Assembly (NCBI GenBank): GCA_943356465.1
Contig: CALREX010000003.1
Location: 110,450-174,449, forward strand
Direction of reading: 5' to 3'
Source of the DNA: Candidatus Peribacteria bacterium
GTDB taxonomy: Bacteria > Patescibacteriota > Gracilibacteria > UBA1369 > LOWO2-01-FULL-3
Length of the DNA: 64,000 nucleotides
The translations under genes and the position numbers were made by a program. The notes below the pieces were generated by a model. The model was not told where the DNA came from. It made no database searches and saw only the letters and a program-made list of their open reading frames with translations. Shown here piece after piece: positions 1 through 64,000 of the stretch (positions are counted from its first letter, which is position 1; each line of letters begins with the position of its first letter).

Positions 1-68
1 TTAAATTTTAGTTAAAAATTCTTAAAATCTTTATAAGAAAGTCCATACCATACTAAGCCAACTCCTCC

Positions 69-563
69 TCACCTATCTCTCGTAGTACGTATCCCACTCA
101 AAATATCTTCGATAATCCTATGAAGCACGCGCTCTCTTTCGAATTCTTCAAGATCGAAAGGAACACTGGAAGGTGTTTTTGCCGCTTCACGAAGTTTAGT
201 CATTGCAAACACTTTTAATGCCATTACAATTCTATCCAACATGCCTGCTTTAGACAATAAACCTGCCTCAGCAGTCACAAAGTTCATCAAATCTTCCCCT
301 GCCCTAGCCCACAAATAACCACTTTTCCTATCTACCTGCGTGGTCAATATGACATCAACCTTTTGATTTAATCCATCAATCCACTTAAGCAAATCAGCCT
401 GCTTCGCAAAACCATCTTCTCGAACAATTTTCGTTGCCATCACTGACTTTGCCAATTGATGATCCAATGCCTCACGAAGATATGGATGTAATCTTGACAT
501 AGCTTCCAAAATTTCAGGATCTTCATTCACACCTGAGTCTAATTTTCCTGCTTCAGCAGCCAT
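69..563 (-). CDS. Hypothetical soluble protein, 164 aa
   Basis: I do not recognise this protein. It has no signal peptide or membrane segment. It looks largely alpha-helical and is rich in Leu, Ala, Glu and Lys, with a mixed-charge C-terminus ending in Arg-Asp-Arg. The ATG start lies 22 nt downstream of a good extended -10 box at 586-594, which supports a monocistronic transcript with this start. The next gene upstream (633-1628) is also of unknown function and on the same strand, but this gene appears to have its own promoter. No function is proposed. Confidence 0.7.
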   Translation of the reverse strand: MAAEAGKLDSGVNEDPEILEAMSRLHPYLREALDHQLAKSVMATKIVREDGFAKQADLLKWIDGLNQKVDVILTTQVDRKSGYLWARAGEDLMNFVTAEAGLLSKAGMLDRIVMALKVFAMTKLREAAKTPSSVPFDLEEFERERVLHRIIEDILSGIRTTRDR

Positions 564-585
564 TATTTATTATTTAATTCAATAA

Positions 586-594
586 ATTATACCA
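586..594 (-). promoter_or_regulatory. Extended -10 promoter TGGTATAAT
   Basis: On the minus strand the sequence reads TGGTATAAT, a perfect -10 hexamer with the TGn extension. It lies 22 nt before the ATG of the 164-aa gene. The same motif recurs upstream of many genes in this window. Confidence 0.7.
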
Positions 595-632
595 CAAAAA
601 AGCTAACTATACAACGAACCAAATTCAGATAA

Positions 633-1628
633 CTATCTCTTCCTCACATGCAACTCAGTTGCCAATTTTGCATGGTCAATCGCAGGGTTTACTGTAGAAG
701 GATCAAATTCACCTTTTCCTAATGCCTCAAATCCCAATTCATCAACCAAGAATTTCACCACAGAAACTGCCGTAGATTCAGACATACCGGACAATTTAGT
801 TTGCAGCTCACCTGTCTTTCTATCTGTACCCTCTTCAACACGAAGTTGCTGAAATGGCTGCCCCTTGGGATAAGCCAGATTTGCATAAATCCTGCCTCCC
901 GAAACGACCTGACTCGCCCTCGCAGCAAAAGCATTCCTATAATTTTCAATAGTTTTAGCCTCAGTTTCAGCATGCAGCCTAGGATAAATTGGCATAGTCC
1001 TCGGAGAGAACCAAACAGCGATAGGCCCAACAGGTATCATATTACCAACATGATTCACATCCTCAATACCAAACTGATTCGCAGATAATTTCGCACACGC
1101 TTTTTCAAATTCCTCCCTCTTTTTAGGCGACATTTTCATCAATTGCGCAGCCAAAATCGCCATTGGCACAGACACTATGATTCGGCTCAAATCAACACCT
1201 CTCCTCTCACATATTTCCACAATTTTCGGTAAATTCTGTGTCACAAAAAAATCAACAAATATCTTTCCTTTTTCAGGAATTTCAAAATTTTCCCCAAAAC
1301 AAGCCTCTACATCACTACTAGCCTTATCATTTGCTCCATATCCGGAAAACTCCGTAAATGTCCTGTGGATATTGAACAACAAACCGGCCTCATATTTATG
1401 TCCACTCGCCAAAAGCGCCTGAAGAACAGGCTTAACAGCCATCTGATGTGCAGGATCTTTCTGATCATCAGAGTTCACAACCTGCTTTATATAAGCCTCA
1501 AACTGATTTCTCTCTTCTCCTTTCAAACATTGAAGCAACCTCTCCTCAATAACTGCATTAAAAGCATCGGTCGGATCCTTATAAATATTACTTTCCATCA
1601 AACTTTCAGATTTTTGTACTTCACTCAT
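633..1628 (-). CDS. Hypothetical soluble protein, 331 aa
   Basis: I do not recognise this protein. It has no signal peptide, and the only hydrophobic stretches are typical of a globular protein. Charged helices dominate the N-terminal half, and the C-terminus is basic (His-Val-Arg-Lys-Arg). The start codon lies only 8 nt after a TATAAT hexamer at 1637-1642, so the transcript probably begins at or next to the ATG. A later Met (residue 11) is possible, but the promoter position favours the first one. It shares no visible similarity with the neighbouring unknown genes. Confidence 0.7.
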   Translation of the reverse strand: MSEVQKSESLMESNIYKDPTDAFNAVIEERLLQCLKGEERNQFEAYIKQVVNSDDQKDPAHQMAVKPVLQALLASGHKYEAGLLFNIHRTFTEFSGYGANDKASSDVEACFGENFEIPEKGKIFVDFFVTQNLPKIVEICERRGVDLSRIIVSVPMAILAAQLMKMSPKKREEFEKACAKLSANQFGIEDVNHVGNMIPVGPIAVWFSPRTMPIYPRLHAETEAKTIENYRNAFAARASQVVSGGRIYANLAYPKGQPFQQLRVEEGTDRKTGELQTKLSGMSESTAVSVVKFLVDELGFEALGKGEFDPSTVNPAIDHAKLATELHVRKR

Positions 1629-1636
1629 ATGCCAAA

Positions 1637-1642
1637 ATTATA
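1637..1642 (-). promoter_or_regulatory. -10 box giving a near-leaderless transcript
   Basis: TATAAT on the minus strand ends 8 nt before the ATG at 1628. With the usual 6-7 nt from the -10 box to the transcription start, the mRNA would have a leader of about 0-2 nt. No convincing -35 hexamer was seen. Confidence 0.5.
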
Positions 1643-1712
1643 TATTAGATTTTTTGTAGATTTAAATTACGCATGAACAAAAATCTTAACATCTTTTCAA
1701 AAAAAGTCAATA

Positions 1713-1741
1713 CTGTCATGTCTTAAATAAAAGAATATAAT
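1713..1741 (+). promoter_or_regulatory. Sigma70-type promoter for the 24-aa gene
   Basis: CTGTCA at 1713-1718 (4 of 6 matches to TTGACA) is followed after 17 nt by a perfect TATAAT at 1736-1741. It lies 30 nt before the small ORF at 1772, with a terminator behind that ORF, so this is a complete small transcription unit. Confidence 0.6.
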
Positions 1742-1771
1742 ATTTTTAAATACCTCATAACCTCAATCACC

Positions 1772-1846
1772 ATGGGAAAAGGAGACAACAGAAACGCAAA
1801 AAACAAGAAAGTAAAGAAACCAAAACAGAAGAAGGATAAAAAATAA
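1772..1846 (+). CDS. 24-aa lysine-rich protein with THX-like N-terminus
   Basis: The ORF encodes 24 residues starting Met-Gly-Lys-Gly-Asp-Asn-Arg. The rest is almost all Lys, Asn, Pro and Gln. The opening MGKGD matches the start of the small ribosomal protein bTHX, which is known as MGKGD followed by basic residues; the rest does not match. It is flanked by its own promoter (1713-1741) and a strong hairpin terminator (1864-1895), which argues for a real expressed gene. A role on the ribosome or another RNA is inference from charge and N-terminal similarity only. Confidence 0.6.
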   Translation: MGKGDNRNAKNKKVKKPKQKKDKK

Positions 1847-1863
1847 TCCTTCTGGTTTCTAAG

Positions 1864-1895
1864 AACCGGCCTTACTCATGGTCGGTTTTTATTTA
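1864..1895 (+). terminator. Rho-independent terminator
   Basis: An 8-bp stem AACCGGCC / GGTCGGTT with one G-U pair and an 8-nt loop is followed by TTTATTTA. It sits 17 nt after the stop of the 24-aa gene and in the convergent gap to the PhnA-like gene. Confidence 0.75.
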
Positions 1896-1908
1896 CGCAT
1901 CTGAAAGA

Positions 1909-2268
1909 CTAAACCTTCTTCAAAAACTCGGTCCGTAGCACAATCGCAGCACCATCTAGCCGACAATCGACCTCATCAGCATTGTCGGTTAGTTTGATAT
2001 TCATCACTTTCGTGCCTCTTTTATAAACCGTTGAAGATCCACGAAGTGGCAAATCTTTTATCAAAACAACATCATCACCATCTTTCAAAACAGTTCCATT
2101 ACTATCCTTCACAACCAAAATCGGAGCCTCTTCCTTTTTCCCATGCATACCATCACCACAATTACACTCCTCCATCATTTGCCATTGATTAGCGCACCCA
2201 TCAGTTTCACAAATTCCCATTTCTTCCAAAACGCCGCCACAACCACCTTTGCAAATATAATGTGTCAT
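1909..2268 (-). CDS. PhnA/YjdM-like protein with N-terminal Cys-rich zinc module
   Basis: The C-terminal about 70 residues match the PhnA/YjdM domain (VVKDSNG, GDDVVLIKDL, RGTKV, DCRLDG, a small SH3-like fold). The name alkylphosphonate utilisation is historical, and no phosphonate role is implied. The first about 45 residues carry Cys clusters (CKGGCGG, CETDGC, CNCGDG) that probably bind zinc. This N-terminal module recurs as a separate 54-aa protein at 5701-5865. The gene is transcribed from an extended -10 box at 2296-2304 and appears monocistronic. Its exact biochemical function is unknown. Confidence 0.85.
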   Translation of the reverse strand: MTHYICKGGCGGVLEEMGICETDGCANQWQMMEECNCGDGMHGKKEEAPILVVKDSNGTVLKDGDDVVLIKDLPLRGSSTVYKRGTKVMNIKLTDNADEVDCRLDGAAIVLRTEFLKKV

Positions 2269-2295
2269 AAAAATTTGTATTAAAATACAAAAAGA

Positions 2296-2304
2296 ATTAT
2301 ATCA
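2296..2304 (-). promoter_or_regulatory. Extended -10 promoter TGATATAAT
   Basis: The minus strand reads TGATATAAT, 27 nt before the ATG of the PhnA-like gene. The leader is A/T-rich with no Shine-Dalgarno motif. Confidence 0.65.
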
Positions 2305-2333
2305 CCACATTGATCTCCAACAAATATCAGGAA

Positions 2334-2741
2334 CTACGCAAATCTAGGCTCCCACTCACTAACAATTTCAGCAACAGCCCGATCATGCACAGAATCCAAA
2401 GCCTGCTCCATCTCAACAGATATTTGATAACTTGAGGAACCAAGCGCTATAGATATAGCCCCTCTGACAGCAGAATCACTCAAAAGCCTTTTTTGGTCAG
2501 GAGTTCCAAGTAATCTCATCGCCGTAATTGCCTCTTCGACACCTTGAAACCCTCCAATATGACCTGAGACAGCCTCCGCAGCCAAAGCTCTCACAGCATT
2601 TCTAAAATCTTTAGGTAACCCAAGATATAATCTTTGATAAAGCTCAGGACTACCACTGTTTTGCCTTCGAATAGCATCAAACTCATTTAGATCCAAAGGT
2701 TGAAGTCCTTCAGTTTTTCCTACAGATTGAGTTCCAGTCAT
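2334..2741 (-). CDS. Hypothetical helical protein, 135 aa
   Basis: I do not recognise this protein. It has no signal peptide or transmembrane segment and looks like an all-helical, mildly acidic globular protein, with several Ala/Leu-rich helices between residues 40 and 125. It is the third small unknown soluble protein on the minus strand in the first 3 kb. The spacing to its neighbours (about 65-90 nt) suggests separate transcription. No function can be assigned. Confidence 0.65.
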   Translation of the reverse strand: MTGTQSVGKTEGLQPLDLNEFDAIRRQNSGSPELYQRLYLGLPKDFRNAVRALAAEAVSGHIGGFQGVEEAITAMRLLGTPDQKRLLSDSAVRGAISIALGSSSYQISVEMEQALDSVHDRAVAEIVSEWEPRFA

Positions 2742-2831
2742 AATTTAATTTTATTAAAATACTAAAAGGACACGATTGTAAGCCAAATCGCAGCATACTG
2801 TCAATAAAGTTTTATTCAATATGCCAATCTT

Positions 2832-3473
2832 CTACTGACCTAAAAGTTTATTGAAATTCTTATCCCAGATTTTGAATTGAGATTGTGTAAAAGTTTTACT
2901 TGGATTAAACGATTTTCCTTTGTAAGCCTTCACATCTGAAATTCCATTCATCACCAAATTTGCTACATCATAGCTAAAATTATCTACATTTTTGACATCT
3001 TTATACATACAAGTTGTTGTTTTCTTTGTAGAACCTTTTTTTACAGCAGTAGTACACACATCAGGCACATCAACAGAATCAAGAATCTCATTATCCACCA
3101 AATAATCATGAGCAACCGAAAAATATCTCGCGGCCTCAGCTCTTGTCATAGATTCACTTGGATTAAAATATCCATCTGCATCAGTAAGCATTATTCCCTG
3201 ATCAATAACATAACAAATAGAACTCATATCATCAGGCAAATCCTCATCATTCAAAGCACAAGTTTCAAAATCACCCAAATCTTCATCCTCAGTAATTACA
3301 TAACCGGCAATAGCCGCAGCAACATCAGCACGAGTAACAGGAAGATCTTTAACAACCTTAGTCTGGATAACCTTGGTCATCAGATTAGACATATCAACGT
3401 GAAAACCGGCAAAGGCTCCTACTGCAATCACACCGACCACAACGAACGATAAAACTTTTACTTTCTTATTCAT
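2832..3473 (-). CDS. SLH-domain protein with N-terminal membrane anchor
   Basis: An N-terminal hydrophobic segment (about residues 6-24, VLSFVVVGVIAVGAFAGF) acts as signal or anchor. The rest has SLH-type features: PVTRADVAAAIAG near residue 45, a degenerate acidic linker, then ESMTRAEAARYFSVA near residue 108, and a third weak unit at the C-terminus (FNPSKTFTQSQF). SLH domains bind cell-wall polymers, so the protein probably sits on the outside of the cell. Four Cys residues (CALN, CYVI, CTTA, CMYK) could form disulphides. It has its own extended -10 promoter at 3506-3514. A second SLH protein, a protease, lies at 19828-22206. Confidence 0.75.
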   Translation of the reverse strand: MNKKVKVLSFVVVGVIAVGAFAGFHVDMSNLMTKVIQTKVVKDLPVTRADVAAAIAGYVITEDEDLGDFETCALNDEDLPDDMSSICYVIDQGIMLTDADGYFNPSESMTRAEAARYFSVAHDYLVDNEILDSVDVPDVCTTAVKKGSTKKTTTCMYKDVKNVDNFSYDVANLVMNGISDVKAYKGKSFNPSKTFTQSQFKIWDKNFNKLLGQ

Positions 3474-3505
3474 ATTTTTGTTTTTATTTAAATATTACAG
3501 TACAT

Positions 3506-3514
3506 ATTATAACA
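3506..3514 (-). promoter_or_regulatory. Extended -10 promoter TGTTATAAT
   Basis: The minus strand reads TGTTATAAT, 32 nt upstream of the SLH protein ATG, followed by an A-rich leader without a Shine-Dalgarno motif. Confidence 0.65.
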
Positions 3515-3638
3515 CGAAAACGACACAACCGCAAGCAAATCAACCGAAAATTTATTTAGCCATTATAAGCACTCATTTACTAGTAGGGAAATAACAAATT
3601 ATATATAATCAAACCATAAATTAATTTAAGATTAAAAA

Positions 3639-4979
3639 ATGTTTGAGGAAATTTATATAGGCAGTACAAAAGAATCCGATTTTCTGAAAAATCTTGTACA
3701 AAGGCCAAATGCAAATCTCAGAAGGCTGATAACAAAAAAAGGGGTAACAAATGAAGATATAGAGAAAGGACTTAAAGACAAAACTTTAGAAAAACTTACG
3801 CGCAAAAAAGTTTTAGCATCACTCGATGTAATGGCTTGTGGAATAGGCTTAACAGGAGGCGGAGACTGTGCCGGAATAGCGGATTTATTATCGTCACTCG
3901 GAAGCAATTTAGATCCAAAATTTACAATGCTCGGCATAAAAAATGCAGGAGCCGGACTGATAGTTGATCCAAAAGATTTTGAAAATCAGCTGATAATCAT
4001 AGATCCATTATTGGCGGAAGATTTCAAAGGTCAATCCTCCACTCCATTTGGCTCGGCAAGAGTAAATGCACTCAAGGATAATCCGGAAAACACAAAAGCA
4101 AATATCTCTCCATACAAATTTGTCTACGGAACCGGCGGTGACGATCACCTAGGACTTCTCGCAAGAATCGCAGAAACTTTTCCACAAAAATCCGTCGTCG
4201 GAACTTTCAAAAGCATAGATGGAGATGGATGTATCGACGGAAAACCGGCACAAATGCTCGGATTTAAAACTGCAGTTACAACATACCAAAAAGATTTTTG
4301 GGCGATTGTTCAAAACGGATATACTCACAATCAAACACACGTAGTCGAATTTTTCGGCAGAAAATCAGGCAAATTGGCATTTGAAGCCACCAGAAAATTT
4401 CCAAATAATTTCGATTCACTTCCACATGAAGAAAAAAGAAAAATAGAAGAATTCCGGAATGGAATATTGATTTTAGTTCCGGAAAAACCAACTTCAGTTA
4501 AAAAAATCGCACAAGAAGTGAAAGAGATAAAAGAACGCGAAGGATTTTGTGTAGTCGCAGTAGCCGAAGGATTTATGCCTACAGACATAGAAGAAACAGC
4601 AGCAAAAAGGCAAAATCAGAACATAGACGCATTCGGAAACATCGCAAATCTTTCGGGAATTCGCCATGTCATAATATCAGCAATTCAGGAATTTGCTGGA
4701 ATAAAAAAAGTAAATGAACTTCTCGAAAACTACACTGCCCGCGGCGCAACTCCATGCAAATACGACCAAATAATGGGAGAAAAAATAGGCAAACAAATGG
4801 CAAAATTGATAAATCAAGGCATGACAGGCGGACACGCTGTAGTCTATTTTGAAGGGACAGATGCGGAAAAAGAAGAACCGACGATAGTTCCATTAACAAA
4901 CGTAAGCAATGAAAACACTCTGAATAATTCAAATTTATACAACGATGAAATGCTAAGAGAAAATGGAGTTTTCTGGTAA
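3639..4979 (+). CDS. 6-phosphofructokinase family protein, PPi-type signature
   Basis: This protein belongs to the phosphofructokinase family, which phosphorylates fructose 6-phosphate in glycolysis. Visible motifs are GGGDCAG at residues 73-79 (phosphate-donor loop), GTGGDDHL at about 164-171, the catalytic segment KSIDGDG at 191-197 with Asp194 as likely base, and EFFGRKSG for substrate binding. The second Asp in GGDD, where ATP-dependent enzymes have Gly, is the known hallmark of pyrophosphate-dependent enzymes, so PPi is the likelier donor (inference). At 446 aa it is longer than the 320-aa ATP-PFK and fits the PPi/long clade. A TATAAT at 3604-3609 lies 29 nt before the ATG. The catalytic step is well supported; the donor is not proven. 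Confidence 0.88.
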   Translation: MFEEIYIGSTKESDFLKNLVQRPNANLRRLITKKGVTNEDIEKGLKDKTLEKLTRKKVLASLDVMACGIGLTGGGDCAGIADLLSSLGSNLDPKFTMLGIKNAGAGLIVDPKDFENQLIIIDPLLAEDFKGQSSTPFGSARVNALKDNPENTKANISPYKFVYGTGGDDHLGLLARIAETFPQKSVVGTFKSIDGDGCIDGKPAQMLGFKTAVTTYQKDFWAIVQNGYTHNQTHVVEFFGRKSGKLAFEATRKFPNNFDSLPHEEKRKIEEFRNGILILVPEKPTSVKKIAQEVKEIKEREGFCVVAVAEGFMPTDIEETAAKRQNQNIDAFGNIANLSGIRHVIISAIQEFAGIKKVNELLENYTARGATPCKYDQIMGEKIGKQMAKLINQGMTGGHAVVYFEGTDAEKEEPTIVPLTNVSNENTLNNSNLYNDEMLRENGVFW

Positions 4980-5006
4980 CATAGGCAAAATAATAACAAT
5001 AAAAAT

Positions 5007-5627
5007 ATGTGTTTTTCAGCTCAGGCAAGTTTCATAACAAGCGGTGTCACGGCAGCGGCAGGCATAGCAGCGATCATAAAAGTCAAAAATAAAAAAGAAT
5101 TACCGCTCGCAATAACACCACTTTTATTTTCAGTACAGCAACTCGTCGAAGGCATCCAATGGCTCAGCGACAAGCCTGGCACAATGAGTTTAGCGATGGG
5201 ATATATATTTCTCTTTTTCGCATTCACGCTATGGCCGATATATCTTCCATTCGCAGTATACAAAGCCGAAACAAATGAAAAACGCAAAGAAGTAATGAAA
5301 TATTTACTTGCACTTGGAACATTGGTATCAATAAGTTTAATAATTTTTTTAATAATATCCCCTCTTTCCATCGGATCATCCGGCACATCAATAAGATACG
5401 ATATAGACATCATATATCCGACATGGAGAATAATTCCTTACGTAATCGCTACATGCGGAAGTTGTTTGCTTTCAAGCCATAAATACGTAAAAATCCTAGG
5501 AGTCGCAACACTCATAGCTTTATTCGCATCATGGGCATTTTATTCAAACACATTTGGCTCGGTTTGGTGCTTCTTTTCCGCAGCACTAAGCGCAGTTATA
5601 TACATGCACTTCCACAACAAAATATAG
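5007..5627 (+). CDS. DUF6629-like integral membrane protein
   Basis: The protein has about six or seven hydrophobic segments over 206 residues. Its N-terminus, MCFSAQASF, is the hallmark of a family of uncharacterised membrane proteins I associate with DUF6629. A Gln-Gln-Leu-Val-Glu-Gly-Ile-Gln-Trp motif at about residues 47-55 is also characteristic. The gene starts 27 nt after the PFK stop, so the two may be co-transcribed. The leader AAAAAT has no Shine-Dalgarno sequence. Function is unknown; the family name is from memory and less certain than the membrane topology. Confidence 0.75.
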   Translation: MCFSAQASFITSGVTAAAGIAAIIKVKNKKELPLAITPLLFSVQQLVEGIQWLSDKPGTMSLAMGYIFLFFAFTLWPIYLPFAVYKAETNEKRKEVMKYLLALGTLVSISLIIFLIISPLSIGSSGTSIRYDIDIIYPTWRIIPYVIATCGSCLLSSHKYVKILGVATLIALFASWAFYSNTFGSVWCFFSAALSAVIYMHFHNKI

Positions 5628-5700
5628 AGTACAACAGCTTGTAAATCATACAAACATAGTATACTATACGGCCACTAAAGATTTTTTAACAACTTTCGAT

Positions 5701-5865
5701 ATGACACACTATGTTTGTAAAGGAGAATGCAAAGGAGTTTCAGAAGCACCTGTATCATGCGGCGCTGAGTCTTGCTCACTACACAATCACCCACTAGTGG
5801 AATGCAATTGTGAAGATGGCAGCCACAAAGAAGAAGGGGAAATGAAAGAAGAATCAGCAGAGTAA
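5701..5865 (+). CDS. 54-aa Cys/His-rich zinc-module protein
   Basis: The ORF encodes 54 residues starting MTHYVCKGECKGV, with Cys pairs at CKGEC, CGAESC and CNCEDGSH. It aligns with the N-terminal module of the PhnA-like protein at 1909-2268, which starts MTHYICKGGCGGV and also has CNCGDGMHG. The cysteine spacing points to a small zinc-binding domain. The C-terminus is an acidic tail rich in Glu. A possible -10 box, TATACT, lies at 5660-5665. Conservation of the module between two loci makes this a real gene despite its size. The role is unknown. Confidence 0.75.
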   Translation: MTHYVCKGECKGVSEAPVSCGAESCSLHNHPLVECNCEDGSHKEEGEMKEESAE

Positions 5866-5886
5866 TAAGATTTTTAAAGCAAAAAA

Positions 5887-6438
5887 ATGCTTTTTAAAAG
5901 CTGGAAAAAAAGTGCCATGATTATTATACTCATAATAACTATGGCATTTTTTGGTTGTAAACAAGCTCCGCAAACAATTAATACAATACCAATGCAAATC
6001 ACAAGTTTTGCTTTCAAAAACAACGAAACACTTCCTACAAAATATACATGTGAAGGAGAAAATATAAATCCACCGCTGGAAATTTCAGACACTCCTGAAA
6101 ACGCAAAATCACTAGTTTTGATAATCGACGATCCTGATGCACCTGCTGGATTATGGACACATTGGACAATTTGGAACATCGATCCAAAAACTAAAGAAAT
6201 CAAAGAAAATAGCGTACCCGTAAATTCAAAAGAAGGCATAACAAGCTTTAAAAACACAGGATATGGAGCACCATGCCCGCCAAAAAACACGGGTGTTCAC
6301 AGATATTTCTTCAAAATATACGCAATAGACAAAACACTGGATTTACCGACTTCAACAACATCAGAAAGCCTCTACAAAAAAATAGAAAACTCAATTCTAG
6401 ATAAGGCAGAAATTATCGGACTTTATGCGATAAAATAA
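5887..6438 (+). CDS. PEBP/YbhB-family lipoprotein
   Basis: This is a phosphatidylethanolamine-binding-protein family member (YbhB/YbcL type). Residues 1-24 form a lipoprotein signal with the lipobox MAFFGC, so the mature protein is probably membrane-anchored outside the cytoplasm. Family motifs present are the ligand-pocket DDPDAPAG near residue 81, HWTIWNI near 95, and GYGAPCPPKNTGVHRYFF near 122-139. The length (183 aa) fits the family plus a signal. The family binds anionic ligands and sometimes inhibits kinases or proteases; the role here is unknown. The gene follows the 54-aa zinc protein by 21 nt and converges on the ATP synthase operon. Confidence 0.88.
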   Translation: MLFKSWKKSAMIIILIITMAFFGCKQAPQTINTIPMQITSFAFKNNETLPTKYTCEGENINPPLEISDTPENAKSLVLIIDDPDAPAGLWTHWTIWNIDPKTKEIKENSVPVNSKEGITSFKNTGYGAPCPPKNTGVHRYFFKIYAIDKTLDLPTSTTSESLYKKIENSILDKAEIIGLYAIK

Positions 6439-6545
6439 TAAAAGGACTAAAATGTTCTTGTGAGCGCATTGCGTTTATTTCCTCTAAAGATAGATTCACA
6501 ACAAAAAAAGCTTAAGCTCAAATGAATATTTCCATACTTTTGATC

Positions 6546-7304
6546 CTAGTGATGTGAAGTCGTAGCAATCTTCAAGAACACAAGCGTCAAGAATCCAAAC
6601 ACAAGGGCCTGTATAAATCCTACGAAAATCTCAAGTCCATAAAATGGTAATGGTGCGATGTATGGCACCAAGAAGCTTATTACAAGAAGTAGAACCTCTC
6701 CAGCAAATACATTCCCGAAAAGACGGAATGAAAACGAAATCATTTTTGAAAATTCAGACATAAGTTCAAGAAGTCCTACAAAACATCCGATAGGATTTTT
6801 TAGAGGATTTATGAAAAACTTTCCGCCATATCCTTTTAATCCAAGCATAGAAAAACCAAAAACTTGACACGCCGTAACAGAAATCAAAGCCAATGCAAAA
6901 GTCATATTCACATCAGCAAATGTAGACCTAAAAATCGGCACAAGAACCTGATTACCTTCCTCCACAGTCCAAAAACCGATACTTCCAAAACCTGGCAAAA
7001 GTCCCATCCAATTTGAAATAATTACATATAAAAATATCGTGGTAACAAGAGGGAAAAATCTCTTAGTCTTCTCATCATCTCCAACAATAGGACTAAAGAA
7101 ATCAAAAAGTCCGCCTATCAAAACCTCCATAAGATTCTGAAATCCACCTGGGACAAGTTGATATTTTTTACTTCTCAAAACAAGCGCAATACTCAAAAGA
7201 ACCAAAAGCGTCAAAATAGAAGTAAGATGCGTATTACGAACAGCAAAACTTCCGATCTCAAAGACCGGTTCTGAAGCCAATGTTGGTGGTGCAAACTGAG
7301 CCAT
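6546..7304 (-). CDS. atpB: ATP synthase F0 subunit a
   Basis: Subunit a forms the two proton half-channels next to the c-ring. The 252-aa protein has five or more membrane helices. The essential arginine is visible in FSFRLFGNVFAGE (Arg194), as is the family motif NWMGLLPGFG near residue 98. It is the last gene of the operon, after atpI. In most bacteria atpI and atpB come first, so the order here is rearranged. No clear terminator was seen in the 107-nt convergent gap to the PEBP gene; only a loopless palindrome AGCTTAAGCT beside a T-run is present. Confidence 0.95.
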   Translation of the reverse strand: MAQFAPPTLASEPVFEIGSFAVRNTHLTSILTLLVLLSIALVLRSKKYQLVPGGFQNLMEVLIGGLFDFFSPIVGDDEKTKRFFPLVTTIFLYVIISNWMGLLPGFGSIGFWTVEEGNQVLVPIFRSTFADVNMTFALALISVTACQVFGFSMLGLKGYGGKFFINPLKNPIGCFVGLLELMSEFSKMISFSFRLFGNVFAGEVLLLVISFLVPYIAPLPFYGLEIFVGFIQALVFGFLTLVFLKIATTSHH

Positions 7305-7319
7305 TTTACTTAAATTATA

Positions 7320-7565
7320 TTATTTTTTAGGTTTTCCGAGAACCACTATATCTTTCATCTTCATATATACAACTACAAGCGCCATAACCATTGAGAGTAT
7401 AAATCCTACGAATGTAAATATCGGGAAACTATTCAAATATTTATCCAGCAATATTCCTCCCCCTCCAAACGCCAATATCGGCGTTACAATAAGATATCCG
7501 AGGTTCAATGCAAGTCCGTAAGCAGACCACATTTTCGCATCTTTTTCCTCAGGATTTTTAGACAT
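7320..7565 (-). CDS. AtpI/AtpZ-type F0 accessory protein
   Basis: This 81-aa protein has two membrane helices, about residues 20-40 and 48-68, with the Gly-rich motif FGGGGILLDKYL between them. That is typical of the ATPase gene1/AtpI-AtpZ family, implicated in c-ring assembly or ion transport during ATP synthase biogenesis. It lies between atpC and atpB with 5 and 15 nt gaps, clearly in the operon. Assignment to AtpI rather than AtpZ is uncertain. Confidence 0.82.
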   Translation of the reverse strand: MSKNPEEKDAKMWSAYGLALNLGYLIVTPILAFGGGGILLDKYLNSFPIFTFVGFILSMVMALVVVYMKMKDIVVLGKPKK

Positions 7566-7570
7566 TACAC

Positions 7571-8002
7571 TTATTGGTTAAAGGACGATTTACCTCCCTT
7601 TCTTCTTCTAACTACTTTAAGCCTCGAAAGGGCTCTCTCAAGCTGTGCAACAGCCTCTGCATATGATTCTATATCTGTTCTCTTTTCAGCCATGATTTGT
7701 TTCGCTCTTTCATGAGCCTCCTGTGCACGTTTTTCATCAATCGCCTCAGATCTCTCGGCCGCATCTGTAAGTAAAATAATTGTCTCACCATCGACTTCCA
7801 AAACTCCTTTCGTGACATGAAAAAACTCTTCCTTCCCTGAAGCTTTTATCTTAAGTTCTCCGGCCTTCACAGCCGAAATTATAGGGATATGATGTGCCAA
7901 AACAGTGATCTCTCCATCAACAGTTGGAAAAGATACAGATTCCACCATTCCTTCATAAAGAACTTTTTCAGGTGTAACTATTTTTAATTTTATTTCTTTC
8001 AT
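7571..8002 (-). CDS. atpC: ATP synthase F1 epsilon subunit
   Basis: Epsilon is part of the rotating central stalk and regulates hydrolysis. The N-terminal beta-sandwich is recognisable (IVTPEKVLYEGMVESVSFPT, VDGEITVLAHHIPII). The C-terminal part forms the helical hairpin (residues about 90-130, Ala/Glu/Arg-rich), here followed by a basic tail RRRKGGKSS. The length of 143 aa is normal. It starts 1 nt after the atpD stop. Confidence 0.95.
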   Translation of the reverse strand: MKEIKLKIVTPEKVLYEGMVESVSFPTVDGEITVLAHHIPIISAVKAGELKIKASGKEEFFHVTKGVLEVDGETIILLTDAAERSEAIDEKRAQEAHERAKQIMAEKRTDIESYAEAVAQLERALSRLKVVRRRKGGKSSFNQ

Positions 8003-8003
8003 A

Positions 8004-10315
<2,312 letters not shown>

Positions 10316-10328
10316 CTCAAATAATTAA

Positions 10329-11834
10329 TTAGAATTTGTATTCTCCGTTAAACTGAGTCAAAGCGTCCTTAAGGACTTTCTCGGTATCAGCAGAGATTTC
10401 TTTTGACTCTCTGATATTTTTGAAAATTTCGGAGTGACTTGCTTCAATATATTTATAAAGTTTCTCTTCGTATTCTCTTACTTTTTCCGTAGGAACATGA
10501 GACAAATAGTCATTTATTCCGGCATACAAAATCACAACCTGCTTTTCCAATGAAAGAGCAGAATATTGTTTTTGTTTAAGGATTTCAGACAGACGATCTC
10601 CTTTGTTTAATTGTCTTCTTGTAGATTCATCAAGGTCTGATCCGAATTGAGCGAAAACAGCAAGCTCACGATATTGAGCGAGCTCAAGTTTTAGCTTTCC
10701 GGCAACCTTTTTCATCGCTTTAGTTTGAGCCGCAGATCCTACACGGGAAACAGAGATACCGATATTAAGAGCAGGGCGAATTCCTTTGTAGAAAAGATCA
10801 GATTCAAGGAAAATCTGTCCATCAGTAATAGAAATTACGTTTGTAGGAATGTATGCAGATACATCACCGGCCTGAGTTTCGATGATTGGAAGGGCCGTGA
10901 TCGAACCTCCACCATATTGTGGATCAAGACGACAAGCTCTTTCCAAAAGTCTTGAGTGAAGATAAAAAATATCTCCAGGATACGCTTCACGTCCAGGTGG
11001 CCTTCTAAGCAAAAGTGAAATTTCACGGTAAGCCCATGCATGTTTCGAAAGATCATCGTAAACTATCAGAACATCCTGTCCCTTATCCAAAAAGTACTCA
11101 CCCATGGCGCATCCGGCAAACGGAGCGAGGTAAGTAAGCGCAGCGGGATCAGAAGAAGAAGTCCTCACAACAATCGTATATTCCATCGCTCCATTTTTCT
11201 CAAGCTCAGCAACAATCTTAGCAACTTTTGAATCTTTTTGTCCGATGGCAACATAGATACAAATCATATCCTGCCCTTTCTGATTGATGATCGCATCAAT
11301 AGCAATCGCAGTTTTTCCTGTCTGACGATCACCGATAATAAGCTCACGTTGTCCTCTTCCAACCGGAATCATTGAATCAATAGCCTTGATTCCAGTTTGC
11401 AAAGGCACATCAACAGATTTTCTCTTGATAACACGTGGCGCAACTTTCTCGATAGGATAAAATTTATCAGTTTTGATATCTCCCTTTCCATCTTGCGCAA
11501 CTCCAAGTGAGTCAACAGTACGTCCAATCAATGCTTCCCCAACAGGCACAGACAAAATCTTTCCTGTTGTCCTAACCTCATCTCCTTCTTTGATTCCCTC
11601 ATCATCTCCAAGGATAATCGCACCGACAGAGTCTTCTTCAAGATTTAGCGCAACTCCAACTTGTCCGTTTGCAAATTGCAACATTTCCTGAGATTTCGCA
11701 TCAGAAAGGCCTGAAATACGTGCAATTCCATCTCCAACCTCAACGACGTATCCAACTTTTTCCACTTTCGCGGAAGAGTGAAATTTTTCAATTTGTTCTT
11801 TGAGTGAGGATAAAATTTGATCTTTAACTTCCAT
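10329..11834 (-). CDS. atpA: ATP synthase F1 alpha subunit
   Basis: This is the non-catalytic nucleotide-binding subunit that alternates with beta in F1. Motifs include the Walker A-type loop GDRQTGKTA, the region [20 protein letters not shown] carrying the arginine finger in its family, and the N-terminal barrel with [11 protein letters not shown]. The length of 501 aa is canonical. It lies 12 nt downstream of atpH. Confidence 0.97.
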
Positions 11835-11846
11835 AATTAATTGTGT

Positions 11847-12251
11847 TTAAGCATTAACAATTTGAGATTTTAGTGTTTTTAAACCTGTAAGAACGGTGCC
11901 ATCTATAATATATTCATCAAACTCTATTTTCATCCCACCGATAATATTCGGATCAATTTTTACTTTAATACTGGCCTTTCTGTTAAGAGCATCACTCAAA
12001 AGTTTCTCCAGATCCTTAGTTTCGGCATCATTAATTTCATACGGAACAGTGACCGAAGCAAAAACCTTGCCGTTTTTTTTCATCCACTGGCTAAAGAAAG
12101 CCTGAGAAAATTGCTTAACAAGTTTCCCCTGTTTTCTTTTCTTCAAGATATTCAAAAGATTTTCAATTCTTTCGTTGACGGTGTCACTATCCTTCTCTCC
12201 ATAAAGAGAGTCAGCCAGCGCCTGTGCATATTTTTTAAGTGATATTCTCAT
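11847..12251 (-). CDS. atpH: ATP synthase F1 delta subunit (short)
   Basis: Delta (OSCP) joins the peripheral stalk to the top of F1. The N-terminal YAQALADSLYG and the C-terminal IDPNIIGGMKIEFDEYIIDGTV are typical of the family. At 134 aa it is clearly shorter than the usual 175-180 aa, with the loss in the N-terminal helical bundle or linker. It is in the expected place between atpF and atpA, so I read it as a compact but functional form. Confidence 0.9.
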   Translation of the reverse strand: MRISLKKYAQALADSLYGEKDSDTVNERIENLLNILKKRKQGKLVKQFSQAFFSQWMKKNGKVFASVTVPYEINDAETKDLEKLLSDALNRKASIKVKIDPNIIGGMKIEFDEYIIDGTVLTGLKTLKSQIVNA

Positions 12252-12267
12252 AAGAACGGTAACGCTT

Positions 12268-12777
12268 TTATTCTAATTTTGATGATGCAATTTCTTTTCT
12301 TATAGCTTCTGCAAGCCGTTTTTGATCAGCTTTGTCAAAATCCTTCTTCAGGATTTTTTCACAAACTGAAACAATAAGAGTAGATACTTCTTCTTTCACA
12401 TCTTTAAGCATCTTTGCCTCTTCAGCTTTAAGTTGAGCTCTATACCTTTCCGCCAATCCGGAAATTTCCTTTTTGGCATTTAAAGTAGATTGCTCTCTTT
12501 CTGCCTGAGCCTCAACTTTCGCCTTTTCGATGATTTCCAGCGCCTTTTTACCGGCATCCGCAATCACCTGTTTCTTTTCTTCTTCCATTTTCACCATTCT
12601 TTCTTCTATTTTCCTCGTATCATCCACATTTTTCTCGATCATCTTTTTTCGCCGATCAAGAAGATCAAGAATAGGCTTGTAGGCAAGCTTTCTTAAAACA
12701 ATAAGTATAATTACGAAATTGACGATTTGGGCAAGAATGAGTTTTACGTCAATACCCAATTTTGAAACAATCTCCAT
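12268..12777 (-). CDS. atpF: ATP synthase F0 subunit b
   Basis: Subunit b forms the peripheral stalk. An N-terminal membrane helix (LILAQIVNFVIILIVLRKLAY, about residues 13-33) is followed by a long charged coiled coil rich in Glu, Lys and Ala running to the C-terminus. Only one b-type gene is present, so the stalk is probably a b homodimer. The gene lies between atpE and atpH with gaps of 16-19 nt. Confidence 0.95.
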   Translation of the reverse strand: MEIVSKLGIDVKLILAQIVNFVIILIVLRKLAYKPILDLLDRRKKMIEKNVDDTRKIEERMVKMEEEKKQVIADAGKKALEIIEKAKVEAQAEREQSTLNAKKEISGLAERYRAQLKAEEAKMLKDVKEEVSTLIVSVCEKILKKDFDKADQKRLAEAIRKEIASSKLE

Positions 12778-12796
12778 CTAATTTTGGATTATTTTT

Positions 12797-13012
12797 TTAA
12801 ACGAATTTGATAATCAATGCGACTACAAGCGCGTAAATAGCAATAGCCTCACAGAAAGCAATAGCCAAAATCATAGCTGTCTGAATAGAACCGGCAGCTT
12901 CAGGATTTCTTCCCATAGCTTCAAGAGCCTTACCAGCAAGAAGACCGATAGCAAGCGCAGGCATAGCTGAGCCAACTGCGATAGTCAACGCTACAAATAA
13001 ATTTTTATCCAT
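12797..13012 (-). CDS. atpE: ATP synthase F0 subunit c
   Basis: This 71-aa hairpin of two membrane helices forms the rotor ring. The polar loop is GRNPEA (residues 34-39), and the ion-binding carboxylate is Glu55 in AFCEAIAIY. The positions that mark sodium rings (Gln in helix 1, Ser/Thr after the Glu) are Ile22 and Ala56 here, so I infer proton coupling. It is the first gene of the operon, which reads c-b-delta-alpha-gamma-beta-epsilon-I-a. Confidence 0.95.
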
Positions 13013-13162
13013 TTTTACAAAGGGTTAAATATATAATAGTTTTGTAAAGTGATAAACAATATAAATGTATTTATACAAAAATCAATACCTCTTAAGAGCT
13101 TTTTCAACAATCAAACCATATCTGTCAAGCCAAACACAATAAAAAGACATGATATAAAACCA

Positions 13163-13190
13163 TTGAAAAATAAGTAGAATACTATAGAAT
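13163..13190 (+). promoter_or_regulatory. Possible promoter for the GH16-like gene
   Basis: TTGAAA at 13163-13168 (4 of 6 matches) and TAGAAT at 13185-13190 (5 of 6) are separated by 16 nt, upstream of the ATG at 13208. The rest of the 195-nt divergent gap to atpE holds nothing else I can identify beyond A/T-rich sequence that must contain the atp operon promoter. Confidence 0.35.
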
Positions 13191-13207
13191 AAACACATCA
13201 ATACATA

Positions 13208-14221
13208 ATGCATAAAATAATGAATACAATTCCGTTCACAACAAAACTTTCAAAACTTACTTCGGCAATAGCAATCTCAGCATTGATGTTTTCTTCAATG
13301 AGCCTTCAAGCTTTTGCCGCAAACAGAACAATCGACTTTTCAGGATACACATGGACAGTAAAATCAGGATTTAACGGACCGGGACCAAACACATTCGATG
13401 ACAGCACGGCAAGCGTATTCTTGGACAGCTCAAATCAGCTTCATTTAAAAGTATCAAACATAGGGGGAAAATGGTATTCATCTGAAGCATATCTTCAATC
13501 TTCTCTAGGATATGGAACTTATGAATGGGAGACAAACAGCCGCGTAGACAAAATCGACACAAATCTAGTTTTGGGCTTATTCATGTACCAAGACGACACA
13601 CACGAAATTGACATAGAATACAGCAATTGGATGGAAGCAGCTGCAAATATGCTAAACTATACAGTCCAACCATATACAATAAAAAGTAATACATACACAG
13701 CTCCATTGAGCCTACAAGACGGCGTTTCAACTCACAAAATAGAATGGACACCGGATTATATTCTTTTCAGCACATGGCAAAACGGCCAAAAGCTTAACGA
13801 ATGGAAATATACAGGCTCAAACAATTTCGTCCCGGGCAGAGAAAGGGTTGATATGAATTTTTGGATGATAAAAGGACTTGCTCCAGCGGCAGGAACAGAT
13901 CAGGAATTAATCATAAAAAGCTTCAAATTCACTCCGGTTTCTGTAACACCTCCTGCATTAGTACCAGTAGTTACTGCAGATACGACAACTACAACAACGT
14001 CATCAACTGTTATCGCACCTGTCACAACAACATCAACTGTAACTCCTGACACTACAACAGTGACCACAGCCACAATAACATCGCCTACAATCAGCACTAC
14101 TACAGTAACATCAAGCACATCACCTGCACCAACTTTATCTACAGTTGATACAAAAGAAAACAGACATAGGAACATCCTCAGAAAATTCAAAGAGAAAATG
14201 AGAAAGATAAGCGGCAAATAA
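13208..14221 (+). CDS. Secreted GH16-like glycoside hydrolase with Thr-rich tail
   Basis: A signal peptide (about residues 1-37, ending SLQAFAA) is followed by a concanavalin-like domain of about 210 residues. It carries HEIDIEYSNW, matching the GH16 catalytic motif ExDxE, in which the first Glu is the nucleophile and the second the acid/base. GH16 enzymes cleave beta-1,3/1,4-glucans or related polysaccharides; the substrate here is unknown. Residues about 250-318 are a low-complexity Thr/Ser/Pro/Val linker, and the last about 20 residues are strongly basic (KENRHRNILRKFKEKMRK), perhaps binding the cell surface. A second in-frame ATG lies 4 codons downstream and is an alternative start. Confidence 0.85.
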   Translation: MHKIMNTIPFTTKLSKLTSAIAISALMFSSMSLQAFAANRTIDFSGYTWTVKSGFNGPGPNTFDDSTASVFLDSSNQLHLKVSNIGGKWYSSEAYLQSSLGYGTYEWETNSRVDKIDTNLVLGLFMYQDDTHEIDIEYSNWMEAAANMLNYTVQPYTIKSNTYTAPLSLQDGVSTHKIEWTPDYILFSTWQNGQKLNEWKYTGSNNFVPGRERVDMNFWMIKGLAPAAGTDQELIIKSFKFTPVSVTPPALVPVVTADTTTTTTSSTVIAPVTTTSTVTPDTTTVTTATITSPTISTTTVTSSTSPAPTLSTVDTKENRHRNILRKFKEKMRKISGK

Positions 14222-14226
14222 AAGAT

Positions 14227-15384
14227 TTACACACGTTTAACATCAACATTCAGACCATCTGATATAGCTTTCACGTCATCAGAAACTGTACATAGCAAAG
14301 TATATGGAGTATTCAAAAAAGCAACTCCACTGCGTCTCAAACAACTTTGAACAAATCTGGCATTTTGATGAGTAAGCGGTGGTTTTGGTGGTGGAAGATA
14401 TGCACGCATATTCGTTGGAAGGTCATCTATCCTCAATGCCTTACTCAATCCTTCGTATGAAAGATGAAAGGCATACGGAATTTCAGGATGTTTAGCCTCA
14501 AAATCAAGAAAATGCTGTCTTAAATCACCTTTTACACAAGGCAGGATAAATCCATCCGCAGGAGTAATTCCAAAATTCCTATATCCCCTATGAACAGGAG
14601 CATTCATCACTCTTTCTATTTCAGCAGAAGAACAGTTCGTTAAATTCATGTTTGCAAACCATTTTACCTGAGTCAAAAAAGCCCCTGCCTTCCCACGCAC
14701 AAATTCATATTGCAAAGCTTCATCATCGGGAAAAGCTCCACTTTCCCGAACAATATCTCTAAGCATAAGACCACGGGTTGCGTCTAGCTGTGAAGAAGAC
14801 TCGCCATCATATCCATGAATAGAAATAGCTCTGCCATTAAGAAAATCAACAGATTCATGAGAGAAATATTTGGATTTTTCAGGAAACCTCTTAATCACGT
14901 CAACACAAACAACCCCGGGAACATTTGGATGTTCCGTAACAAGACCTCGCGGACCATGAATAAGTGGCGCCACAGAAATAGTTACTCTGTCAGGATCATA
15001 ATCTCCACCCTCTTTTCTAGAATAGGCAGCAATTCGAGGATCACGACATTTATCTTTAACATCCTGCACAATACTATCAATATCCACAAGCTTCCCCTCT
15101 TCCGTAGGCATGGCATCGATAAGTCCCTTATAATCATTTCTCTCACTCGCTCTAACGATAACATCATCAGTATCAAAAGCATCACATGTCCAACCCAACA
15201 ACGCTCTAGCTCGCTGAGTTAAACCTTCACTTATACTAAAACCAAAAGAAGGTATAAGATGCGGCCTCACATCTATAACATCATCTCTAAGGTAATCCAA
15301 ACCTCCATTTTTCCCTCCAAATTCCGACATATACCCAGCTAATTGTGAATTCATATAGTTAAAATTTAAAATCACAACATTCAC
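14227..15384 (-). CDS. PEP-synthase-like ATP-grasp protein, tandem paralogue 2
   Basis: This 385-aa protein is a clear paralogue of its upstream neighbour (15381-16520); they share long identical blocks such as GPRGLVTEHPN, RGYRNFGITP and PPLTHQNARFVQSCL. The layout resembles the N-terminal nucleotide-binding part of PEP synthase or pyruvate phosphate dikinase: GGKNGGL at the start, VIVRASERND for the VRSS block, APLIHGPRGLV, and ALQYEF followed by QVKWF for the EWA...LQ block. The conserved THQNA near residue 338 could be a remnant of the swivelling histidine domain. This relation is my inference. The GTG start at 15384 overlaps the upstream stop by GTGA; an ATG at 15354 would align better with the paralogue and is a real alternative. 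Confidence 0.7.
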   Translation of the reverse strand: MNVVILNFNYMNSQLAGYMSEFGGKNGGLDYLRDDVIDVRPHLIPSFGFSISEGLTQRARALLGWTCDAFDTDDVIVRASERNDYKGLIDAMPTEEGKLVDIDSIVQDVKDKCRDPRIAAYSRKEGGDYDPDRVTISVAPLIHGPRGLVTEHPNVPGVVCVDVIKRFPEKSKYFSHESVDFLNGRAISIHGYDGESSSQLDATRGLMLRDIVRESGAFPDDEALQYEFVRGKAGAFLTQVKWFANMNLTNCSSAEIERVMNAPVHRGYRNFGITPADGFILPCVKGDLRQHFLDFEAKHPEIPYAFHLSYEGLSKALRIDDLPTNMRAYLPPPKPPLTHQNARFVQSCLRRSGVAFLNTPYTLLCTVSDDVKAISDGLNVDVKRV

Positions 15385-16520
15385 ATTGCCTCAACAGAAG
15401 AATTTAATCCATCTGATAAAACTTTTACATTATCCGCCCCTTCACAATTAAGCACATATGGACTGTTCAAAAAAGCAACTCCATCACGCTTCAAACAACT
15501 TTGAACAAATCTGGCATTTTGGTGAGTAAGCGGTGGTTTTAAGGCAAAATACGCCTTCATAGATCGCGGTAAATCTTCAAGCTGTAGCGGCGCAGTCAAA
15601 CCTTCAAGTGAAAGATGAAAAGCATAATCAACTCCAGGCTTTTTAGCCTCAAATCTTCGAAATGCACTTCTGGACTCACCATTGACACAAGGAAGCACAA
15701 GCCCATCTTGAGGAGTAATTCCAAAATTTCTATATCCCCTGCCATTTGGTAAGTCAAATACTTTCCTTATTTCAGAAGATGAACAATCAGTTTCATTAAC
15801 ATTCGCAAAAAACTTCACCTGATAAAGAAATCTTCGATCATTCCACAAACCAAATTCATATTGCAAAGCAATATCATCCGAAAAAAGCCCCGCCTCTCTG
15901 ACAATATTCCTAAGCTCAAGCCCATCACGTGCATCAACAGAAGAATCACCTCCATATATAGGCAAAGCCGCACCATTCAGGAAATCAACAGAAGAATGAG
16001 AGGCCATGAAAGAATGTGAATCACTCGAAGAATCACTGTAATCATCATAGACCATATCCACACATGAAACTCCGGGAAGATTTGGATGCTCAGTCACAAG
16101 CCCCCTTGGACCTTTAATAAACGGCGCAATAGCAACAGTCACATCATCAGGATCAAAATGCCCACCTTCTCTATTTGAATAATCAACAATTCTAGGATCA
16201 TTACACTTAGCCCTTACTTCTGCAATTATCGTATCAAGATCTTCAATCTTTCCAACTTTAGTCTCCATAGCATCCACCAATCCATAAAAATCATCAGCAT
16301 GACTAAGCCTGACAATAACACGATTAGTCTTAAAATCCGCACAGCGATCAGCAAGCAAACGCGCAATATTTGCAGTAATACGATCATGACGCTCAAGAAC
16401 AATAGAAGGCACAATATGATCACGAAGAGCAGAGGTGCTTCCCAAAAATTTCAAGCCTCCATTTTTACCACCAAGAGCATCTACTCTCGTTTCCAACCTA
16501 GGATCCATCCTGTCAGACAT
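15381..16520 (-). CDS. PEP-synthase-like ATP-grasp protein, tandem paralogue 1
   Basis: This 379-aa protein is the first of two tandem paralogues, probably co-transcribed through a 4-nt overlap. It has GGKNGGLKFL at residues 17-26, VIVRLSHADDFYGLVDAME, a block DPDDVTVAIAPF, and ALQYEFGLW with LYQVKFF. These echo the ATP-grasp core of PEP-utilising dikinases, but the match is distant. Residues about 190-205 are a Ser/Asp-rich loop absent from the other copy. The full dikinase would be over 750 aa with a PEP-binding barrel, so this could be a stand-alone phosphotransferase half or a protein with a new role. No signal peptide is present, so it should be cytoplasmic. Confidence 0.72.
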   Translation of the reverse strand: MSDRMDPRLETRVDALGGKNGGLKFLGSTSALRDHIVPSIVLERHDRITANIARLLADRCADFKTNRVIVRLSHADDFYGLVDAMETKVGKIEDLDTIIAEVRAKCNDPRIVDYSNREGGHFDPDDVTVAIAPFIKGPRGLVTEHPNLPGVSCVDMVYDDYSDSSSDSHSFMASHSSVDFLNGAALPIYGGDSSVDARDGLELRNIVREAGLFSDDIALQYEFGLWNDRRFLYQVKFFANVNETDCSSSEIRKVFDLPNGRGYRNFGITPQDGLVLPCVNGESRSAFRRFEAKKPGVDYAFHLSLEGLTAPLQLEDLPRSMKAYFALKPPLTHQNARFVQSCLKRDGVAFLNSPYVLNCEGADNVKVLSDGLNSSVEAM

Positions 16521-16594
16521 ATTTTTCGAGATAAAATATCAGGCATGCAACATTACGACAATACAGTAAAAATGTCAAGCTTAACCGCTCCCAT

Positions 16595-16630
16595 AAAAAA
16601 TCCCACTACGCTATCGTAATGGGATTTTTA
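16595..16630 (-). terminator. Rho-independent terminator
   Basis: A 10-bp stem AAAAATCCCA / TGGGATTTTT with a roughly 14-nt loop that can pair further; on the minus strand it ends in a T-run. It lies 17 nt after the stop of the lipoprotein gene 16647-17216 and separates it from the paralogue pair. Confidence 0.75.
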
Positions 16631-16646
16631 ATTTAGCTACGAAATT

Positions 16647-17216
16647 CTAATACTGAGGCTTGAAATATTTCGCGATAAAGTCTCCGTTAAGGCTTGAGCT
16701 TGAATCCTTGCTAGTCACCTTTCCGCAGACATAATCACTTCCAACATATGTCACTTCCACTTTTCCATTGTCGTCAAAAACTCCACCGGACAATTTTTCT
16801 GTAGAAATATTAAGCCAGCTAAGATCATTGTTTTCCTTATCTTTTCTATAATTCCAAGTTCCAACCTTAAGAGCTGATTTATCCTTTGTCTTAAGATCAA
16901 AATAAACATGAACATCCGTACCTTTTATATCAGCAAACGTATTTGCCGGATCAAATCTATCGTAGTTCGCAAAATGAAGAGTACCATAACCAACCCCCTC
17001 ATCAACAAACCAAGAATTCTTAGTCGCAAAAGTGACATCACCGGCCTCTGCAGATTTTGCATTAAGAGTCGTCTTTTCAGGACAACCTTTTGGCGCATTA
17101 GCGATAATATTAGGATCAACTACTGGAGCTGTCACAACAGGCACAGACACAGGAGTCTTGCTACAACCAACTAAAATCAATGCCGCAAGCATCGAAAGAG
17201 CAAAAAACTTTTTCAT
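16647..17216 (-). CDS. Hypothetical lipoprotein, 189 aa
   Basis: The N-terminus MKKFFALSMLAALILVGC is a classic lipoprotein signal with lipobox LVGC, followed by a Pro/Val/Thr linker. The mature domain (about residues 43-189) is predicted to be beta-rich, with two Cys residues near its ends (GCPEKT, VCGKVT) that could form a disulphide. I do not recognise the fold. It is closed by a hairpin terminator at 16595-16630. It is probably exposed on the cell surface. Confidence 0.75.
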   Translation of the reverse strand: MKKFFALSMLAALILVGCSKTPVSVPVVTAPVVDPNIIANAPKGCPEKTTLNAKSAEAGDVTFATKNSWFVDEGVGYGTLHFANYDRFDPANTFADIKGTDVHVYFDLKTKDKSALKVGTWNYRKDKENNDLSWLNISTEKLSGGVFDDNGKVEVTYVGSDYVCGKVTSKDSSSSLNGDFIAKYFKPQY

Positions 17217-17264
17217 AAATATAAATTAAAGAATAAGTTACTAAAAATTTAGCAGAATCTGGAT

Positions 17265-18014
17265 TTATTTCCTAGCCCAAATAAATCCCATCCTGTGGTC
17301 GTAATGAGATTTTTTAATATCAACCTTATATCCGTGCTTTTTCAAAATATCAACAAGCTTTTGTGCTCTCATTTCAGGCAAAAATTCATGATATTCGATA
17401 TAAAAAGATTTTATTTTTTTGAAAATTTCCATGCCGGACAAGCCATTCACACCACCTGAAACTGGATTATCCACCCTCTCCAAAATCTCAAATTCCGCAC
17501 CCTCAGAGTCCATTTTAACAAGATCTATATATTCGCATCCCTCCTTCACCAAATGCTTTTCAATAATAGTCTGCAAACTCACACAATTCACCTTTCTCGA
17601 AACAATACTTTTATCATCAGAGATAACGCTATGATTATGAGAATCTTCACTCAAAAAAAGCTCACACACTCCATCATTTCCAGTAACCGCAACATTTTTC
17701 GCAAAAACATTTTTTACTCTATTCATCTTCAAATTCTCCTTTAATACGGCAAAATTTTTCTCTTCAGGCTCATATGCAAAAATTTTCACAACACCATTCA
17801 AAACACTCGCATAAATCGAAAAATAGCCCTTGTGTGCACCAATATCCAAAACCGCACCACAAGCACCAGCGCTTGAAACACCAGCCTTTTTTATCACTTC
17901 GTCACAGACACCGTAATCCCTATCCACAAAAATCTCTTCAAACACAGAATTATCAGCATCACTCTCAACCAAGACCTCGATATCCTTTCCAAAAATTTTT
18001 ATGTGTTTATTCAT
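17265..18014 (-). CDS. FkbM-family SAM-dependent methyltransferase
   Basis: The SAM-binding motif VLDIGAHKGYFSIYAS lies at about residues 56-71, followed by the acidic motif YEPEEKNF and the FkbM hallmark VKMDSEGAEFEIL near residue 165. The family O-methylates sugars and small molecules, often in glycan or surface polysaccharide pathways. The substrate here is unknown. The gene lies directly behind the glnA terminator; a TGTTAGTAT box at 18021-18029 ends 6 nt before the ATG, which suggests its own leaderless transcript. Confidence 0.88.
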   Translation of the reverse strand: MNKHIKIFGKDIEVLVESDADNSVFEEIFVDRDYGVCDEVIKKAGVSSAGACGAVLDIGAHKGYFSIYASVLNGVVKIFAYEPEEKNFAVLKENLKMNRVKNVFAKNVAVTGNDGVCELFLSEDSHNHSVISDDKSIVSRKVNCVSLQTIIEKHLVKEGCEYIDLVKMDSEGAEFEILERVDNPVSGGVNGLSGMEIFKKIKSFYIEYHEFLPEMRAQKLVDILKKHGYKVDIKKSHYDHRMGFIWARK

Positions 18015-18020
18015 AAGAAA

Positions 18021-18029
18021 ATACTAACA
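18021..18029 (-). promoter_or_regulatory. Possible extended -10 box TGTTAGTAT, leaderless
   Basis: On the minus strand TGTTAGTAT is followed by exactly 6 nt and the FkbM ATG. The hexamer matches TATAAT at only 4 of 6 positions, so this is weaker than the other promoters, but the spacing is that of the leaderless ones. Confidence 0.35.
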
Positions 18030-18032
18030 CAA

Positions 18033-18066
18033 AAAATCCCGCCTTGCATAAACAAAGCGGGATTTA
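18033..18066 (-). terminator. Rho-independent terminator of glnA
   Basis: A GC-rich stem (AAATCCCGC / GCGGGATTT) with a loop of about 13 nt and a T-run on the minus strand, 14 nt after the glutamine synthetase stop codon. Confidence 0.8.
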
Positions 18067-18079
18067 CATAAGCATATTC

Positions 18080-19618
18080 TTAAAAATTCGCCCAAAGTGA
18101 CTGATTTGTAACTTCGTGATGGAACAAAACCTCACCACTCTTCACCTTCGTTCCAAGCGCTCTAGGAGACCTATCTGCCGCACGTTTTTTCAAAGCGACA
18201 TATTTATCACGAGAATCTTCCCCAAGCACCTCAGCCATAAATTTGCTCTTCTCGAAAAATTCAATCGCAGTAAAGATATCACCTGGCAATTTTTTCACCT
18301 TTCCATACACTTTAGCCTCCATTTCCTTCATAACTTCTTCAGATGCATCAATTCCTTTCAAAGCGGCACTCGCAATTGCATAAAAACAAAGATATGGATT
18401 CGCATCAGGTGCAACAGTTCGCACCTCAAGTCTCGCACTCTTTTCATTTCCAATAGGAATTCTGACCATTGAACCACGATCCACAGCAGAAACCTTTATT
18501 TCATTTGGAGCCTCAAAAGCAGGATCAAGCCTGCGATAAGAATTCACACTGGAATTCATAACAAGACAAAGGTCATTTGCGTGATACAAAATTCCCGCAA
18601 TAGCACGATAAGCCTGATCAGAAAGGGAATGTTTGCCTTCCATGCTATAAAAAATATTTTTACCGTCTTTTTCAAAAGACATATTTGTGTGCATTCCTGT
18701 TCCATTCAAATTTTGAACAGGTTTTGGCAAAAAACAAGCGGTAAGTCCCATCATCATAGCCACCTGTCTCGCAATAAGCTTGTAGATGACAATCTGATCT
18801 GCGCTTTCAAGAGCTTGAGTGTATTTATAATTCAATTCAAACTGCGCAGGCGCAACCTCTGGATGATCTTTTTCATTTTCAAATCCAAGCGCCCTCTGCA
18901 CTTCAGCAAATTTATCAATAAAAAGTCGTAGTATATCCTGAGGAAGAGAGCTGTAATATCCGCTCATCGTAGCCAATTCAAAACCCTTTTCTTCATCGAA
19001 AGCCTGTTCTGCATTTATGCCTTTAAACAAAAATCCTTCAATCTCAGGTGCAATATTCACAGTAATTCCTCTCTTAACACGAAGATCATCACACAAATCC
19101 GCAAGTCTTCCACGAAAATCAGCCAAAAACAAACTACCGTCTTTATCTCTAACATTACCAAAAACAAGCACCTTACCAACCCCGAAAAGATCGGAAGGCA
19201 AAAATCTTATGCTGCTAAAATCAACTTTAAGCCTAAGATCGGATTCACTTTGAGCCGTAAATCCACGAATAGAAGACCCATCAAAAGTAAGATTATCATG
19301 CGAAGAAACCAAAAAATTCTTATCATAATCAAGAGTATGAAGCTTTCCTTCCAAATCACAAAAACAAACTGTCACAGATTTGATTCCCTTCTCCTCTTTC
19401 AGATAATTCAGAAATTTTTCCTTAAGCACGTCAGCAGGAACACCGCTTTTCCTAGCCTTCTTCATTTCCAGATTCTTTTCCTCTATTTCAGCGTACGTCA
19501 AATCAAGCAGATGCTCAGGCACTTTCCACCCAAAACCCGTATCAGGCCTCTCCCTTCCAACAATCCTACCAATACCACTACCGGCGACTTTCACGCCATT
19601 TTCTAAAATATTTTCCAT
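18080..19618 (-). CDS. glnA: Glutamine synthetase, type I-like
   Basis: This enzyme makes glutamine from glutamate, ammonia and ATP. Family motifs are DGSSIRGF (residues 113-120), PEVAPAQFEL, NGTGMHTNMSF, NSYRRLDPAFEAPNE and RLEVRTVAPDANPYL. The N-terminus is extended by about 60 residues relative to usual bacterial GSI, where the DGSS motif lies near residue 50. The adenylylation tyrosine segment of proteobacterial enzymes (NLYDLPPEE) is not visible, so covalent regulation by adenylylation is unlikely (inference). It has its own promoter (19637-19642) and terminator. Glutamine could feed the PurL/PurQ reaction encoded at 54-58 kb. Confidence 0.93.
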   Translation of the reverse strand: MENILENGVKVAGSGIGRIVGRERPDTGFGWKVPEHLLDLTYAEIEEKNLEMKKARKSGVPADVLKEKFLNYLKEEKGIKSVTVCFCDLEGKLHTLDYDKNFLVSSHDNLTFDGSSIRGFTAQSESDLRLKVDFSSIRFLPSDLFGVGKVLVFGNVRDKDGSLFLADFRGRLADLCDDLRVKRGITVNIAPEIEGFLFKGINAEQAFDEEKGFELATMSGYYSSLPQDILRLFIDKFAEVQRALGFENEKDHPEVAPAQFELNYKYTQALESADQIVIYKLIARQVAMMMGLTACFLPKPVQNLNGTGMHTNMSFEKDGKNIFYSMEGKHSLSDQAYRAIAGILYHANDLCLVMNSSVNSYRRLDPAFEAPNEIKVSAVDRGSMVRIPIGNEKSARLEVRTVAPDANPYLCFYAIASAALKGIDASEEVMKEMEAKVYGKVKKLPGDIFTAIEFFEKSKFMAEVLGEDSRDKYVALKKRAADRSPRALGTKVKSGEVLFHHEVTNQSLWANF

Positions 19619-19636
19619 AAAGATTTAAAATTATAA

Positions 19637-19642
19637 ATTATA
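19637..19642 (-). promoter_or_regulatory. -10 box for glnA
   Basis: The minus strand reads GGGTATAAT, with the perfect hexamer ending 18 nt before the glnA ATG. No good -35 hexamer was seen. In the remaining 209-nt gap up to the protease gene I see no other feature, and in particular no riboswitch-like fold. Confidence 0.55.
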
Positions 19643-19827
19643 CCCATTCTTAATAGCACAGGTCATCACCACCATTGCAATAAATAATTCAATCACAAAA
19701 ACACTATGTCGGAGGTTACATCTACATAATCCACCGCAACAAAACATAAAAAAAACAGTCTACTGTCGAAACTTTCTACAACTCAATTTATGTTGCAAAA
19801 ACAAAGACTTCTAATTCTGGTATATTT

Positions 19828-22206
19828 TTAGAATGACGAAAATATATTATTCGCCAAAGTATCGATCATAAATGCAGCTTCCCCTCTCGTAAGAAGATAA
19901 AAAGAATCATTTACTCCGATCGGAACAATTCCCTGTTTATATCCGATATACAAATAAGGAACGTACCAGGCTATGTAATCAGGGGCACTCCAAATCTCCA
20001 AACCATTCAGTTTTGACAATATCTTGAGCGCTGCCGCCAAAGTAACATTTCCGCCAGCATCAAAATATTTTTTATCATTCTTCCTTTCACCGGCGATAGC
20101 TCCCATTTTCTTTGCATAGTAAACATACATCGCATTCGAAGAAGATGAATCAACGTCAGCAAAACAATCTTCATTGCAAATTTCATATGAAGCTTTGTAT
20201 TTATCAAAATCAGCTTTTTGAGTACCCACCAAAGACTTCACAGCCCAAACCACAAAACTTTCTCTTGAAACATTCTTGCCTGGCTCAAATTTTTCAGGAG
20301 ACTTATCGCCGAAAACTTTCAATTGATTAAGAGTTTTTATATTAACTTCATACGGATAATTTTTGATATCACTCAATACGGAAATTTTAGAAGAAATTCC
20401 TCCTATAGCAGGCACAAAATATTTTCCTTTACCGTTTTTTTCGAAAGAAACATTTTTCAAAATCTTACCAATATAACCAAGATTCGCATCGTAATTACCA
20501 ACATCATCAGAGAAATAGAGCGTCAGATATTGAGTAGCATTAAGCTCTATATAAGCCACAGTACCATTATAAACACCACCAAATCCATCATCACCCTCTA
20601 TCATATAATAAAATCCCTTATGCCCGTCTACGTAGATAGATCCATTTGAAACCAAAGAATAAAAATTACCGGCATCAGTCAAAGTGTCAGCCTTGAAAAG
20701 ATCAAATTTGTTCTTATATTTTTCATCCATATAATTTCCGGAATACAATGAAACTGAAAAATTAAAATCACGTTTTTGCCCGAAATAAGCCGAGAAATAA
20801 CTCACACCATCAAAATCATAACTTGTATCAGAAAGAAACAAATCAGAAGAAGGATTTTTTAGAGTGATTTTTGGATTCTTGTTTGAAACACTCTCCACGG
20901 AAGAACTTTTTGCCTTACTCAAATCAATCTTAAAAGTCTTCAGCATCGCATCCAAATCGGGAATAAAAGATTCATCATCATAAACATAGCTCACAATCAC
21001 AACTCTATTTCCATAGGGCACATAATAATTAACGGAATTCAACGACACACCTGCCTCATTTATAGGCATAGTCACCTTATAGGCGTCATATTTACCGTTA
21101 AATTTCGTCTTCTCAATCTGCATGTCCTGATTGGCAAAAGATTTCAACCAATATTCAAGATCATCCATACCCACGGTATAAGCAAAATCTGTCAGAAAAA
21201 TCTCCACCTTGCCTGTCGAAGTAAGACTTGTATCTTTCGGAACAATCACCACGCTATCCGTACCAAAAGACGCCCCGATAACATTACTGGTATTATAAAA
21301 AACCTCTTCCAAAGAATTTGAAAATTTCCATCCGTTAACAACAGAAATTTCATAAGCAGGATCAGAGTTTTTGAAAGTTCCGGTTAAATTTGCTGAAACA
21401 CTGGCCTTTTCCGCCGCAAAAAGTTTTTCTTTCGCACCTGTATCACTTGAAACAGACATTCCTATCTTTGAATTTATCCAATCCACAAAATTAGCTATAG
21501 GCAACATCTCTCCGATAAAACCAAGACCTGAGCTGTTTCCAAGTGTCGGAATTGCAACAAAATTACCATTTTTATCGACAGCCGTACCTCCTGAATTTCC
21601 ATGAGAAATTGCGGCATCTGTCTTTATATATTTAGTCGTACCTCCACCGGCCATAAGACTTGGTTCTTCAATAAATCCACTCACAATACCGGTTGTATAA
21701 GTTATACTTTTTCCTCCAACATCGGGATATCCTATAACCGTCAAAGAATCATCAATCTCAGGATTGCCACTATTTTGATACGGAAGATAAAAATTAAAAT
21801 CAATATTATTGCCACTTGCGCCAACGGAATCAATTCGAAGAAGTGCAATATCCTGATTTTCATGCATTGAGACAAGACTTGCAACAAATTCACAGACAGG
21901 ACTGTCTGGAGCGTTACTCCTCGTCAAGCAAACTTGAAAAGCATCAGCCGGCAATGTAGGATCCATGCTACTTCGAACAACATGGGCATTTGTAACAATA
22001 GTACCTCTTGAATCAATCAATGTCCCGGAACCAGCACCATCCGCCAAAAGAGACCCATCATGAGCCAGACTGTAAGCTATAATCTCCACAGTAGGCAAAT
22101 ACTGCGAACTTGAAGCGCTTGGAATATAAATTATTCCAGCATAAACAAAAACGGAATTCGCAAAAACAGCACACAAAACAGAAATCGACAAAATAAACTT
22201 TTTCAT
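19828..22206 (-). CDS. Secreted trypsin-like serine protease with C-terminal SLH region
   Basis: Signal peptide residues 1-23 (ending VFVYA) precede a chymotrypsin/HtrA-like protease domain. The catalytic triad is visible: His75 in VTNAHVV, Asp119 in NQDIALLRI, Ser205 in SHGNSGG. The middle (about residues 265-620) holds two similar beta-rich segments I do not recognise. The last about 150 residues look like SLH units (GKNVSRESFVVWAVKSL, GNVTLAAALKILSKL, LLTRGEAAFMIDTLA), which would anchor it to the cell wall. No PDZ domain is seen. It is likely a surface protease for maturation or nutrition; the substrate is unknown. Confidence 0.87.
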   Translation of the reverse strand: MKKFILSISVLCAVFANSVFVYAGIIYIPSASSSQYLPTVEIIAYSLAHDGSLLADGAGSGTLIDSRGTIVTNAHVVRSSMDPTLPADAFQVCLTRSNAPDSPVCEFVASLVSMHENQDIALLRIDSVGASGNNIDFNFYLPYQNSGNPEIDDSLTVIGYPDVGGKSITYTTGIVSGFIEEPSLMAGGGTTKYIKTDAAISHGNSGGTAVDKNGNFVAIPTLGNSSGLGFIGEMLPIANFVDWINSKIGMSVSSDTGAKEKLFAAEKASVSANLTGTFKNSDPAYEISVVNGWKFSNSLEEVFYNTSNVIGASFGTDSVVIVPKDTSLTSTGKVEIFLTDFAYTVGMDDLEYWLKSFANQDMQIEKTKFNGKYDAYKVTMPINEAGVSLNSVNYYVPYGNRVVIVSYVYDDESFIPDLDAMLKTFKIDLSKAKSSSVESVSNKNPKITLKNPSSDLFLSDTSYDFDGVSYFSAYFGQKRDFNFSVSLYSGNYMDEKYKNKFDLFKADTLTDAGNFYSLVSNGSIYVDGHKGFYYMIEGDDGFGGVYNGTVAYIELNATQYLTLYFSDDVGNYDANLGYIGKILKNVSFEKNGKGKYFVPAIGGISSKISVLSDIKNYPYEVNIKTLNQLKVFGDKSPEKFEPGKNVSRESFVVWAVKSLVGTQKADFDKYKASYEICNEDCFADVDSSSSNAMYVYYAKKMGAIAGERKNDKKYFDAGGNVTLAAALKILSKLNGLEIWSAPDYIAWYVPYLYIGYKQGIVPIGVNDSFYLLTRGEAAFMIDTLANNIFSSF

Positions 22207-22248
22207 AAAAAATTAAGGATAAGATTTACTTATCTGAAAGCGTAATAT

Positions 22249-23505
22249 TTAAGAAACTAAAAGTAAAGAAATTACGCCTGACAAAATCATAAAGAGATAT
22301 GAAATACAGATTCTATAGGCAACTCGCCTATTTCCAAAGACAAGAAATAAAACTCCCTTGGAAACAGTATTCACAAAAGCAACTATCATTATGGAAACAA
22401 GAGCAATGTGTAAGTCTAAGCCATTTCTCGACAAATCCGACACAGAAAGCGTAACTGCATCAACATCAAAAAAACCTGAAACAAAACTTGTCAGATAAAG
22501 CCCTTGAGAACCAAGATAAAGACTAGCCACCTTCGAAAACAAAAGCACTCCGGCAAAAAATGCACCAAATTTCAAAGCCGGCAAAAGCTTAAAAGGATTT
22601 TTTACCCCCACAAGACTTCTTTTTACTTCATCATCGGTTTTATCACCATGAAACCAGAAAAAAACAGCGATTAAGATGCCAGTCGTTCCCATGGCAACCA
22701 TAGGCATCCACAAATTCTTAAGCAATGGAGAATAAATCACGGCAACAGACACAAGCATTCTAAAAAACATAGCACTACTTGCAACCAAAACCGCAATCAC
22801 ATAAGGATTCACGACTTCTTTATTTTTCTTACTTTGCGCGGAGAAACTAAACACAAGTGCAGTACTGGAGACAAGTCCGGCAAAGAAACCGGTAAGTCCG
22901 ATTCCCCTTTTTGCTCCAAACAGTTTTATAGCAACATAACTTATGAAAGAAATACCTGAAATAAGCACGACCATAAGCCAAACCTCATAAGGATTGAAAA
23001 AATTAAACGGCCCGTAAAACTGATCAGGCAAAACAGGCAAAACCACGAAAGCTATGATCATAAATTCCAAAGTGGACACAAGTTCAACATTATTTAGTCT
23101 GTGAGCCCATGCATGAAGCGGATCTCTGAAATACAAAAGAGCAAAAAGCAAAAGTGTTATAGCCGTAGCCAAAACAAACTGTTCCATTCCACATAAAATA
23201 CCTACAATATAAACTATAACAGCCGCCATCTCGGAAGTAGCTCCGGAAGCCATGAATTTTCTTGTTGAGACAACATAAGAAGCAATCAAAAGCCCCAAAA
23301 ACCCAGCACAAAGCGTAACAAAAAACGCCATAGAATATGAAGACAAAACATAAGAAAGAGCCCCGGTAATCCCTACAAGGCTAAGAGTTCTCATTCCGGC
23401 AAAAGATCCACTGCCGGCGCCATTAAACCTCCTCTCTCTTTCGATACCAATCAAAGCGGAAAGCAATAGCGCAATTCCCAATTGTTTAAATACTTCAAAA
23501 TTCAT
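22249..23505 (-). CDS. MgtC/SapB-DUF4010 integral membrane protein
   Basis: The N-terminal part matches the MgtC/SapB family: IGIERERRFNGAGSGSFAGM near residues 21-40, GMRTLSLVGI, then GATSEMAAVI. A C-terminal DUF4010-type membrane domain follows (GLTGFFAGLVSSTALVFSFS). About 11 hydrophobic segments cover 418 residues. The family is linked to magnesium or membrane-potential homeostasis but its mechanism is unknown. The frame is open 6 codons upstream with a TTG, but those bases contain the -10 box TGGTATAAT, so I chose the ATG at 23505. Confidence 0.85.
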   Translation of the reverse strand: MNFEVFKQLGIALLLSALIGIERERRFNGAGSGSFAGMRTLSLVGITGALSYVLSSYSMAFFVTLCAGFLGLLIASYVVSTRKFMASGATSEMAAVIVYIVGILCGMEQFVLATAITLLLFALLYFRDPLHAWAHRLNNVELVSTLEFMIIAFVVLPVLPDQFYGPFNFFNPYEVWLMVVLISGISFISYVAIKLFGAKRGIGLTGFFAGLVSSTALVFSFSAQSKKNKEVVNPYVIAVLVASSAMFFRMLVSVAVIYSPLLKNLWMPMVAMGTTGILIAVFFWFHGDKTDDEVKRSLVGVKNPFKLLPALKFGAFFAGVLLFSKVASLYLGSQGLYLTSFVSGFFDVDAVTLSVSDLSRNGLDLHIALVSIMIVAFVNTVSKGVLFLVFGNRRVAYRICISYLFMILSGVISLLLVS

Positions 23506-23511
23506 CCAATC

Positions 23512-23520
23512 ATTATACCA
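23512..23520 (-). promoter_or_regulatory. Extended -10 TGGTATAAT, leaderless mRNA expected
   Basis: The minus strand reads TGGTATAAT followed by six bases (GATTGG) and then the ATG at 23505. Transcription starting 6-7 nt after the -10 box would put the 5' end on the start codon. Confidence 0.65.
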
Positions 23521-23546
23521 CAAAATCAGTATAACTTCGAATGAAT

Positions 23547-23738
23547 TTACTTCGTCTTTGTAAGTGTTCTTAGCGCAGAAGCTGAAATTCTCATTCTTCG
23601 AACTCTACCCGTGCTTGAATCAAAAAGTTTCTTTGTGATCAAATTTGGGATAAATCTACGTTTTGTAGCGTTCAAAGCGTGACTTCTGTTATTTCCCACG
23701 CTTGGACGTTTTCCTGTAAGTTGGCAAACTCTGGACAT
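23547..23738 (-). CDS. rpmB: Ribosomal protein L28 (bL28)
   Basis: This large-subunit ribosomal protein has 63 residues. The signature [20 protein letters not shown] and the motif RRFIPNL are canonical for bL28, as is the basic composition. Only one Cys remains near the N-terminus (Cys5), so this is the zinc-free form. It stands alone, not next to rpmG. The C-terminus ends in KTK as in many L28 proteins. Confidence 0.96.
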
Positions 23739-23782
23739 ATCAATCGTTTAAAAGCTTAAAGCAGAGCGATTTTACCTGTTTT

Positions 23783-24730
23783 TCAATAAATAGCAAGAGA
23801 TGTTTTCACTAAATCATCAAATTCCTTGCCATGAGCAAAATAGTGAAAACTTTCTATATCCAAGCTAGCCTCATAAATAACAGATGCATCAGGGCTAAAA
23901 ACAAAGAAATGACGTATTGCACGAATAGCATTTACATTTTCATCCACAAAAACTCCGTTTTTTCCGTTAAGATCATAAAATTGCTTTGTAAAACCACCGT
24001 ATTTCTTGGTCAACATATCGCTCAAAGAAGTATATCCCATTATATTTGGGAAAGCCGCAAACTTAATATCATAATTATATCCGCCAAGATTATGCTTCGC
24101 AGCCTTGTTTTTGGTTAAATCAAATTTATCTCCGTTAGACCACGCTTTAAACAAAACACCGCTATCCTCAGGCAAATATTCCACTTTATATTGCGTCGGC
24201 AAAACTACACTAAATCCATATTTTGCACTCACGTACATCGGTTTATCGGTAAAAGAATAGGCTATTTTATCTAAAAATTGCGAACATACGGAAACATCTT
24301 TTCCGTCAGAATACAGCCAAAAAGCATAATCAAATTTCCTCAAATCCGCCGAATAAGCAACAAGCAAATTTTCACGATACAAAGATTCAAACACACGTCC
24401 ACTGTCAGCTTTTGTTTTCTTTTCATCATTTGCTTGAGCTTGAACAGATGATTGCCACCTGTCCTTTCCACCAAAAGAAACATGGCAATTCTGATAATTT
24501 ATATCTCCACGTCCACGAATAAAAGAAACCTTAGCGGAATCGGGATACTCAAAATAAAAAGTTTTATTTAAATCTTTATCATCAATCTTATAAAATTGTG
24601 TTTTTTGCCAATCAGTAAGCAAATCAACAATCTTGACTCCACTTGGATTTTCAACATTTTGTTCATAAGAACATGCAGAAAAAAACAAAATAACAACAAT
24701 TATAACAAGGAAAAACAAAAACTTTTTCAT
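23783..24730 (-). CDS. Hypothetical lipoprotein, 315 aa
   Basis: The N-terminus is a lipoprotein signal (MKKFLFFLVIIVVILFFSAC, lipobox FSAC). The mature part of about 295 residues appears to contain two similar alpha/beta halves, beginning near YFEYPDSAKVSF and YGFSVVLPTQYKV. Each resembles the PsbP-like or lipoprotein folds that start with a short amphipathic strand, but I cannot assign a family. It is divergent from queE, with only 44 nt between them. Confidence 0.72.
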   Translation of the reverse strand: MKKFLFFLVIIVVILFFSACSYEQNVENPSGVKIVDLLTDWQKTQFYKIDDKDLNKTFYFEYPDSAKVSFIRGRGDINYQNCHVSFGGKDRWQSSVQAQANDEKKTKADSGRVFESLYRENLLVAYSADLRKFDYAFWLYSDGKDVSVCSQFLDKIAYSFTDKPMYVSAKYGFSVVLPTQYKVEYLPEDSGVLFKAWSNGDKFDLTKNKAAKHNLGGYNYDIKFAAFPNIMGYTSLSDMLTKKYGGFTKQFYDLNGKNGVFVDENVNAIRAIRHFFVFSPDASVIYEASLDIESFHYFAHGKEFDDLVKTSLAIY

Positions 24731-24744
24731 AAAAAGAGAATAAG

Positions 24745-24753
24745 TGCTATAAA
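24745..24753 (+). promoter_or_regulatory. Extended -10 promoter TGCTATAAA for the que operon
   Basis: TGCTATAAA (hexamer 5 of 6) lies 21 nt upstream of the queE ATG. No preQ1 riboswitch-like pseudoknot is visible in the short leader. Confidence 0.5.
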
Positions 24754-24774
24754 TCTAAGCGAACAATCCAAAAC

Positions 24775-25476
24775 ATGCAAGTTTGCGAAATATTTTATTC
24801 GATACAAGGAGAAGGACAGGAAATAGGACAACCTGCAATTTTCCTCAGACTACAAGGCTGCAATCTACGTTGCAGATTTTGTGACACAGCATATTCACAG
24901 GAAATAAAACAAAAAATCGACACGAAAAAATTACAAACTATTTCAACAAAAAATAAACCTTCACAAGAAACATCCAGAGAAATGTCCACTTCTGAAATTT
25001 TAAAAGAAATAAAAAAATTCCCGGCAAAACACATAGTAATCACAGGCGGAGAGCCACTTCTTCAACAAAAAGAGCTGACTGCATTGCTTGAAAAATTAAA
25101 AAATTATTTCATAGAAGTTGAAACAAACGGGACAGTTCCTCCAAAAATATCGAAATACATAAACAAATTTAATTGCTCTCCAAAATTATCAAATGCAATC
25201 GACCTAAACCTAAAATATGAAGCACTGGAATCATTTCCAAAAGAAAAAACAATCTACAAATTCGTAATAGATGAAGAAAAAGACGTCACAGAAGTAAAGC
25301 AATTTGTAAAAGACCATGGCTTACCAAAAGACAAAGTTTTCCTTATGCCTCAGGGCAAAACGACAGATGAAGTAATGGAAAGATCCAAGTTCTTAATCGA
25401 AATATGCAAAAAAGAACTCTTTGGATTTGCACCAAGATTGCATATAATGATATGGAATAACCAAAAAAAAGTATGA
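24775..25476 (+). CDS. queE: 7-carboxy-7-deazaguanine synthase QueE
   Basis: This radical SAM enzyme converts 6-carboxytetrahydropterin to 7-carboxy-7-deazaguanine on the path to queuosine. The N-terminus has EIFYSIQGEGQEIGQPAIF and the cluster-binding CX3CX2C at Cys29, Cys33 and Cys36. GGEP (residues 89-92 region) is the SAM-binding motif. An insert of about 25 polar residues sits after the cluster loop, as in some QueE types. It overlaps queC by 4 nt (ATGA), so the two are translationally coupled. The preceding enzyme QueD is not encoded in the window. Confidence 0.94.
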   Translation: MQVCEIFYSIQGEGQEIGQPAIFLRLQGCNLRCRFCDTAYSQEIKQKIDTKKLQTISTKNKPSQETSREMSTSEILKEIKKFPAKHIVITGGEPLLQQKELTALLEKLKNYFIEVETNGTVPPKISKYINKFNCSPKLSNAIDLNLKYEALESFPKEKTIYKFVIDEEKDVTEVKQFVKDHGLPKDKVFLMPQGKTTDEVMERSKFLIEICKKELFGFAPRLHIMIWNNQKKV

Positions 25477-26150
25477 CAAAAATAGAAGAAAAAAAATCAA
25501 GTGCCGTTGTTCTCCTTTCAGGAGGCCAGGATTCAACGACATGCCTTGTTTGGGCAAAACAAAATTTCAAAAAAGTCTTTGCAATCACTTTCGATTACGG
25601 ACAAAGACACAATATTGAAATAAATTCAGCAAAAAAAATAGCAAAACTTCTAAAGGTTCCGCTAAAAATACACAAAATAGATCTATTCAAAGGTCTTACA
25701 AAAAACGCACTTACGGACAAAAAAGTCCCAATCAAAGCAGGAAAAAACGGCACACTGCCAACAACTTTTGTGGAAGGAAGAAACTTGATTTTCATAGCGG
25801 CAACAGCAATTTACGCAAAATCACTTGGAATAAAAAATCTCGTGGGAGGATTTTGTCAGGCTGACTACAGCGGATATCCTGATTGTCGTGAAAATTTTGT
25901 GAAATCCATGGAGAAAACGATCGAACTCGCGATGGATCACAACTTCAGAATCTTCACTCCACTGATGTGGAAAACGAAAGGAGAAACGGTAAATTTGATG
26001 AAAGAACTTAACGGACTTAAATTTTTGGCGCACACACATACCTGCTACGAAGGCAAAAAAGTGGCTTGTGGCAAATGTCCTGCATGTGAACTACGAATCA
26101 AAGGATTCAAAGAAGCCGAAGAAAAAGACCCTATTAAATACAAGAAATAA
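25473..26150 (+). CDS. queC: 7-cyano-7-deazaguanine synthase QueC
   Basis: QueC makes preQ0 from 7-carboxy-7-deazaguanine, ammonia and ATP. The PP-loop LLSGGQDSTT is at residues 14-23, the substrate region has FVEGRNLIFIA, and the C-terminal zinc site is C...CGKCPAC (HTCYEGKKVACGKCPACELR region). The length of 225 aa is normal. It is the middle gene of queE-queC-queF. Confidence 0.96.
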   Translation: MTKIEEKKSSAVVLLSGGQDSTTCLVWAKQNFKKVFAITFDYGQRHNIEINSAKKIAKLLKVPLKIHKIDLFKGLTKNALTDKKVPIKAGKNGTLPTTFVEGRNLIFIAATAIYAKSLGIKNLVGGFCQADYSGYPDCRENFVKSMEKTIELAMDHNFRIFTPLMWKTKGETVNLMKELNGLKFLAHTHTCYEGKKVACGKCPACELRIKGFKEAEEKDPIKYKK

Positions 26151-26153
26151 ATA

Positions 26154-26555
26154 ATGTTTAACGAAAAAAACGCACAAGACATCAGGAAAGAGGTAAAAAA
26201 AGTCGCTCCACTTTTGACATTCAAATTTCAAAAGCTGGAAAATTCCGAGCACTGGGTAACGATAGCAAGCCCGGAATACACATCTATATGCCCTTTTTCC
26301 GACTGGCCTGATTTCGGAACAGTTGAAATTTCATACGTTCCTGAAAAAGTTTGCCTGGAATTAAAATCTTTCAAAATCTACATAAACGCATTTAGAGACA
26401 TAAAAATATTTCACGAAACAGTGACAGAAGTGATTTTCAAGGACTTTTTGGAAGCGGTTAAGCCAAAAAAAGCAAAAATAGTAGTTGACATGAACGTACG
26501 TGGTAATGTAAAAACTATCTGTAGAAAATTTTATAAATGCAACCAAAATGACTAA
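26154..26555 (+). CDS. queF: preQ0 reductase QueF
   Basis: QueF is the NADPH-dependent nitrile reductase that turns preQ0 into preQ1. Short, unimodular type of 133 aa. The nucleophile is Cys46 in SICPFSDWPD, with Asp53 as acid, and the QueF motif LELKSFKIYINAFRD starts near residue 68, followed by HE. It begins 3 nt after queC. This completes the last three steps to preQ1; QueD, QueA and Tgt would have to be elsewhere. Confidence 0.95.
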   Translation: MFNEKNAQDIRKEVKKVAPLLTFKFQKLENSEHWVTIASPEYTSICPFSDWPDFGTVEISYVPEKVCLELKSFKIYINAFRDIKIFHETVTEVIFKDFLEAVKPKKAKIVVDMNVRGNVKTICRKFYKCNQND

Positions 26556-26682
26556 CGCACACGCAAGTAAACAGCACGGACTTGTTGGTATGAAAAGACC
26601 AAAAAGCAAACTAAGAAACAGATTAAACAAAGCAAAGGCACGCGTAAGAAAAGCTGAGAGGATAGCTGCAAAGAAAGCATAA
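26548..26682 (+). CDS. 44-aa basic protein
   Basis: This ORF starts 8 nt before the queF stop in another frame and encodes 44 residues with 17 Lys/Arg (MTNAHASKQHGLVGMKRPKS, then a Lys/Arg/Ala-rich amphipathic helix). It fills the gap between queF and the convergent folC almost exactly, leaving 3 nt. The composition is that of a small RNA-binding or ribosome-associated protein. I recognise no family. The overlap with queF suggests translational coupling. It may be real but is unproven. Confidence 0.5.
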   Translation: MTNAHASKQHGLVGMKRPKSKLRNRLNKAKARVRKAERIAAKKA

Positions 26683-26685
26683 GCT

Positions 26686-27954
26686 TCAGAATCTTTGATT
26701 TAAAATTTCAGAAACAAGAAAAGAGGATCCGGTCACAACGACTATATCCTCTTTTTTTATGTCACTGGCAGCAAAATCAAAAGCAACAAGAGGATCTTTT
26801 TTGACAAAAACAGAAGACATTCTTTTCAAAAACTTTTTCTTTTTTTTATCATCTCGTTTTTTAAAATTCAAGATTTCATCAAATATTCTTTTCAATCTTT
26901 CAGTTTTTTCACCTCTTTCTTTATTTGCATTCGTAAAAATAACACAATCGGCAATTTTAGAAATTTGCCTTAAAATAGGCAAAATTTCCTTATCTTTCAT
27001 TATCGAAACAACAAAAGTAAATTTCTTATTGGAATATTTTCTCTTTAGATTTTTAATAAGATTTTCAATACTTTTCGGTGTATGAGCAATATCAAAAACA
27101 ACTTCCTTCTTTACGGAATTTATCAAAATTTTTCTTTCGTCAAACCTTCCAATCATTTTAAAATCACCACATAATTCTGAAAACTTTGTTCGATTTACAG
27201 AACCGAGCAAACCATTAAGAATGGCATACCCAAGAACAAAATTTGCATCATGATCAATCTTCACAAATACATTTTTATTTTTTACATTTTCAGAAAAAAC
27301 TTCTTGTGCAAACAAAACATTTTTATCATTCTTAAATTTTTCAATCAAAATTTTCGCAACATTTTTTTGTTGTCGACCTATAACAAAAGGTACTCCGGTT
27401 TTTTTTATTCCAAGTTTTTCAGCTAAAATTTTCCTTATAGTTTTTCCCAAAACATCAGTATGTTCTTTTTCAACCAAAGCAAGCCCGCAAACTTTTGGTA
27501 AAACAACATTTGTAGCATCCAGACGACCGCCTAAGCCAACCTCCAAAACAACATATTTACATTTTTTTTCATAAAAATATTTCAAAGCAACAACAAAAAG
27601 TTCCTCAAAAACAGTAAGATGTTTTTCGTTTTTTTCTATAAAAAATTTACCGGAAAAATCTTTAACTTCTTTATTAATTCTATAAAAATCTTTATCTGAA
27701 ATATTTTTTCCATTCACAGAAATTCTTTCATTTATTTTTGCAACATGCGGAGAAATAAAAAGTCCTGTTTTTGAAAAATCAGATAAATAATCAGATACAA
27801 TTTTACACGTTGTCCCCTTCCCTTTTGAGCCTGCCACATGGACAAAATCAAAATTATTATAATCAGGCAAATAAGCATATAAAAATTTCTTCAAATTTTC
27901 CAAATCAAAATATTTTTCATTATATTCAAAATTCCTGTGCTTCTCATAATCCAT
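26686..27954 (-). CDS. folC: Folylpolyglutamate/dihydrofolate synthase, Mur-ligase family
   Basis: FolC adds glutamate to folates (and in some bacteria makes dihydrofolate). The P-loop HVAGSKGKGTT is at residues 39-49, followed by GLFISPHVAKINERI, the EVGLGGRLDATN motif, and the C-terminal VVFDIAHTPKSIE. The frame is open 23 codons further upstream, but the ATG at 27954 gives the usual N-terminus of about 40 residues before the P-loop and avoids overlap with the divergent ftsQ. The sequence is unusually Lys/Phe-rich, reflecting the low GC. FtcD, another folate enzyme, is encoded at 46834. Confidence 0.9.
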   Translation of the reverse strand: MDYEKHRNFEYNEKYFDLENLKKFLYAYLPDYNNFDFVHVAGSKGKGTTCKIVSDYLSDFSKTGLFISPHVAKINERISVNGKNISDKDFYRINKEVKDFSGKFFIEKNEKHLTVFEELFVVALKYFYEKKCKYVVLEVGLGGRLDATNVVLPKVCGLALVEKEHTDVLGKTIRKILAEKLGIKKTGVPFVIGRQQKNVAKILIEKFKNDKNVLFAQEVFSENVKNKNVFVKIDHDANFVLGYAILNGLLGSVNRTKFSELCGDFKMIGRFDERKILINSVKKEVVFDIAHTPKSIENLIKNLKRKYSNKKFTFVVSIMKDKEILPILRQISKIADCVIFTNANKERGEKTERLKRIFDEILNFKKRDDKKKKKFLKRMSSVFVKKDPLVAFDFAASDIKKEDIVVVTGSSFLVSEILNQRF

Positions 27955-27996
27955 ATATTCTGGTATATCTATTAACGAACCAAATCCTACACAAAA

Positions 27997-28851
27997 ATGT
28001 TCGATAAAAAAAGAAGAATACAACGAGTGCGCTCCGTAAGGCCAATATCAACACCTATAAGACCACCGATAAGAAGCTCTTTTAGAAAACCGAATCTTCT
28101 TCTTTCAAAAACAAAAAGACTCCTGACGATAGCACTTTCACTGTTTATAAGCATTTTTCTCATATATGAACTTTTCTTTTCAGGATATTTTTTGATTTCA
28201 TCCATAGAAATCACAGACAAAAAAATAGACAACAAAAATTTGATAGAAAACATCAAAAAAACACTTACCGAAGCCATAGGGAAGAACATCATAATACTGA
28301 ATTTAAAAGATCTTGAATTAAAAATTGCAAATAAATTTCCGGAAATAAAAGAAATAAATCTGTCCAAAAATTATCCGAAAACTATAGAAGTTTCATTTAT
28401 GGAATATCCGTTGATCGCAAATGTCAGCGTAACAACAGATGTTGTCAAAAAAACATACATAATAAATTCAGTAGGATATGCGATAAAAGAAAACATGCAA
28501 CTCACAACTCTTCCAACCATAAAAATGACAGCCGACGCACCAATAAACACTGGAACACCATTGATAGAAGCCAAAAAACTTGAATACATAATCAACGCAA
28601 TAAAATATTATCAAGATAAATTCGGCATGAAAGTTTTAGAAACAACCTACAAAAAAAACGCACGTGAAATTCGCATACTGACGGAAAAAAAATTCGAAAT
28701 ATGGCTTGATATAGAACAGCCGTTTGAAACTCAATTTAAAAAACTGAAAAAATCACTCGTAAAACTCGATATATATAAAGAATCGCTTCAATATATTGAT
28801 CTTCGTATTGCGGGAGAAAACGGAGATAAGATAATATACAAAAGGAAATAA
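27997..28851 (+). CDS. ftsQ: Cell division protein FtsQ/DivIB (POTRA domain)
   Basis: This is a bitopic division protein. A basic cytoplasmic N-terminus of about 40 residues is followed by one membrane helix (about residues 42-64) and a POTRA-type domain starting ISSIEITDKKI. Then come LKDLELKIANKFPEIKEINLSKNYPKTIEVSF and a beta domain, the typical FtsQ arrangement. The length of 284 aa fits. It is divergent from folC and followed after 12 nt by an sbp-like gene. The usual neighbours ftsA, ftsZ and murB are absent from this window. Confidence 0.88.
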   Translation: MFDKKRRIQRVRSVRPISTPIRPPIRSSFRKPNLLLSKTKRLLTIALSLFISIFLIYELFFSGYFLISSIEITDKKIDNKNLIENIKKTLTEAIGKNIIILNLKDLELKIANKFPEIKEINLSKNYPKTIEVSFMEYPLIANVSVTTDVVKKTYIINSVGYAIKENMQLTTLPTIKMTADAPINTGTPLIEAKKLEYIINAIKYYQDKFGMKVLETTYKKNAREIRILTEKKFEIWLDIEQPFETQFKKLKKSLVKLDIYKESLQYIDLRIAGENGDKIIYKRK

Positions 28852-28863
28852 CCATCAATACAC

Positions 28864-29214
28864 ATGCTTTGGGCATTATCGGGAATATTTATAGGAATAA
28901 TGATAGGACTTAAAACAAGTCTGATCATTCCGATGGTATATATAAAATACACAGCTGTTATAATAGTCGGCATCTTGGATTCGCTCTTCGGGGCGGTAAG
29001 AGCAGAAACAACAAAAGAAGACTACAATCCTGTAATTTTTCTTACAGGGCTTGGATTTAACATCATTCTTGGGGTCGCCATAACACTTCTTGGAGAAACA
29101 CTTGGACTGGATTTATACCTTGCAGTAGCAGTCGTATTCACATTCAGAATATTCTCCAACCTCGCAATTATTCGTCGTTCACTACTTCAAAAACTCATAA
29201 GACGAAACAAATAG
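28864..29214 (+). CDS. sbp: Small basic protein (Sbp, DUF1290 family)
   Basis: The protein has 116 residues with three membrane helices (about 3-20, 25-45, 58-100 with a break), matching the Sbp/DUF1290 family: GIMIGL, YTAVIIVGILDSLFGAVRA and FRIFSNLAIIRRSLL are characteristic. In Firmicutes sbp sits next to divIB/ftsQ in the division cluster, as here. Its function is unknown but the pairing suggests a role in division or the cell envelope. It is probably co-transcribed with ftsQ. Confidence 0.85.
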   Translation: MLWALSGIFIGIMIGLKTSLIIPMVYIKYTAVIIVGILDSLFGAVRAETTKEDYNPVIFLTGLGFNIILGVAITLLGETLGLDLYLAVAVVFTFRIFSNLAIIRRSLLQKLIRRNK

Positions 29215-29238
29215 CGCTAAATGTCAATCCATGCTTAA

Positions 29239-29267
29239 TTGTAAAAACATCATTTTTTTGGTATAAT
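29239..29267 (+). promoter_or_regulatory. Promoter TTGTAA-17-TATAAT with TGn extension
   Basis: TTGTAA at 29239-29244 (4 of 6), a 17-nt spacer and TATAAT at 29262-29267 preceded by TGG. This is the best complete promoter in the window. It drives the gene at 29308 through a 40-nt A-rich leader. Confidence 0.75.
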
Positions 29268-29307
29268 TTAAGACGAGCAAAAAAATAAAATTTAAAATAA
29301 AAACAAA

Positions 29308-29862
29308 ATGTCACAAGCTTCCAAACTTGCACTTATCAAAGAAATGATAGATTCAGCCGAGTCCAGTTTACGTTCAGCGAAACAACTTGTAAGTGAATTA
29401 ACAGGCTCAAAATCAACAAAAGCTGTATACTCAAAAGTCGCTGAAACATTGGAAGATACAGACCACGATGGCGAAGATACTATTGTAGAAGGAGTTTACA
29501 ACGGGCAAGTTATGATAGATAAGACAAAAAAAGAATATCCGATTCCTGCAAACTACGCCAGTAAATCAAAATTAATTCCTGGAGACGTTCTAAAACTAAC
29601 TATCAAGCCGGATGGATCTTTTGTTTACAAACAAATCGGTCCTGCACCAAGAAAACGAATAGTTGGAACACTTACATATGAAGACGGACAATACAAAGTA
29701 ATAGCAAACGGCAAAGCCTACAAAGTATTACTTGCCTCAGTTACATATTTCAAAGGAGAAATTGGCAACAAAGTAACAATTGTAGTACCTGAAATCGAAG
29801 ACAGTGAATGGGCTGCAATTGAAAACGTATTGCCTCCTGAATCTGAAAAATTAGATATTTAA
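29308..29862 (+). CDS. Hypothetical conserved protein, 184 aa
   Basis: The first about 45 residues form an amphipathic helix or coiled coil (SKLALIKEMIDSAESSLRSA). The rest is beta-rich, with the segments EGVYNGQVMIDKTKKEYPIP and IPGDVLKLTIKPDGSFVYKQ suggesting a small barrel. The C-terminus is acidic (PPESEKLDI). There is no signal peptide or membrane segment. I do not recognise the family. The strong promoter at 29239-29267 suggests high expression, and the next gene (membrane protein, 10 nt downstream) is in the same operon, closed by a terminator at 30520. Confidence 0.75.
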   Translation: MSQASKLALIKEMIDSAESSLRSAKQLVSELTGSKSTKAVYSKVAETLEDTDHDGEDTIVEGVYNGQVMIDKTKKEYPIPANYASKSKLIPGDVLKLTIKPDGSFVYKQIGPAPRKRIVGTLTYEDGQYKVIANGKAYKVLLASVTYFKGEIGNKVTIVVPEIEDSEWAAIENVLPPESEKLDI

Positions 29863-29871
29863 TAAAAAATA

Positions 29872-30486
29872 ATGGCAGATAACATACCTCAACCGGCACA
29901 GATTGCACCAGAACCGATTCAGCCTGCGCCACAGCCTACAGCCGAGCTTACAATTACACCAGAACCTACACCGGCAGCAGCAGTACAAACACCAGAACCT
30001 ACACCAATAGCGGTAGCTACACCTGAGCCAATTTTCGCACAAACTTCAGCACCAACACCTCTTGCAATGGAAGCACAGATAATTCCTACTGTAACCACAC
30101 CTGAAACAGCTTCAATCACAGACAAAGTGACAAATTTTAAGTTATACATAATAATTTTTACATCAGTAATAGGCCTTGCAACAGTTGGATATGTTACATA
30201 TTCATTCTTCTTTAGCGGCTCATCTCAGACAAAAACAGAGACAACTCCACCACCAAGCGTCGTGTCTCCTTTTAACAACGACAACACACAAACAACAAGC
30301 ATTACACCGGAAAAAACTTCTCAAGACTCAACTCCACCATCACTCGGAGGAGGAAAAAGTGATTTCGGCAAAACAGTACAAGATCTAAAAGATGCATCGA
30401 CAGGAACAGATAAAGTCTATGACAATGCCATACTAGAAGAAACAACTCCAACAAGCACGGACACAACAAAAAAAATTCACAGATAA
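29872..30486 (+). CDS. Hypothetical membrane protein with Pro-rich N-terminus
   Basis: Residues 1-80 are a Pro/Ala/Thr/Glu repeat region (PEPTPA, APEPIQPAPQPTAEL), which would lie in the cytoplasm if the single membrane helix at about 89-115 (YIIIFTSVIGLATVGYVTY) has the usual orientation. The C-terminal about 90 residues are Thr/Ser/Gly-rich and low-complexity. No domain is recognised. It shares an operon with the 184-aa protein and lies just before the pilT operon. Confidence 0.7.
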   Translation: MADNIPQPAQIAPEPIQPAPQPTAELTITPEPTPAAAVQTPEPTPIAVATPEPIFAQTSAPTPLAMEAQIIPTVTTPETASITDKVTNFKLYIIIFTSVIGLATVGYVTYSFFFSGSSQTKTETTPPPSVVSPFNNDNTQTTSITPEKTSQDSTPPSLGGGKSDFGKTVQDLKDASTGTDKVYDNAILEETTPTSTDTTKKIHR

Positions 30487-30519
30487 AAGAGCAACAATCA
30501 GGAGACAACAGACATAAAT

Positions 30520-30542
30520 CCCCTTTTAAAAAAGGGTTTTTT
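30520..30542 (+). terminator. Rho-independent terminator before pilT
   Basis: A 6-bp stem CCCTTT / AAAGGG with a 4-nt loop (TAAA) is followed by six T residues, 34 nt after the preceding stop. The pilT promoter begins directly behind it. Confidence 0.75.
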
Positions 30543-30543
30543 G

Positions 30544-30552
30544 TGATATAAT
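30544..30552 (+). promoter_or_regulatory. Extended -10 promoter TGATATAAT for pilT
   Basis: TGATATAAT starts 2 nt behind the terminator T-run, so any -35 region would overlap the hairpin. The pilT ATG follows 25 nt later behind an A-rich leader. Confidence 0.65.
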
Positions 30553-30577
30553 TACATGAATAAAACAAAAACAAAAA

Positions 30578-31621
30578 ATGTTCAAGTTATCGAAGATATT
30601 ACGCACAGCAGTACAATACAACGCATCAGATGTTTTCATCTCAAGCGGAATCAAGCCAACTCTTCGTATAAACGGCGATTTGGTTAAGATCGAAGAACAT
30701 CCGGAGCTGACAAAAAAAATGGCTGAGGAGTATCTTCTTGAGATCATGAGTCCGGATCAAAAAAAGATGTTCGAACAAACACTCGACATAGATTTTGCCA
30801 TAGATATCGAAACAATCTCCAGGTTCAGGGTCAACATGTTTGTCCAAAGAAAAGGTATTTCAGCCGTTTTCAGACTTATCTCGGAAAAAGTACTTTCAAT
30901 GGACGAGCTTGGACTTCCACAACAGATGAAAAAAGCGACAACATTAAAAAGCGGGCTTGTAATAGTAACCGGACCAACCGGCTGCGGTAAAACAACAACC
31001 CTCGCATCAATGATCAACGAAATAAACAGAAATCAGAAAAAACATATAATTACAGTCGAGGATCCTATTGAGTATGCTCACCAAAACAACCAGTCGGTTA
31101 TACAACAAAGAGAGGTTGGGGTACACACTCATAGCTTTCAAAAAGCATTAAAAAGCGCACTTCGTGAAGCACCGGATGTTATTCTCATCGGAGAAATGCG
31201 TGACATCGAAACAATTCAACAAGCGATAACTGCGGCAGAAACGGGACATTTAGTCTTCGCAACACTTCACACAAGAGGATGTGCAAATTCAATAAACAGA
31301 ATTATCGATGCATTCCCTACAGAACAACAAAATCAAATCAAAGCACAGCTTTCGGAAAGTTTGCAGGCTGTATTTTGGCAAACACTTATAAAAACAAAAG
31401 ATGGAAAAGGCCGCGTAGGAGGCTATGAAATAATGTTCGTAAACAACGCAATTTCGAATTTGATAAGAAAATCCGCAACACACCAAATAAATTCCGTAAT
31501 AGAAACATCTTCAAAAGAAGGAATGCAAACTATGAAAAAATCCCTTACAGACCTTCTTGAAGCAGGATTGATTACAGAAGAAAATGCAATGCTGAACATG
31601 CCTAAAGAATTTGAAGGTTAA
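30578..31621 (+). CDS. pilT: Type IV pilus retraction ATPase PilT
   Basis: PilT is a hexameric ATPase that pulls the pilus back. The N-terminal PAS-like part has ASDVFISSGIKPTLRINGDL. The Walker A motif GPTGCGKT is at residues 132-139, the Asp box has TVEDPIEY, the Walker B segment is PDVILIGEMRD, and the His box is GHLVFATLHTRG. The 347-aa length and the short N-terminus fit PilT rather than PilB. The five small membrane proteins downstream follow with 1-9 nt gaps, so this is one operon up to 34162. Confidence 0.95.
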   Translation: MFKLSKILRTAVQYNASDVFISSGIKPTLRINGDLVKIEEHPELTKKMAEEYLLEIMSPDQKKMFEQTLDIDFAIDIETISRFRVNMFVQRKGISAVFRLISEKVLSMDELGLPQQMKKATTLKSGLVIVTGPTGCGKTTTLASMINEINRNQKKHIITVEDPIEYAHQNNQSVIQQREVGVHTHSFQKALKSALREAPDVILIGEMRDIETIQQAITAAETGHLVFATLHTRGCANSINRIIDAFPTEQQNQIKAQLSESLQAVFWQTLIKTKDGKGRVGGYEIMFVNNAISNLIRKSATHQINSVIETSSKEGMQTMKKSLTDLLEAGLITEENAMLNMPKEFEG

Positions 31622-31630
31622 ACAAACACA

Positions 31631-32170
31631 ATGACAAAAATCACAAACAAAAATAAGAAATTTCTCTCAATAATTTTTACAACAATATTTGCAATCACAA
31701 CTTTTGCAACATTTTCACAAATTTCTTTTGCTACAGAATCATCAGCCCCTGTAACACCTGCATCACCTGAAACACCAGCGAAACCAACTCCAGCAACAAA
31801 ACCAAGTATATCAGGCCTTAAAGACCTGAAATACGATGTAAACAAAGAATTAAAACTTCCTGGATCAACAACAATAACAGACGACAATCAACCAAAAACA
31901 TATTTCACGGATACAAAAAATCCACCGATCATCTCTTTCCTTTTAAAATTGATAAATTACGCGACAACAATCATAGGAACAATCGCAATGATAATTTTCA
32001 TCATAGCAGGATTTATGTTTATGATCGCGCAGGGAGATCAGACAAAAATAGACAAAGCAAAAGAGATTTTCAAATACGCAATTTACGGTTTAATCATAAC
32101 ATTTTTGTCATATTTGATCGTAATATTCGTACAGTCATTATTCATCACTCAAACTCTTTCACAAACTTAA
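31631..32170 (+). CDS. T4SS-pilin-like double-span protein 1
   Basis: First of five consecutive small proteins sharing one design. It has a signal helix (about residues 10-33, ending SFATES), a Pro/Thr/Ala linker, then two hydrophobic helices: the first runs to IAGFMFMIA, then a polar turn QGDQTKIDKAKEIF, then a second with YGLIITFLSYLIVIF. The pattern helix-G(D/N/E)-x5-KAK-helix-G-SY matches the TrbC/VirB2-type pilin fold as found in the T4SS_pilin family, common in Patescibacteria (family link from memory). It is the first gene after pilT. Confidence 0.75.
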   Translation: MTKITNKNKKFLSIIFTTIFAITTFATFSQISFATESSAPVTPASPETPAKPTPATKPSISGLKDLKYDVNKELKLPGSTTITDDNQPKTYFTDTKNPPIISFLLKLINYATTIIGTIAMIIFIIAGFMFMIAQGDQTKIDKAKEIFKYAIYGLIITFLSYLIVIFVQSLFITQTLSQT

Positions 32171-32177
32171 AGAAACA

Positions 32178-32873
32178 ATGAAAAACAAAGCAAAAAAAAT
32201 CTTGAGTACACTCACGCTGACAAACATAATTGTTATAGTTTTTGCCATGACACTGTCTTTTTCAACTAGTGCATTCGCAACAGACTTGGATCCAAACACA
32301 ATAGCAGCTCTAGATACAACTCTAGACACACAACACAACGCACCATGTATCACAGAACAAGATCGACTTGCAGGTTGGATCATAACATTCATAGAAGAAC
32401 CTCTTTCGTTGAAAGAAGACACAACAGATCCAAAACTACAATCCAGACTCTGCTACAGAAGCACACTACGATTCCTTAAAGAAGACGGCACTGAAAAAAC
32501 AATTACAGAACTAGCAAACAAAACCACAGGATGTTCTCAAGAAGCCGAAGATATCTCAAATGACCAATTAATGGTCGATAAATACAAAATCTCCTACAAT
32601 TGTCGTGCAATCATGGCAATTTTGGCAAAAGGAGGAGCTTCATATATTGAAGGCTACATCGGATTTATTTACAGATGGGCAGCAGGCCTTTCAGGTCTTA
32701 TTGCAGTCGCAGTAATAATACTAAGCAGTATACAAATTTCATTTGCAGGAGGAGACAGCGGAGAAGTCGACAAAGCAAAAGGAAGAATCCTGAAATCAAT
32801 AGCCGGACTTGCAGTATTATTCCTATCAGGACTTATTCTTTACACAGTAAATCCAACATTTTTCACAAGATAA
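32178..32873 (+). CDS. T4SS-pilin-like double-span protein 2 with Cys-rich insert
   Basis: Second of the five. At 231 aa it is the longest. After a signal helix (ending SAFATDL) comes a soluble insert of about 120 residues containing four Cys (APCITE, RLCYRS, TGCSQE, YNCRA), which may form disulphides outside the cell. The two C-terminal helices follow, with the diagnostic turn AGGDSGEVDKAKGRI between LSSIQISF and IAGLAVLFLSGLILY. The insert makes it a candidate tip or adaptor subunit (inference). Confidence 0.72.
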   Translation: MKNKAKKILSTLTLTNIIVIVFAMTLSFSTSAFATDLDPNTIAALDTTLDTQHNAPCITEQDRLAGWIITFIEEPLSLKEDTTDPKLQSRLCYRSTLRFLKEDGTEKTITELANKTTGCSQEAEDISNDQLMVDKYKISYNCRAIMAILAKGGASYIEGYIGFIYRWAAGLSGLIAVAVIILSSIQISFAGGDSGEVDKAKGRILKSIAGLAVLFLSGLILYTVNPTFFTR

Positions 32874-32874
32874 C

Positions 32875-33336
32875 ATGAAAAACATTCTAAAAAAATTATT
32901 GATTCTGGCTTTCATCTCGATATCACTATCGACAGCTGTTATGACAGTTTCTTATGCATCACAGGTGGTAACACCGAATTTTGTTCCATCTCTAATTCCA
33001 AAACCATCAACACTCCCTGGACCCGAAGCTTCAGAGCAAACAAACACATCAACAAGACAATTGCTCGTAGACAAAATACTTCCAAGATTCGCGGTTGGCA
33101 TGATAGGCATGACTGGAGGATTCGCATTGCTTATGATTGTAATAGGTGGAGTTCGTTATGTAACAGCATACGGAAATGATGAAGCAGCGGGAAAAGGAAA
33201 AACACAAATTATTTATGGAATCGTGGGAATGATTGTAGCATTGCTCGCATACACAGCAGTAACAGCAATCACAAATATACGAATAGATAACAACACGACT
33301 GCTCCTACGACACAGACACAACCGGCAACTAAATAA
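32875..33336 (+). CDS. T4SS-pilin-like double-span protein 3
   Basis: Third of the five; 153 aa. Signal helix about residues 7-27, a short Pro-rich linker, and two hydrophobic helices with the turn AYGNDEAAGKGKTQI between IGGVRYV and IVGMIVALLAYTAVTAI. The C-terminus is Thr/Gln-rich. It starts 1 nt after the preceding stop. In this copy the Lys-Ala-Lys of the turn is Lys-Gly-Lys. Confidence 0.75.
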   Translation: MKNILKKLLILAFISISLSTAVMTVSYASQVVTPNFVPSLIPKPSTLPGPEASEQTNTSTRQLLVDKILPRFAVGMIGMTGGFALLMIVIGGVRYVTAYGNDEAAGKGKTQIIYGIVGMIVALLAYTAVTAITNIRIDNNTTAPTTQTQPATK

Positions 33337-33338
33337 CA

Positions 33339-33743
33339 ATGAAACATATAAAAACACTAAAATTAGCCGCAGTAATAGCATTTCTAAATCTCACAAATTT
33401 GGCTACAGCATTTGCAGATCAACCAAATTTGGATACTTTGACACCACGTCCTGGTGACGCGACAAAATACTCAGATTTGAACCCAATTAAAAAACTGCCA
33501 AACGTAACACTTGAAGCGGGAATCGCAGATGTAATAAAAACAATTTTAGGATGGTCGATGATCCTGACTTTAGCAGCATTGATATTCACAGGAATATTTT
33601 ATTTAAAATCACGAGGCGAAGATGATGACACAACAAAAGCAAAAAACATGTTGAAAAACTTACTTATAGGAATGCTGGTAATAGCATCAGCCTATGCGAT
33701 AGTAGCAGGAATAGCAAAAATAAATTTCTTTAAAGCGGCATAA
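33339..33743 (+). CDS. T4SS-pilin-like double-span protein 4
   Basis: Fourth of the five; 134 aa. Signal helix ending ATAFADQ, then a linker PRPGDATKYSDLNPI and two helices with the turn SRGEDDDTTKAKNML between FTGIFYL and LIGMLVIASAYAIVAGI. It is the most canonical copy, with the Gly-x3-Tyr of many VirB2-like pilins at IFTGIFYLKS. It starts 2 nt after the preceding stop. Confidence 0.77.
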   Translation: MKHIKTLKLAAVIAFLNLTNLATAFADQPNLDTLTPRPGDATKYSDLNPIKKLPNVTLEAGIADVIKTILGWSMILTLAALIFTGIFYLKSRGEDDDTTKAKNMLKNLLIGMLVIASAYAIVAGIAKINFFKAA

Positions 33744-33745
33744 AA

Positions 33746-34162
33746 ATGACAAAACAGATAAGAAAATTTGCAATAATGATAACACTAGCCATAGCCATAA
33801 GTTTTGCAATATCTGCATTTTCCGCATCAGCATACACAATTCCAGAACAATTCAGACCGCTAAACGAACCATTCGGCATAGGAAAAGAACTGGATAGCTC
33901 ACAAGGAGGATCAACAACCTCCGGAACAATAGTGTTTTTACAAATTCTGGCGGGAGGACTGCTTTATTTCGCCGCTCCAATAGCCGTAATAATCATAATA
34001 ATGACAGGCTTCAACATGGCACTCTTAGGTGCAGAATCAGAAAAAATCGAAGAAGCAAAACGAAGCCTGACATGGGCAGCGACAGGCTTGTTTTTAATAA
34101 TTTTCTCTTATACACTCGTGAGAATAATCATCGCATCAGCCCTTCAAGCAGCATCAAGCTAA
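33746..34162 (+). CDS. T4SS-pilin-like double-span protein 5
   Basis: Last of the five; 138 aa. Signal helix ending SASAYTI, a Gly/Ser linker, and two helices with the turn LGAESEKIEEAKRSL between MTGFNMA and TGLFLIIFSYTLVRI. Its stop codon overlaps that of the convergent metG (34159-34161 and 34160-34162), so there is no room for a terminator between the two transcription units. Confidence 0.75.
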   Translation: MTKQIRKFAIMITLAIAISFAISAFSASAYTIPEQFRPLNEPFGIGKELDSSQGGSTTSGTIVFLQILAGGLLYFAAPIAVIIIIMTGFNMALLGAESEKIEEAKRSLTWAATGLFLIIFSYTLVRIIIASALQAASS

Positions 34163-35682
34163 TCCTCAATTCTAGGAAAAAGAACTTCGCTTTTTGAAAC
34201 AGCTGTTCCCTGCTTTAAAACTCCCCATTTCAAAGAATCAAGTTTCAAATCATTACTATCAGCTCCAATCTGTTTAAGGATTTTCACTGAACATTCAGGC
34301 AAAATCGGAGAAAACAAAATTCCTACAAATCTAAGTAATTCCAGAAGGTTATACAAAACCTCAGGGACACTTCCAGGATTTTCTTTTGCCATTGCCCAAG
34401 GTTTTTTATCATCGATATACTTATTTCCAAGATTCACAATAGAGATCAAAGCTTCGCATGCAACCTTCAAATCAAACCTTTCAAAAGCGGCTTTATAGGC
34501 TTCAACAGAAAGCATAAGCTGTTCATAAACACCTCCTCCATCAGCCATTTTAGGCACTTTCCCCTCACAATACCGATCAGTCATCATAACAACACGATTC
34601 ACCAAATTCCCCATGCTGTTCGCAAGTTCACTATTGAAAACCTCCAAAAATCTTTTGTGCGAAAAATCACCATCATCGGTAGTTGGAATTTCTTTAAGCA
34701 GATAATATCTCATTGCCTCACTTCCATATTTTTCAACATACTCAAGCGGATTTATGACATTTCCAAGGCTTTTGCTCATTTTTTCCCCTTCACTTGTCAC
34801 AAATCCATGCACATAAATAGCTTTCGGCAGAGCAAGTCCGGCAGACATAAGCATTCCAATCCAAATTCCGGCATGAAATCTTAAAATATCTTTCCCAATC
34901 AAATGTACATCGCACGGCCAAAATTTCTTGAAAGTATTCCCCTCATCACCATCCTCAGCATATCCAATTCCGGTAATATAATTCGAAAGCGCATCACACC
35001 AAACATACATCACCTGTGAATCATCATTTGGAACCGTAACCCCCCAAGGAAGCACATCTTTCGGACGCGAAAAACTCACATCCTTAAGACCTTCCTCCCC
35101 TATCAAATTCAACATTTCATTTTTTCTCGCCTCAGGAAGAATAAGCAATTTATCACTTTCTATAGCCTTTTTTATAGCATCAGAATATTTTGAAAGTTTG
35201 AAAAAATAATTTTCCTCTTCAAGAGTTTTCGGTTTTTTCTTATGAATAGGACAATTTCCAGCTTCATCCAAATCTTTCTCGGGAATAAAAGACTCGCACC
35301 CAACACAATAATTTCCTTTGTAAATTCCCTTATAAATATCTCCGGCATCAAACATTGCAGTCCAGATTTTCTGTGCACCTTTTTTGTGATGCTCGCTACT
35401 TGTACGCACAAATCCATCATAAGCCAGATTCAAAATTCCTTTTAAATCTTCAAATTGTTTTGCATTAAAATCAACAAACGCCTTCGTCTCCATGCCTTTT
35501 TCCTGTGCCGCTTCAAAGATTTTCACACCATGCTCGTCAGTTCCAGTAAGAAAAAACACACTATCCCCTTTCGCACGATGATAACGTGTAAGCGCATCAG
35601 CTTGCACAAATTCAAGCGCATGCCCGATATGTGGCGCCGCATTTACATATGCAATCGCTGTCGACAAATAAAATTTATTCAT
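34159..35682 (-). CDS. metG: Methionyl-tRNA synthetase
   Basis: This enzyme charges tRNA-Met. The HIGH motif is PHIGHALEF at residues 17-25, the second signature is GEKMSKSLGN near residue 300, and TGTDEHG follows in the Rossmann fold. One zinc knuckle is visible (CVGC ... NCPIH). At 507 aa it ends without the C-terminal tRNA-binding EMAP/OB domain of longer MetG, so it is the short form. It is the last gene behind the pilus operon and may be read through from it. Confidence 0.96.
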   Translation of the reverse strand: MNKFYLSTAIAYVNAAPHIGHALEFVQADALTRYHRAKGDSVFFLTGTDEHGVKIFEAAQEKGMETKAFVDFNAKQFEDLKGILNLAYDGFVRTSSEHHKKGAQKIWTAMFDAGDIYKGIYKGNYCVGCESFIPEKDLDEAGNCPIHKKKPKTLEEENYFFKLSKYSDAIKKAIESDKLLILPEARKNEMLNLIGEEGLKDVSFSRPKDVLPWGVTVPNDDSQVMYVWCDALSNYITGIGYAEDGDEGNTFKKFWPCDVHLIGKDILRFHAGIWIGMLMSAGLALPKAIYVHGFVTSEGEKMSKSLGNVINPLEYVEKYGSEAMRYYLLKEIPTTDDGDFSHKRFLEVFNSELANSMGNLVNRVVMMTDRYCEGKVPKMADGGGVYEQLMLSVEAYKAAFERFDLKVACEALISIVNLGNKYIDDKKPWAMAKENPGSVPEVLYNLLELLRFVGILFSPILPECSVKILKQIGADSNDLKLDSLKWGVLKQGTAVSKSEVLFPRIED

Positions 35683-35732
35683 GCAAAAAGCCTACCTTCA
35701 AGATACCTTTACGTCAAGATCATAAGCCAATA

Positions 35733-36974
35733 CTAATACCAATCCTTGGAGTTTTTATAAGTACTATACAAAGAGAAATTGAAAACAGGTATAAAACTAT
35801 CACGCTTCAAATTCACACTAATACTCTGTTTACTGTTGCCACTGTAACCGTTTGAAACGATCTCAGAATATTCACGAACAGTCTTGTTGTCATACACAGC
35901 ATTACCATCCAAAACAGCTCCATCCTCACCAAAAAGCTCAATCCTATAATACAATTTCGACATATCAAGTCTTCGTGATTCAGGAATACTATCCGCAAAA
36001 ACAGACGGATTCATAAGATTCGTCAGAGTCAAATAATTCAGTTTATGCTCCTGCAAAAAAGTTGAAATATCATAACAACTCGCAGTACTCAAAACTTCTC
36101 CATTTTCATAAATATAATGCTCACGTGCCTGTGTATTCAAACAATTTCCAACAACAGTTTTTGCGATGTCATTGCCGAGATGAACCTCTTGATATTCTTG
36201 AGATCCATATTGAACACATTTTATTCCGTCAGTATACCTCTCACCTTTAGCATTGCTGCAACTTATACTTCCAAACCAGGAAGGATTTGCCGCATTAGCA
36301 GGATTTTTTTCTCCAGCATTATTTAGCAATGAAAGCGCAGTAAAATCACTGATTGATTCAGTTTTATTTTTGGTTTCATTTTTTGATATTCCCAAAATTT
36401 TCCACCTTAAAATATCCCATCCACTAAGTTTAATTTTACTTTTTATATTAAGATCGGTATTCGGATTGAAAATTCCGTAAAATTCAACAGTGAAATCTCG
36501 CACCTTATGCTCTTTCCCGTCATTTCCGACTACAAAAAGCGGAATTGTAATAGATTCATTCAAACCAAGCACACTATAAAAAGCGGTCAAATCTTTTTCC
36601 GCACTTTTCTTATCAAAATCGGACGAAAAACACGGATAAGAATTACATGTATTATCAACTTTATACTCAGTCACAACATTTTTCTCGTCATCGATTTTCA
36701 TTGGCACAAAGCCTTTTTCTTTAGTTTCCCATCCCGGCAGATTATGTTTGATATTATATAGAGAAACCTCGATTCCTGACTCAGCTCCATAATAAGCACT
36801 TCCGGCATCCAAAACTTCTCTAGTCGTATAAATTTCACGTAAAACAAGTGAAGATAGAGCAAGAGAAACAGATATAAGAACACCCATTATAAGAAGCGCA
36901 GTCAAAAGCGCACTACCATTTTTCAAAAGTGCCTTTTCAATAACTTCTCTGATTTTTGCGCTAATTATTTGCAT
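35733..36974 (-). CDS. PilX-like pilus assembly protein
   Basis: An N-terminal hydrophobic helix (SALLTALLIMGVLISVSLAL, about residues 21-40) precedes a segment REIYTTREVLDAGSAYYGAE that matches the PilX N-terminal domain, where a conserved Ala/Glu-rich helix with AAEAG follows the membrane part. The remaining about 340 residues are variable and appear beta-rich. PilX-type proteins are minor pilins lacking a strict type III signal. It overlaps the upstream pilin gene (36965-37627) by 10 nt. Without homology searches the assignment rests on the N-terminus and operon position. Confidence 0.7.
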   Translation of the reverse strand: MQIISAKIREVIEKALLKNGSALLTALLIMGVLISVSLALSSLVLREIYTTREVLDAGSAYYGAESGIEVSLYNIKHNLPGWETKEKGFVPMKIDDEKNVVTEYKVDNTCNSYPCFSSDFDKKSAEKDLTAFYSVLGLNESITIPLFVVGNDGKEHKVRDFTVEFYGIFNPNTDLNIKSKIKLSGWDILRWKILGISKNETKNKTESISDFTALSLLNNAGEKNPANAANPSWFGSISCSNAKGERYTDGIKCVQYGSQEYQEVHLGNDIAKTVVGNCLNTQAREHYIYENGEVLSTASCYDISTFLQEHKLNYLTLTNLMNPSVFADSIPESRRLDMSKLYYRIELFGEDGAVLDGNAVYDNKTVREYSEIVSNGYSGNSKQSISVNLKRDSFIPVFNFSLYSTYKNSKDWY

Positions 36975-37627
36975 GTTGTAAGAGAATCATTTGGTTTATA
37001 AACTTGATTGTAAATTCTCGAAGAAATAGCTGTCTCAAAAGATACATTAAACATTTCACCGTTAAATTTCTCCTTCTCGAAAGTCGCTTTCACAAGGACA
37101 AAAGGCTGAAACTGATAAGCATCTTTAAATACATTTTTCTTGTCATAAGGATCAAGATGAGGATAAGCAAAAATCTGAAAATTCTTCACGTTCACTTCTG
37201 GAGAATTCAAAATAATTGCATTTTGAACATCACCTTTTTTGCCTTTTGAAATCTTGATAACTCCATGCTTTTTTTCAATACCGGAAGTTGAATCATTCAA
37301 TTCTTCCCTGAAAATCTTGGCAGTAAAACCACCGTCTTTTGAAATCAAATAAACCTCACTTTTTCCTCCATTCAAAGAGGTGGGATTACATATTCCGAAA
37401 TAATTATCATTTCCATAGTCAACCATACCTTCACGAAATTCTCTTACGACAGTATCAAAAACCCTTCTCGCATCAGAATACATGACACGATAATCATTTG
37501 CCTCTTTAAGCGATCTAACAATACCGGAATAAGAACCGATTAAAATCGACATAAACATAGCAAATATTCCAAGCGCTATAAGCGTTTCTACAAGCGTAAA
37601 ACCTCGTTTTAATTTATTTTTTATCAT
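36965..37627 (-). CDS. Type IV pilin-like protein (PilW-like)
   Basis: The prepilin signal KRGFTLVETLIALGIFAMF starts near residue 8, with cleavage expected after Gly9 and Glu5 of the mature protein present. The mature domain is about 210 residues. The position between PilV-like and PilX-like genes supports a minor pilin of the PilW type. It overlaps the upstream gene by 4 nt. Confidence 0.82.
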   Translation of the reverse strand: MIKNKLKRGFTLVETLIALGIFAMFMSILIGSYSGIVRSLKEANDYRVMYSDARRVFDTVVREFREGMVDYGNDNYFGICNPTSLNGGKSEVYLISKDGGFTAKIFREELNDSTSGIEKKHGVIKISKGKKGDVQNAIILNSPEVNVKNFQIFAYPHLDPYDKKNVFKDAYQFQPFVLVKATFEKEKFNGEMFNVSFETAISSRIYNQVYKPNDSLTTCK

Positions 37628-38223
37628 AAAGCTCCGCCTTTCCAGTTAGTGAATATTTCATTTAGTTTTACTTCTTTTTCTGATGTGCCATCAATCCATG
37701 AAACTTTTGAAACAATTCTCAAATAATCGCTACAAACAGGCAAACCACAATCATATGAAGAAACATAAAAAACACGTTTAAAACCATTTGCATTTTGAGT
37801 TGCTTCATTTTCACTATTGATTTGATGTACATTCCAAGGCGCATAACTACTCATCTGATCTATTCCGACCTGTGCATTTCCGGCCACAGTCCTTTCAAAA
37901 ACATCTATACTCTCAATTTCATACATATTACCTTGCCCAGCAGCAACAAATCCACTTCCCCAAATCTTCTTATTTACGTCTCCATCAAGCCAATCCTGAT
38001 TATGCAACCAGTTCGTATCACGAATATTTCTGAAAGCCTCAATTCCTTCCTGTGCATAGTAATAAGCCTGCAAAGTTTTCACATTATTTTTATTCGATTG
38101 AACAATTGTGACGAGCAAATTTGTCGCAGAAACTATGGCAACAGTCAAAATCGAAATTCCAACAAGGACCTCTGTAAGGGTAAATCCTCTCTTTTCACTG
38201 ATTTTTGTAAAAAACTTTTTCAT
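37624..38223 (-). CDS. Type IV pilin-like protein (PilV-like)
   Basis: The prepilin signal KRGFTLTEVLVGISILTVA starts at residue 11, with Glu5 in the mature form. The short motif YYAQEGIEAFRNIRDTNW after the helix is typical of PilV-type minor pilins. Four Cys or fewer remain in the mature domain (DCGLPVC, likely a disulphide pair). Overlaps both neighbours by 4 nt, so the four pilin-like genes are one tightly coupled unit. Confidence 0.83.
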   Translation of the reverse strand: MKKFFTKISEKRGFTLTEVLVGISILTVAIVSATNLLVTIVQSNKNNVKTLQAYYYAQEGIEAFRNIRDTNWLHNQDWLDGDVNKKIWGSGFVAAGQGNMYEIESIDVFERTVAGNAQVGIDQMSSYAPWNVHQINSENEATQNANGFKRVFYVSSYDCGLPVCSDYLRIVSKVSWIDGTSEKEVKLNEIFTNWKGGAL

Positions 38224-38915
38224 AATTTAAAGAAAATACTTTTTTTGTAATCAGGATTATTATCTCCATAACTTATATCAATTTTCAGTTCCACATCACC
38301 ATAACCCGTCTTTCCAGAAACTCCGTCATACAAAACTTCTATTTTCCCATCGGGCGGCAAAAAACGAACTTCAAGAGACTGAGAAACAGGAGTTCCCTGC
38401 CCACCGGAAGCGAAATTTCCAATCGATACATCGTCTATTTTTATAAGAGAATCTAACTCAAATAATTCATTCTTAGGAAAAGAACCATTGGTAACATCTT
38501 TACATCCTTCATAAACCCATGAATCACCTTGAAAAAACTTCTTTCCACTAAAGTCTTTTTGAGATGTATAAGCTAAAAATTTACCATCAGCACCTTTTTC
38601 AAATAAAACTGTAAAACATTTGGAATCAAAACCACCATTAGCTGAAGAATTTCCCGGCAAAGCATCCAATTCATTTCTTATCTCATCGGCTCTTTGGCTT
38701 TTATAAGCACCTAAAACAGCTTTATCTTTTTGCGAATTTATTTGCGAAACAATACTATCTGCAGACAAATTAAGGATTGCACTTTTTCTATATTGCAAAT
38801 ATCCGGCTATTGAAAGCATGGAAAGAACAGCAATAAGAGCCATTACAATAATTATCTCTACAAGAGTAAATCCATTTGGGAAAGCACCTGATTTTTTTTT
38901 AACTTCCAACAACAT
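38220..38915 (-). CDS. Type IV pilin-like protein (GspH/FimT-like)
   Basis: The prepilin signal is PNGFTLVEIIIVMALIAVLS, with the mature protein starting at Phe and Glu5 present. The frame is open 11 codons further upstream, but I chose the ATG at 38915 (MLLEVKKKSGAFPNGF). It gives a normal short basic leader and a 17-nt overlap with pilC instead of 50 nt. The mature region of about 215 residues has two Cys (KCFTV, EGCKDV). It is probably a minor pseudopilin. Confidence 0.8.
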   Translation of the reverse strand: MLLEVKKKSGAFPNGFTLVEIIIVMALIAVLSMLSIAGYLQYRKSAILNLSADSIVSQINSQKDKAVLGAYKSQRADEIRNELDALPGNSSANGGFDSKCFTVLFEKGADGKFLAYTSQKDFSGKKFFQGDSWVYEGCKDVTNGSFPKNELFELDSLIKIDDVSIGNFASGGQGTPVSQSLEVRFLPPDGKIEVLYDGVSGKTGYGDVELKIDISYGDNNPDYKKSIFFKL

Positions 38916-40146
38916 TGCTAAGATTAAAAATAGGAGCCATGATCGCAAGCGCCAAAAGCGCTACAAAAAGACCAACAAACAAAATCATCACAGGCTCAAA
39001 AACAGATGAAATTTTCTTAAGTCCATTGTCGATTTCTCTTTGATACTGATCCGCGATTTTCTCAGCAATTTTTCCAAGACTTGCTGAAGCCTCTCCAACA
39101 TGGAGCATCTGTACAACCTCAGCAGGAAAAAGAAAATCACTATCCATCAAACTGTCAGAAATCTTCTTACCGTCGCGCACAGCACTCATAACTTCCTGAG
39201 TCTTAAGCTTATAAAGCTTATTTGAAATTGCGCCTCCGGTAATAGCAATAGCGCGTATCACAGGAAGTCCGGCCTCAATGAGAAGACCTACCAAACTGAC
39301 AAATTGTAAAACATAAAGTTTTCGTAAAAGTCCTCCGACGATAGGAAACCTAAGCTTAAAACGATCCCATCTGTAAGCCCCATAATCACTTCCGACATAA
39401 ACATTAAAAATCCCATAAAACAACAAAGCTCCTGCTATAATAGCCCACCAATAACCTGTCACAGCTCTTTGCAAATTAAGCAAAACCATAGTCGCAAAAG
39501 GAAGTTTATCTTCCGTAACACCACCTTGTGTAAGCAAATTAAGCAAACTTGGAAAAACCCAAACCAGCATACCCACCGCAACAAGGACAAGCACACATAA
39601 AACCGCAATCGGGTATACAGCCGCTCCCCAAAGTTTTAATGACAAATCATGGCTTTTATCAAGTTGAGCGGAAAGCTTAAAAAGCATTGTATTCAGTTTT
39701 CCAGTTTCTTCTCCGGCACGTACGATTCCAACCTCGGATTCATCAAAAATAGTTTCAAATCTACTCATACTGTCAGCCAAAGTTGAACCATGTTCGCAGT
39801 TATAAGCCAAAGTATTCAAAATACGTGAAAGTCTCGGATTTTCCGTCCTTGCCGCAAGTGATTTAATAGCAGAAACAACTGGAATTCCAGCATCCACCAT
39901 AACCGCAAGCATATGGAAAAAATATGACTTATCCCTCAGTCCGACACTCGAACGATCTATAAAAAAATCATTCAGTTTTACAAAAAGTCCGCTATTTTCA
40001 TTATTATAAACTCCGTAAATAACTGTATCCACGACTTTGTCTTTTGAATTTTTTACACTATTCAAAACATCATATCCGCTTTCTGAAGCCCCAGAAACGA
40101 CAAAGTCAGTATCACGCGCACTCTGATTTTTTATATTATTTTCCAT
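38899..40146 (-). CDS. pilC: Type IV pilus inner-membrane platform protein PilC
   Basis: PilC (GspF family) is the polytopic platform on which the pilus is built. Two GspF domains are visible, the first from about residue 75 (FFHMLAVMVDAGIPVVSAIK) and the second from about 275 (FVSLVGLLIEAGLPVIRAI). Membrane helices lie near 175-205 (IAVLCVLVLVAVGMLVWVF), 235-255 and 385-405. The N-terminal about 60 residues are polar and poorly conserved. It lies in the pilus operon between pilO-like and the pilin genes. Confidence 0.93.
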   Translation of the reverse strand: MENNIKNQSARDTDFVVSGASESGYDVLNSVKNSKDKVVDTVIYGVYNNENSGLFVKLNDFFIDRSSVGLRDKSYFFHMLAVMVDAGIPVVSAIKSLAARTENPRLSRILNTLAYNCEHGSTLADSMSRFETIFDESEVGIVRAGEETGKLNTMLFKLSAQLDKSHDLSLKLWGAAVYPIAVLCVLVLVAVGMLVWVFPSLLNLLTQGGVTEDKLPFATMVLLNLQRAVTGYWWAIIAGALLFYGIFNVYVGSDYGAYRWDRFKLRFPIVGGLLRKLYVLQFVSLVGLLIEAGLPVIRAIAITGGAISNKLYKLKTQEVMSAVRDGKKISDSLMDSDFLFPAEVVQMLHVGEASASLGKIAEKIADQYQREIDNGLKKISSVFEPVMILFVGLFVALLALAIMAPIFNLSNVVGS

Positions 40147-40165
40147 AAAGTAACTCTTTCAATAA

Positions 40166-40750
40166 TTATTTTTTAAGATAAAAAGCCTGCATAGAAAGCG
40201 AAAAAGTCGCTCTGGTAGAATCCAATAAATCCGTTTTTCCAAGCTGAACATTTATACTGTCAACAATCAAGACTCTCGCATTTTGCTCAAGACTCTCGAG
40301 AAAGGACACGAGATCATTATAATTTCCCTCAAAACTTGCATTTATTCGAAGCGAACCAACTCCCTCCTTACTCGAAGAACCTTTTCCAAATCCTATAGAA
40401 TTAAGCTTTATATCATGAACTTTCGCCGTATCTATAAGATCGCGAATAATTTGATCCTGATCGATGTCTTTCGGAACAGACTTGAGAAGTTCTGTTTTCT
40501 TCACTTCACTAGACAAATCAAGCTCCTTTTCAGCCTTGGTCATTTCCGCAACTTTGGCTTTACTCTGCTCAATTTGCAAATTTTTACTGGAAATATCAGC
40601 ATTCGTCTTGCCAACATCCATAGCCAACCCTCTGGTATAAAAAACATATCCAAATAGAACAAGAAGCATCAGGAAAATGCCCGCAAGAGCACTTTTATTA
40701 CTACTGCCTTCCACGTATATTTGTTGACCTTGTACATTTTGTTCTAACAT
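40166..40750 (-). CDS. PilO-like pilus alignment protein
   Basis: One membrane helix (about residues 21-40, ALAGIFLMLLVLFGYVFYTR) is followed by a coiled coil (Lys/Glu/Ala-rich, about 42-85) and a ferredoxin-like domain with SLRINASFEGNYNDLVSFLESLE, the PilO hallmark. PilO pairs with PilN to connect the cytoplasmic and outer parts of the machine. The length of 194 aa is normal. Confidence 0.85.
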   Translation of the reverse strand: MLEQNVQGQQIYVEGSSNKSALAGIFLMLLVLFGYVFYTRGLAMDVGKTNADISSKNLQIEQSKAKVAEMTKAEKELDLSSEVKKTELLKSVPKDIDQDQIIRDLIDTAKVHDIKLNSIGFGKGSSSKEGVGSLRINASFEGNYNDLVSFLESLEQNARVLIVDSINVQLGKTDLLDSTRATFSLSMQAFYLKK

Positions 40751-40783
40751 ATTTTTGTTTTTATTTTAGTAATTTTTTTAAAT

Positions 40784-41386
40784 TTATCGTGAAATTTTAT
40801 TTGCACCAATTGCAGTGTCAGGCTTGCTATCGCCAAGACCGGCCTCACTAAGAGAAACATCAGCACTGTTTGGCAAATATTTCATGCTGATCAAAAATGT
40901 CAAAACCTGAGCACCTTTATCATCAACTCCATTTGAAATTGAAGGTACAAAAGCATCCTTGAAATACACACTTGCATTAAATCCTTTAATTAAATCAGCA
41001 ACATCAAAATAAGGATTTTCCGCTTTCTCATTTGTTTTTACATTCATCGAAATCTCATTATTCGAAGATCCGGAATACGAAAGAACTGTAACTATAGGCT
41101 GTCCATCAACCTTTGGGATAGTTTTTCTAATTTTCTTTATAACACTGGACCATTCTATAATTCCTTCATTTTTGAGTTCATTTATAGTTTTTTTTGCATT
41201 TATAGACTCCAAAACCTGCTTGTTTTCATACTGCAAAATCTGTTTGCCGTAATCAGCAATAAGCGCATCAGCCTTTGTTTCTTCGGTCGAAAGCGTCGAA
41301 ACTTGCCATGACAAATACAAATTGTATCCACCAAAAGCAACTACAGCTACAATTCCCAAGATCATTAGTGTTGAAAACCTTTTCAT
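40784..41386 (-). CDS. PilN-like pilus alignment protein
   Basis: One membrane helix (about residues 7-27, TLMILGIVAVVAFGGYNLYL) is followed by a coiled coil (about 32-75) and a C-terminal alpha/beta domain containing WSSVIKKIRKTIP and VTVLSYSGSSNNEISMNV. This is the PilN layout, and it precedes the pilO-like gene as in other bacteria. It is the first gene of the operon; pilM, which normally precedes pilN, is absent here. A -10 box TGGTAAAAT lies upstream. Confidence 0.72.
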   Translation of the reverse strand: MKRFSTLMILGIVAVVAFGGYNLYLSWQVSTLSTEETKADALIADYGKQILQYENKQVLESINAKKTINELKNEGIIEWSSVIKKIRKTIPKVDGQPIVTVLSYSGSSNNEISMNVKTNEKAENPYFDVADLIKGFNASVYFKDAFVPSISNGVDDKGAQVLTFLISMKYLPNSADVSLSEAGLGDSKPDTAIGANKISR

Positions 41387-41418
41387 TTTGTTTTTGTTTT
41401 AGTATTTACTTTCATATA

Positions 41419-41427
41419 ATTTTACCA
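41419..41427 (-). promoter_or_regulatory. Extended -10 box TGGTAAAAT of the pilus operon
   Basis: The minus strand reads TGGTAAAAT (hexamer 5 of 6) 32 nt before the pilN-like ATG. It is back to back with the promoter of the divergent RNHCP gene at 41469-41477. Confidence 0.55.
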
Positions 41428-41468
41428 CATTTGAAGCCAAAAAACAATAGCCCTAAGATAAATTTCCA

Positions 41469-41477
41469 TGCTATAAT
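41469..41477 (+). promoter_or_regulatory. Extended -10 TGCTATAAT, leaderless mRNA expected
   Basis: TGCTATAAT is followed by exactly 6 nt (CCACGC) and the ATG at 41484. A transcript starting at the usual distance would begin at the start codon. Confidence 0.65.
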
Positions 41478-41483
41478 CCACGC

Positions 41484-41846
41484 ATGAAAAAATTCACAGT
41501 CATAAACGAAGGATTTACCTGCGAAAAATGCGACGAAGTAAATCCAAAAGCGTTAAAAACATGTAGAAACCACTGCAAAAAATGCTTATATTCAAAACAC
41601 GTGGATTTAAAATATCCGGGAGACAGAATGTCACTATGCCTCGGGAACATGCCACCTGTTTTTGTTGAGCTGGATAAGAAAAAAGGATGGATGATTACCC
41701 ACAAATGCGAAACATGCGGCGAAACAAAAAGAAACAAAGCTGCAGACGAAGACAATCTCGATCTTCTATCTTCCATGATTTTCGAACAAAATAAAAAAAC
41801 TTATGAACATTCAAGAGGCCAAAAAGCTGGAGAAAAGCATCTTTGA
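41484..41846 (+). CDS. RNHCP-domain protein
   Basis: A 120-aa protein with eight Cys in zinc-binding spacing (Cys13/16, 27/31/34, 52, 75/78). The block CRNHCKKC at residues 27-34 matches the RNHCP domain, named after that motif; the final Pro is Lys here. The family is of unknown function and widespread in Patescibacteria and Actinobacteria. tilS starts within its last 44 nt, so the two are coupled. Confidence 0.82.
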   Translation: MKKFTVINEGFTCEKCDEVNPKALKTCRNHCKKCLYSKHVDLKYPGDRMSLCLGNMPPVFVELDKKKGWMITHKCETCGETKRNKAADEDNLDLLSSMIFEQNKKTYEHSRGQKAGEKHL

Positions 41847-42840
41847 ATCACTCTCAAAACATATCAAAAAAGGCGAAAAAGTGATTTTAGGCCTTTCGGG
41901 AGGACCGGATTCTGTGTTCCTTTTTGAAATGCTAAAAAAATTTGCAGAAAAGACAAAAGTAAAAATCATAGCAGCACACGTAAATCACATGCTTCGAGGA
42001 ATCGATAGTGAAAAAGATGAAAAATTCATAAAAAATCTGGCTAAAAAATATAAGACAGAAGTAAAAATTTTGAAGAAAGACATCGGAAAAATAAGCAAAA
42101 AACTGGGTCGAGGACTTGAAGAAACAGGAAGACAAATTCGCCATGAATTTTTCGCAAAACTCGCAAAAGAATTCAAAACAAATCTTATTTTGACAGCTCA
42201 CCATGCCGACGACAACCTCGAAACAATCCTTTTAAACATCTCACGAGGAGCGGGACTAAAAGGACTTCTTGGAATGGAAGAAAAAATCGAACATAAAATT
42301 TCAAACATAAATCTTCATTTCGTAAAACCACTTTTGCAAGTCCCAAAGCAACAAATCGAAGATTACCTCTCTCACAAAAAAATCGAATTCAGAAAAGACT
42401 TAAGCAATCTGGATGAAAAATTTAACAGGAATTTAATCAGAAGCAAAATCGTCCCGACACTAAAAAAAATCAATAAAAATATTTTTGGAACAGTTGCAAA
42501 AAACACAAAAAATATTGAAGAAACTTTGGAATTTCTGGACGAAGAAGCAAAAAAATTCATAAAAAAATCAGAAAAATTTCTAAAAGAAAAAAACACACTA
42601 ATCGCAAAAGATTTTAGAGAAGCAAATAAAGCGCTTAAAAAAGCCGTAATTCGCATACTATACAAAATAAACGCAAAGACACTAAAAGATTTCGGAAACG
42701 CACAAATAGACGAAATATTGAAAGTACTTGAAAAAAACATCGGGAACAAAAGCAAAAAAATAGGCAAAGTTATATTCTCTATAAACAAAAACAAGATCAA
42801 AGTTTCAGTTGAAAAAAAACATAAGAAAGTCCAGTATTAG
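41803..42840 (+). CDS. tilS: tRNA(Ile)-lysidine synthase TilS
   Basis: TilS converts the wobble C of tRNA-Ile(CAU) to lysidine so that it reads AUA. The PP-loop LGLSGGPDSVF is at residues 29-39; HVNHMLRG and EETGRQIRHEFF are further N-type ATPase motifs, followed by LTAHHADDNLET. At 345 aa it includes the N-terminal domain plus a Lys-rich helical part but is shorter than the E. coli enzyme (about 430). Overlap with the RNHCP gene and position before ftsH are typical of tilS-ftsH pairs. Confidence 0.93.
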   Translation: MNIQEAKKLEKSIFESLSKHIKKGEKVILGLSGGPDSVFLFEMLKKFAEKTKVKIIAAHVNHMLRGIDSEKDEKFIKNLAKKYKTEVKILKKDIGKISKKLGRGLEETGRQIRHEFFAKLAKEFKTNLILTAHHADDNLETILLNISRGAGLKGLLGMEEKIEHKISNINLHFVKPLLQVPKQQIEDYLSHKKIEFRKDLSNLDEKFNRNLIRSKIVPTLKKINKNIFGTVAKNTKNIEETLEFLDEEAKKFIKKSEKFLKEKNTLIAKDFREANKALKKAVIRILYKINAKTLKDFGNAQIDEILKVLEKNIGNKSKKIGKVIFSINKNKIKVSVEKKHKKVQY

Positions 42841-42877
42841 AGAAGTCAAAAAAACATTAAAAACATTTAAAATAAAT

Positions 42878-44755
42878 ATGCAAAACCTCTCCTCACCAAA
42901 CAAACCAAGAAATACCATTTTATATCTGGTTGTAGCCGCTCTTTTGATATCAGCCGGACTTATGATTTTTGATACAAAATCTGTGAATGAGAAAGAAATA
43001 ACGTTAAATACATTTGTAGAAGAAGCAAAATCCGGACTGATAAGTAAAATCACGGTATCAAACAATAAGGTAAATCTTGAACTAGTAGACGGAGCAAAAC
43101 AATTTACAAACAAAGAAACAGGCACAAGCCTATACGAATTACTTGGTCAGGCAGGTGTTACAAATGATATAATTTCAAAATTACCTATATACATTGAGGA
43201 CAGCACTTCTTCTAGTTTTTGGTCAGACATCTTGATAAGTGTGATACCATTTTTATTAATAGTTGCATTTTTTGGCTTTATGATGCGCTCTGCCCAGTCC
43301 AGCAATAATCAAGCAATGTCTTTTGGAAAATCAAAAGCAAAACTTTTTGATAAAGAAAAACAGAAAACAACATTCGAAGACGTTGCAGGAGCAGATGAGG
43401 CAAAAGAAGAACTGGTGGAAATAGTGGATTTTCTAAAACATCCGCAAAAATATAGAGCAATGGGTGCAAAAATCCCAAAAGGAGTTATGTTGATCGGCTC
43501 ACCAGGAACAGGAAAAACACTTCTAGCAAGAGCTGTAGCGGGAGAAGCTGATGTTCCATTTTTCAATATTTCAGGTTCTGAATTTGTTGAAATGTTTGTC
43601 GGAGTCGGAGCATCACGCGTACGAGACCTATTTACAAAAGCAAAACGCAACGCACCATGTATTATTTTTATAGATGAAATAGACGCCGTAGGCCGCCACA
43701 GAGGGGCAGGAATGGGCGGAGGACATGACGAAAGAGAACAGACATTAAACCAAATTCTTACCGAAATGGATGGATTCGAGACAGGCACAAATGTGATCGT
43801 AATCGCAGCAACAAACCGTCCAGACATCTTAGATCCAGCTTTACTTCGACCGGGAAGATTCGACAGAAAAGTCGTAGTTGATATTCCGGATTTGAAAGCT
43901 CGCGAAATGATCCTCGAAGTCCACGCACGTAACAAACCAATGGCAAAAAACGTAGACTTCAAAAAAGTAGCAAAAGGAACAATAGGATTCAGCGGAGCAG
44001 ACCTAGAAAATCTACTAAACGAAGCTGCGATTTTAGCAGCAAAAAATAATAAAAAAATAATATCTTCACACGAAGTGGAACAATCCATCGAAAAAGTTTT
44101 ACTCGGACCTGAAAAAAAATCCAGAATAATGAGCCCAAAAGAGAAAAAACTTACCGCTTACCATGAAGTCGGACACGCACTAATCGGCTATCTGCTGCCG
44201 GGATGCGATCCAATTCATAAAGTATCTATAATATCACGAGGTATGGCCGGCGGAGTCACGTGGTCACGTCCGGAAGAAGAAAAAAATTATGTTTTAAAAA
44301 GCAATTTTGAAGATGACTTGGCGATGATGCTTGGAGGATACGTGGCGGAAGAAATATTTTTTGGAGAAACATCCACAGGCCCGTCAAGCGACCTTCAGAG
44401 AGCCACAAAACTCGCACGTTCAATGATAACAAAATATGGCATGAGCTCACTTGGACCTATAGTTTTCGGGGATAGCAACGATGAAGTTTTCATAGGAAGA
44501 GATTTCGGACATATCAAAAATTATTCTGAAGAAAGCGCTTCAAAAATAGATGAATTTATCAAAAAAACTCTTGAAAAAGCATACAATAAAGCCAAAGAAT
44601 TAATCACGAAACATAAGAAAACAATGACAGAAATAGCCGAAGATCTTATCAAAGAAGAAAACATAAACGGAGAAGATATTAAAAAATATTTCAAAGGAAT
44701 AACAGTTCCGCCAAAAGAAAAAGTAGTAAAAGTGGAGGCAGCCACAGACGAATAA
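42878..44755 (+). CDS. ftsH: ATP-dependent zinc metalloprotease FtsH
   Basis: FtsH is a membrane-bound AAA protease for quality control. Two membrane helices (about residues 13-30 and 116-135) flank a small extracytoplasmic domain. The Walker A motif GSPGTGKT is at residue 207, the Walker B segment is [11 protein letters not shown], the second region of homology has [19 protein letters not shown], and the zinc site HEVGH is at 429-433. The frame runs 23 codons upstream into tilS, but I chose the ATG at 42878, which gives a normal N-terminus and 625 aa. Confidence 0.96.
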
Positions 44756-44774
44756 AAAGTAAAAAATTCAAAAC

Positions 44775-45164
44775 ATGAAAAACTCAAGCATCAAAATTCA
44801 CCCTGCAGATGGCTCCGATACGCCATTAAAAAAAGAAGTAGGCCAACTCTCTTTGGACATTTATCAGACAGACAAAGAGATAATAATAGTAGCTCCAATC
44901 GCAGGAGTTGAAAAAGAAAATATAAATATTACAGTCAACGAAGACATCCTTGTTATAAAAGGAGATAGGGCTCAAAGAGATGAAGTTGCAGACGAAAACT
45001 ACTATACAAAAGAATGTTTTTGGGGAAGTTTTTCACGCGCGATTGTCCTTCCAAAAGAGGCAGATATAAAAAATATTTCAGCAAGTTTTGAGCAGTGCGT
45101 ACTTGAGATTCGTATTCCAAAAGCAGAAACGGAAACAAACAAAATCATAAAAATAAAGTCTTAA
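44775..45164 (+). CDS. Small heat-shock protein (Hsp20/alpha-crystallin)
   Basis: The alpha-crystallin domain spans about residues 22-120: LSLDIYQTDKEIIIVAPIAG, then NEDILVIKGDRA, FSRAIVLPKEAD and CVLEIRIPKAE, corresponding to the family A-x-x-x-G-V-L motif in degenerate form. The N-terminal arm is short. Hsp20 holds unfolding proteins for refolding or degradation; it lies 19 nt after ftsH, which suggests joint stress control, though I see no heat-shock promoter. Confidence 0.88.
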   Translation: MKNSSIKIHPADGSDTPLKKEVGQLSLDIYQTDKEIIIVAPIAGVEKENINITVNEDILVIKGDRAQRDEVADENYYTKECFWGSFSRAIVLPKEADIKNISASFEQCVLEIRIPKAETETNKIIKIKS

Positions 45165-45186
45165 TACTCAAAAACTCAAGACAACA

Positions 45187-46059
45187 TTGAAAAATTCAAA
45201 CACTAAAATCACAAAAGCAGTAATTCTTGCGGCAGGACTTGGAACAAGATTTCTTCCGGTAACAAAATCAGTACCGAAAGAACTTTTGCCGATAGTAGAC
45301 AAACCATGCATCCAGTATCTCGTAGAAGAGGCAGTCAAAAGCGGGATAAAAGAAATCATAATAGTCACGAATGACAACAAAAAATCCATAGAAAATTATT
45401 TTTCTTCATCAGAAGATTTAAAAAAACACTTATCAAAGAATAAAAAATTCAAAGAAATAGAAGAACTCGAAAAAATAGAAAAAATAGCAAAATTTATTTA
45501 CGTAAAACAAGATAATCCGCTAGGAGACGGCCACGCCATACTTTGTGCAAAAAAATTTATAAGTGATGAACCAGTCGCAATTTTATTTGGAGACGACATT
45601 TACGACAGCAAAACACCTGCACTTTTACAATTAATAAAACAGTATGAAAAATTTAAAACTCCAATTTTAGGGCTTCAAAAAATAAATAAAAAAGATTCAA
45701 AAAAATATGGAATAATAGGAACAAAAGATTCAAAAAATACTTATAAAATTTCTTCACTCATAGAAAAACCAGACCCAAAAAAAGCTCCATCAAATCTCGC
45801 AATCGTAGGAAAATATATCATCACTCCTGAACTTCTAAATACACTAGAAAAATCAAAATCATCGACCAAGGATAAAGAACTTCGATTGATAGACGGAATG
45901 ATTGAATACATAAAATCACAACCAATTTATGGATTTGAAATAGAAGGAACACGCTTCGACACAGGCGACAAATTAGGCTTCCTAAAGGCCACAACACATT
46001 TTGCATTAAAACACAGCGGCCTAAAAGAAGACTTCAAATCATACCTCAAAAATCTTTAA
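45187..46059 (+). CDS. galU: UTP-glucose-1-phosphate uridylyltransferase
   Basis: GalU makes UDP-glucose. The nucleotidyl-transfer signature GLGTRFLPVTKSVPKE is at residues 17-32, followed by LLPIVDKPCIQYLVEEA, AILFGDDIYD and EKP near 195-200, then the C-terminal FEIEGTRFDTGDKLGFLKA. The start codon is TTG at 45187; no in-frame ATG precedes the conserved N-terminus. It lies 22 nt after hsp20. UDP-glucose may feed surface glycans built from the sugar transferase product at 48303. Confidence 0.93.
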   Translation: MKNSNTKITKAVILAAGLGTRFLPVTKSVPKELLPIVDKPCIQYLVEEAVKSGIKEIIIVTNDNKKSIENYFSSSEDLKKHLSKNKKFKEIEELEKIEKIAKFIYVKQDNPLGDGHAILCAKKFISDEPVAILFGDDIYDSKTPALLQLIKQYEKFKTPILGLQKINKKDSKKYGIIGTKDSKNTYKISSLIEKPDPKKAPSNLAIVGKYIITPELLNTLEKSKSSTKDKELRLIDGMIEYIKSQPIYGFEIEGTRFDTGDKLGFLKATTHFALKHSGLKEDFKSYLKNL

Positions 46060-46100
46060 AAGACCTCACACAACTCTCTATTTTGTCAAACCACACTTCA

Positions 46101-46129
46101 TTGCAATCCCCTATCTTTTTTGGTATAAT
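46101..46129 (+). promoter_or_regulatory. Promoter TTGCAA-17-TATAAT with TGn extension
   Basis: TTGCAA at 46101-46106 (4 of 6), a 17-nt spacer and TATAAT at 46124-46129 preceded by TGG. It drives the TPR gene at 46177 through a 47-nt leader of almost pure A. Confidence 0.75.
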
Positions 46130-46176
46130 TACCTGAATACAAAAAGGCAAAACAAAAAAATAAAAACAAAAATAAA

Positions 46177-46791
46177 ATGCACAAAGAAGAAACAAAGTTG
46201 CATCCCCTAATAGAGGAAGCAGACAAGATGAAAGGCGAAGGAAAGCACGTCGAAGCGATCAGAATTTGCGAAAGAATTCTTCTTGATGATTTAAGTTGCG
46301 TCGAAGCCTACGAAGAAATCGGCGACAATTATTTGTCTTTGAGAAAATATGAAAATGCCGAGAAAGCACTTTCACAAGCAATTAAAGTGAACTGCGAAAG
46401 CGCAAACGCAAACTATCTTCTTGGTTTCGTTTATTCTTGTACAGGAAAATGGAAAGAGTCTGTGGAATTACTTGAAAAAGCAGACGCACTTTACCCAAAC
46501 CATCCTGAAATCTTAAGATGTATGGGCTGGAGCATGTACCACTTTGGCCAAGGTCAAAGAGGAATCGTTCTACTTGAGAGAGCCCTTTTCTTGGCTCCAA
46601 ACGACCCGTTAATATTAAATGACATTGGCGTCTTATATCTAAACGAAAAGAATTTCGATAAAGCTGCCCTACTTTTCAAAAAAACACTTCAAATCGATCC
46701 CGAAAACCAAAAAGCAAAAGAATGCCTAAACGCCGTAAGGTTCTTTCAAAGGGAATATGATAAATTGAAAAAGGAGAGAGATAGTTTGTGA
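46177..46791 (+). CDS. Tetratricopeptide-repeat protein
   Basis: At least four TPR units are visible between residues 25 and 190, for example HVEAIRICERILLDDLSC, KYENAEKALSQAIKVN and NFDKAALLFKKTLQIDP. TPR proteins serve as scaffolds for protein complexes. There is no signal peptide, so it is cytoplasmic. No partner is suggested by the neighbours (galU upstream, ftcD downstream). Confidence 0.88.
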   Translation: MHKEETKLHPLIEEADKMKGEGKHVEAIRICERILLDDLSCVEAYEEIGDNYLSLRKYENAEKALSQAIKVNCESANANYLLGFVYSCTGKWKESVELLEKADALYPNHPEILRCMGWSMYHFGQGQRGIVLLERALFLAPNDPLILNDIGVLYLNEKNFDKAALLFKKTLQIDPENQKAKECLNAVRFFQREYDKLKKERDSL

Positions 46792-46833
46792 AAATTTCTG
46801 TACATTCTCCAAAAAAAATGTCAGACTTTTGCC

Positions 46834-47733
46834 GTGCACCAACTAATCGAATGCGTCCCAAACTTTAGTGAAGGGCGCGACAAAGCCAAGATAAAACTCA
46901 TCGAAGATTCCATAAAAAAAGTAAAAGGAATACTTTTCCTAAATTCCGAAAGCGATATCGACCACAATCGCACCGTCATTACATTCGCAGGAGAACCGGA
47001 AAAAGTTATCAAGGCCGCATTCAATGCGATAAAAACCGCCGCAAAAATAATCGACCTAAATGTACACAAAGGCGTACATCCAAGAATCGGCGCAACAGAT
47101 GTAGTTCCACTAATTCCACTAACAGGAATCACAAGAAAAGAAACAGTAAAATACTCAATCGCACTTGCAAAACGGGTAGGAGAAAAAGTAAAAATTCCGG
47201 TATACCTCTACGAAAATTCAGCGATAAGAAAAGACAGAAAAAATCTCGCAGTCATCAGAAAAGGCCAATACGAAAGATTGAAAAAAGAAATCACACTACC
47301 TGAAAAAACTCCTGATTTCGGCCCACATAAGATGGGACCTGCAGGCGCAACAGTCATAGGAGTACGCAGAATTCTTGTTGCATACAACATAAATCTAAAA
47401 ACATCCGACATCGAAATCGCGAAAATGATAGCAAACGAAATACGAGAAACCGCAAAAAACGGACTCAAAAACATAAAAGCACTGGGCCTTTACTTAAAGA
47501 GCAAAAACATCGCACAGGTCTCAATTAATCTGACAGACTACAAGAAAACTCCACCACTAAAAGTATTCAAAAAAGTCGAAACATTGGCAAAAAAACTAAA
47601 AACACGCATTCTAGAAAGCGAAATAATAGGCCTAATTCCAGCACAAGCACTCCCAAAAAATCCAAAACTTCTCAAAATAAAAAACTTCTCGGATAAGAAA
47701 ATTTTAGAGAAGCAATTAAATCTAAGGAAATGA
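46834..47733 (+). CDS. ftcD: Glutamate formimidoyltransferase (FtcD N-terminal type)
   Basis: This enzyme transfers the formimino (or formyl) group between glutamate and tetrahydrofolate. The motifs ECVPNFSEGRD, DIDHNRTVITFAG and HKGVHPRIGATDVVP are diagnostic. At 299 aa it is the stand-alone formyltransferase without the cyclodeaminase domain. It starts with GTG at 46834; no in-frame ATG precedes it. No histidine-degradation genes are nearby, so it may serve as a formyl donor or salvage step for folate rather than histidine use (inference). Its stop codon lies within the first bases of the palindromic element at 47729. Confidence 0.9.
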   Translation: MHQLIECVPNFSEGRDKAKIKLIEDSIKKVKGILFLNSESDIDHNRTVITFAGEPEKVIKAAFNAIKTAAKIIDLNVHKGVHPRIGATDVVPLIPLTGITRKETVKYSIALAKRVGEKVKIPVYLYENSAIRKDRKNLAVIRKGQYERLKKEITLPEKTPDFGPHKMGPAGATVIGVRRILVAYNINLKTSDIEIAKMIANEIRETAKNGLKNIKALGLYLKSKNIAQVSINLTDYKKTPPLKVFKKVETLAKKLKTRILESEIIGLIPAQALPKNPKLLKIKNFSDKKILEKQLNLRK

Positions 47734-47810
47734 GAAGTTTCTGACCGAGCCGTACTAACATGTACGGCGAGTAAGAAACGACGAAATTGACGAAGTATTG
47801 CGTGTTTTTT
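47729..47810. repeat. Palindromic element, copy A (intergenic)
   Basis: This stretch aligns without gaps to 54373-54448 inside purL, with 56 of 76 positions identical, and both copies run into a T-stretch. It folds as an outer stem GTTTCT (47737-47742) with AGAAAC (47774-47779) around an inner 7-bp stem GCCGTAC (47749-47755) with GTACGGC (47762-47768) and a 6-nt loop. A conserved tail TTGACGAAGTA follows. In this copy the ftcD stop codon lies at the start of the element, which is not translated. It ends 56 nt before the RNase P RNA. Confidence 0.8.
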
Positions 47811-47866
47811 AGAGATTCCACGTTGCATAAAACCCAAAAATCTATTAAAATACCTCTTGCTCTTAG

Positions 47867-48251
47867 ATAGTTTGGAGTGATCACTTCGATTTCTCACGAT
47901 TTCGGAGAGGAAAGTCCGAGCACCATGGCAAATCGCAGCCGATAACATCGCGCCGCCGTATATTTAAAACATACGGTAGGGACAGTGCCACAGAGACAAT
48001 ACTAGTTCGTTTTTGGCCTTAAAATCAAAGACGGACAAAAGGTGAAAAGTCCAGCTCAGCTGGAACATACGATGAAAATCGTAAACGTTGGAAAACCCTG
48101 TGAGGTGCAAGGTGAGATGGAAAGATTTATTTTCAGCCAATCGCAAATAACTCTTCTCACCGCTATAGATCCCGCTCTGCGGGACTAAGATAGATGATCA
48201 CAACCCTTCGACAAAATCGAGGGGACACAGAACTCGGCTTACCCAAACTGT
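47867..48251 (+). ncRNA. rnpB: RNase P RNA (M1, bacterial type A)
   Basis: This is the catalytic RNA that matures tRNA 5' ends. Conserved blocks are GAGGAAAGTCCG (47907-47918, P4 strand and J3/4), GGGACAGTGCCACAGAGACAA, AGATAGATGATCAC (48188-48201) and ACAGAACTCGGCTTA (48226-48240, P4 return). P1 can be formed by ATAGTTTGG at 47867-47875 and CCAAACTGT ending at 48251, which sets both ends. The length of about 385 nt is normal. No promoter or terminator is obvious; the sugar transferase gene follows 51 nt later. Confidence 0.93.
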
Positions 48252-48302
48252 TTAAGAGCAGCTAAAAAGCTACACGCAAGCGAAGCGCATAAGGACTACA
48301 AA

Positions 48303-49706
48303 ATGAAACGTTTTGAAATTTTCTTTGGACTCATAAAAATACCGATCGACCTGATCATGACAATATCGGCATTTTTTGTAGCATACAATCTTCGCCTCAT
48401 CACAGAACCAATAAGAGGCATAGCAAAACCAATAGATTACACGGTTTTACCTACACTCTCAGCATATTTGGAATTCAGTTCTTTCCTTGCCGCTGCGTTA
48501 ATTCTCATTTTCATATTCGGAAAACTCTACACACTGAGAACAACACTAAAATTCACAACAGAAACAAAACAAGTATTCATTTTTTGGTTTATCTGGGCGG
48601 CTTTCTGCGTCACATATTTCTTTTTCACACGAACATTCCCCTTCTCAAGACTAGCAACTTTATACAGCTGGTCATTGACACTTTTATTCATAATAATCGG
48701 CCGTGGAATCATAAAAATAATACAGTTAATACTCCTTGAAAATGGCATAGGAAAGAGAAACCTACTCTTCATTGGACAAAACGAAATCACTGACGACATA
48801 TATAAAAATTTAAAAAAAGATTCGAGATACAAAATCATAGGAATAATCGAAAAACCAAGCCAGCTTGAGTACACAATAAAGCACAAAAATATTGACGAAA
48901 TAATCCAAACCGACTCAACAATCAACGCAAAAGACAACGAAGAAATCCTTCAGCTATGCGATTTAAATCACATTTCATACAAATTCGTACCCGAACTTAT
49001 CGACGTACGCCGCTCAAACATCTCAATTTCAACGATAGGTCGCGTACCAATCATCTCACTAAAACCAACTCCACTCGAAGGTTGGGGCAGGGTTATAAAA
49101 AGATGCATAGACTTTTTTGGCTCACTGATGCTGTTAATCCTGCTATCCCCTATTCTGATAATCACAGCAATCGCAATAAAATTAGATTCTAAAGGCCCGA
49201 TATTTTTCATAAAAAAAGATGATGGACAGCGCGTAAAAAGGGTCGGACAATTCGGAGAACTATTCAATTTCTACAAATTCCGATCAATGCACCCAAAAAC
49301 AGACAGCATGCGATACAAAGAACTTTCCTCAAGCAATACACGAAAAAACACTCCACTCGTGAAAATCAAAAACGATCCAAGAGTCACAAAAGTCGGAAAA
49401 TTCATTCGCAGATATTCAATCGACGAACTACCACAATTATTCAGCGTTTTTGTCGGAGACATGAGCTTAGTCGGCCCACGGCCACACCTTCCTGAAGAAG
49501 TCGCAAAATACGAAAAAAGCCACAAATTTGTCCTGACAATAAAACCCGGAATCACCGGAATCTCACAAATAAGCGGCCGTAGTGATCTCCCTTTTGAAGA
49601 AGAAATCAAACTCGACCGCTATTATATTGAAAACTGGTCTATCATCTTCGATCTCAAAATCCTCCTCAAAACAATCTTCGTCGTCCTAAAAGGCCACACG
49701 GAATAA
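48303..49706 (+). CDS. Undecaprenyl-phosphate sugar-1-phosphate transferase (WcaJ-like)
   Basis: This polyprenyl-phosphate glycosyl-1-phosphate transferase starts surface glycan assembly. About four or five N-terminal membrane helices and a CoA-binding-like region are followed from about residue 260 by the catalytic domain: KRCIDFFGSLMLLILLSPI, FYKFRSMH, IRRYSIDELPQLFSV, MSLVGPRPHLPEEV and KPGITGISQISGRSDL. The length of 467 aa is that of the long PglC/WcaJ group. It follows rnpB and may be co-transcribed with it. GalU, FkbM and this gene could serve the same surface polysaccharide. Confidence 0.92.
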   Translation: MKRFEIFFGLIKIPIDLIMTISAFFVAYNLRLITEPIRGIAKPIDYTVLPTLSAYLEFSSFLAAALILIFIFGKLYTLRTTLKFTTETKQVFIFWFIWAAFCVTYFFFTRTFPFSRLATLYSWSLTLLFIIIGRGIIKIIQLILLENGIGKRNLLFIGQNEITDDIYKNLKKDSRYKIIGIIEKPSQLEYTIKHKNIDEIIQTDSTINAKDNEEILQLCDLNHISYKFVPELIDVRRSNISISTIGRVPIISLKPTPLEGWGRVIKRCIDFFGSLMLLILLSPILIITAIAIKLDSKGPIFFIKKDDGQRVKRVGQFGELFNFYKFRSMHPKTDSMRYKELSSSNTRKNTPLVKIKNDPRVTKVGKFIRRYSIDELPQLFSVFVGDMSLVGPRPHLPEEVAKYEKSHKFVLTIKPGITGISQISGRSDLPFEEEIKLDRYYIENWSIIFDLKILLKTIFVVLKGHTE

Positions 49707-49715
49707 ATCAGATAA

Positions 49716-50390
49716 CTACGCCATAGCTCCATGATCTAGATCTAGATCTTCTACTATAGCAGGCATTTCATCAGTTTTTCTATTTCGACCGCCCTTTCCA
49801 TCCACTCTTCCATTTCTGGAAACTCCAATAGCATTTTGTCCCATAGCAAGCATAAGTTGCCATATACCTCTATCCACTTCTACAGTAGGTTCGACAGCCA
49901 CAGAATGATGTACTCCACTTGCCAATTTAGCCCTCTTAAATCCTCCTTTTGGCCCTACCTCAACAATCCCAACAGCATCCATGCGTGCCCCAACATGATC
50001 AAAAACCTGTCCTACAGTCAAATCAGACACATCGCCTAATTGAGCTTCTGCATCACCACTCAAAACAGCAAGCTCATCTGATTTATGTAAATCACTAAAT
50101 CCTAAACGTTGACGTTTACTAGCAACAGTCGCATTTTCTGAATCATCGGAACCTTTTCCAAAATCCAACGAATAATTAGGATCAAAATCTTCGAAAGGAG
50201 GTAAAACTTGTGGAGTTTTAGATCTGGAAGCCTTCCTCATTTTTTGAGTGGCATCAACCTCCCAAACAAAAGATTTTCCCTCTATCCATCTCCCTTGATC
50301 CCATTTGCCTTGAGAAGCAGCTGGAACATCACTAGAACTTGTTCCATCAAGCCCTTCAAAAGTACCTACTTGTTTACCATCTAAAGCCAT
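49716..50390 (-). CDS. Hypothetical protein, 224 aa
   Basis: I do not recognise this protein. It is acidic and Gly/Ser/Asp-rich without signal or membrane segments. Residues 1-110 look disordered (GTSSSDVPAASQGKWDQG, then KASRSKTPQVLPPFEDFD); a folded part may cover 115-200 (VGQVFDHVGARMDAVGIVEV). The C-terminus repeats Asp-Leu-Asp-Leu-Asp, encoded by a GATCTA tandem. The convergent sugar transferase stop lies 9 nt away. Confidence 0.6.
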   Translation of the reverse strand: MALDGKQVGTFEGLDGTSSSDVPAASQGKWDQGRWIEGKSFVWEVDATQKMRKASRSKTPQVLPPFEDFDPNYSLDFGKGSDDSENATVASKRQRLGFSDLHKSDELAVLSGDAEAQLGDVSDLTVGQVFDHVGARMDAVGIVEVGPKGGFKRAKLASGVHHSVAVEPTVEVDRGIWQLMLAMGQNAIGVSRNGRVDGKGGRNRKTDEMPAIVEDLDLDHGAMA

Positions 50391-50509
50391 ATAGTTTTAA
50401 ATTAAATTCTACCAGACGTCGATTCTAACTGTTTTTTTTTGTTTGTCAACCATAAAACACATTTCAAAGCTAAAATAGTGCTAAAATCTCCCAGCATCAA
50501 CAACCACAT

Positions 50510-53140
50510 ATGATCCACAAAATACTAAATGCACTTCTTGGAGACCCGAATGAGAAAGCATTAAAAAAAATAAGACCAATCGTACAGGAAATACTTGCAA
50601 TCGAAGAAAAATATCAAAAAGAAATCACGACACAAGCTCAAGTACAAGCCAAAACAGAAGAATTCAAAAACAGACTAAAAAACGGAGAAACAGTCGATGA
50701 TATTTTGCCTGAAGCATTTGCATTGGTAAAAACCGCGTGTCGCCAACTTGTAGGTAAATCTTGGCCTGTCAGAGGCCGCGACGTGACTTGGGATATGATC
50801 CCATACGACGTCCAAATGATCGGAGGAATAGTACTTCACCAAGGCAATATAGCGGAAATGAAAACGGGTGAAGGAAAAACTCTCGTATGTACAATGCCGA
50901 TTTATTTGAATGCACTTTTGGGACGTGGCGCATATTTGGTTACAGTAAATGACTATTTGGCTCATAGAGATGCGGAATGGATGGGCGGACTTTATAATTA
51001 TTTGGGACTTTCGGTCGGGGTCACTGTCCACGGAATGAGTCACGCAGAGAAAAAAGCCGCATACGAATGCGATATTACCTACGGAACAAACAACGAATTC
51101 GGATTTGATTATCTTCGTGACAACATGGTCACGAACAAAGAGGAAATCACCCAAAGAGATCTATACTATGCGATTGTGGATGAGGTAGATTCGATCTTGA
51201 TTGATGAAGCCAGAACTCCACTCATCATCTCCGCCCCTGCCGAAGAATCCACATCAAAATATCAACAACATTCACGATTAATACAAAATCTCGAGGAAAA
51301 TACAGACTATGTTATTGATGAAAAATTAAAGACCGCAACCCTTACAGAAGCCGGAATCGCAAAAATGGAAGGTCTTCTCGGAGTTGAAAATATTTACACG
51401 GAAGCTGGATTTGAAGAAGTACATCATATTGAACAAGCACTCCGCGCAAAAGCATGCTACAAAAACGACGTTGACTACATGATAAAAGACGGCGAAATTT
51501 TGATCATTGATGAATTTACAGGACGTTTGATGCCGGGACGAAGATACTCTCATGGGCTTCACCAAGCCATAGAAGCAAAAGAAAACGTAGAAATAAAACG
51601 CGAATCGAAGACACTCGCAACAGTTTCATTCCAAAATTACTTCAGACTTTTCGAACGCTTGGGAGGCATGACAGGAACAGCGCTGACAGAAGCCGAGGAG
51701 TTTTATCAAATTTATGGCTTGGATACAATCGTTATCCCATCAAACAGAAAAGTACAAAGAAACGACAAAACAGATGCAATCTACAAGACATTCAAAGGAA
51801 AGATGTTGGCAGCGACAAAGCTTGTAAAAGAGCTTCACGAAAAAGGACAACCGGTCTTAGTCGGTACTGTTTCAGTCGAAAAATCCGAGATATTAAGCAA
51901 ACTTTTCACACTTGAAGGAATTCCTCATACGGTTTTGAATGCGAAAAATCACGAGAAAGAAGCCGAAATCGTATCAAACGCAGGACAAAAAGGCGCGGTC
52001 ACAATCGCCACAAATATGGCAGGACGTGGAACGGATATTAAGCTCGCAGAAGGTGTACAAGACCTCGGTGGACTTTTTGTTTTAGGTACAGAAAGACACG
52101 AGGCCAGACGTATCGACAATCAGTTGCGTGGACGTTCCGGACGTCAGGGAGACCCAGGAGCAAGCCAATTTTTGGTGTCGATGGATGATGATTTGATGAG
52201 ACTTTTTGGCGGAGAAAAAATCAAAGGAATGATGGAACTTTTAAAAGTTCCGGAAGACATGCCGATCGAAAATTCTATAATTTCTCGTTCAATCGAAAGC
52301 GCACAGAAAAAAGTTGAAGGCCACAATTTTGACATCAGAAAGCACCTCGTTGAATACGATGACATCATGAATATCCACAGAAATATCATCTACAAACAAC
52401 GCAGAAATTATCTTTTCAAAGAAGAAATCAAAGAGGACATAGTCCAAATGATAGAAGAGGCTGCGGAAAATATTGTTACAAACAACACATCAAACAGAGA
52501 CACAAAAGACTGGAATAAAAAAGAAATTTTGGAAGCATTAATGGCAATTCATAAAGACGAAAGTGCTCTAACAACAGAGGAAATCGACAAAATAATTTAC
52601 GAGGACGAACTTATCGAAAAAGCAAAATCATATTTACTTCAAGGATATGAAAAACGTGAGAAATCACTGCCGGATCCGAACATACTAAGAGGAATTGAAA
52701 AAGCCGTAATTCTTCGTTCCACAGATACTTTGTGGATGGATCACATCGACACAATGCAACATTTGAGAGAAAGCGTCGCATTCAGCGGCTACGCACAAAA
52801 AGATCCGTTAACAGAATATAAAGCACTTAGCTTCGAGCTTTTCAACGAGCTCATGGCAATGATAAAAGCCAACACATTAAATACACTTTTCAAGATTGAT
52901 CTAGAAAAAGTAGTCCCGCATGAGATGCTAAAACAGGCTGAAGTAAAAAAAATTCAAACAAATGATGCTGAAATCGAAAAACCACTTTCATCTGACACAT
53001 CCTCTGGAAATCCTGTGATTGTAAGTACTTCCGGAAATCCTGTCATAGCAGCAGTAGACAAAGATACAGGCCCAACAATAGGCCGAAACGACCCTTGTAC
53101 ATGCGGTAGCGGCAAGAAATACAAGAAATGTTGTGGATAA
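50510..53140 (+). CDS. secA: Preprotein translocase ATPase SecA
   Basis: SecA drives protein export through SecYEG. The Walker A motif MKTGEGKT is at residues 117-124, the DEAD-type box is VDEVDSILIDEAR, and GTDIKL, TERHEARRIDNQLRGRSGRQGD and WMDHIDTMQHL are the other signatures. The C-terminal zinc tail DPCTCGSGKKYKKCC is intact. At 876 aa it is full length. A possible -10 box TGCTAAAAT lies at 50479-50487. It exports the SLH, GH16 and pilin-like proteins of this window, presumably. Confidence 0.97.
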   Translation: MIHKILNALLGDPNEKALKKIRPIVQEILAIEEKYQKEITTQAQVQAKTEEFKNRLKNGETVDDILPEAFALVKTACRQLVGKSWPVRGRDVTWDMIPYDVQMIGGIVLHQGNIAEMKTGEGKTLVCTMPIYLNALLGRGAYLVTVNDYLAHRDAEWMGGLYNYLGLSVGVTVHGMSHAEKKAAYECDITYGTNNEFGFDYLRDNMVTNKEEITQRDLYYAIVDEVDSILIDEARTPLIISAPAEESTSKYQQHSRLIQNLEENTDYVIDEKLKTATLTEAGIAKMEGLLGVENIYTEAGFEEVHHIEQALRAKACYKNDVDYMIKDGEILIIDEFTGRLMPGRRYSHGLHQAIEAKENVEIKRESKTLATVSFQNYFRLFERLGGMTGTALTEAEEFYQIYGLDTIVIPSNRKVQRNDKTDAIYKTFKGKMLAATKLVKELHEKGQPVLVGTVSVEKSEILSKLFTLEGIPHTVLNAKNHEKEAEIVSNAGQKGAVTIATNMAGRGTDIKLAEGVQDLGGLFVLGTERHEARRIDNQLRGRSGRQGDPGASQFLVSMDDDLMRLFGGEKIKGMMELLKVPEDMPIENSIISRSIESAQKKVEGHNFDIRKHLVEYDDIMNIHRNIIYKQRRNYLFKEEIKEDIVQMIEEAAENIVTNNTSNRDTKDWNKKEILEALMAIHKDESALTTEEIDKIIYEDELIEKAKSYLLQGYEKREKSLPDPNILRGIEKAVILRSTDTLWMDHIDTMQHLRESVAFSGYAQKDPLTEYKALSFELFNELMAMIKANTLNTLFKIDLEKVVPHEMLKQAEVKKIQTNDAEIEKPLSSDTSSGNPVIVSTSGNPVIAAVDKDTGPTIGRNDPCTCGSGKKYKKCCG

Positions 53141-53142
53141 AA

Positions 53143-53988
53143 CTATCTAACCATAAGTTCCATTACTTCATCAACAGTCGGATGACGTAAAACCCTAGAA
53201 ACAGAGGACTCAGAATATTCAAGTATTCCCATTTCAAAAAGTTTCGGCATAGCAAAATTAATCACATCATTCAGCAAAAGCCCTCCTTCTTGAGTTAAAT
53301 CAATAGACTGCAAAATACTCAGCATGGCAATATTTTTCTGAGAATACAAATTTGTAGGATGATATCGAAATGCTCCATGTACGCTAAAAACCATATCAAA
53401 TCTTCTCTTCATGCCACAATGCATTACATCAGCATAAAGCAATCTTAGATTAAGTTTTCGCCTTCTATCCCTAGTTGGCAAGCTAAAACCAACTGATTTT
53501 TCAACATCAATTTCATCCAAGGTAAGCAAATCTCTAAAAGCCAAACCTTGTCCACATCCGGCATCCAAAACATGCAGAGCCCTATGCCCAAAATCAGCGG
53601 ATAATTTAGATACAGTTTCTCTGAATTCATTTTCATCTCTAAAATTCAAACTAGTCATATAGGATCTTCCCCTCTTATCAGGAACAAATAATTTACGATT
53701 ATCCTTAAATATATAATTCAACGATCCATTATATCTATGCCTATGAAATTCTTCAGGAGAAGAATCAGGAGAAAAACTATCACCTGGAACTACACCACAA
53801 CCAACCATTCCAATTTGATCACCATCCTGAGGAATAGAATGATGAGCCAACGACAATGGATATTTCACACCATCAACAAAATTAAAAGCATCATTAAACA
53901 TTTTATGCTGTCCGGGCAAAATTTCAGCTTTCGGATTCGTAGCATACGAACCATCTATAAATTTATCCTGCAGTCTGGATTCACTCAT
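53143..53988 (-). CDS. Class I SAM-dependent methyltransferase-like protein
   Basis: A SAM-binding motif ALHVLDAGCGQGLAFRDLL lies at about residues 135-153, followed by a further acidic strand LRLLYADVMH and FDMVFSVHGAFRYHP where the catalytic loop is expected. The N-terminal 130 residues (including YKHRYNGSLNYIFKDN-like segments) are unrecognised, and the C-terminus is helical. The substrate is unknown. The gene converges on secA with 2 nt between the stops. Confidence 0.72.
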   Translation of the reverse strand: MSESRLQDKFIDGSYATNPKAEILPGQHKMFNDAFNFVDGVKYPLSLAHHSIPQDGDQIGMVGCGVVPGDSFSPDSSPEEFHRHRYNGSLNYIFKDNRKLFVPDKRGRSYMTSLNFRDENEFRETVSKLSADFGHRALHVLDAGCGQGLAFRDLLTLDEIDVEKSVGFSLPTRDRRRKLNLRLLYADVMHCGMKRRFDMVFSVHGAFRYHPTNLYSQKNIAMLSILQSIDLTQEGGLLLNDVINFAMPKLFEMGILEYSESSVSRVLRHPTVDEVMELMVR

Positions 53989-54135
53989 GATTATAAGATC
54001 AAAAAGATATAATTCTAAAAGAATTCAGGAACAATGTCAAGATCCAACAATAAAGCCATGTTATAAATTTGCAATTGAGATCAACTTAAGAAAATGTTAT
54101 CTTTCAATCGGGCAGATTTTTAAACATTGTGAAAA

Positions 54136-57100
54136 ATGGCATATCGGATCGAAGTTGTTACACATGTAAACGACACACGCTCAGAAGTTATGAGAAAAAA
54201 CCTTGTATCAGAAGGTTTTGCCATCGAAACTGCAAAAGTCCTCGAAGTCTACACAGTAAACAAAAATTTCAATTCAGACGAAATAAAACGCATCGCAGAA
54301 ATTTTATCAAATCCAATTTCTCAGAAGTTCAAGATAAGAGACAATAGTTCTAAAAATGATGTAGTACAAGGAAACAAGGAGCTTCTGCACGAGCCGTACG
54401 ACACAGTACGGCGAGAAGGAAGCTACGAAGTTGACGAAGTAATACGCATTTTTAAAACTATTGACTTTGATTTTGCGCTTGAAATCGGCTTTTTACCGGG
54501 GGTGACGGACAACATAGCCACCACCGCAAAAGAAAGTATTGAAGGACTTACAAAACAAAAATTCATCGAAGAAGAAAGCGTTCACTCTTCTACATTGATA
54601 TTTTTGAAAGGAAAAATCACAGAAGAAGATACAAAAAAAATCGGAAATATTCTCGCAAATAAACTCATTCAAAGAATTTCTATAAAAGACAAAACTTCAT
54701 TTGAGAAAGACAATGGAATGGATTTAATAATTCCACGCGTTCACCTTTCATCAGAGGTCAAAATCACAAAAGTAGACCTAAATATTTCAGAAGAAGAACT
54801 ATTAAAACTTGGAAAAGAAGGAATTTTAAATAATGACGGAACACGCCGCGGACCGCTTGCTCTTGAGAAAGATTACCTCTATGCGATCAAAGAATATTTT
54901 GCAAAAGAAGGTCGTTCCCCTACTGACATAGAACTAGAATCACTTGCACAAACTTGGTCTGAGCACTGCAAACATACAATCTTCGCCGCAGAAATTGACA
55001 ACATAAAAGATGGCTTATACAAAGGCTATATCAAAAAAGCGACAATCGACATTCGCAACAAAAAAGGCAAAGACGATTTTTGTGTTTCAGTTTTTTCAGA
55101 CAATTCAGGAGCAATAATTTTCGATGAAAATTATTTAATCACAGACAAAGCCGAAACTCACAACAGCCCATCAGCACTTGATCCATTTGGCGGAGCAATC
55201 ACTGGAATTGTAGGAGTAAACAGAGACACTATCGGCTTCGGGAAAGGCGCAAAACCAATTATAAACAAATACGGATTTTGCGTAGGACTTACCTCTGACG
55301 AAGAACCAATCTATCGAGACAAAGATTTAAAAGAAGCTTCACTAACTCCAAAAAGAATTTTTGAAGGAGTTGTCTCAGGAGTAAACGCAGGAGGCAACCA
55401 AAGCGGAATCCCCACACCTCAAGGATTTACATATTTTCACAAAGACTACAAAGGCAAACCATTAATTTTTGTAGGAACAGTCGGACTGATTCCAAAGACC
55501 ATAAACGGCAAACCTTCACACGAAAAAGGCGCTCACAAAAATGACAAAATCGTTGTCATAGGAGGACGCACGGGACAAGACGGGATTCACGGAGCAACAT
55601 TTTCTTCAGAAACACTATCGGCAGGAAGTCCTGCTACAGCAGTGCAAATCGGTGATCCGATTACCCAGAAAAAATTCTCAGATGCAATAATCAAAGAAGC
55701 AAGAGGCATGGATTTATACAATTCAATCACAGACGACGGAGCGGGAGGGCTTTCCTCTTCAGTAGCAGAAATGGCCAAGGAATGCGGTGGATGCGAAGTC
55801 GATTTAGACAAAGTTCCATTAAAATATCCAAATTTAGAACCATGGAAAATCTGGATTAGTGAATCACAAGAAAGGATGACACTAGCAATTTCTGAAGAAA
55901 AAGTGGAAAAATTTATAGATTTGATGAAACGCCGCGGAGTTGAGGCAACAATTATTGGTACATTCACGGACAGCGGAAGATGCGTCATAAAATACAAGCA
56001 AGAAAAAATAATGGATATAAGTATGGATTTTCTACACAACGGACTTCCAAAAAAGACATTACACACAACTTACACAAAGACTGAACGCAAAGAAAAAGCA
56101 ATACCAGAGCCAAAAAATCTTACAGATACACTACTTGAATTACTAAAAAATCCAAACATAACAAGCACTGAATTTATACCAAGACAATACGATCATTCTG
56201 TACAAGGAGGCGCAGTTTTAGGGCCATTACATGGCAAAGGGAGAGTTATATCTCCTGCTTCAGTCACAAAACCATTGATCGAAACAAGAAAAGGAGTGGT
56301 ATGTTCACAAGGACTTTATCCAAAATATTCTGAAATCGATACTTATGACATGGCCGCATGCTCTATCGACACAGCAGTACGAAATTCTATCGCCATCGGA
56401 GGAAAACTTTCACACATGGCATTAATGGATAATTTCTGCTGGTGCAGTTCAAACGAATCAGAAAGACTTGGCCAACTAAAAGCAGCGGCAAAAGCTTGTT
56501 ATGATTACGCTGTAGAATACGGAACGCCTTATATCTCAGGAAAAGACTCAATGTTCAACGACTTCAATGGATTTGATAAGAATGGAAACGCAATAAAAAT
56601 TTCCTCCCCACCAACACTTTTGATTTCATCATTAAGCGTGATGGATGATGTCACAAAAGCAGTTTCATTAGACACAAAATTCGCAGGAGATTTGGTTTAC
56701 GTACTTGGAGAAACAAAAGATGAACTCGCAGGAAGTGAATATTTTCCAGAAGGTAAAAATGTTCCAAAAGTGGAGGCAAAGTCTGCAAAAAAACTTTACG
56801 AAAAAGTTGAAGAAGCAATTTTGAAAAACATGATTGCCTCTGCCCTAAGCCCTTCACACGGAGGACTCGCGGCAACATTTGCAAAGAAAGCTATCGCAGG
56901 ACAACTCGGAATGGAAATAGATTTAAACAAAATTCCACGCGAAAAAAATCTAAATAGAAATGATTTTATTTTATTTTCAGAAACAGCATCAAGATTTGTA
57001 GTGACGATAGACCCGAATAAAAAAGGAGAATTCGAAAAACTTTTCGAAGATGAAACTTTTGCATGTGTAGGCCAAATCCTCGACTCCAACAAATTCACAA

Positions 57101-57186
57101 TCAAAGGAATAAATGGAGAAACAATTGTAGATACAAATGTAAAAGATTTAGAAGAAGCATACAAATCAACTTTTAAAAATTACTAA
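54136..57186 (+). CDS. purL: Phosphoribosylformylglycinamidine synthase PurL (long, PurS-fused)
   Basis: PurL converts FGAR plus glutamine-derived ammonia and ATP to FGAM in purine synthesis. Two PurS-like N-terminal segments (residues 1-70 and 108-195, the latter with EIGFLPGVTDNIATT) precede the linker with LAQTWSEHCKHTIF and the two AIRS-like ATP domains (ETHNSPSALDPFGGA, GRTGQDGIHGATFSS, and the second half from about residue 690). At 1016 aa it lacks the glutaminase domain, supplied by purQ. A palindromic element is inserted in frame and encodes residues about 80-107. A TGTTATAAA box lies at 54059-54067. Confidence 0.93.
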   Translation: MAYRIEVVTHVNDTRSEVMRKNLVSEGFAIETAKVLEVYTVNKNFNSDEIKRIAEILSNPISQKFKIRDNSSKNDVVQGNKELLHEPYDTVRREGSYEVDEVIRIFKTIDFDFALEIGFLPGVTDNIATTAKESIEGLTKQKFIEEESVHSSTLIFLKGKITEEDTKKIGNILANKLIQRISIKDKTSFEKDNGMDLIIPRVHLSSEVKITKVDLNISEEELLKLGKEGILNNDGTRRGPLALEKDYLYAIKEYFAKEGRSPTDIELESLAQTWSEHCKHTIFAAEIDNIKDGLYKGYIKKATIDIRNKKGKDDFCVSVFSDNSGAIIFDENYLITDKAETHNSPSALDPFGGAITGIVGVNRDTIGFGKGAKPIINKYGFCVGLTSDEEPIYRDKDLKEASLTPKRIFEGVVSGVNAGGNQSGIPTPQGFTYFHKDYKGKPLIFVGTVGLIPKTINGKPSHEKGAHKNDKIVVIGGRTGQDGIHGATFSSETLSAGSPATAVQIGDPITQKKFSDAIIKEARGMDLYNSITDDGAGGLSSSVAEMAKECGGCEVDLDKVPLKYPNLEPWKIWISESQERMTLAISEEKVEKFIDLMKRRGVEATIIGTFTDSGRCVIKYKQEKIMDISMDFLHNGLPKKTLHTTYTKTERKEKAIPEPKNLTDTLLELLKNPNITSTEFIPRQYDHSVQGGAVLGPLHGKGRVISPASVTKPLIETRKGVVCSQGLYPKYSEIDTYDMAACSIDTAVRNSIAIGGKLSHMALMDNFCWCSSNESERLGQLKAAAKACYDYAVEYGTPYISGKDSMFNDFNGFDKNGNAIKISSPPTLLISSLSVMDDVTKAVSLDTKFAGDLVYVLGETKDELAGSEYFPEGKNVPKVEAKSAKKLYEKVEEAILKNMIASALSPSHGGLAATFAKKAIAGQLGMEIDLNKIPREKNLNRNDFILFSETASRFVVTIDPNKKGEFEKLFEDETFACVGQILDSNKFTIKGINGETIVDTNVKDLEEAYKSTFKNY
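54373..54453. repeat. Palindromic element, copy B (in frame inside purL)
   Basis: Second copy of the element at 47729-47810. Outer stem GCTTCT (54381-54386) with GGAAGC (54418-54423); inner stem GCCGTAC (54393-54399) with GTACGGC (54406-54412). Relative to copy A the outer stem shows a compensatory change (T-A to C-G) while the loop has changed completely. It is translated as residues about 80-107 of PurL (ELLHEPYDTVRREGSYEVDE and following), between the first and second PurS-like segment. The polar peptide would form an exposed loop. Confidence 0.8.
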
Positions 57187-57992
57187 TGAAACCTAAAGCG
57201 ATCATAATCACAGGTTACGGAATAAATTGCGAAGAAGAAACTTCCAAAGCTTTCGAGCTTTCAGGCGGCGAAACAACAATCGTTCACATAAACGACCTGA
57301 TCGAAAATCCAAAGATGCTAAACGACTATCAAATAATGGCTTTCCCCGGAGGTTTTTCATACGGCGACGACACTGGCTCAGGAAATGCACTAGCAAACAA
57401 AATAAAAAATAATATAGAAAAAGAAATTTTGGAGTTCGCAAAACAAGACAAATTAATCATCGGAATTTGTAACGGTTTTCAAATTTTAACAAACCTTGGA
57501 CTCGTTCCTGCAAAAGAAAATAAATACGGCGAGCGACAAGCAGTACTCATGCACAATACACACGCACGTTACGAATGTCGCTGGGTTAAGCTAAAAAACA
57601 CATCACAAAAATGCATATGGACTCGCAACATCGAAACACTGAATTGTCCTATCGCACATGGAGAAGGAAATTTCTATGCAGAAAAAGAAGTGATAGATAG
57701 CCTGATAAAAAACGATCAAATCGCATTCAAATATGTCAAAGATGACAACTCACCGGCAAACCTGCAGTTTCCATTTAATCCAAATGGCGCAATGCTGGAT
57801 ATCGCAGGAATATGCGACGAAAGTGGTCGTATTTTTGGACTTATGCCACATCCTGAAAGATTTAATTCATTCACCAATCAAGATGGTTGGACTTATGCAA
57901 AAGAAAAACTTTTACGCGAAGGAAAAGAAATTCCGACACTAGGTCAAGGTTTGCAAGTATTCAAAAACGCGATAGAATACTTTACGAAATAG
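57186..57992 (+). CDS. purQ: FGAM synthase glutaminase subunit PurQ
   Basis: PurQ releases ammonia from glutamine for PurL. It is a class I glutamine amidotransferase with nucleophile Cys95 in IIGICNGFQI and the His/Glu pair in GLMPHPERF near residue 222. GGFSYGDD (about 55-62) is the PurQ-specific motif. At 268 aa it is somewhat longer than the usual 225-230. It overlaps the purL stop by one base (TAATG), so both are coupled. Confidence 0.96.
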   Translation: MKPKAIIITGYGINCEEETSKAFELSGGETTIVHINDLIENPKMLNDYQIMAFPGGFSYGDDTGSGNALANKIKNNIEKEILEFAKQDKLIIGICNGFQILTNLGLVPAKENKYGERQAVLMHNTHARYECRWVKLKNTSQKCIWTRNIETLNCPIAHGEGNFYAEKEVIDSLIKNDQIAFKYVKDDNSPANLQFPFNPNGAMLDIAGICDESGRIFGLMPHPERFNSFTNQDGWTYAKEKLLREGKEIPTLGQGLQVFKNAIEYFTK

Positions 57993-58008
57993 CACCTCAA
58001 AATTTCAA

Positions 58009-58302
58009 ATGAAAATTGTTATCACAACAGATCAAGGTAGATCGACGAGCATACTTTCAAAAATTTCAATGTTCTTTTTTGGCGCATTCTTTACAGCAAT
58101 AATCTGGTCAATATTTTCAAAATTTTTGGGACAATATGGAATAATAATCGGTCTAATATTCATTATCGCACTAATTATTTTCGGCCTCAAAAAAACACAA
58201 AGAAACACATATCCCAGAACAATTGTATACGGCATACTGACAACAACAACCTTCGCCTCAGTCATAATTTTAGGCTTCTTGCTATTAATAAAAACAGCTT
58301 AG
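58009..58302 (+). CDS. Hypothetical membrane protein, 97 aa
   Basis: Three hydrophobic segments (about residues 20-38, 42-58, 72-93) separated by short polar loops; the N-terminus MKIVITTDQG is polar and cytoplasmic in style. No family is recognised. It follows purQ by 16 nt and its stop overlaps the ftsK stop on the other strand by 4 nt. Confidence 0.6.
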   Translation: MKIVITTDQGRSTSILSKISMFFFGAFFTAIIWSIFSKFLGQYGIIIGLIFIIALIIFGLKKTQRNTYPRTIVYGILTTTTFASVIILGFLLLIKTA

Positions 58303-60527
58303 ATCTCTTCCTCACTCATAATTCTTCTAGGCTTAGCGCCATCTGCAGGCCCGACAACTCCATTTTCTTCAAGTAAATCCAGAAGCCTTGCAGCCCTTGC
58401 ATATCCAACTTTAAGTCTGCGTTGCAACAAAGAGGCAGAAGCTTTTCTTGTCTCCATTACAACAGTATATGCCTCATTATAGAGCTTATCACCATCCATT
58501 CCCTCCTCAGAATCAGGCACTCCCAAAACTCTTTGTTTAGCCGTTTCAATCGAAGTAATTTCATTATTATATTCAGGTGCAACAGTAAGTTTTACCCTGT
58601 TTGCAACTCTCTCTATTTCCTCTGTCGAAACATAAATTCCCTGTACACGCAGGGGTTTATTTCGTCCTACAGGCAGATAAAGCATATCTCCTTTTCCGAC
58701 CAAATCCTCAGCACCAACACCATCCAAAATAGTTCTTGAATCAATAGAACTCGAAACAGCAAATGCAATTCTTGCAGGAATATTTGCCTTAATAAGACCT
58801 GTAATAACATCCACAGACGGTCTTTGAGTTGCAATAATCAAATGAATTCCGACAGCTCTCGCCATCTGAGCAATACGGCATATAGAAGCCTCAACCTCCT
58901 TTCCTGCAGTCATCATCAAATCCGCCAACTCATCAATAACAACAACAATTTTTGGCATTTTTCTAACACCATCTAATTCGTTAAATTCAGAAATATTTCT
59001 TACTCTTTTAGTCGAAAGCTCATGATATCTTCTTGTCATTTCTCCAACAACCCATCTCAAAGAAACCGCAGCCTTCTCAGGATCTTGAATCACAGGAGTA
59101 AGCAGATGCGGAATATTATTATATGAAGAAAGCTCAACCCTTTTCGGATCAATCATGATAAGTCTCAAATCTTCGGGAGAATTTTGATAAAGCAAAGATA
59201 CCAAAAACGTGTTCATACAAACAGATTTTCCACTTCCAGTGGCTCCTGCAATAAGTAAATGCGGCATCGCATCCAAACTTGCAACAACAGGTTTTCCGGC
59301 AACATCACGTCCAAGAGGAAGCGTAAGTTTCGAAGTTGAAAGTCCAAATTCGGAACTTTCAAGTATTTCACGCAAATAAACAGTCGCTCTATAAGCATTC
59401 GGAACCTCAATTCCAACCAAAGATTTTCCTGGAATCGGAGCCTCTATACGAATCCTTTCTGCCGCTAAAGCAAGCGCTATATCATTTTTTAACGCAGTAA
59501 TTCTGGAAAGCTTCACAGAATCATTTGGCTTAAGAGTATATTGAACAACTGTCGGCCCAACATTAACTTCATGCATTCCAACTTCAATTCCAAATTGAGA
59601 AAGTTTCTTTCGTATTTTCTCCGCACTTTCTTTCAAAAATTTCTCATCCACGACTACATTACTATCTCCATTTAAAAGCAAATCAAGGGACGGAAATTCC
59701 CATTCGATTTCTTCATGTTCCGTTTTTACAGCTTTATCAAGAGCTGCAGCGGTTTCGTCACCCCTATTTATAGCAAGATCAGGCTTTGATTCATCCTCAT
59801 CGGATTCTTCATTTTTATCATTTTCAATTTCATCATCTTTTTCCTCATTTCTTGAAGAACTTATTTTTGACTTATGTATGAAAATTTCAGGCTCTGCAAT
59901 ATCCTCCTCTTCATATTCATCATCATCATTTTCAAACATTCCACGCTTTTTAAGTTTTCCATGTTCACGAGTAGTCTGTATTTTGATTTGAGGAATAGCA
60001 AAACGCACAAGTTCAATAATAGAAAGCTCAAAAACAAGCATCAGTGAAACCAAAAACCCTGTAATAAAAATAATAGTAGCTCCTACTCTTCCAACATTCA
60101 AAACCTGCAAAAACAAAAAATTCGTAACAAATCCGACATATCCACCATACTTCCCAACAGAAGCATAATCATAAATATGATCAGTCGGTACAGAAAGATG
60201 TATGAGACTAAGCCCAAAAGTCATAAATAAAATAATTCCAAAAACTCTTGAAGCTCCAAATTCAATATTCCTGGATAAAAACATCATCGCCGAAACAAGA
60301 ATAAAAAGCACAGGAATAATATAAATTCCCCAACCAAGAATAGGACTCAAAAATCCAACCCAAAGATCACCGACAGGTCCAAAAGATCCCTTAATACTGA
60401 GAATAGTAAGCACTCCAATAGACAACAAAATCGTAGCCCAAATTTCTCTGGCAATTGTCGGATCGACCTTTATATTTACAGTTGCACGTTTCCTTCGTAC
60501 CGTCCTTCTAAGCCTTCTTCTTGCCAT
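58299..60527 (-). CDS. ftsK: DNA translocase FtsK/SpoIIIE
   Basis: FtsK pumps DNA during chromosome segregation and division. Four N-terminal membrane helices (about residues 30-165) are followed by an acidic linker rich in Glu/Asp (about 195-260) and the RecA-like motor: the Walker A motif GATGSGKS near residue 428, IDPKRVEL, VVVIDELADLMMTAGKEVE and ATQRPSVDVITGLIKANIP. A C-terminal gamma (winged-helix) domain with SASLLQRRLKVGYARAARLL is present. At 742 aa it is the compact form. Confidence 0.96.
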   Translation of the reverse strand: MARRRLRRTVRRKRATVNIKVDPTIAREIWATILLSIGVLTILSIKGSFGPVGDLWVGFLSPILGWGIYIIPVLFILVSAMMFLSRNIEFGASRVFGIILFMTFGLSLIHLSVPTDHIYDYASVGKYGGYVGFVTNFLFLQVLNVGRVGATIIFITGFLVSLMLVFELSIIELVRFAIPQIKIQTTREHGKLKKRGMFENDDDEYEEEDIAEPEIFIHKSKISSSRNEEKDDEIENDKNEESDEDESKPDLAINRGDETAAALDKAVKTEHEEIEWEFPSLDLLLNGDSNVVVDEKFLKESAEKIRKKLSQFGIEVGMHEVNVGPTVVQYTLKPNDSVKLSRITALKNDIALALAAERIRIEAPIPGKSLVGIEVPNAYRATVYLREILESSEFGLSTSKLTLPLGRDVAGKPVVASLDAMPHLLIAGATGSGKSVCMNTFLVSLLYQNSPEDLRLIMIDPKRVELSSYNNIPHLLTPVIQDPEKAAVSLRWVVGEMTRRYHELSTKRVRNISEFNELDGVRKMPKIVVVIDELADLMMTAGKEVEASICRIAQMARAVGIHLIIATQRPSVDVITGLIKANIPARIAFAVSSSIDSRTILDGVGAEDLVGKGDMLYLPVGRNKPLRVQGIYVSTEEIERVANRVKLTVAPEYNNEITSIETAKQRVLGVPDSEEGMDGDKLYNEAYTVVMETRKASASLLQRRLKVGYARAARLLDLLEENGVVGPADGAKPRRIMSEEEI

Positions 60528-60655
60528 ATAAAGATTTAACTTTAATAAAAACCACTCATTTCAAGCCCCCTTATTGTACAATACACAGCCTCTTTTTTCC
60601 AGAGGAAAAACCATGTATAATCCAATCAAAATTTATTAAAATCTTAATAATACAC

Positions 60656-62233
60656 ATGGTCCGCACACGTTTCGCACCGTCACCTACAGGATATTTACAT
60701 GTCGGAGGGCTTCGCACAGCGCTATATTGCTACTTATTCGCAAAGAAAAATAAAGGCAAATTTTTGCTAAGAATCGAAGACACAGATCAAGAAAGATTCG
60801 TAGAAGGAGCAGTCGAAAATTTGATAAAAACACTTTCATGGGTAGGGCTTGATCACGATGAAGGACCAATGCTTGATGGCTCGGAAAAAGGAAAATTCGG
60901 CCCTTACACGCAATCGAAAAGAACCGAAATTTACTTAAAACACGCAGACGAACTTTTAGAAAAAGGCCACGCATACAGATGTTTTTGTACAAAAGAACGC
61001 TTGGATGAAATGCGTGAAAAACAAGAAAAAAACAAACTTCCACCAATGTATGACAGAACATGCGCAAACTTACAAAAATCCGAAATAGAAGAAAAACTTA
61101 AAGCAAAAATTCCTTTTGTAGTAAGACAAAAAATGCCTTATGAACTCATAAAATTCAAAGATCTTGTACGTGGAAATGTTCAATTCGACGGAAAAATAAT
61201 CGACGACCAAGTCCTGATAAAATCAGACGGATTTCCAACATACCATCTCGCAAACGTAGTCGATGATCATTTCATGGAGATAACACACGTGATAAGAGGC
61301 GAAGAATGGCTTCCATCAACACCAAAACACATCGCCCTATACAAAGCATTCGGATGGGAACATCCAGAGTTTGCCCACCTTCCACTACTTTTAAACGAAG
61401 ACAAAAGCAAACTTTCAAAACGCCAAGGCGATGTTTCCGTAGAAAGTTATATTGAAAAAGGATATCTCAAAGAAGCAATAATCAATTTTGCAGCATTTTT
61501 AGGATGGAATCCCGGTGGTGGAGAAGAAAAAGAAATTTTCACTTTAGAAGAACTTGAAGAGGTTTTTTCAATCGAACATGTACACAAAGCAGGTGCAGTT
61601 TTCAATATAGAAAAACTGGATTGGTTCAACTGGAAATGGCAAAAAGAAATTTTCAATAAAAAGATTTTTACACTAGCAAAAGAAATAGACAAAAAAATTG
61701 AAATTGATTTATCCCGCAAAGATCAGCCAAAATTTCTGTTCACATCGGAAGATAAGGAAGAAAAGTTCATAGAAGAAAAAGGGAAAATTCTTTTAGAAAT
61801 TTGCAGAAAATATTTGGATGAAAAATATTTGTCAGACAAAAATATTTTCAAAATGCTTGTGACTGTTGAAGAAAAAATTCTGCGCGATCCGAAAGAAACT
61901 TCATCACAAATAGATTTTTATTTTTCACAACCAAACTATTCCAAAGAATTATTGACGCATGAAAAAATGGGAGTAGACTTAACTTGGGCAAAGAAATCTC
62001 TTGAAGAATCACAAAAAGATTTAGAAAAATTGGACAATTGGAAAATTTCCGAAATCAAAAATGTTCTTACAAAAATAGTCGAAAGATTTGCATGTAAAAA
62101 TGGACAAGTTTTTTGGCCGTTAAGAGCCGCGTTAAGCGGACTTGAGTTCTCTCCAGGAGTATTTGAAGTCATGTACACATTAGGCAAAAAAGAATCAATT
62201 GAAAGAATAAAAAAAGCATTAGCAAAACTATAA
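60656..62233 (+). CDS. gltX: Glutamyl-tRNA synthetase
   Basis: This enzyme charges tRNA-Glu (and tRNA-Gln in organisms with GatCAB). The HIGH-equivalent APSPTGYLHVGGLRTA begins at residue 7 and the KMSKS-equivalent is SKLSKRQGD near residue 250. The frame is open 45 codons upstream, but I chose the ATG at 60656 (MVRTRFAPSP), which matches the family N-terminus; a TATAAT at 60616-60621 lies within the longer frame. 525 aa is slightly longer than average. The C-terminal anticodon-binding region is present (WPLRAALSGLEFSPGVFEVM). Confidence 0.95.
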   Translation: MVRTRFAPSPTGYLHVGGLRTALYCYLFAKKNKGKFLLRIEDTDQERFVEGAVENLIKTLSWVGLDHDEGPMLDGSEKGKFGPYTQSKRTEIYLKHADELLEKGHAYRCFCTKERLDEMREKQEKNKLPPMYDRTCANLQKSEIEEKLKAKIPFVVRQKMPYELIKFKDLVRGNVQFDGKIIDDQVLIKSDGFPTYHLANVVDDHFMEITHVIRGEEWLPSTPKHIALYKAFGWEHPEFAHLPLLLNEDKSKLSKRQGDVSVESYIEKGYLKEAIINFAAFLGWNPGGGEEKEIFTLEELEEVFSIEHVHKAGAVFNIEKLDWFNWKWQKEIFNKKIFTLAKEIDKKIEIDLSRKDQPKFLFTSEDKEEKFIEEKGKILLEICRKYLDEKYLSDKNIFKMLVTVEEKILRDPKETSSQIDFYFSQPNYSKELLTHEKMGVDLTWAKKSLEESQKDLEKLDNWKISEIKNVLTKIVERFACKNGQVFWPLRAALSGLEFSPGVFEVMYTLGKKESIERIKKALAKL

Positions 62234-62237
62234 AAAA

Positions 62238-62555
62238 ATGAATATCAACGAATTACAATCGACAATAAAACAACTCACTGAAACATGTGCATGTTTGGGA
62301 TGTAAATCAAAATATATCGAGGGAAAAATAAATGTAATAGCAACAACAAAAAACGAAGGATTGTTTGAAATGTATTGTGAAAAATGTAATGCAACTTCGC
62401 TTGTTACAGTAATAGTCAGCAGAACTGTACATCTCGAAGGCAGCAAAAGAAAACATTCAAGGATAGAAAATATCTCAAAAAACGACATCTTAGATATGAA
62501 AAATTTCCTACAGGGGTTTGACGGAAATTTCAAAAAAATCTTTTTAAAACAGTAA
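62238..62555 (+). CDS. Hypothetical zinc-ribbon protein, 105 aa
   Basis: Cysteines in CACLGC (residues about 17-22) and CEKC (47-50) form a probable zinc ribbon around a small beta core (KYIEGKINVIATTKNEGLFE). The C-terminal 40 residues are basic and helical. I do not recognise a named family; it resembles small Cys4 proteins common in Patescibacteria. It starts 4 nt after gltX, so it is co-transcribed with it. Confidence 0.72.
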   Translation: MNINELQSTIKQLTETCACLGCKSKYIEGKINVIATTKNEGLFEMYCEKCNATSLVTVIVSRTVHLEGSKRKHSRIENISKNDILDMKNFLQGFDGNFKKIFLKQ

Positions 62556-62559
62556 AAAT

Positions 62560-63285
62560 TTGACACAGAAAAAAACAATTCCAAAAGGCTTTCTTAAATG
62601 CCAATTTCATACTCATGCACAAGGAGACAGACTGGATTATATTTCTCATACACCGGAGAAACTTGTGGATGAAGCCAAAAAACTGGGATACAACGTTCTA
62701 TCAATCACATCTCACAGAACAGTAATTTTCACGAAAGAACTGGAATCATACGCAAAGAAAAAAGGTATTTTACTAATTCCAGGAATAGAATTTGAAATAA
62801 ATGGCAAACACATTCTCGGCATAAACATCGACAAAAAAATAGAAAAAATAAAGACATTTAAAGAGTTGGAGAAATACAAATCGACACACCCAAATTGCCT
62901 AATAATTGCCCCACATCCATTTTTCCCAGGGAAAATAACATTAAAAAAAGAGCTTATAGAGAACGTAGAGCTTTTCGACGCAATTGAGTATTCCTTTTGC
63001 TACACCTCAACAAAAAATTACAATAATAAGGCCGTAGCTTTAGCAAAACAGAAAAATCTCCCGATGATTGCAACAGCTGATTGCCATGATTTAAAAAATT
63101 TGGACATCTCTTATTCGCTTATTAAAAGCCAAAAAAATACAGATAAAATAATTCAAACAATAAAAAAATCTTCTTTCCATGATAAAAGGATTAAGCTCAT
63201 AACAAAGCCAATTTCTTACTTCAGAATCATAAAAATGATTGCAATAGTAGAAATAAAAACTTTGATGAAAAACCTCTTCAAATAA
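62560..63285 (+). CDS. PHP-domain metal-dependent hydrolase-like protein
   Basis: The PHP signature motifs are in order: KCQFHTHAQGDRLDYISHTP near residue 13-32 (the H-x-H motif), ITSHRT, PGIEFEINGKHILGI, IIAPHPFFPGK and TADCHDLKN. These supply metal-binding His and Asp residues. PHP proteins are phosphoesterases; the substrate cannot be read from the sequence. The start codon is TTG at 62560, 4 nt after the preceding stop. Confidence 0.82.
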   Translation: MTQKKTIPKGFLKCQFHTHAQGDRLDYISHTPEKLVDEAKKLGYNVLSITSHRTVIFTKELESYAKKKGILLIPGIEFEINGKHILGINIDKKIEKIKTFKELEKYKSTHPNCLIIAPHPFFPGKITLKKELIENVELFDAIEYSFCYTSTKNYNNKAVALAKQKNLPMIATADCHDLKNLDISYSLIKSQKNTDKIIQTIKKSSFHDKRIKLITKPISYFRIIKMIAIVEIKTLMKNLFK

Positions 63286-63308
63286 AATTTCCTGTAAACA
63301 AAAACTTC

Positions 63309-63317
63309 TGTTATAAT
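63309..63317 (+). promoter_or_regulatory. Extended -10 promoter TGTTATAAT
   Basis: TGTTATAAT lies 23 nt upstream of the ATG at 63341. The -35 region is not recognisable. Confidence 0.65.
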
Positions 63318-63340
63318 AAACACGAAATTACCTCAATCCT

Positions 63341-63883
63341 ATGGACGAAATAAACGTTTACAATATTCCGGCATTTCAAAGAAAACGAAGTCTTGCCGCA
63401 AAAGGCAGAAAAAAAACTTCCTTATCGAAAGTACGAAAAACTGCATCTCGCTCGACAAGAGCAACAACACGTCGCAGTAAAATTTTGAGACCCACAGAAA
63501 TAACATACAATTCTCCATCATTTATAGAACAGGACTTAACCCATGACATTTACAAAAGAGACCAACTACCTTCAGAGGAATTATTTGAAGAACTTGAAGA
63601 AAAACAAATAAAAAAATCTTCATCAGATTTCAGAGAAATGAAAATATGCGGAATATGCGAAGGATATTTTGACAAAATAAATGTAGCAATTATCAAGGTT
63701 TTAAGCCCAATTCACAAAGGTGACACGGTTATATTTGAAAAAGAAGGAGGACTCTTCGAACAAATAATCGATTCAATTCAAATCGATAGAAAAGACGTAT
63801 CTGTCGCAAAATCCGGAAGTGATATCGGCGTAAAAATACTAATGCCTCCAAAAGTCGGCACACATGTCTATAAAGAATTATGA
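63341..63883 (+). CDS. EF-Tu-like beta-barrel protein with H1-like basic tail
   Basis: The C-terminal about 80 residues (from MKICGICEGYFDKINVAI) match the stand-alone translation-factor domain 2-like barrels, with SPIHKGDTVIFE, IDSIQIDRKDVSVAKSGSDI and VGTHVYK. The N-terminal about 50 residues are extremely basic and Ser/Thr-rich (RKTASRSTRATTRRSKILR), similar to histone H1 tails, followed by an acidic stretch (EELFEELEEKQ). The combination suggests nucleic-acid binding, perhaps ribosome or nucleoid association. Function is unknown. It overlaps ackA by ATGA. Confidence 0.75.
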   Translation: MDEINVYNIPAFQRKRSLAAKGRKKTSLSKVRKTASRSTRATTRRSKILRPTEITYNSPSFIEQDLTHDIYKRDQLPSEELFEELEEKQIKKSSSDFREMKICGICEGYFDKINVAIIKVLSPIHKGDTVIFEKEGGLFEQIIDSIQIDRKDVSVAKSGSDIGVKILMPPKVGTHVYKEL

Positions 63884-64000
63884 AAATTCTGGTAATAAAT
63901 GCGGGATCATCTTCACTGAAATATCAACTTTTTGATTCAAAAAAATTCACAAGTTTGGCAAAAAATTTAATAGAAGTTAGTAAAAAATCAAAAACTCCAA
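63880..64000 (+). CDS. ackA: Acetate kinase, N-terminal part (cut by window end)
   Basis: The ORF starts at ATG 63880, overlapping the previous stop by 4 nt, and stays open to the window end. MKILVINAGSSSLKYQLFDS is the acetate kinase N-terminus with its phosphate-binding NAGSSS motif. About 40 residues are visible. The enzyme converts acetyl phosphate and ADP to acetate and ATP. Confidence 0.93.
   Translation, partial: MKILVINAGSSSLKYQLFDSKKFTSLAKNLIEVSKKSKTP

Follow-up and report, generated by a model that had tools for sequence, protein, structure and literature searches.

A conserved set of five VirB2-like pilin genes adjoining pilT in a genome of the Peregrinibacteria

Results

Gene arrangement at the locus

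The window, i.e. the whole stretch of 64,000 nucleotides analysed here, belongs to a genome of the Peregrinibacteria, from a little-known group of very small bacteria, and contains pilT together with five ORFs, named P1 to P5, all on the + strand and separated by intergenic gaps of 1-9 bp. The gene pilT (30578..31621) encodes a PilT/PilU-family ATPase of 347 aa (TIGR01420) and is followed by P1 (31631..32170; 179 aa), a Sec-exported two-helix T4SS_pilin protein recognised by PF18895 and its position class, and by P2 (32178..32873; 231 aa), in which the T4SS_pilin hairpin comes after an exported alpha/beta domain that has four conserved Cys (PF18895, alignment A1, AlphaFold). P3 (32875..33336; 153 aa; PF18895, linker motif, position class) and P5 (33746..34162; 138 aa; PF18895, alignment A2, position class) were classified as T4SS_pilin proteins, and P4 (33339..33743; 134 aa) as T4SS_pilin-like from sub-cut-off matches to PF18895 and NF045849 and from its position class. 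The five adjacent pilin-like ORFs behind pilT, which had been proposed in an initial sequence-only reading, were thus recovered, and chance adjacency or mis-called ORFs were ruled out by 28 syntenic loci with the same five types, nearly always in the same order.

The array is closed 3' of P5 by the convergent metG (34159..35682, - strand), its neighbour in most relatives according to synteny. Beyond it, type IV pilus genes occupy 35733..41386 on the - strand; pseudopilin-like ORFs, PilC and PilO/PilN-like genes were named there by reading the sequence, and prepilin motifs (GFTLVE/GFTLTE) were found in three ORFs at 36965-38948. The PilC family (PF00482) was found in the host genome, for which all statements are based on family searches and selected stretches. 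A scan for promoters and terminators gave little signal beyond the shuffled background.

Family membership and structure of P1 to P5

With a curated cut-off of 26.6 bits, PF18895 (T4SS_pilin) was matched by P1 (34.3 bits), P2 and P3 (33.9 bits each) and P5 (30.3 bits), while P4 remained under it with 22.1 bits (22.5 in the genome search) and is assigned to the array only through its position profile and through synteny. The cut-off of TrbC/VirB2 (PF04956; 27.9 bits) was reached by none of the five, with 21.3 bits for P1, 19.4 for P5 and no match for P2 to P4, nor was that of the Mbov_0395 family pilin-like conjugal transfer protein (NF045849; 40 bits), where P4 scored best with 32.7. The profile check recommended at the outset therefore places the five in the T4SS_pilin (VirB2-like) family, P4 below the cut-off, and leaves TrbC/VirB2 membership unattained. 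A search against PHROGs gave no useful match, and profile searches of alignments A2 and A3 against PDB sequences no relevant one.

In all five proteins the N-terminus forms a hydrophobic signal helix whose SPase I-like site has Ala as its last residue. A linker and a two-helix hairpin follow, and this order of signal helix, linker and two helices had been described at first; the type IV prepilin peptidase motif G-F-T-L-x-E at the helix start is absent from all of them. The polar turn had been given as G-(D/N/E/S)-x5-(K/E)-(A/G)-K, which is exact for P1 to P4, but P5 reads G-A-x6-E-A-K and is one residue longer. The strong divergence noted among the five was borne out by identities of 16-29% between the paralogues of the window within the domain.

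AlphaFold models, which cover P1 and P2, displayed the hairpin at H99-132/H137-177 in P1 and at H153-189 and H194-224 in P2 (mean pLDDT 89.3). Fold searches with both against the PDB retrieved generic helical hairpins only; for P2 no match was significant, and many of the low-probability ones were to cyclic-nucleotide-binding folds. No solved conjugative pilin was retrieved by fold or profile search. The insert with four Cys reported earlier for P2 corresponds to an exported region of about 110 residues bearing Cys57, 92, 119 and 142, of which C119 and C142 are invariant in alignment A1 and C57 and C92 are kept at at least 90%; a role of P2 as adaptor or tip would be compatible with this conserved domain. 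Conserved motifs were also detected in P3, whose exported linker carries IP(K/R)PxxLPG in many orthologues, and in P5, with RPxNxP at the mature N-terminus (alignment A2).

Five types across relatives

Exactly five pilin domains per array were counted in 28 related loci as well as in the window. When tested with leave-one-out position profiles, 142 of 145 domains fell into the position from which they came, and of the three exceptions two are due to a swapped gene order of P1 and P2 with identities kept, and one was nearly tied. Orthologues are on average 41-56% identical, paralogues inside one array 22.5% (maximum 33%). Since the domains sort so consistently by position, P1 to P5 are, as judged from sequence comparison, five ancient, non-interchangeable subunit types and not variable copies, in agreement with the multi-subunit VirB2-like set initially suggested. 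P3 and P4 are fused in families f3 and f6, P4 and P5 in locus L027, which is to be expected if the subunits meet one to one. This recurrence of the same five types, one for one, in dozens of related genomes suggests a surface machine of five constant parts, even though pilT does not always adjoin it.

Low identity within arrays, as also reported for patescibacterial VirB2 arrays (PMC12102498), might alternatively indicate a stock of exchangeable pilins that serves antigenic variation or a switch of host range, a role that has been suggested for Bartonella-like VirB2 arrays. However, the arrays keep to five members, and every position corresponds to an orthologous group of its own throughout the lineage; an antigenic-variation array was rejected as contradicted by the one-to-one orthology, and the reservoir reading is considered extremely improbable.

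PilT and its linkage to the array

PilT scored 455.7 bits with TIGR01420 (cut-off 319.1), contains both Walker A (GPTGCGKTT) and a Walker B-like motif (DVILIGEMRD) and is the sole match above this cut-off in its own genome. Because no other PilT is present, this one is expected to work for the type IV pilus encoded next door, and it fits ordinary pilus retraction. The synteny survey that had been called for demonstrated that pilT-linked arrays are conserved in relatives: in 29 of 35 related loci pilT lies directly against the array and has the same orientation, and the PilTs linked to arrays group in a single supported clade.

The sequence-only reading had gone further and considered a fibre working with a PilT motor, and a direct action, in which PilT as a VirB11/DotB-like ATPase of a VirB11-less secretion system energises assembly, disassembly or opening of the five-pilin complex, could be derived from the 29 abutting loci and the single clade. 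It might further draw on a separate PilT clade in f23, which also adjoins multi-domain pilins, on G100, where pilT is divergent from a three-pilin set, and on the fact that DotB and TraJ, the type IVB equivalents of VirB11, belong to the same ATPase superfamily. Yet in families f3, f4 and f14 the five-set has no pilT beside it, and in f3 a VirD4/TrwB-like T4CP lies directly upstream of P1 in the slot of pilT (in frame with P1 in L108). Moreover, P2, and P1 where inspected (f20), is kept in genomes that possess neither PilT nor PilC; the model cut-offs of DotB (TIGR02524; 156.8 against 463.3 bits), VirB11 (TIGR02788; 60 against 249.95 bits) and TraJ were far from reached; the pilus, too, has to be served by this single PilT of the genome; and no pilin adjoins PilT in outgroup loci or in the best-scoring loci of the phylum outside f1. 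The idea of PilT as motor of the fibre is consequently not supported, and direct action of PilT on the complex is regarded as unlikely.

That the adjacency is without functional meaning and reflects inherited gene order in compact genomes, which would be compatible with a five-subunit secretion complex, agrees with a linkage that tracks one PilT clade and has disappeared from f3 and f4, and with other genes between pilT and the array in loci L033, L037, L041 and L043. Against this, tight spacing is retained in loci whose PilT identity has dropped to about 65%, and the PilT-pilin neighbourhood recurs in the second PilT clade; an adjacency without functional meaning is considered distinctly improbable.

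VirB4 and the type of machine

The host genome encodes VirB4 as a TraG/TraC-type ATPase of 789 aa, located on contig C6 whereas the array is on C3, and the pilin genes are thus not within 20 genes of virB4. Scattered type IV secretion genes have been reported in the class for TrsD and VirB3, and VirB6 homologues are reported to be scarce or absent. VirB4 was detected in 112 of 117 genomes of the class, including all six genomes without type IV pili (T4P) that have a strong P2 match; in two genomes of high completeness (G016, G045) all five pilins were found and VirB4 remained undetected, possibly due to assembly gaps. As almost every genome of the class has VirB4, its co-occurrence with the array is weak evidence and was dropped as proof of a secretion role.

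P1 to P5 could also be auxiliary components of the type IV pilus, e.g. a membrane or cell-wall collar, which merely resemble secretion pilins, and their encoding with pilT beside a pseudopilin operon as well as the metG-pseudopilin neighbourhood kept in many relatives speak for this. On the other hand, P2 is retained in genomes devoid of PilC and PilT, together with P1 in the T4P-less f20 genomes inspected, a VirD4-like T4CP is tied to the five-set in f3, and the type IV prepilin cleavage motif of the neighbouring pseudopilins is missing from all five, so a pilus-accessory role appears improbable.

Discussion

To live on other cells, cultivated Patescibacteria depend on type IV pili and on a type IV secretion system that is still poorly understood.

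With moderate confidence, P1 to P5 are here interpreted as an invariant VirB2-like assembly of five subunits that belongs to the patescibacterial type IV secretion system and in this lineage shares its operon with a pilus motor. The proposal starts from the observed family, gene order, one-to-one orthology, conserved Cys domain, single PilT and presence of VirB4; for topology, assembly and stoichiometry we infer that Sec would export each protein, which would be cleaved and then enter the membrane as a helical hairpin, with the short polar turn in the cytoplasm and the N-terminal linker outside, and that one of each type would form a defined hetero-oligomer (a channel, a short pilus or its base). 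The P2 domain, probably stabilised by disulphides, would lie exposed and likely act as tip or adaptor. VirB4, encoded elsewhere in the genome, is the likely assembly ATPase, and PilT would be an ordinary type IV pilus retraction motor. The presence of pilT in the operon would then most likely couple expression, so that pilus retraction, which pulls a partner cell close, and deployment of the secretion complex coincide. A more specific arrangement, in which an asymmetric hetero-pentamer of P1 to P5 replaces the pentameric VirB6/VirB5/VirB2 layers, with P2 as VirB5-like tip and the upstream PilT or T4CP as dedicated ATPase, is very doubtful.

Five pilins conserved one to one would imply a secretion complex built of fixed unlike subunits, as opposed to the published reading as variation, and complex prediction as well as biochemistry can now be directed at five specified proteins. 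An ATPase slot recurs, filled by PilT in some families and by a VirD4-like coupling protein in another, and through it the question of cross-talk between attachment pilus and secretion machine becomes testable.

Comparison with known systems

DotB and TraJ, the VirB11-equivalent ATPases of type IVB systems, share the secretion ATPase superfamily with PilT and set a precedent for a PilT-like ATPase in type IV secretion, although their model cut-offs were not reached here and no type IVB components were identified. The known PilT retraction ATPases (TIGR01420) include the present protein as a clear member with intact nucleotide-binding motifs, but its gene is situated upstream of secretion-type pilins and not within a pilB-pilC operon. 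With the conjugative pilins VirB2/TrbC (PF04956), P1 to P5 have in common a signal peptide, two hydrophobic helices and a polar turn, and P1 and P5 gave weak profile matches below the cut-off; conventional systems, however, use one major pilin instead of five fixed types, and P2 bears an additional exported domain.

Type IV secretion has been published for Patescibacteria, and in one species, Ca. Southlakia epibionticum, the pilin array is essential (PMC12102498). The VirB2-like arrays described there (PF18895) are likewise made up of divergent T4SS_pilin genes in tandem, and the genomes that carry them have a Patescibacteria-type VirB4. VirB2 arrays in Patescibacteria are already published; no earlier description of five fixed types or of the pilT/T4CP slot was found in a literature search of limited reach. 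The array studied here adjoins pilT or, in a sister family, a T4CP, away from virB4, whereas PilT is not mentioned in the text of that study; and where the published arrays comprise 2 to 11 genes and were read as variation (PMC12102498), five locked orthologous types are present here.

The pilT-linked operon and its five subunit types

The source genome of the window has a size of 1.08 Mb and is 98% complete, and the nearest relatives of the window PilT, with 95% identity, are found in Peregrinibacteria. pilT (30578-31621) is followed on the same strand by the ORFs of five proteins, P1-P5, at a spacing of 1-9 bp, with metG lying 3' of them and convergent to the array. The PilT/PilU model, whose cut-off is 319.1 bits, gave PilT a score of 455.7 bits, and no other gene of the source genome passed that cut-off. 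The sequence-only reading of five pilin-like ORFs behind pilT was borne out, as all five proteins matched T4SS_pilin (PF18895), p4 under the curated cut-off; the genome holds 15 such matches, ten of them outside the array. Each of P1-P5 has a signal peptide with an SPase I-like site, and none shows the type IV prepilin motif carried by neighbouring pseudopilins. Between DUF1290 and pilT two genes without Pfam match are located (29308-30486), of which the one coding for 184 aa precedes pilT, or the array, in many relatives as well.

The synteny survey envisaged in that reading covered 35 related PilT loci (L009-L043) and recovered pilT-linked arrays, directly after pilT and on the same strand in 29 of them. 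Other sequence separates pilT from the array by roughly 0.6-1.5 kb in L033, L037, L041 and L043; L034 and L036 reach a contig end before an array could appear. Exactly five pilin domains were detected with an iterated profile in all complete loci (28/28). Partial loci are cut by contig ends except for L012, which displays four domains and a disrupted stretch, presumably a frameshift, at the expected place of P4. When leave-one-out profiles were built for each array position, 142 of the 145 domains (28 loci plus the window) were assigned to their own position; two of the exceptions belong to L028, where P1 and P2 are swapped in order with identities kept, and the third is a near tie in L041, the most divergent locus. 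Mean identity amounts to 41-56% among orthologues and to 22.5% (maximum 33%) among paralogues within one array. Such a pattern is predicted for a machine built of five unlike parts, and not for a variable reservoir of pilins. P1-P5 represent a real, conserved and lineage-wide five-subunit pilin operon. In L013, L018, L022, L023, L025, L030 and L042 some P1 or P4 bear an extra small segment of four or eight cysteines in the exported linker.

The exported region of P2 contains four cysteines, two invariant and two present in at least 90% of 31 orthologues. Its AlphaFold model (mean pLDDT 89.3) displays a strand-containing domain at about residues 39-150 followed by the hairpin, and no significant match was found in the PDB; a role as tip, adaptor or receptor-binding part is plausible. 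Short conserved motifs, IP(K/R)PxxLPG in P3 and RPxNxP in P5, are likewise present in exported linkers and could serve as docking segments.

Distribution, fusions and splits

Across 117 class genomes, the P2 profile matched strongly in most Peregrinibacteria-type families (f numbers are family labels of the tool) and weakly in f9, f15, f19 and f23; outside the class essentially the hairpin part alone was matched (best E 4e-20). Fusions join P3 to P4 in families f3 and f6 and P4 to P5 in L027. In f11 the five are divided between a P1-P2 pair and a set of three genes located elsewhere, most clearly in L121, L125 and L149. Fusion and splitting along these lines suggest that P1-P2 and P3-P4-P5 form two subassemblies.

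Which machine and which motor

VirB4, encoded on contig C6 of the source genome (789 aa), is almost universal in the class (112/117), and two VirD4-like proteins are encoded on C3 and C2. Since these ATPases are present, the signal peptides have SPase I-like sites and the prepilin motif is missing, we place the five pilins with the type IV secretion system, despite the fact that virB4 is not near the array and that in two genomes of high completeness with a full set, G016 (f3) and G045 (f4), no VirB4 was detected. On C6 (L101:2739-9498) some 2 kb separate the VirB4 gene from that of a 791-aa protein without Pfam match, with a gene for a TSP3/PKD-repeat protein a few kb beyond.

PilT had been proposed as motor of the fibre. 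The linkage is kept in f1 (8/8), f5 and f6, and possibly in f2, where the contig begins inside P1. Array-linked PilTs form one clade (99% support, 27 rows), apart from a second type often located beside pyrH and frr; f6 possesses both types, f1 the linked one only. The association recurs: in f23 (L146-L148) a PilT from a separate clade precedes a pilin protein of several domains and a short P2-like one, and G100 (f11) encodes a PilT of the linked type divergently from a set of three pilins. However, f3, f4 and f14 have all five types together without adjacent pilT, and PilC and PilT are both missing in eleven class genomes, six of which (G008, G013, G033, G044, G067, G073) gave strong P2 matches and all six VirB4; P1-P2 are kept in the three f20 loci inspected. 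Some of the genomes without PilC and PilT are only 76-90% complete, so that a single absence is weaker evidence than the joint loss of both genes seen repeatedly in f18 and in one genus of f20. For the 29 best-scoring PilT loci of the phylum sample, no pilin occurred within 1.5 kb of PilT outside f1 members. The link is therefore genuine and recurrent but not obligatory, and direct action of PilT on the five pilins becomes a minority hypothesis.

In f3 the gene that directly precedes P1 codes for a VirD4/TrwB-like coupling ATPase and occupies, exactly or nearly, the position behind dus held elsewhere by pilT (L108:6872-9352; L109:7653-9704; L119:3288-5303), an adjacency seen in three genomes. 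In L108 it continues in frame into P1 (826 aa), whose own start and signal peptide are intact, and this fusion may be a sequencing artefact.

Comparison with known systems

Pentamers are formed by VirB6 and by VirB5 in known systems (PMC12857230), although for Microgenomatia and Gracilibacteria VirB6 is reported to be scarce or absent (PMC12102498). Exactly five types invite the idea of a hetero-pentamer. The count alone proves nothing, because another set in the source genome has seven pilin domains (1+3+3). Beside secE-nusG on the minus strand of contig C5 (L092:1-5253), two adjacent proteins of 324 and 325 aa contain three tandem T4SS_pilin domains each. The protein encoded next exceeds 1070 aa and resembles a pilin-anchored adhesin, having a single pilin domain close to its N-terminus as well as several PKD repeats.

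Patescibacterial VirB2 arrays have been published for 383 assemblies, in a text that does not mention PilT; they consist of 2-11 genes, show 25% mean identity within an array and were interpreted in terms of host versatility (PMC12102498). For Saccharibacteria, a study assigned pilT to a type IV pilus locus that is complete (PMC12206443).
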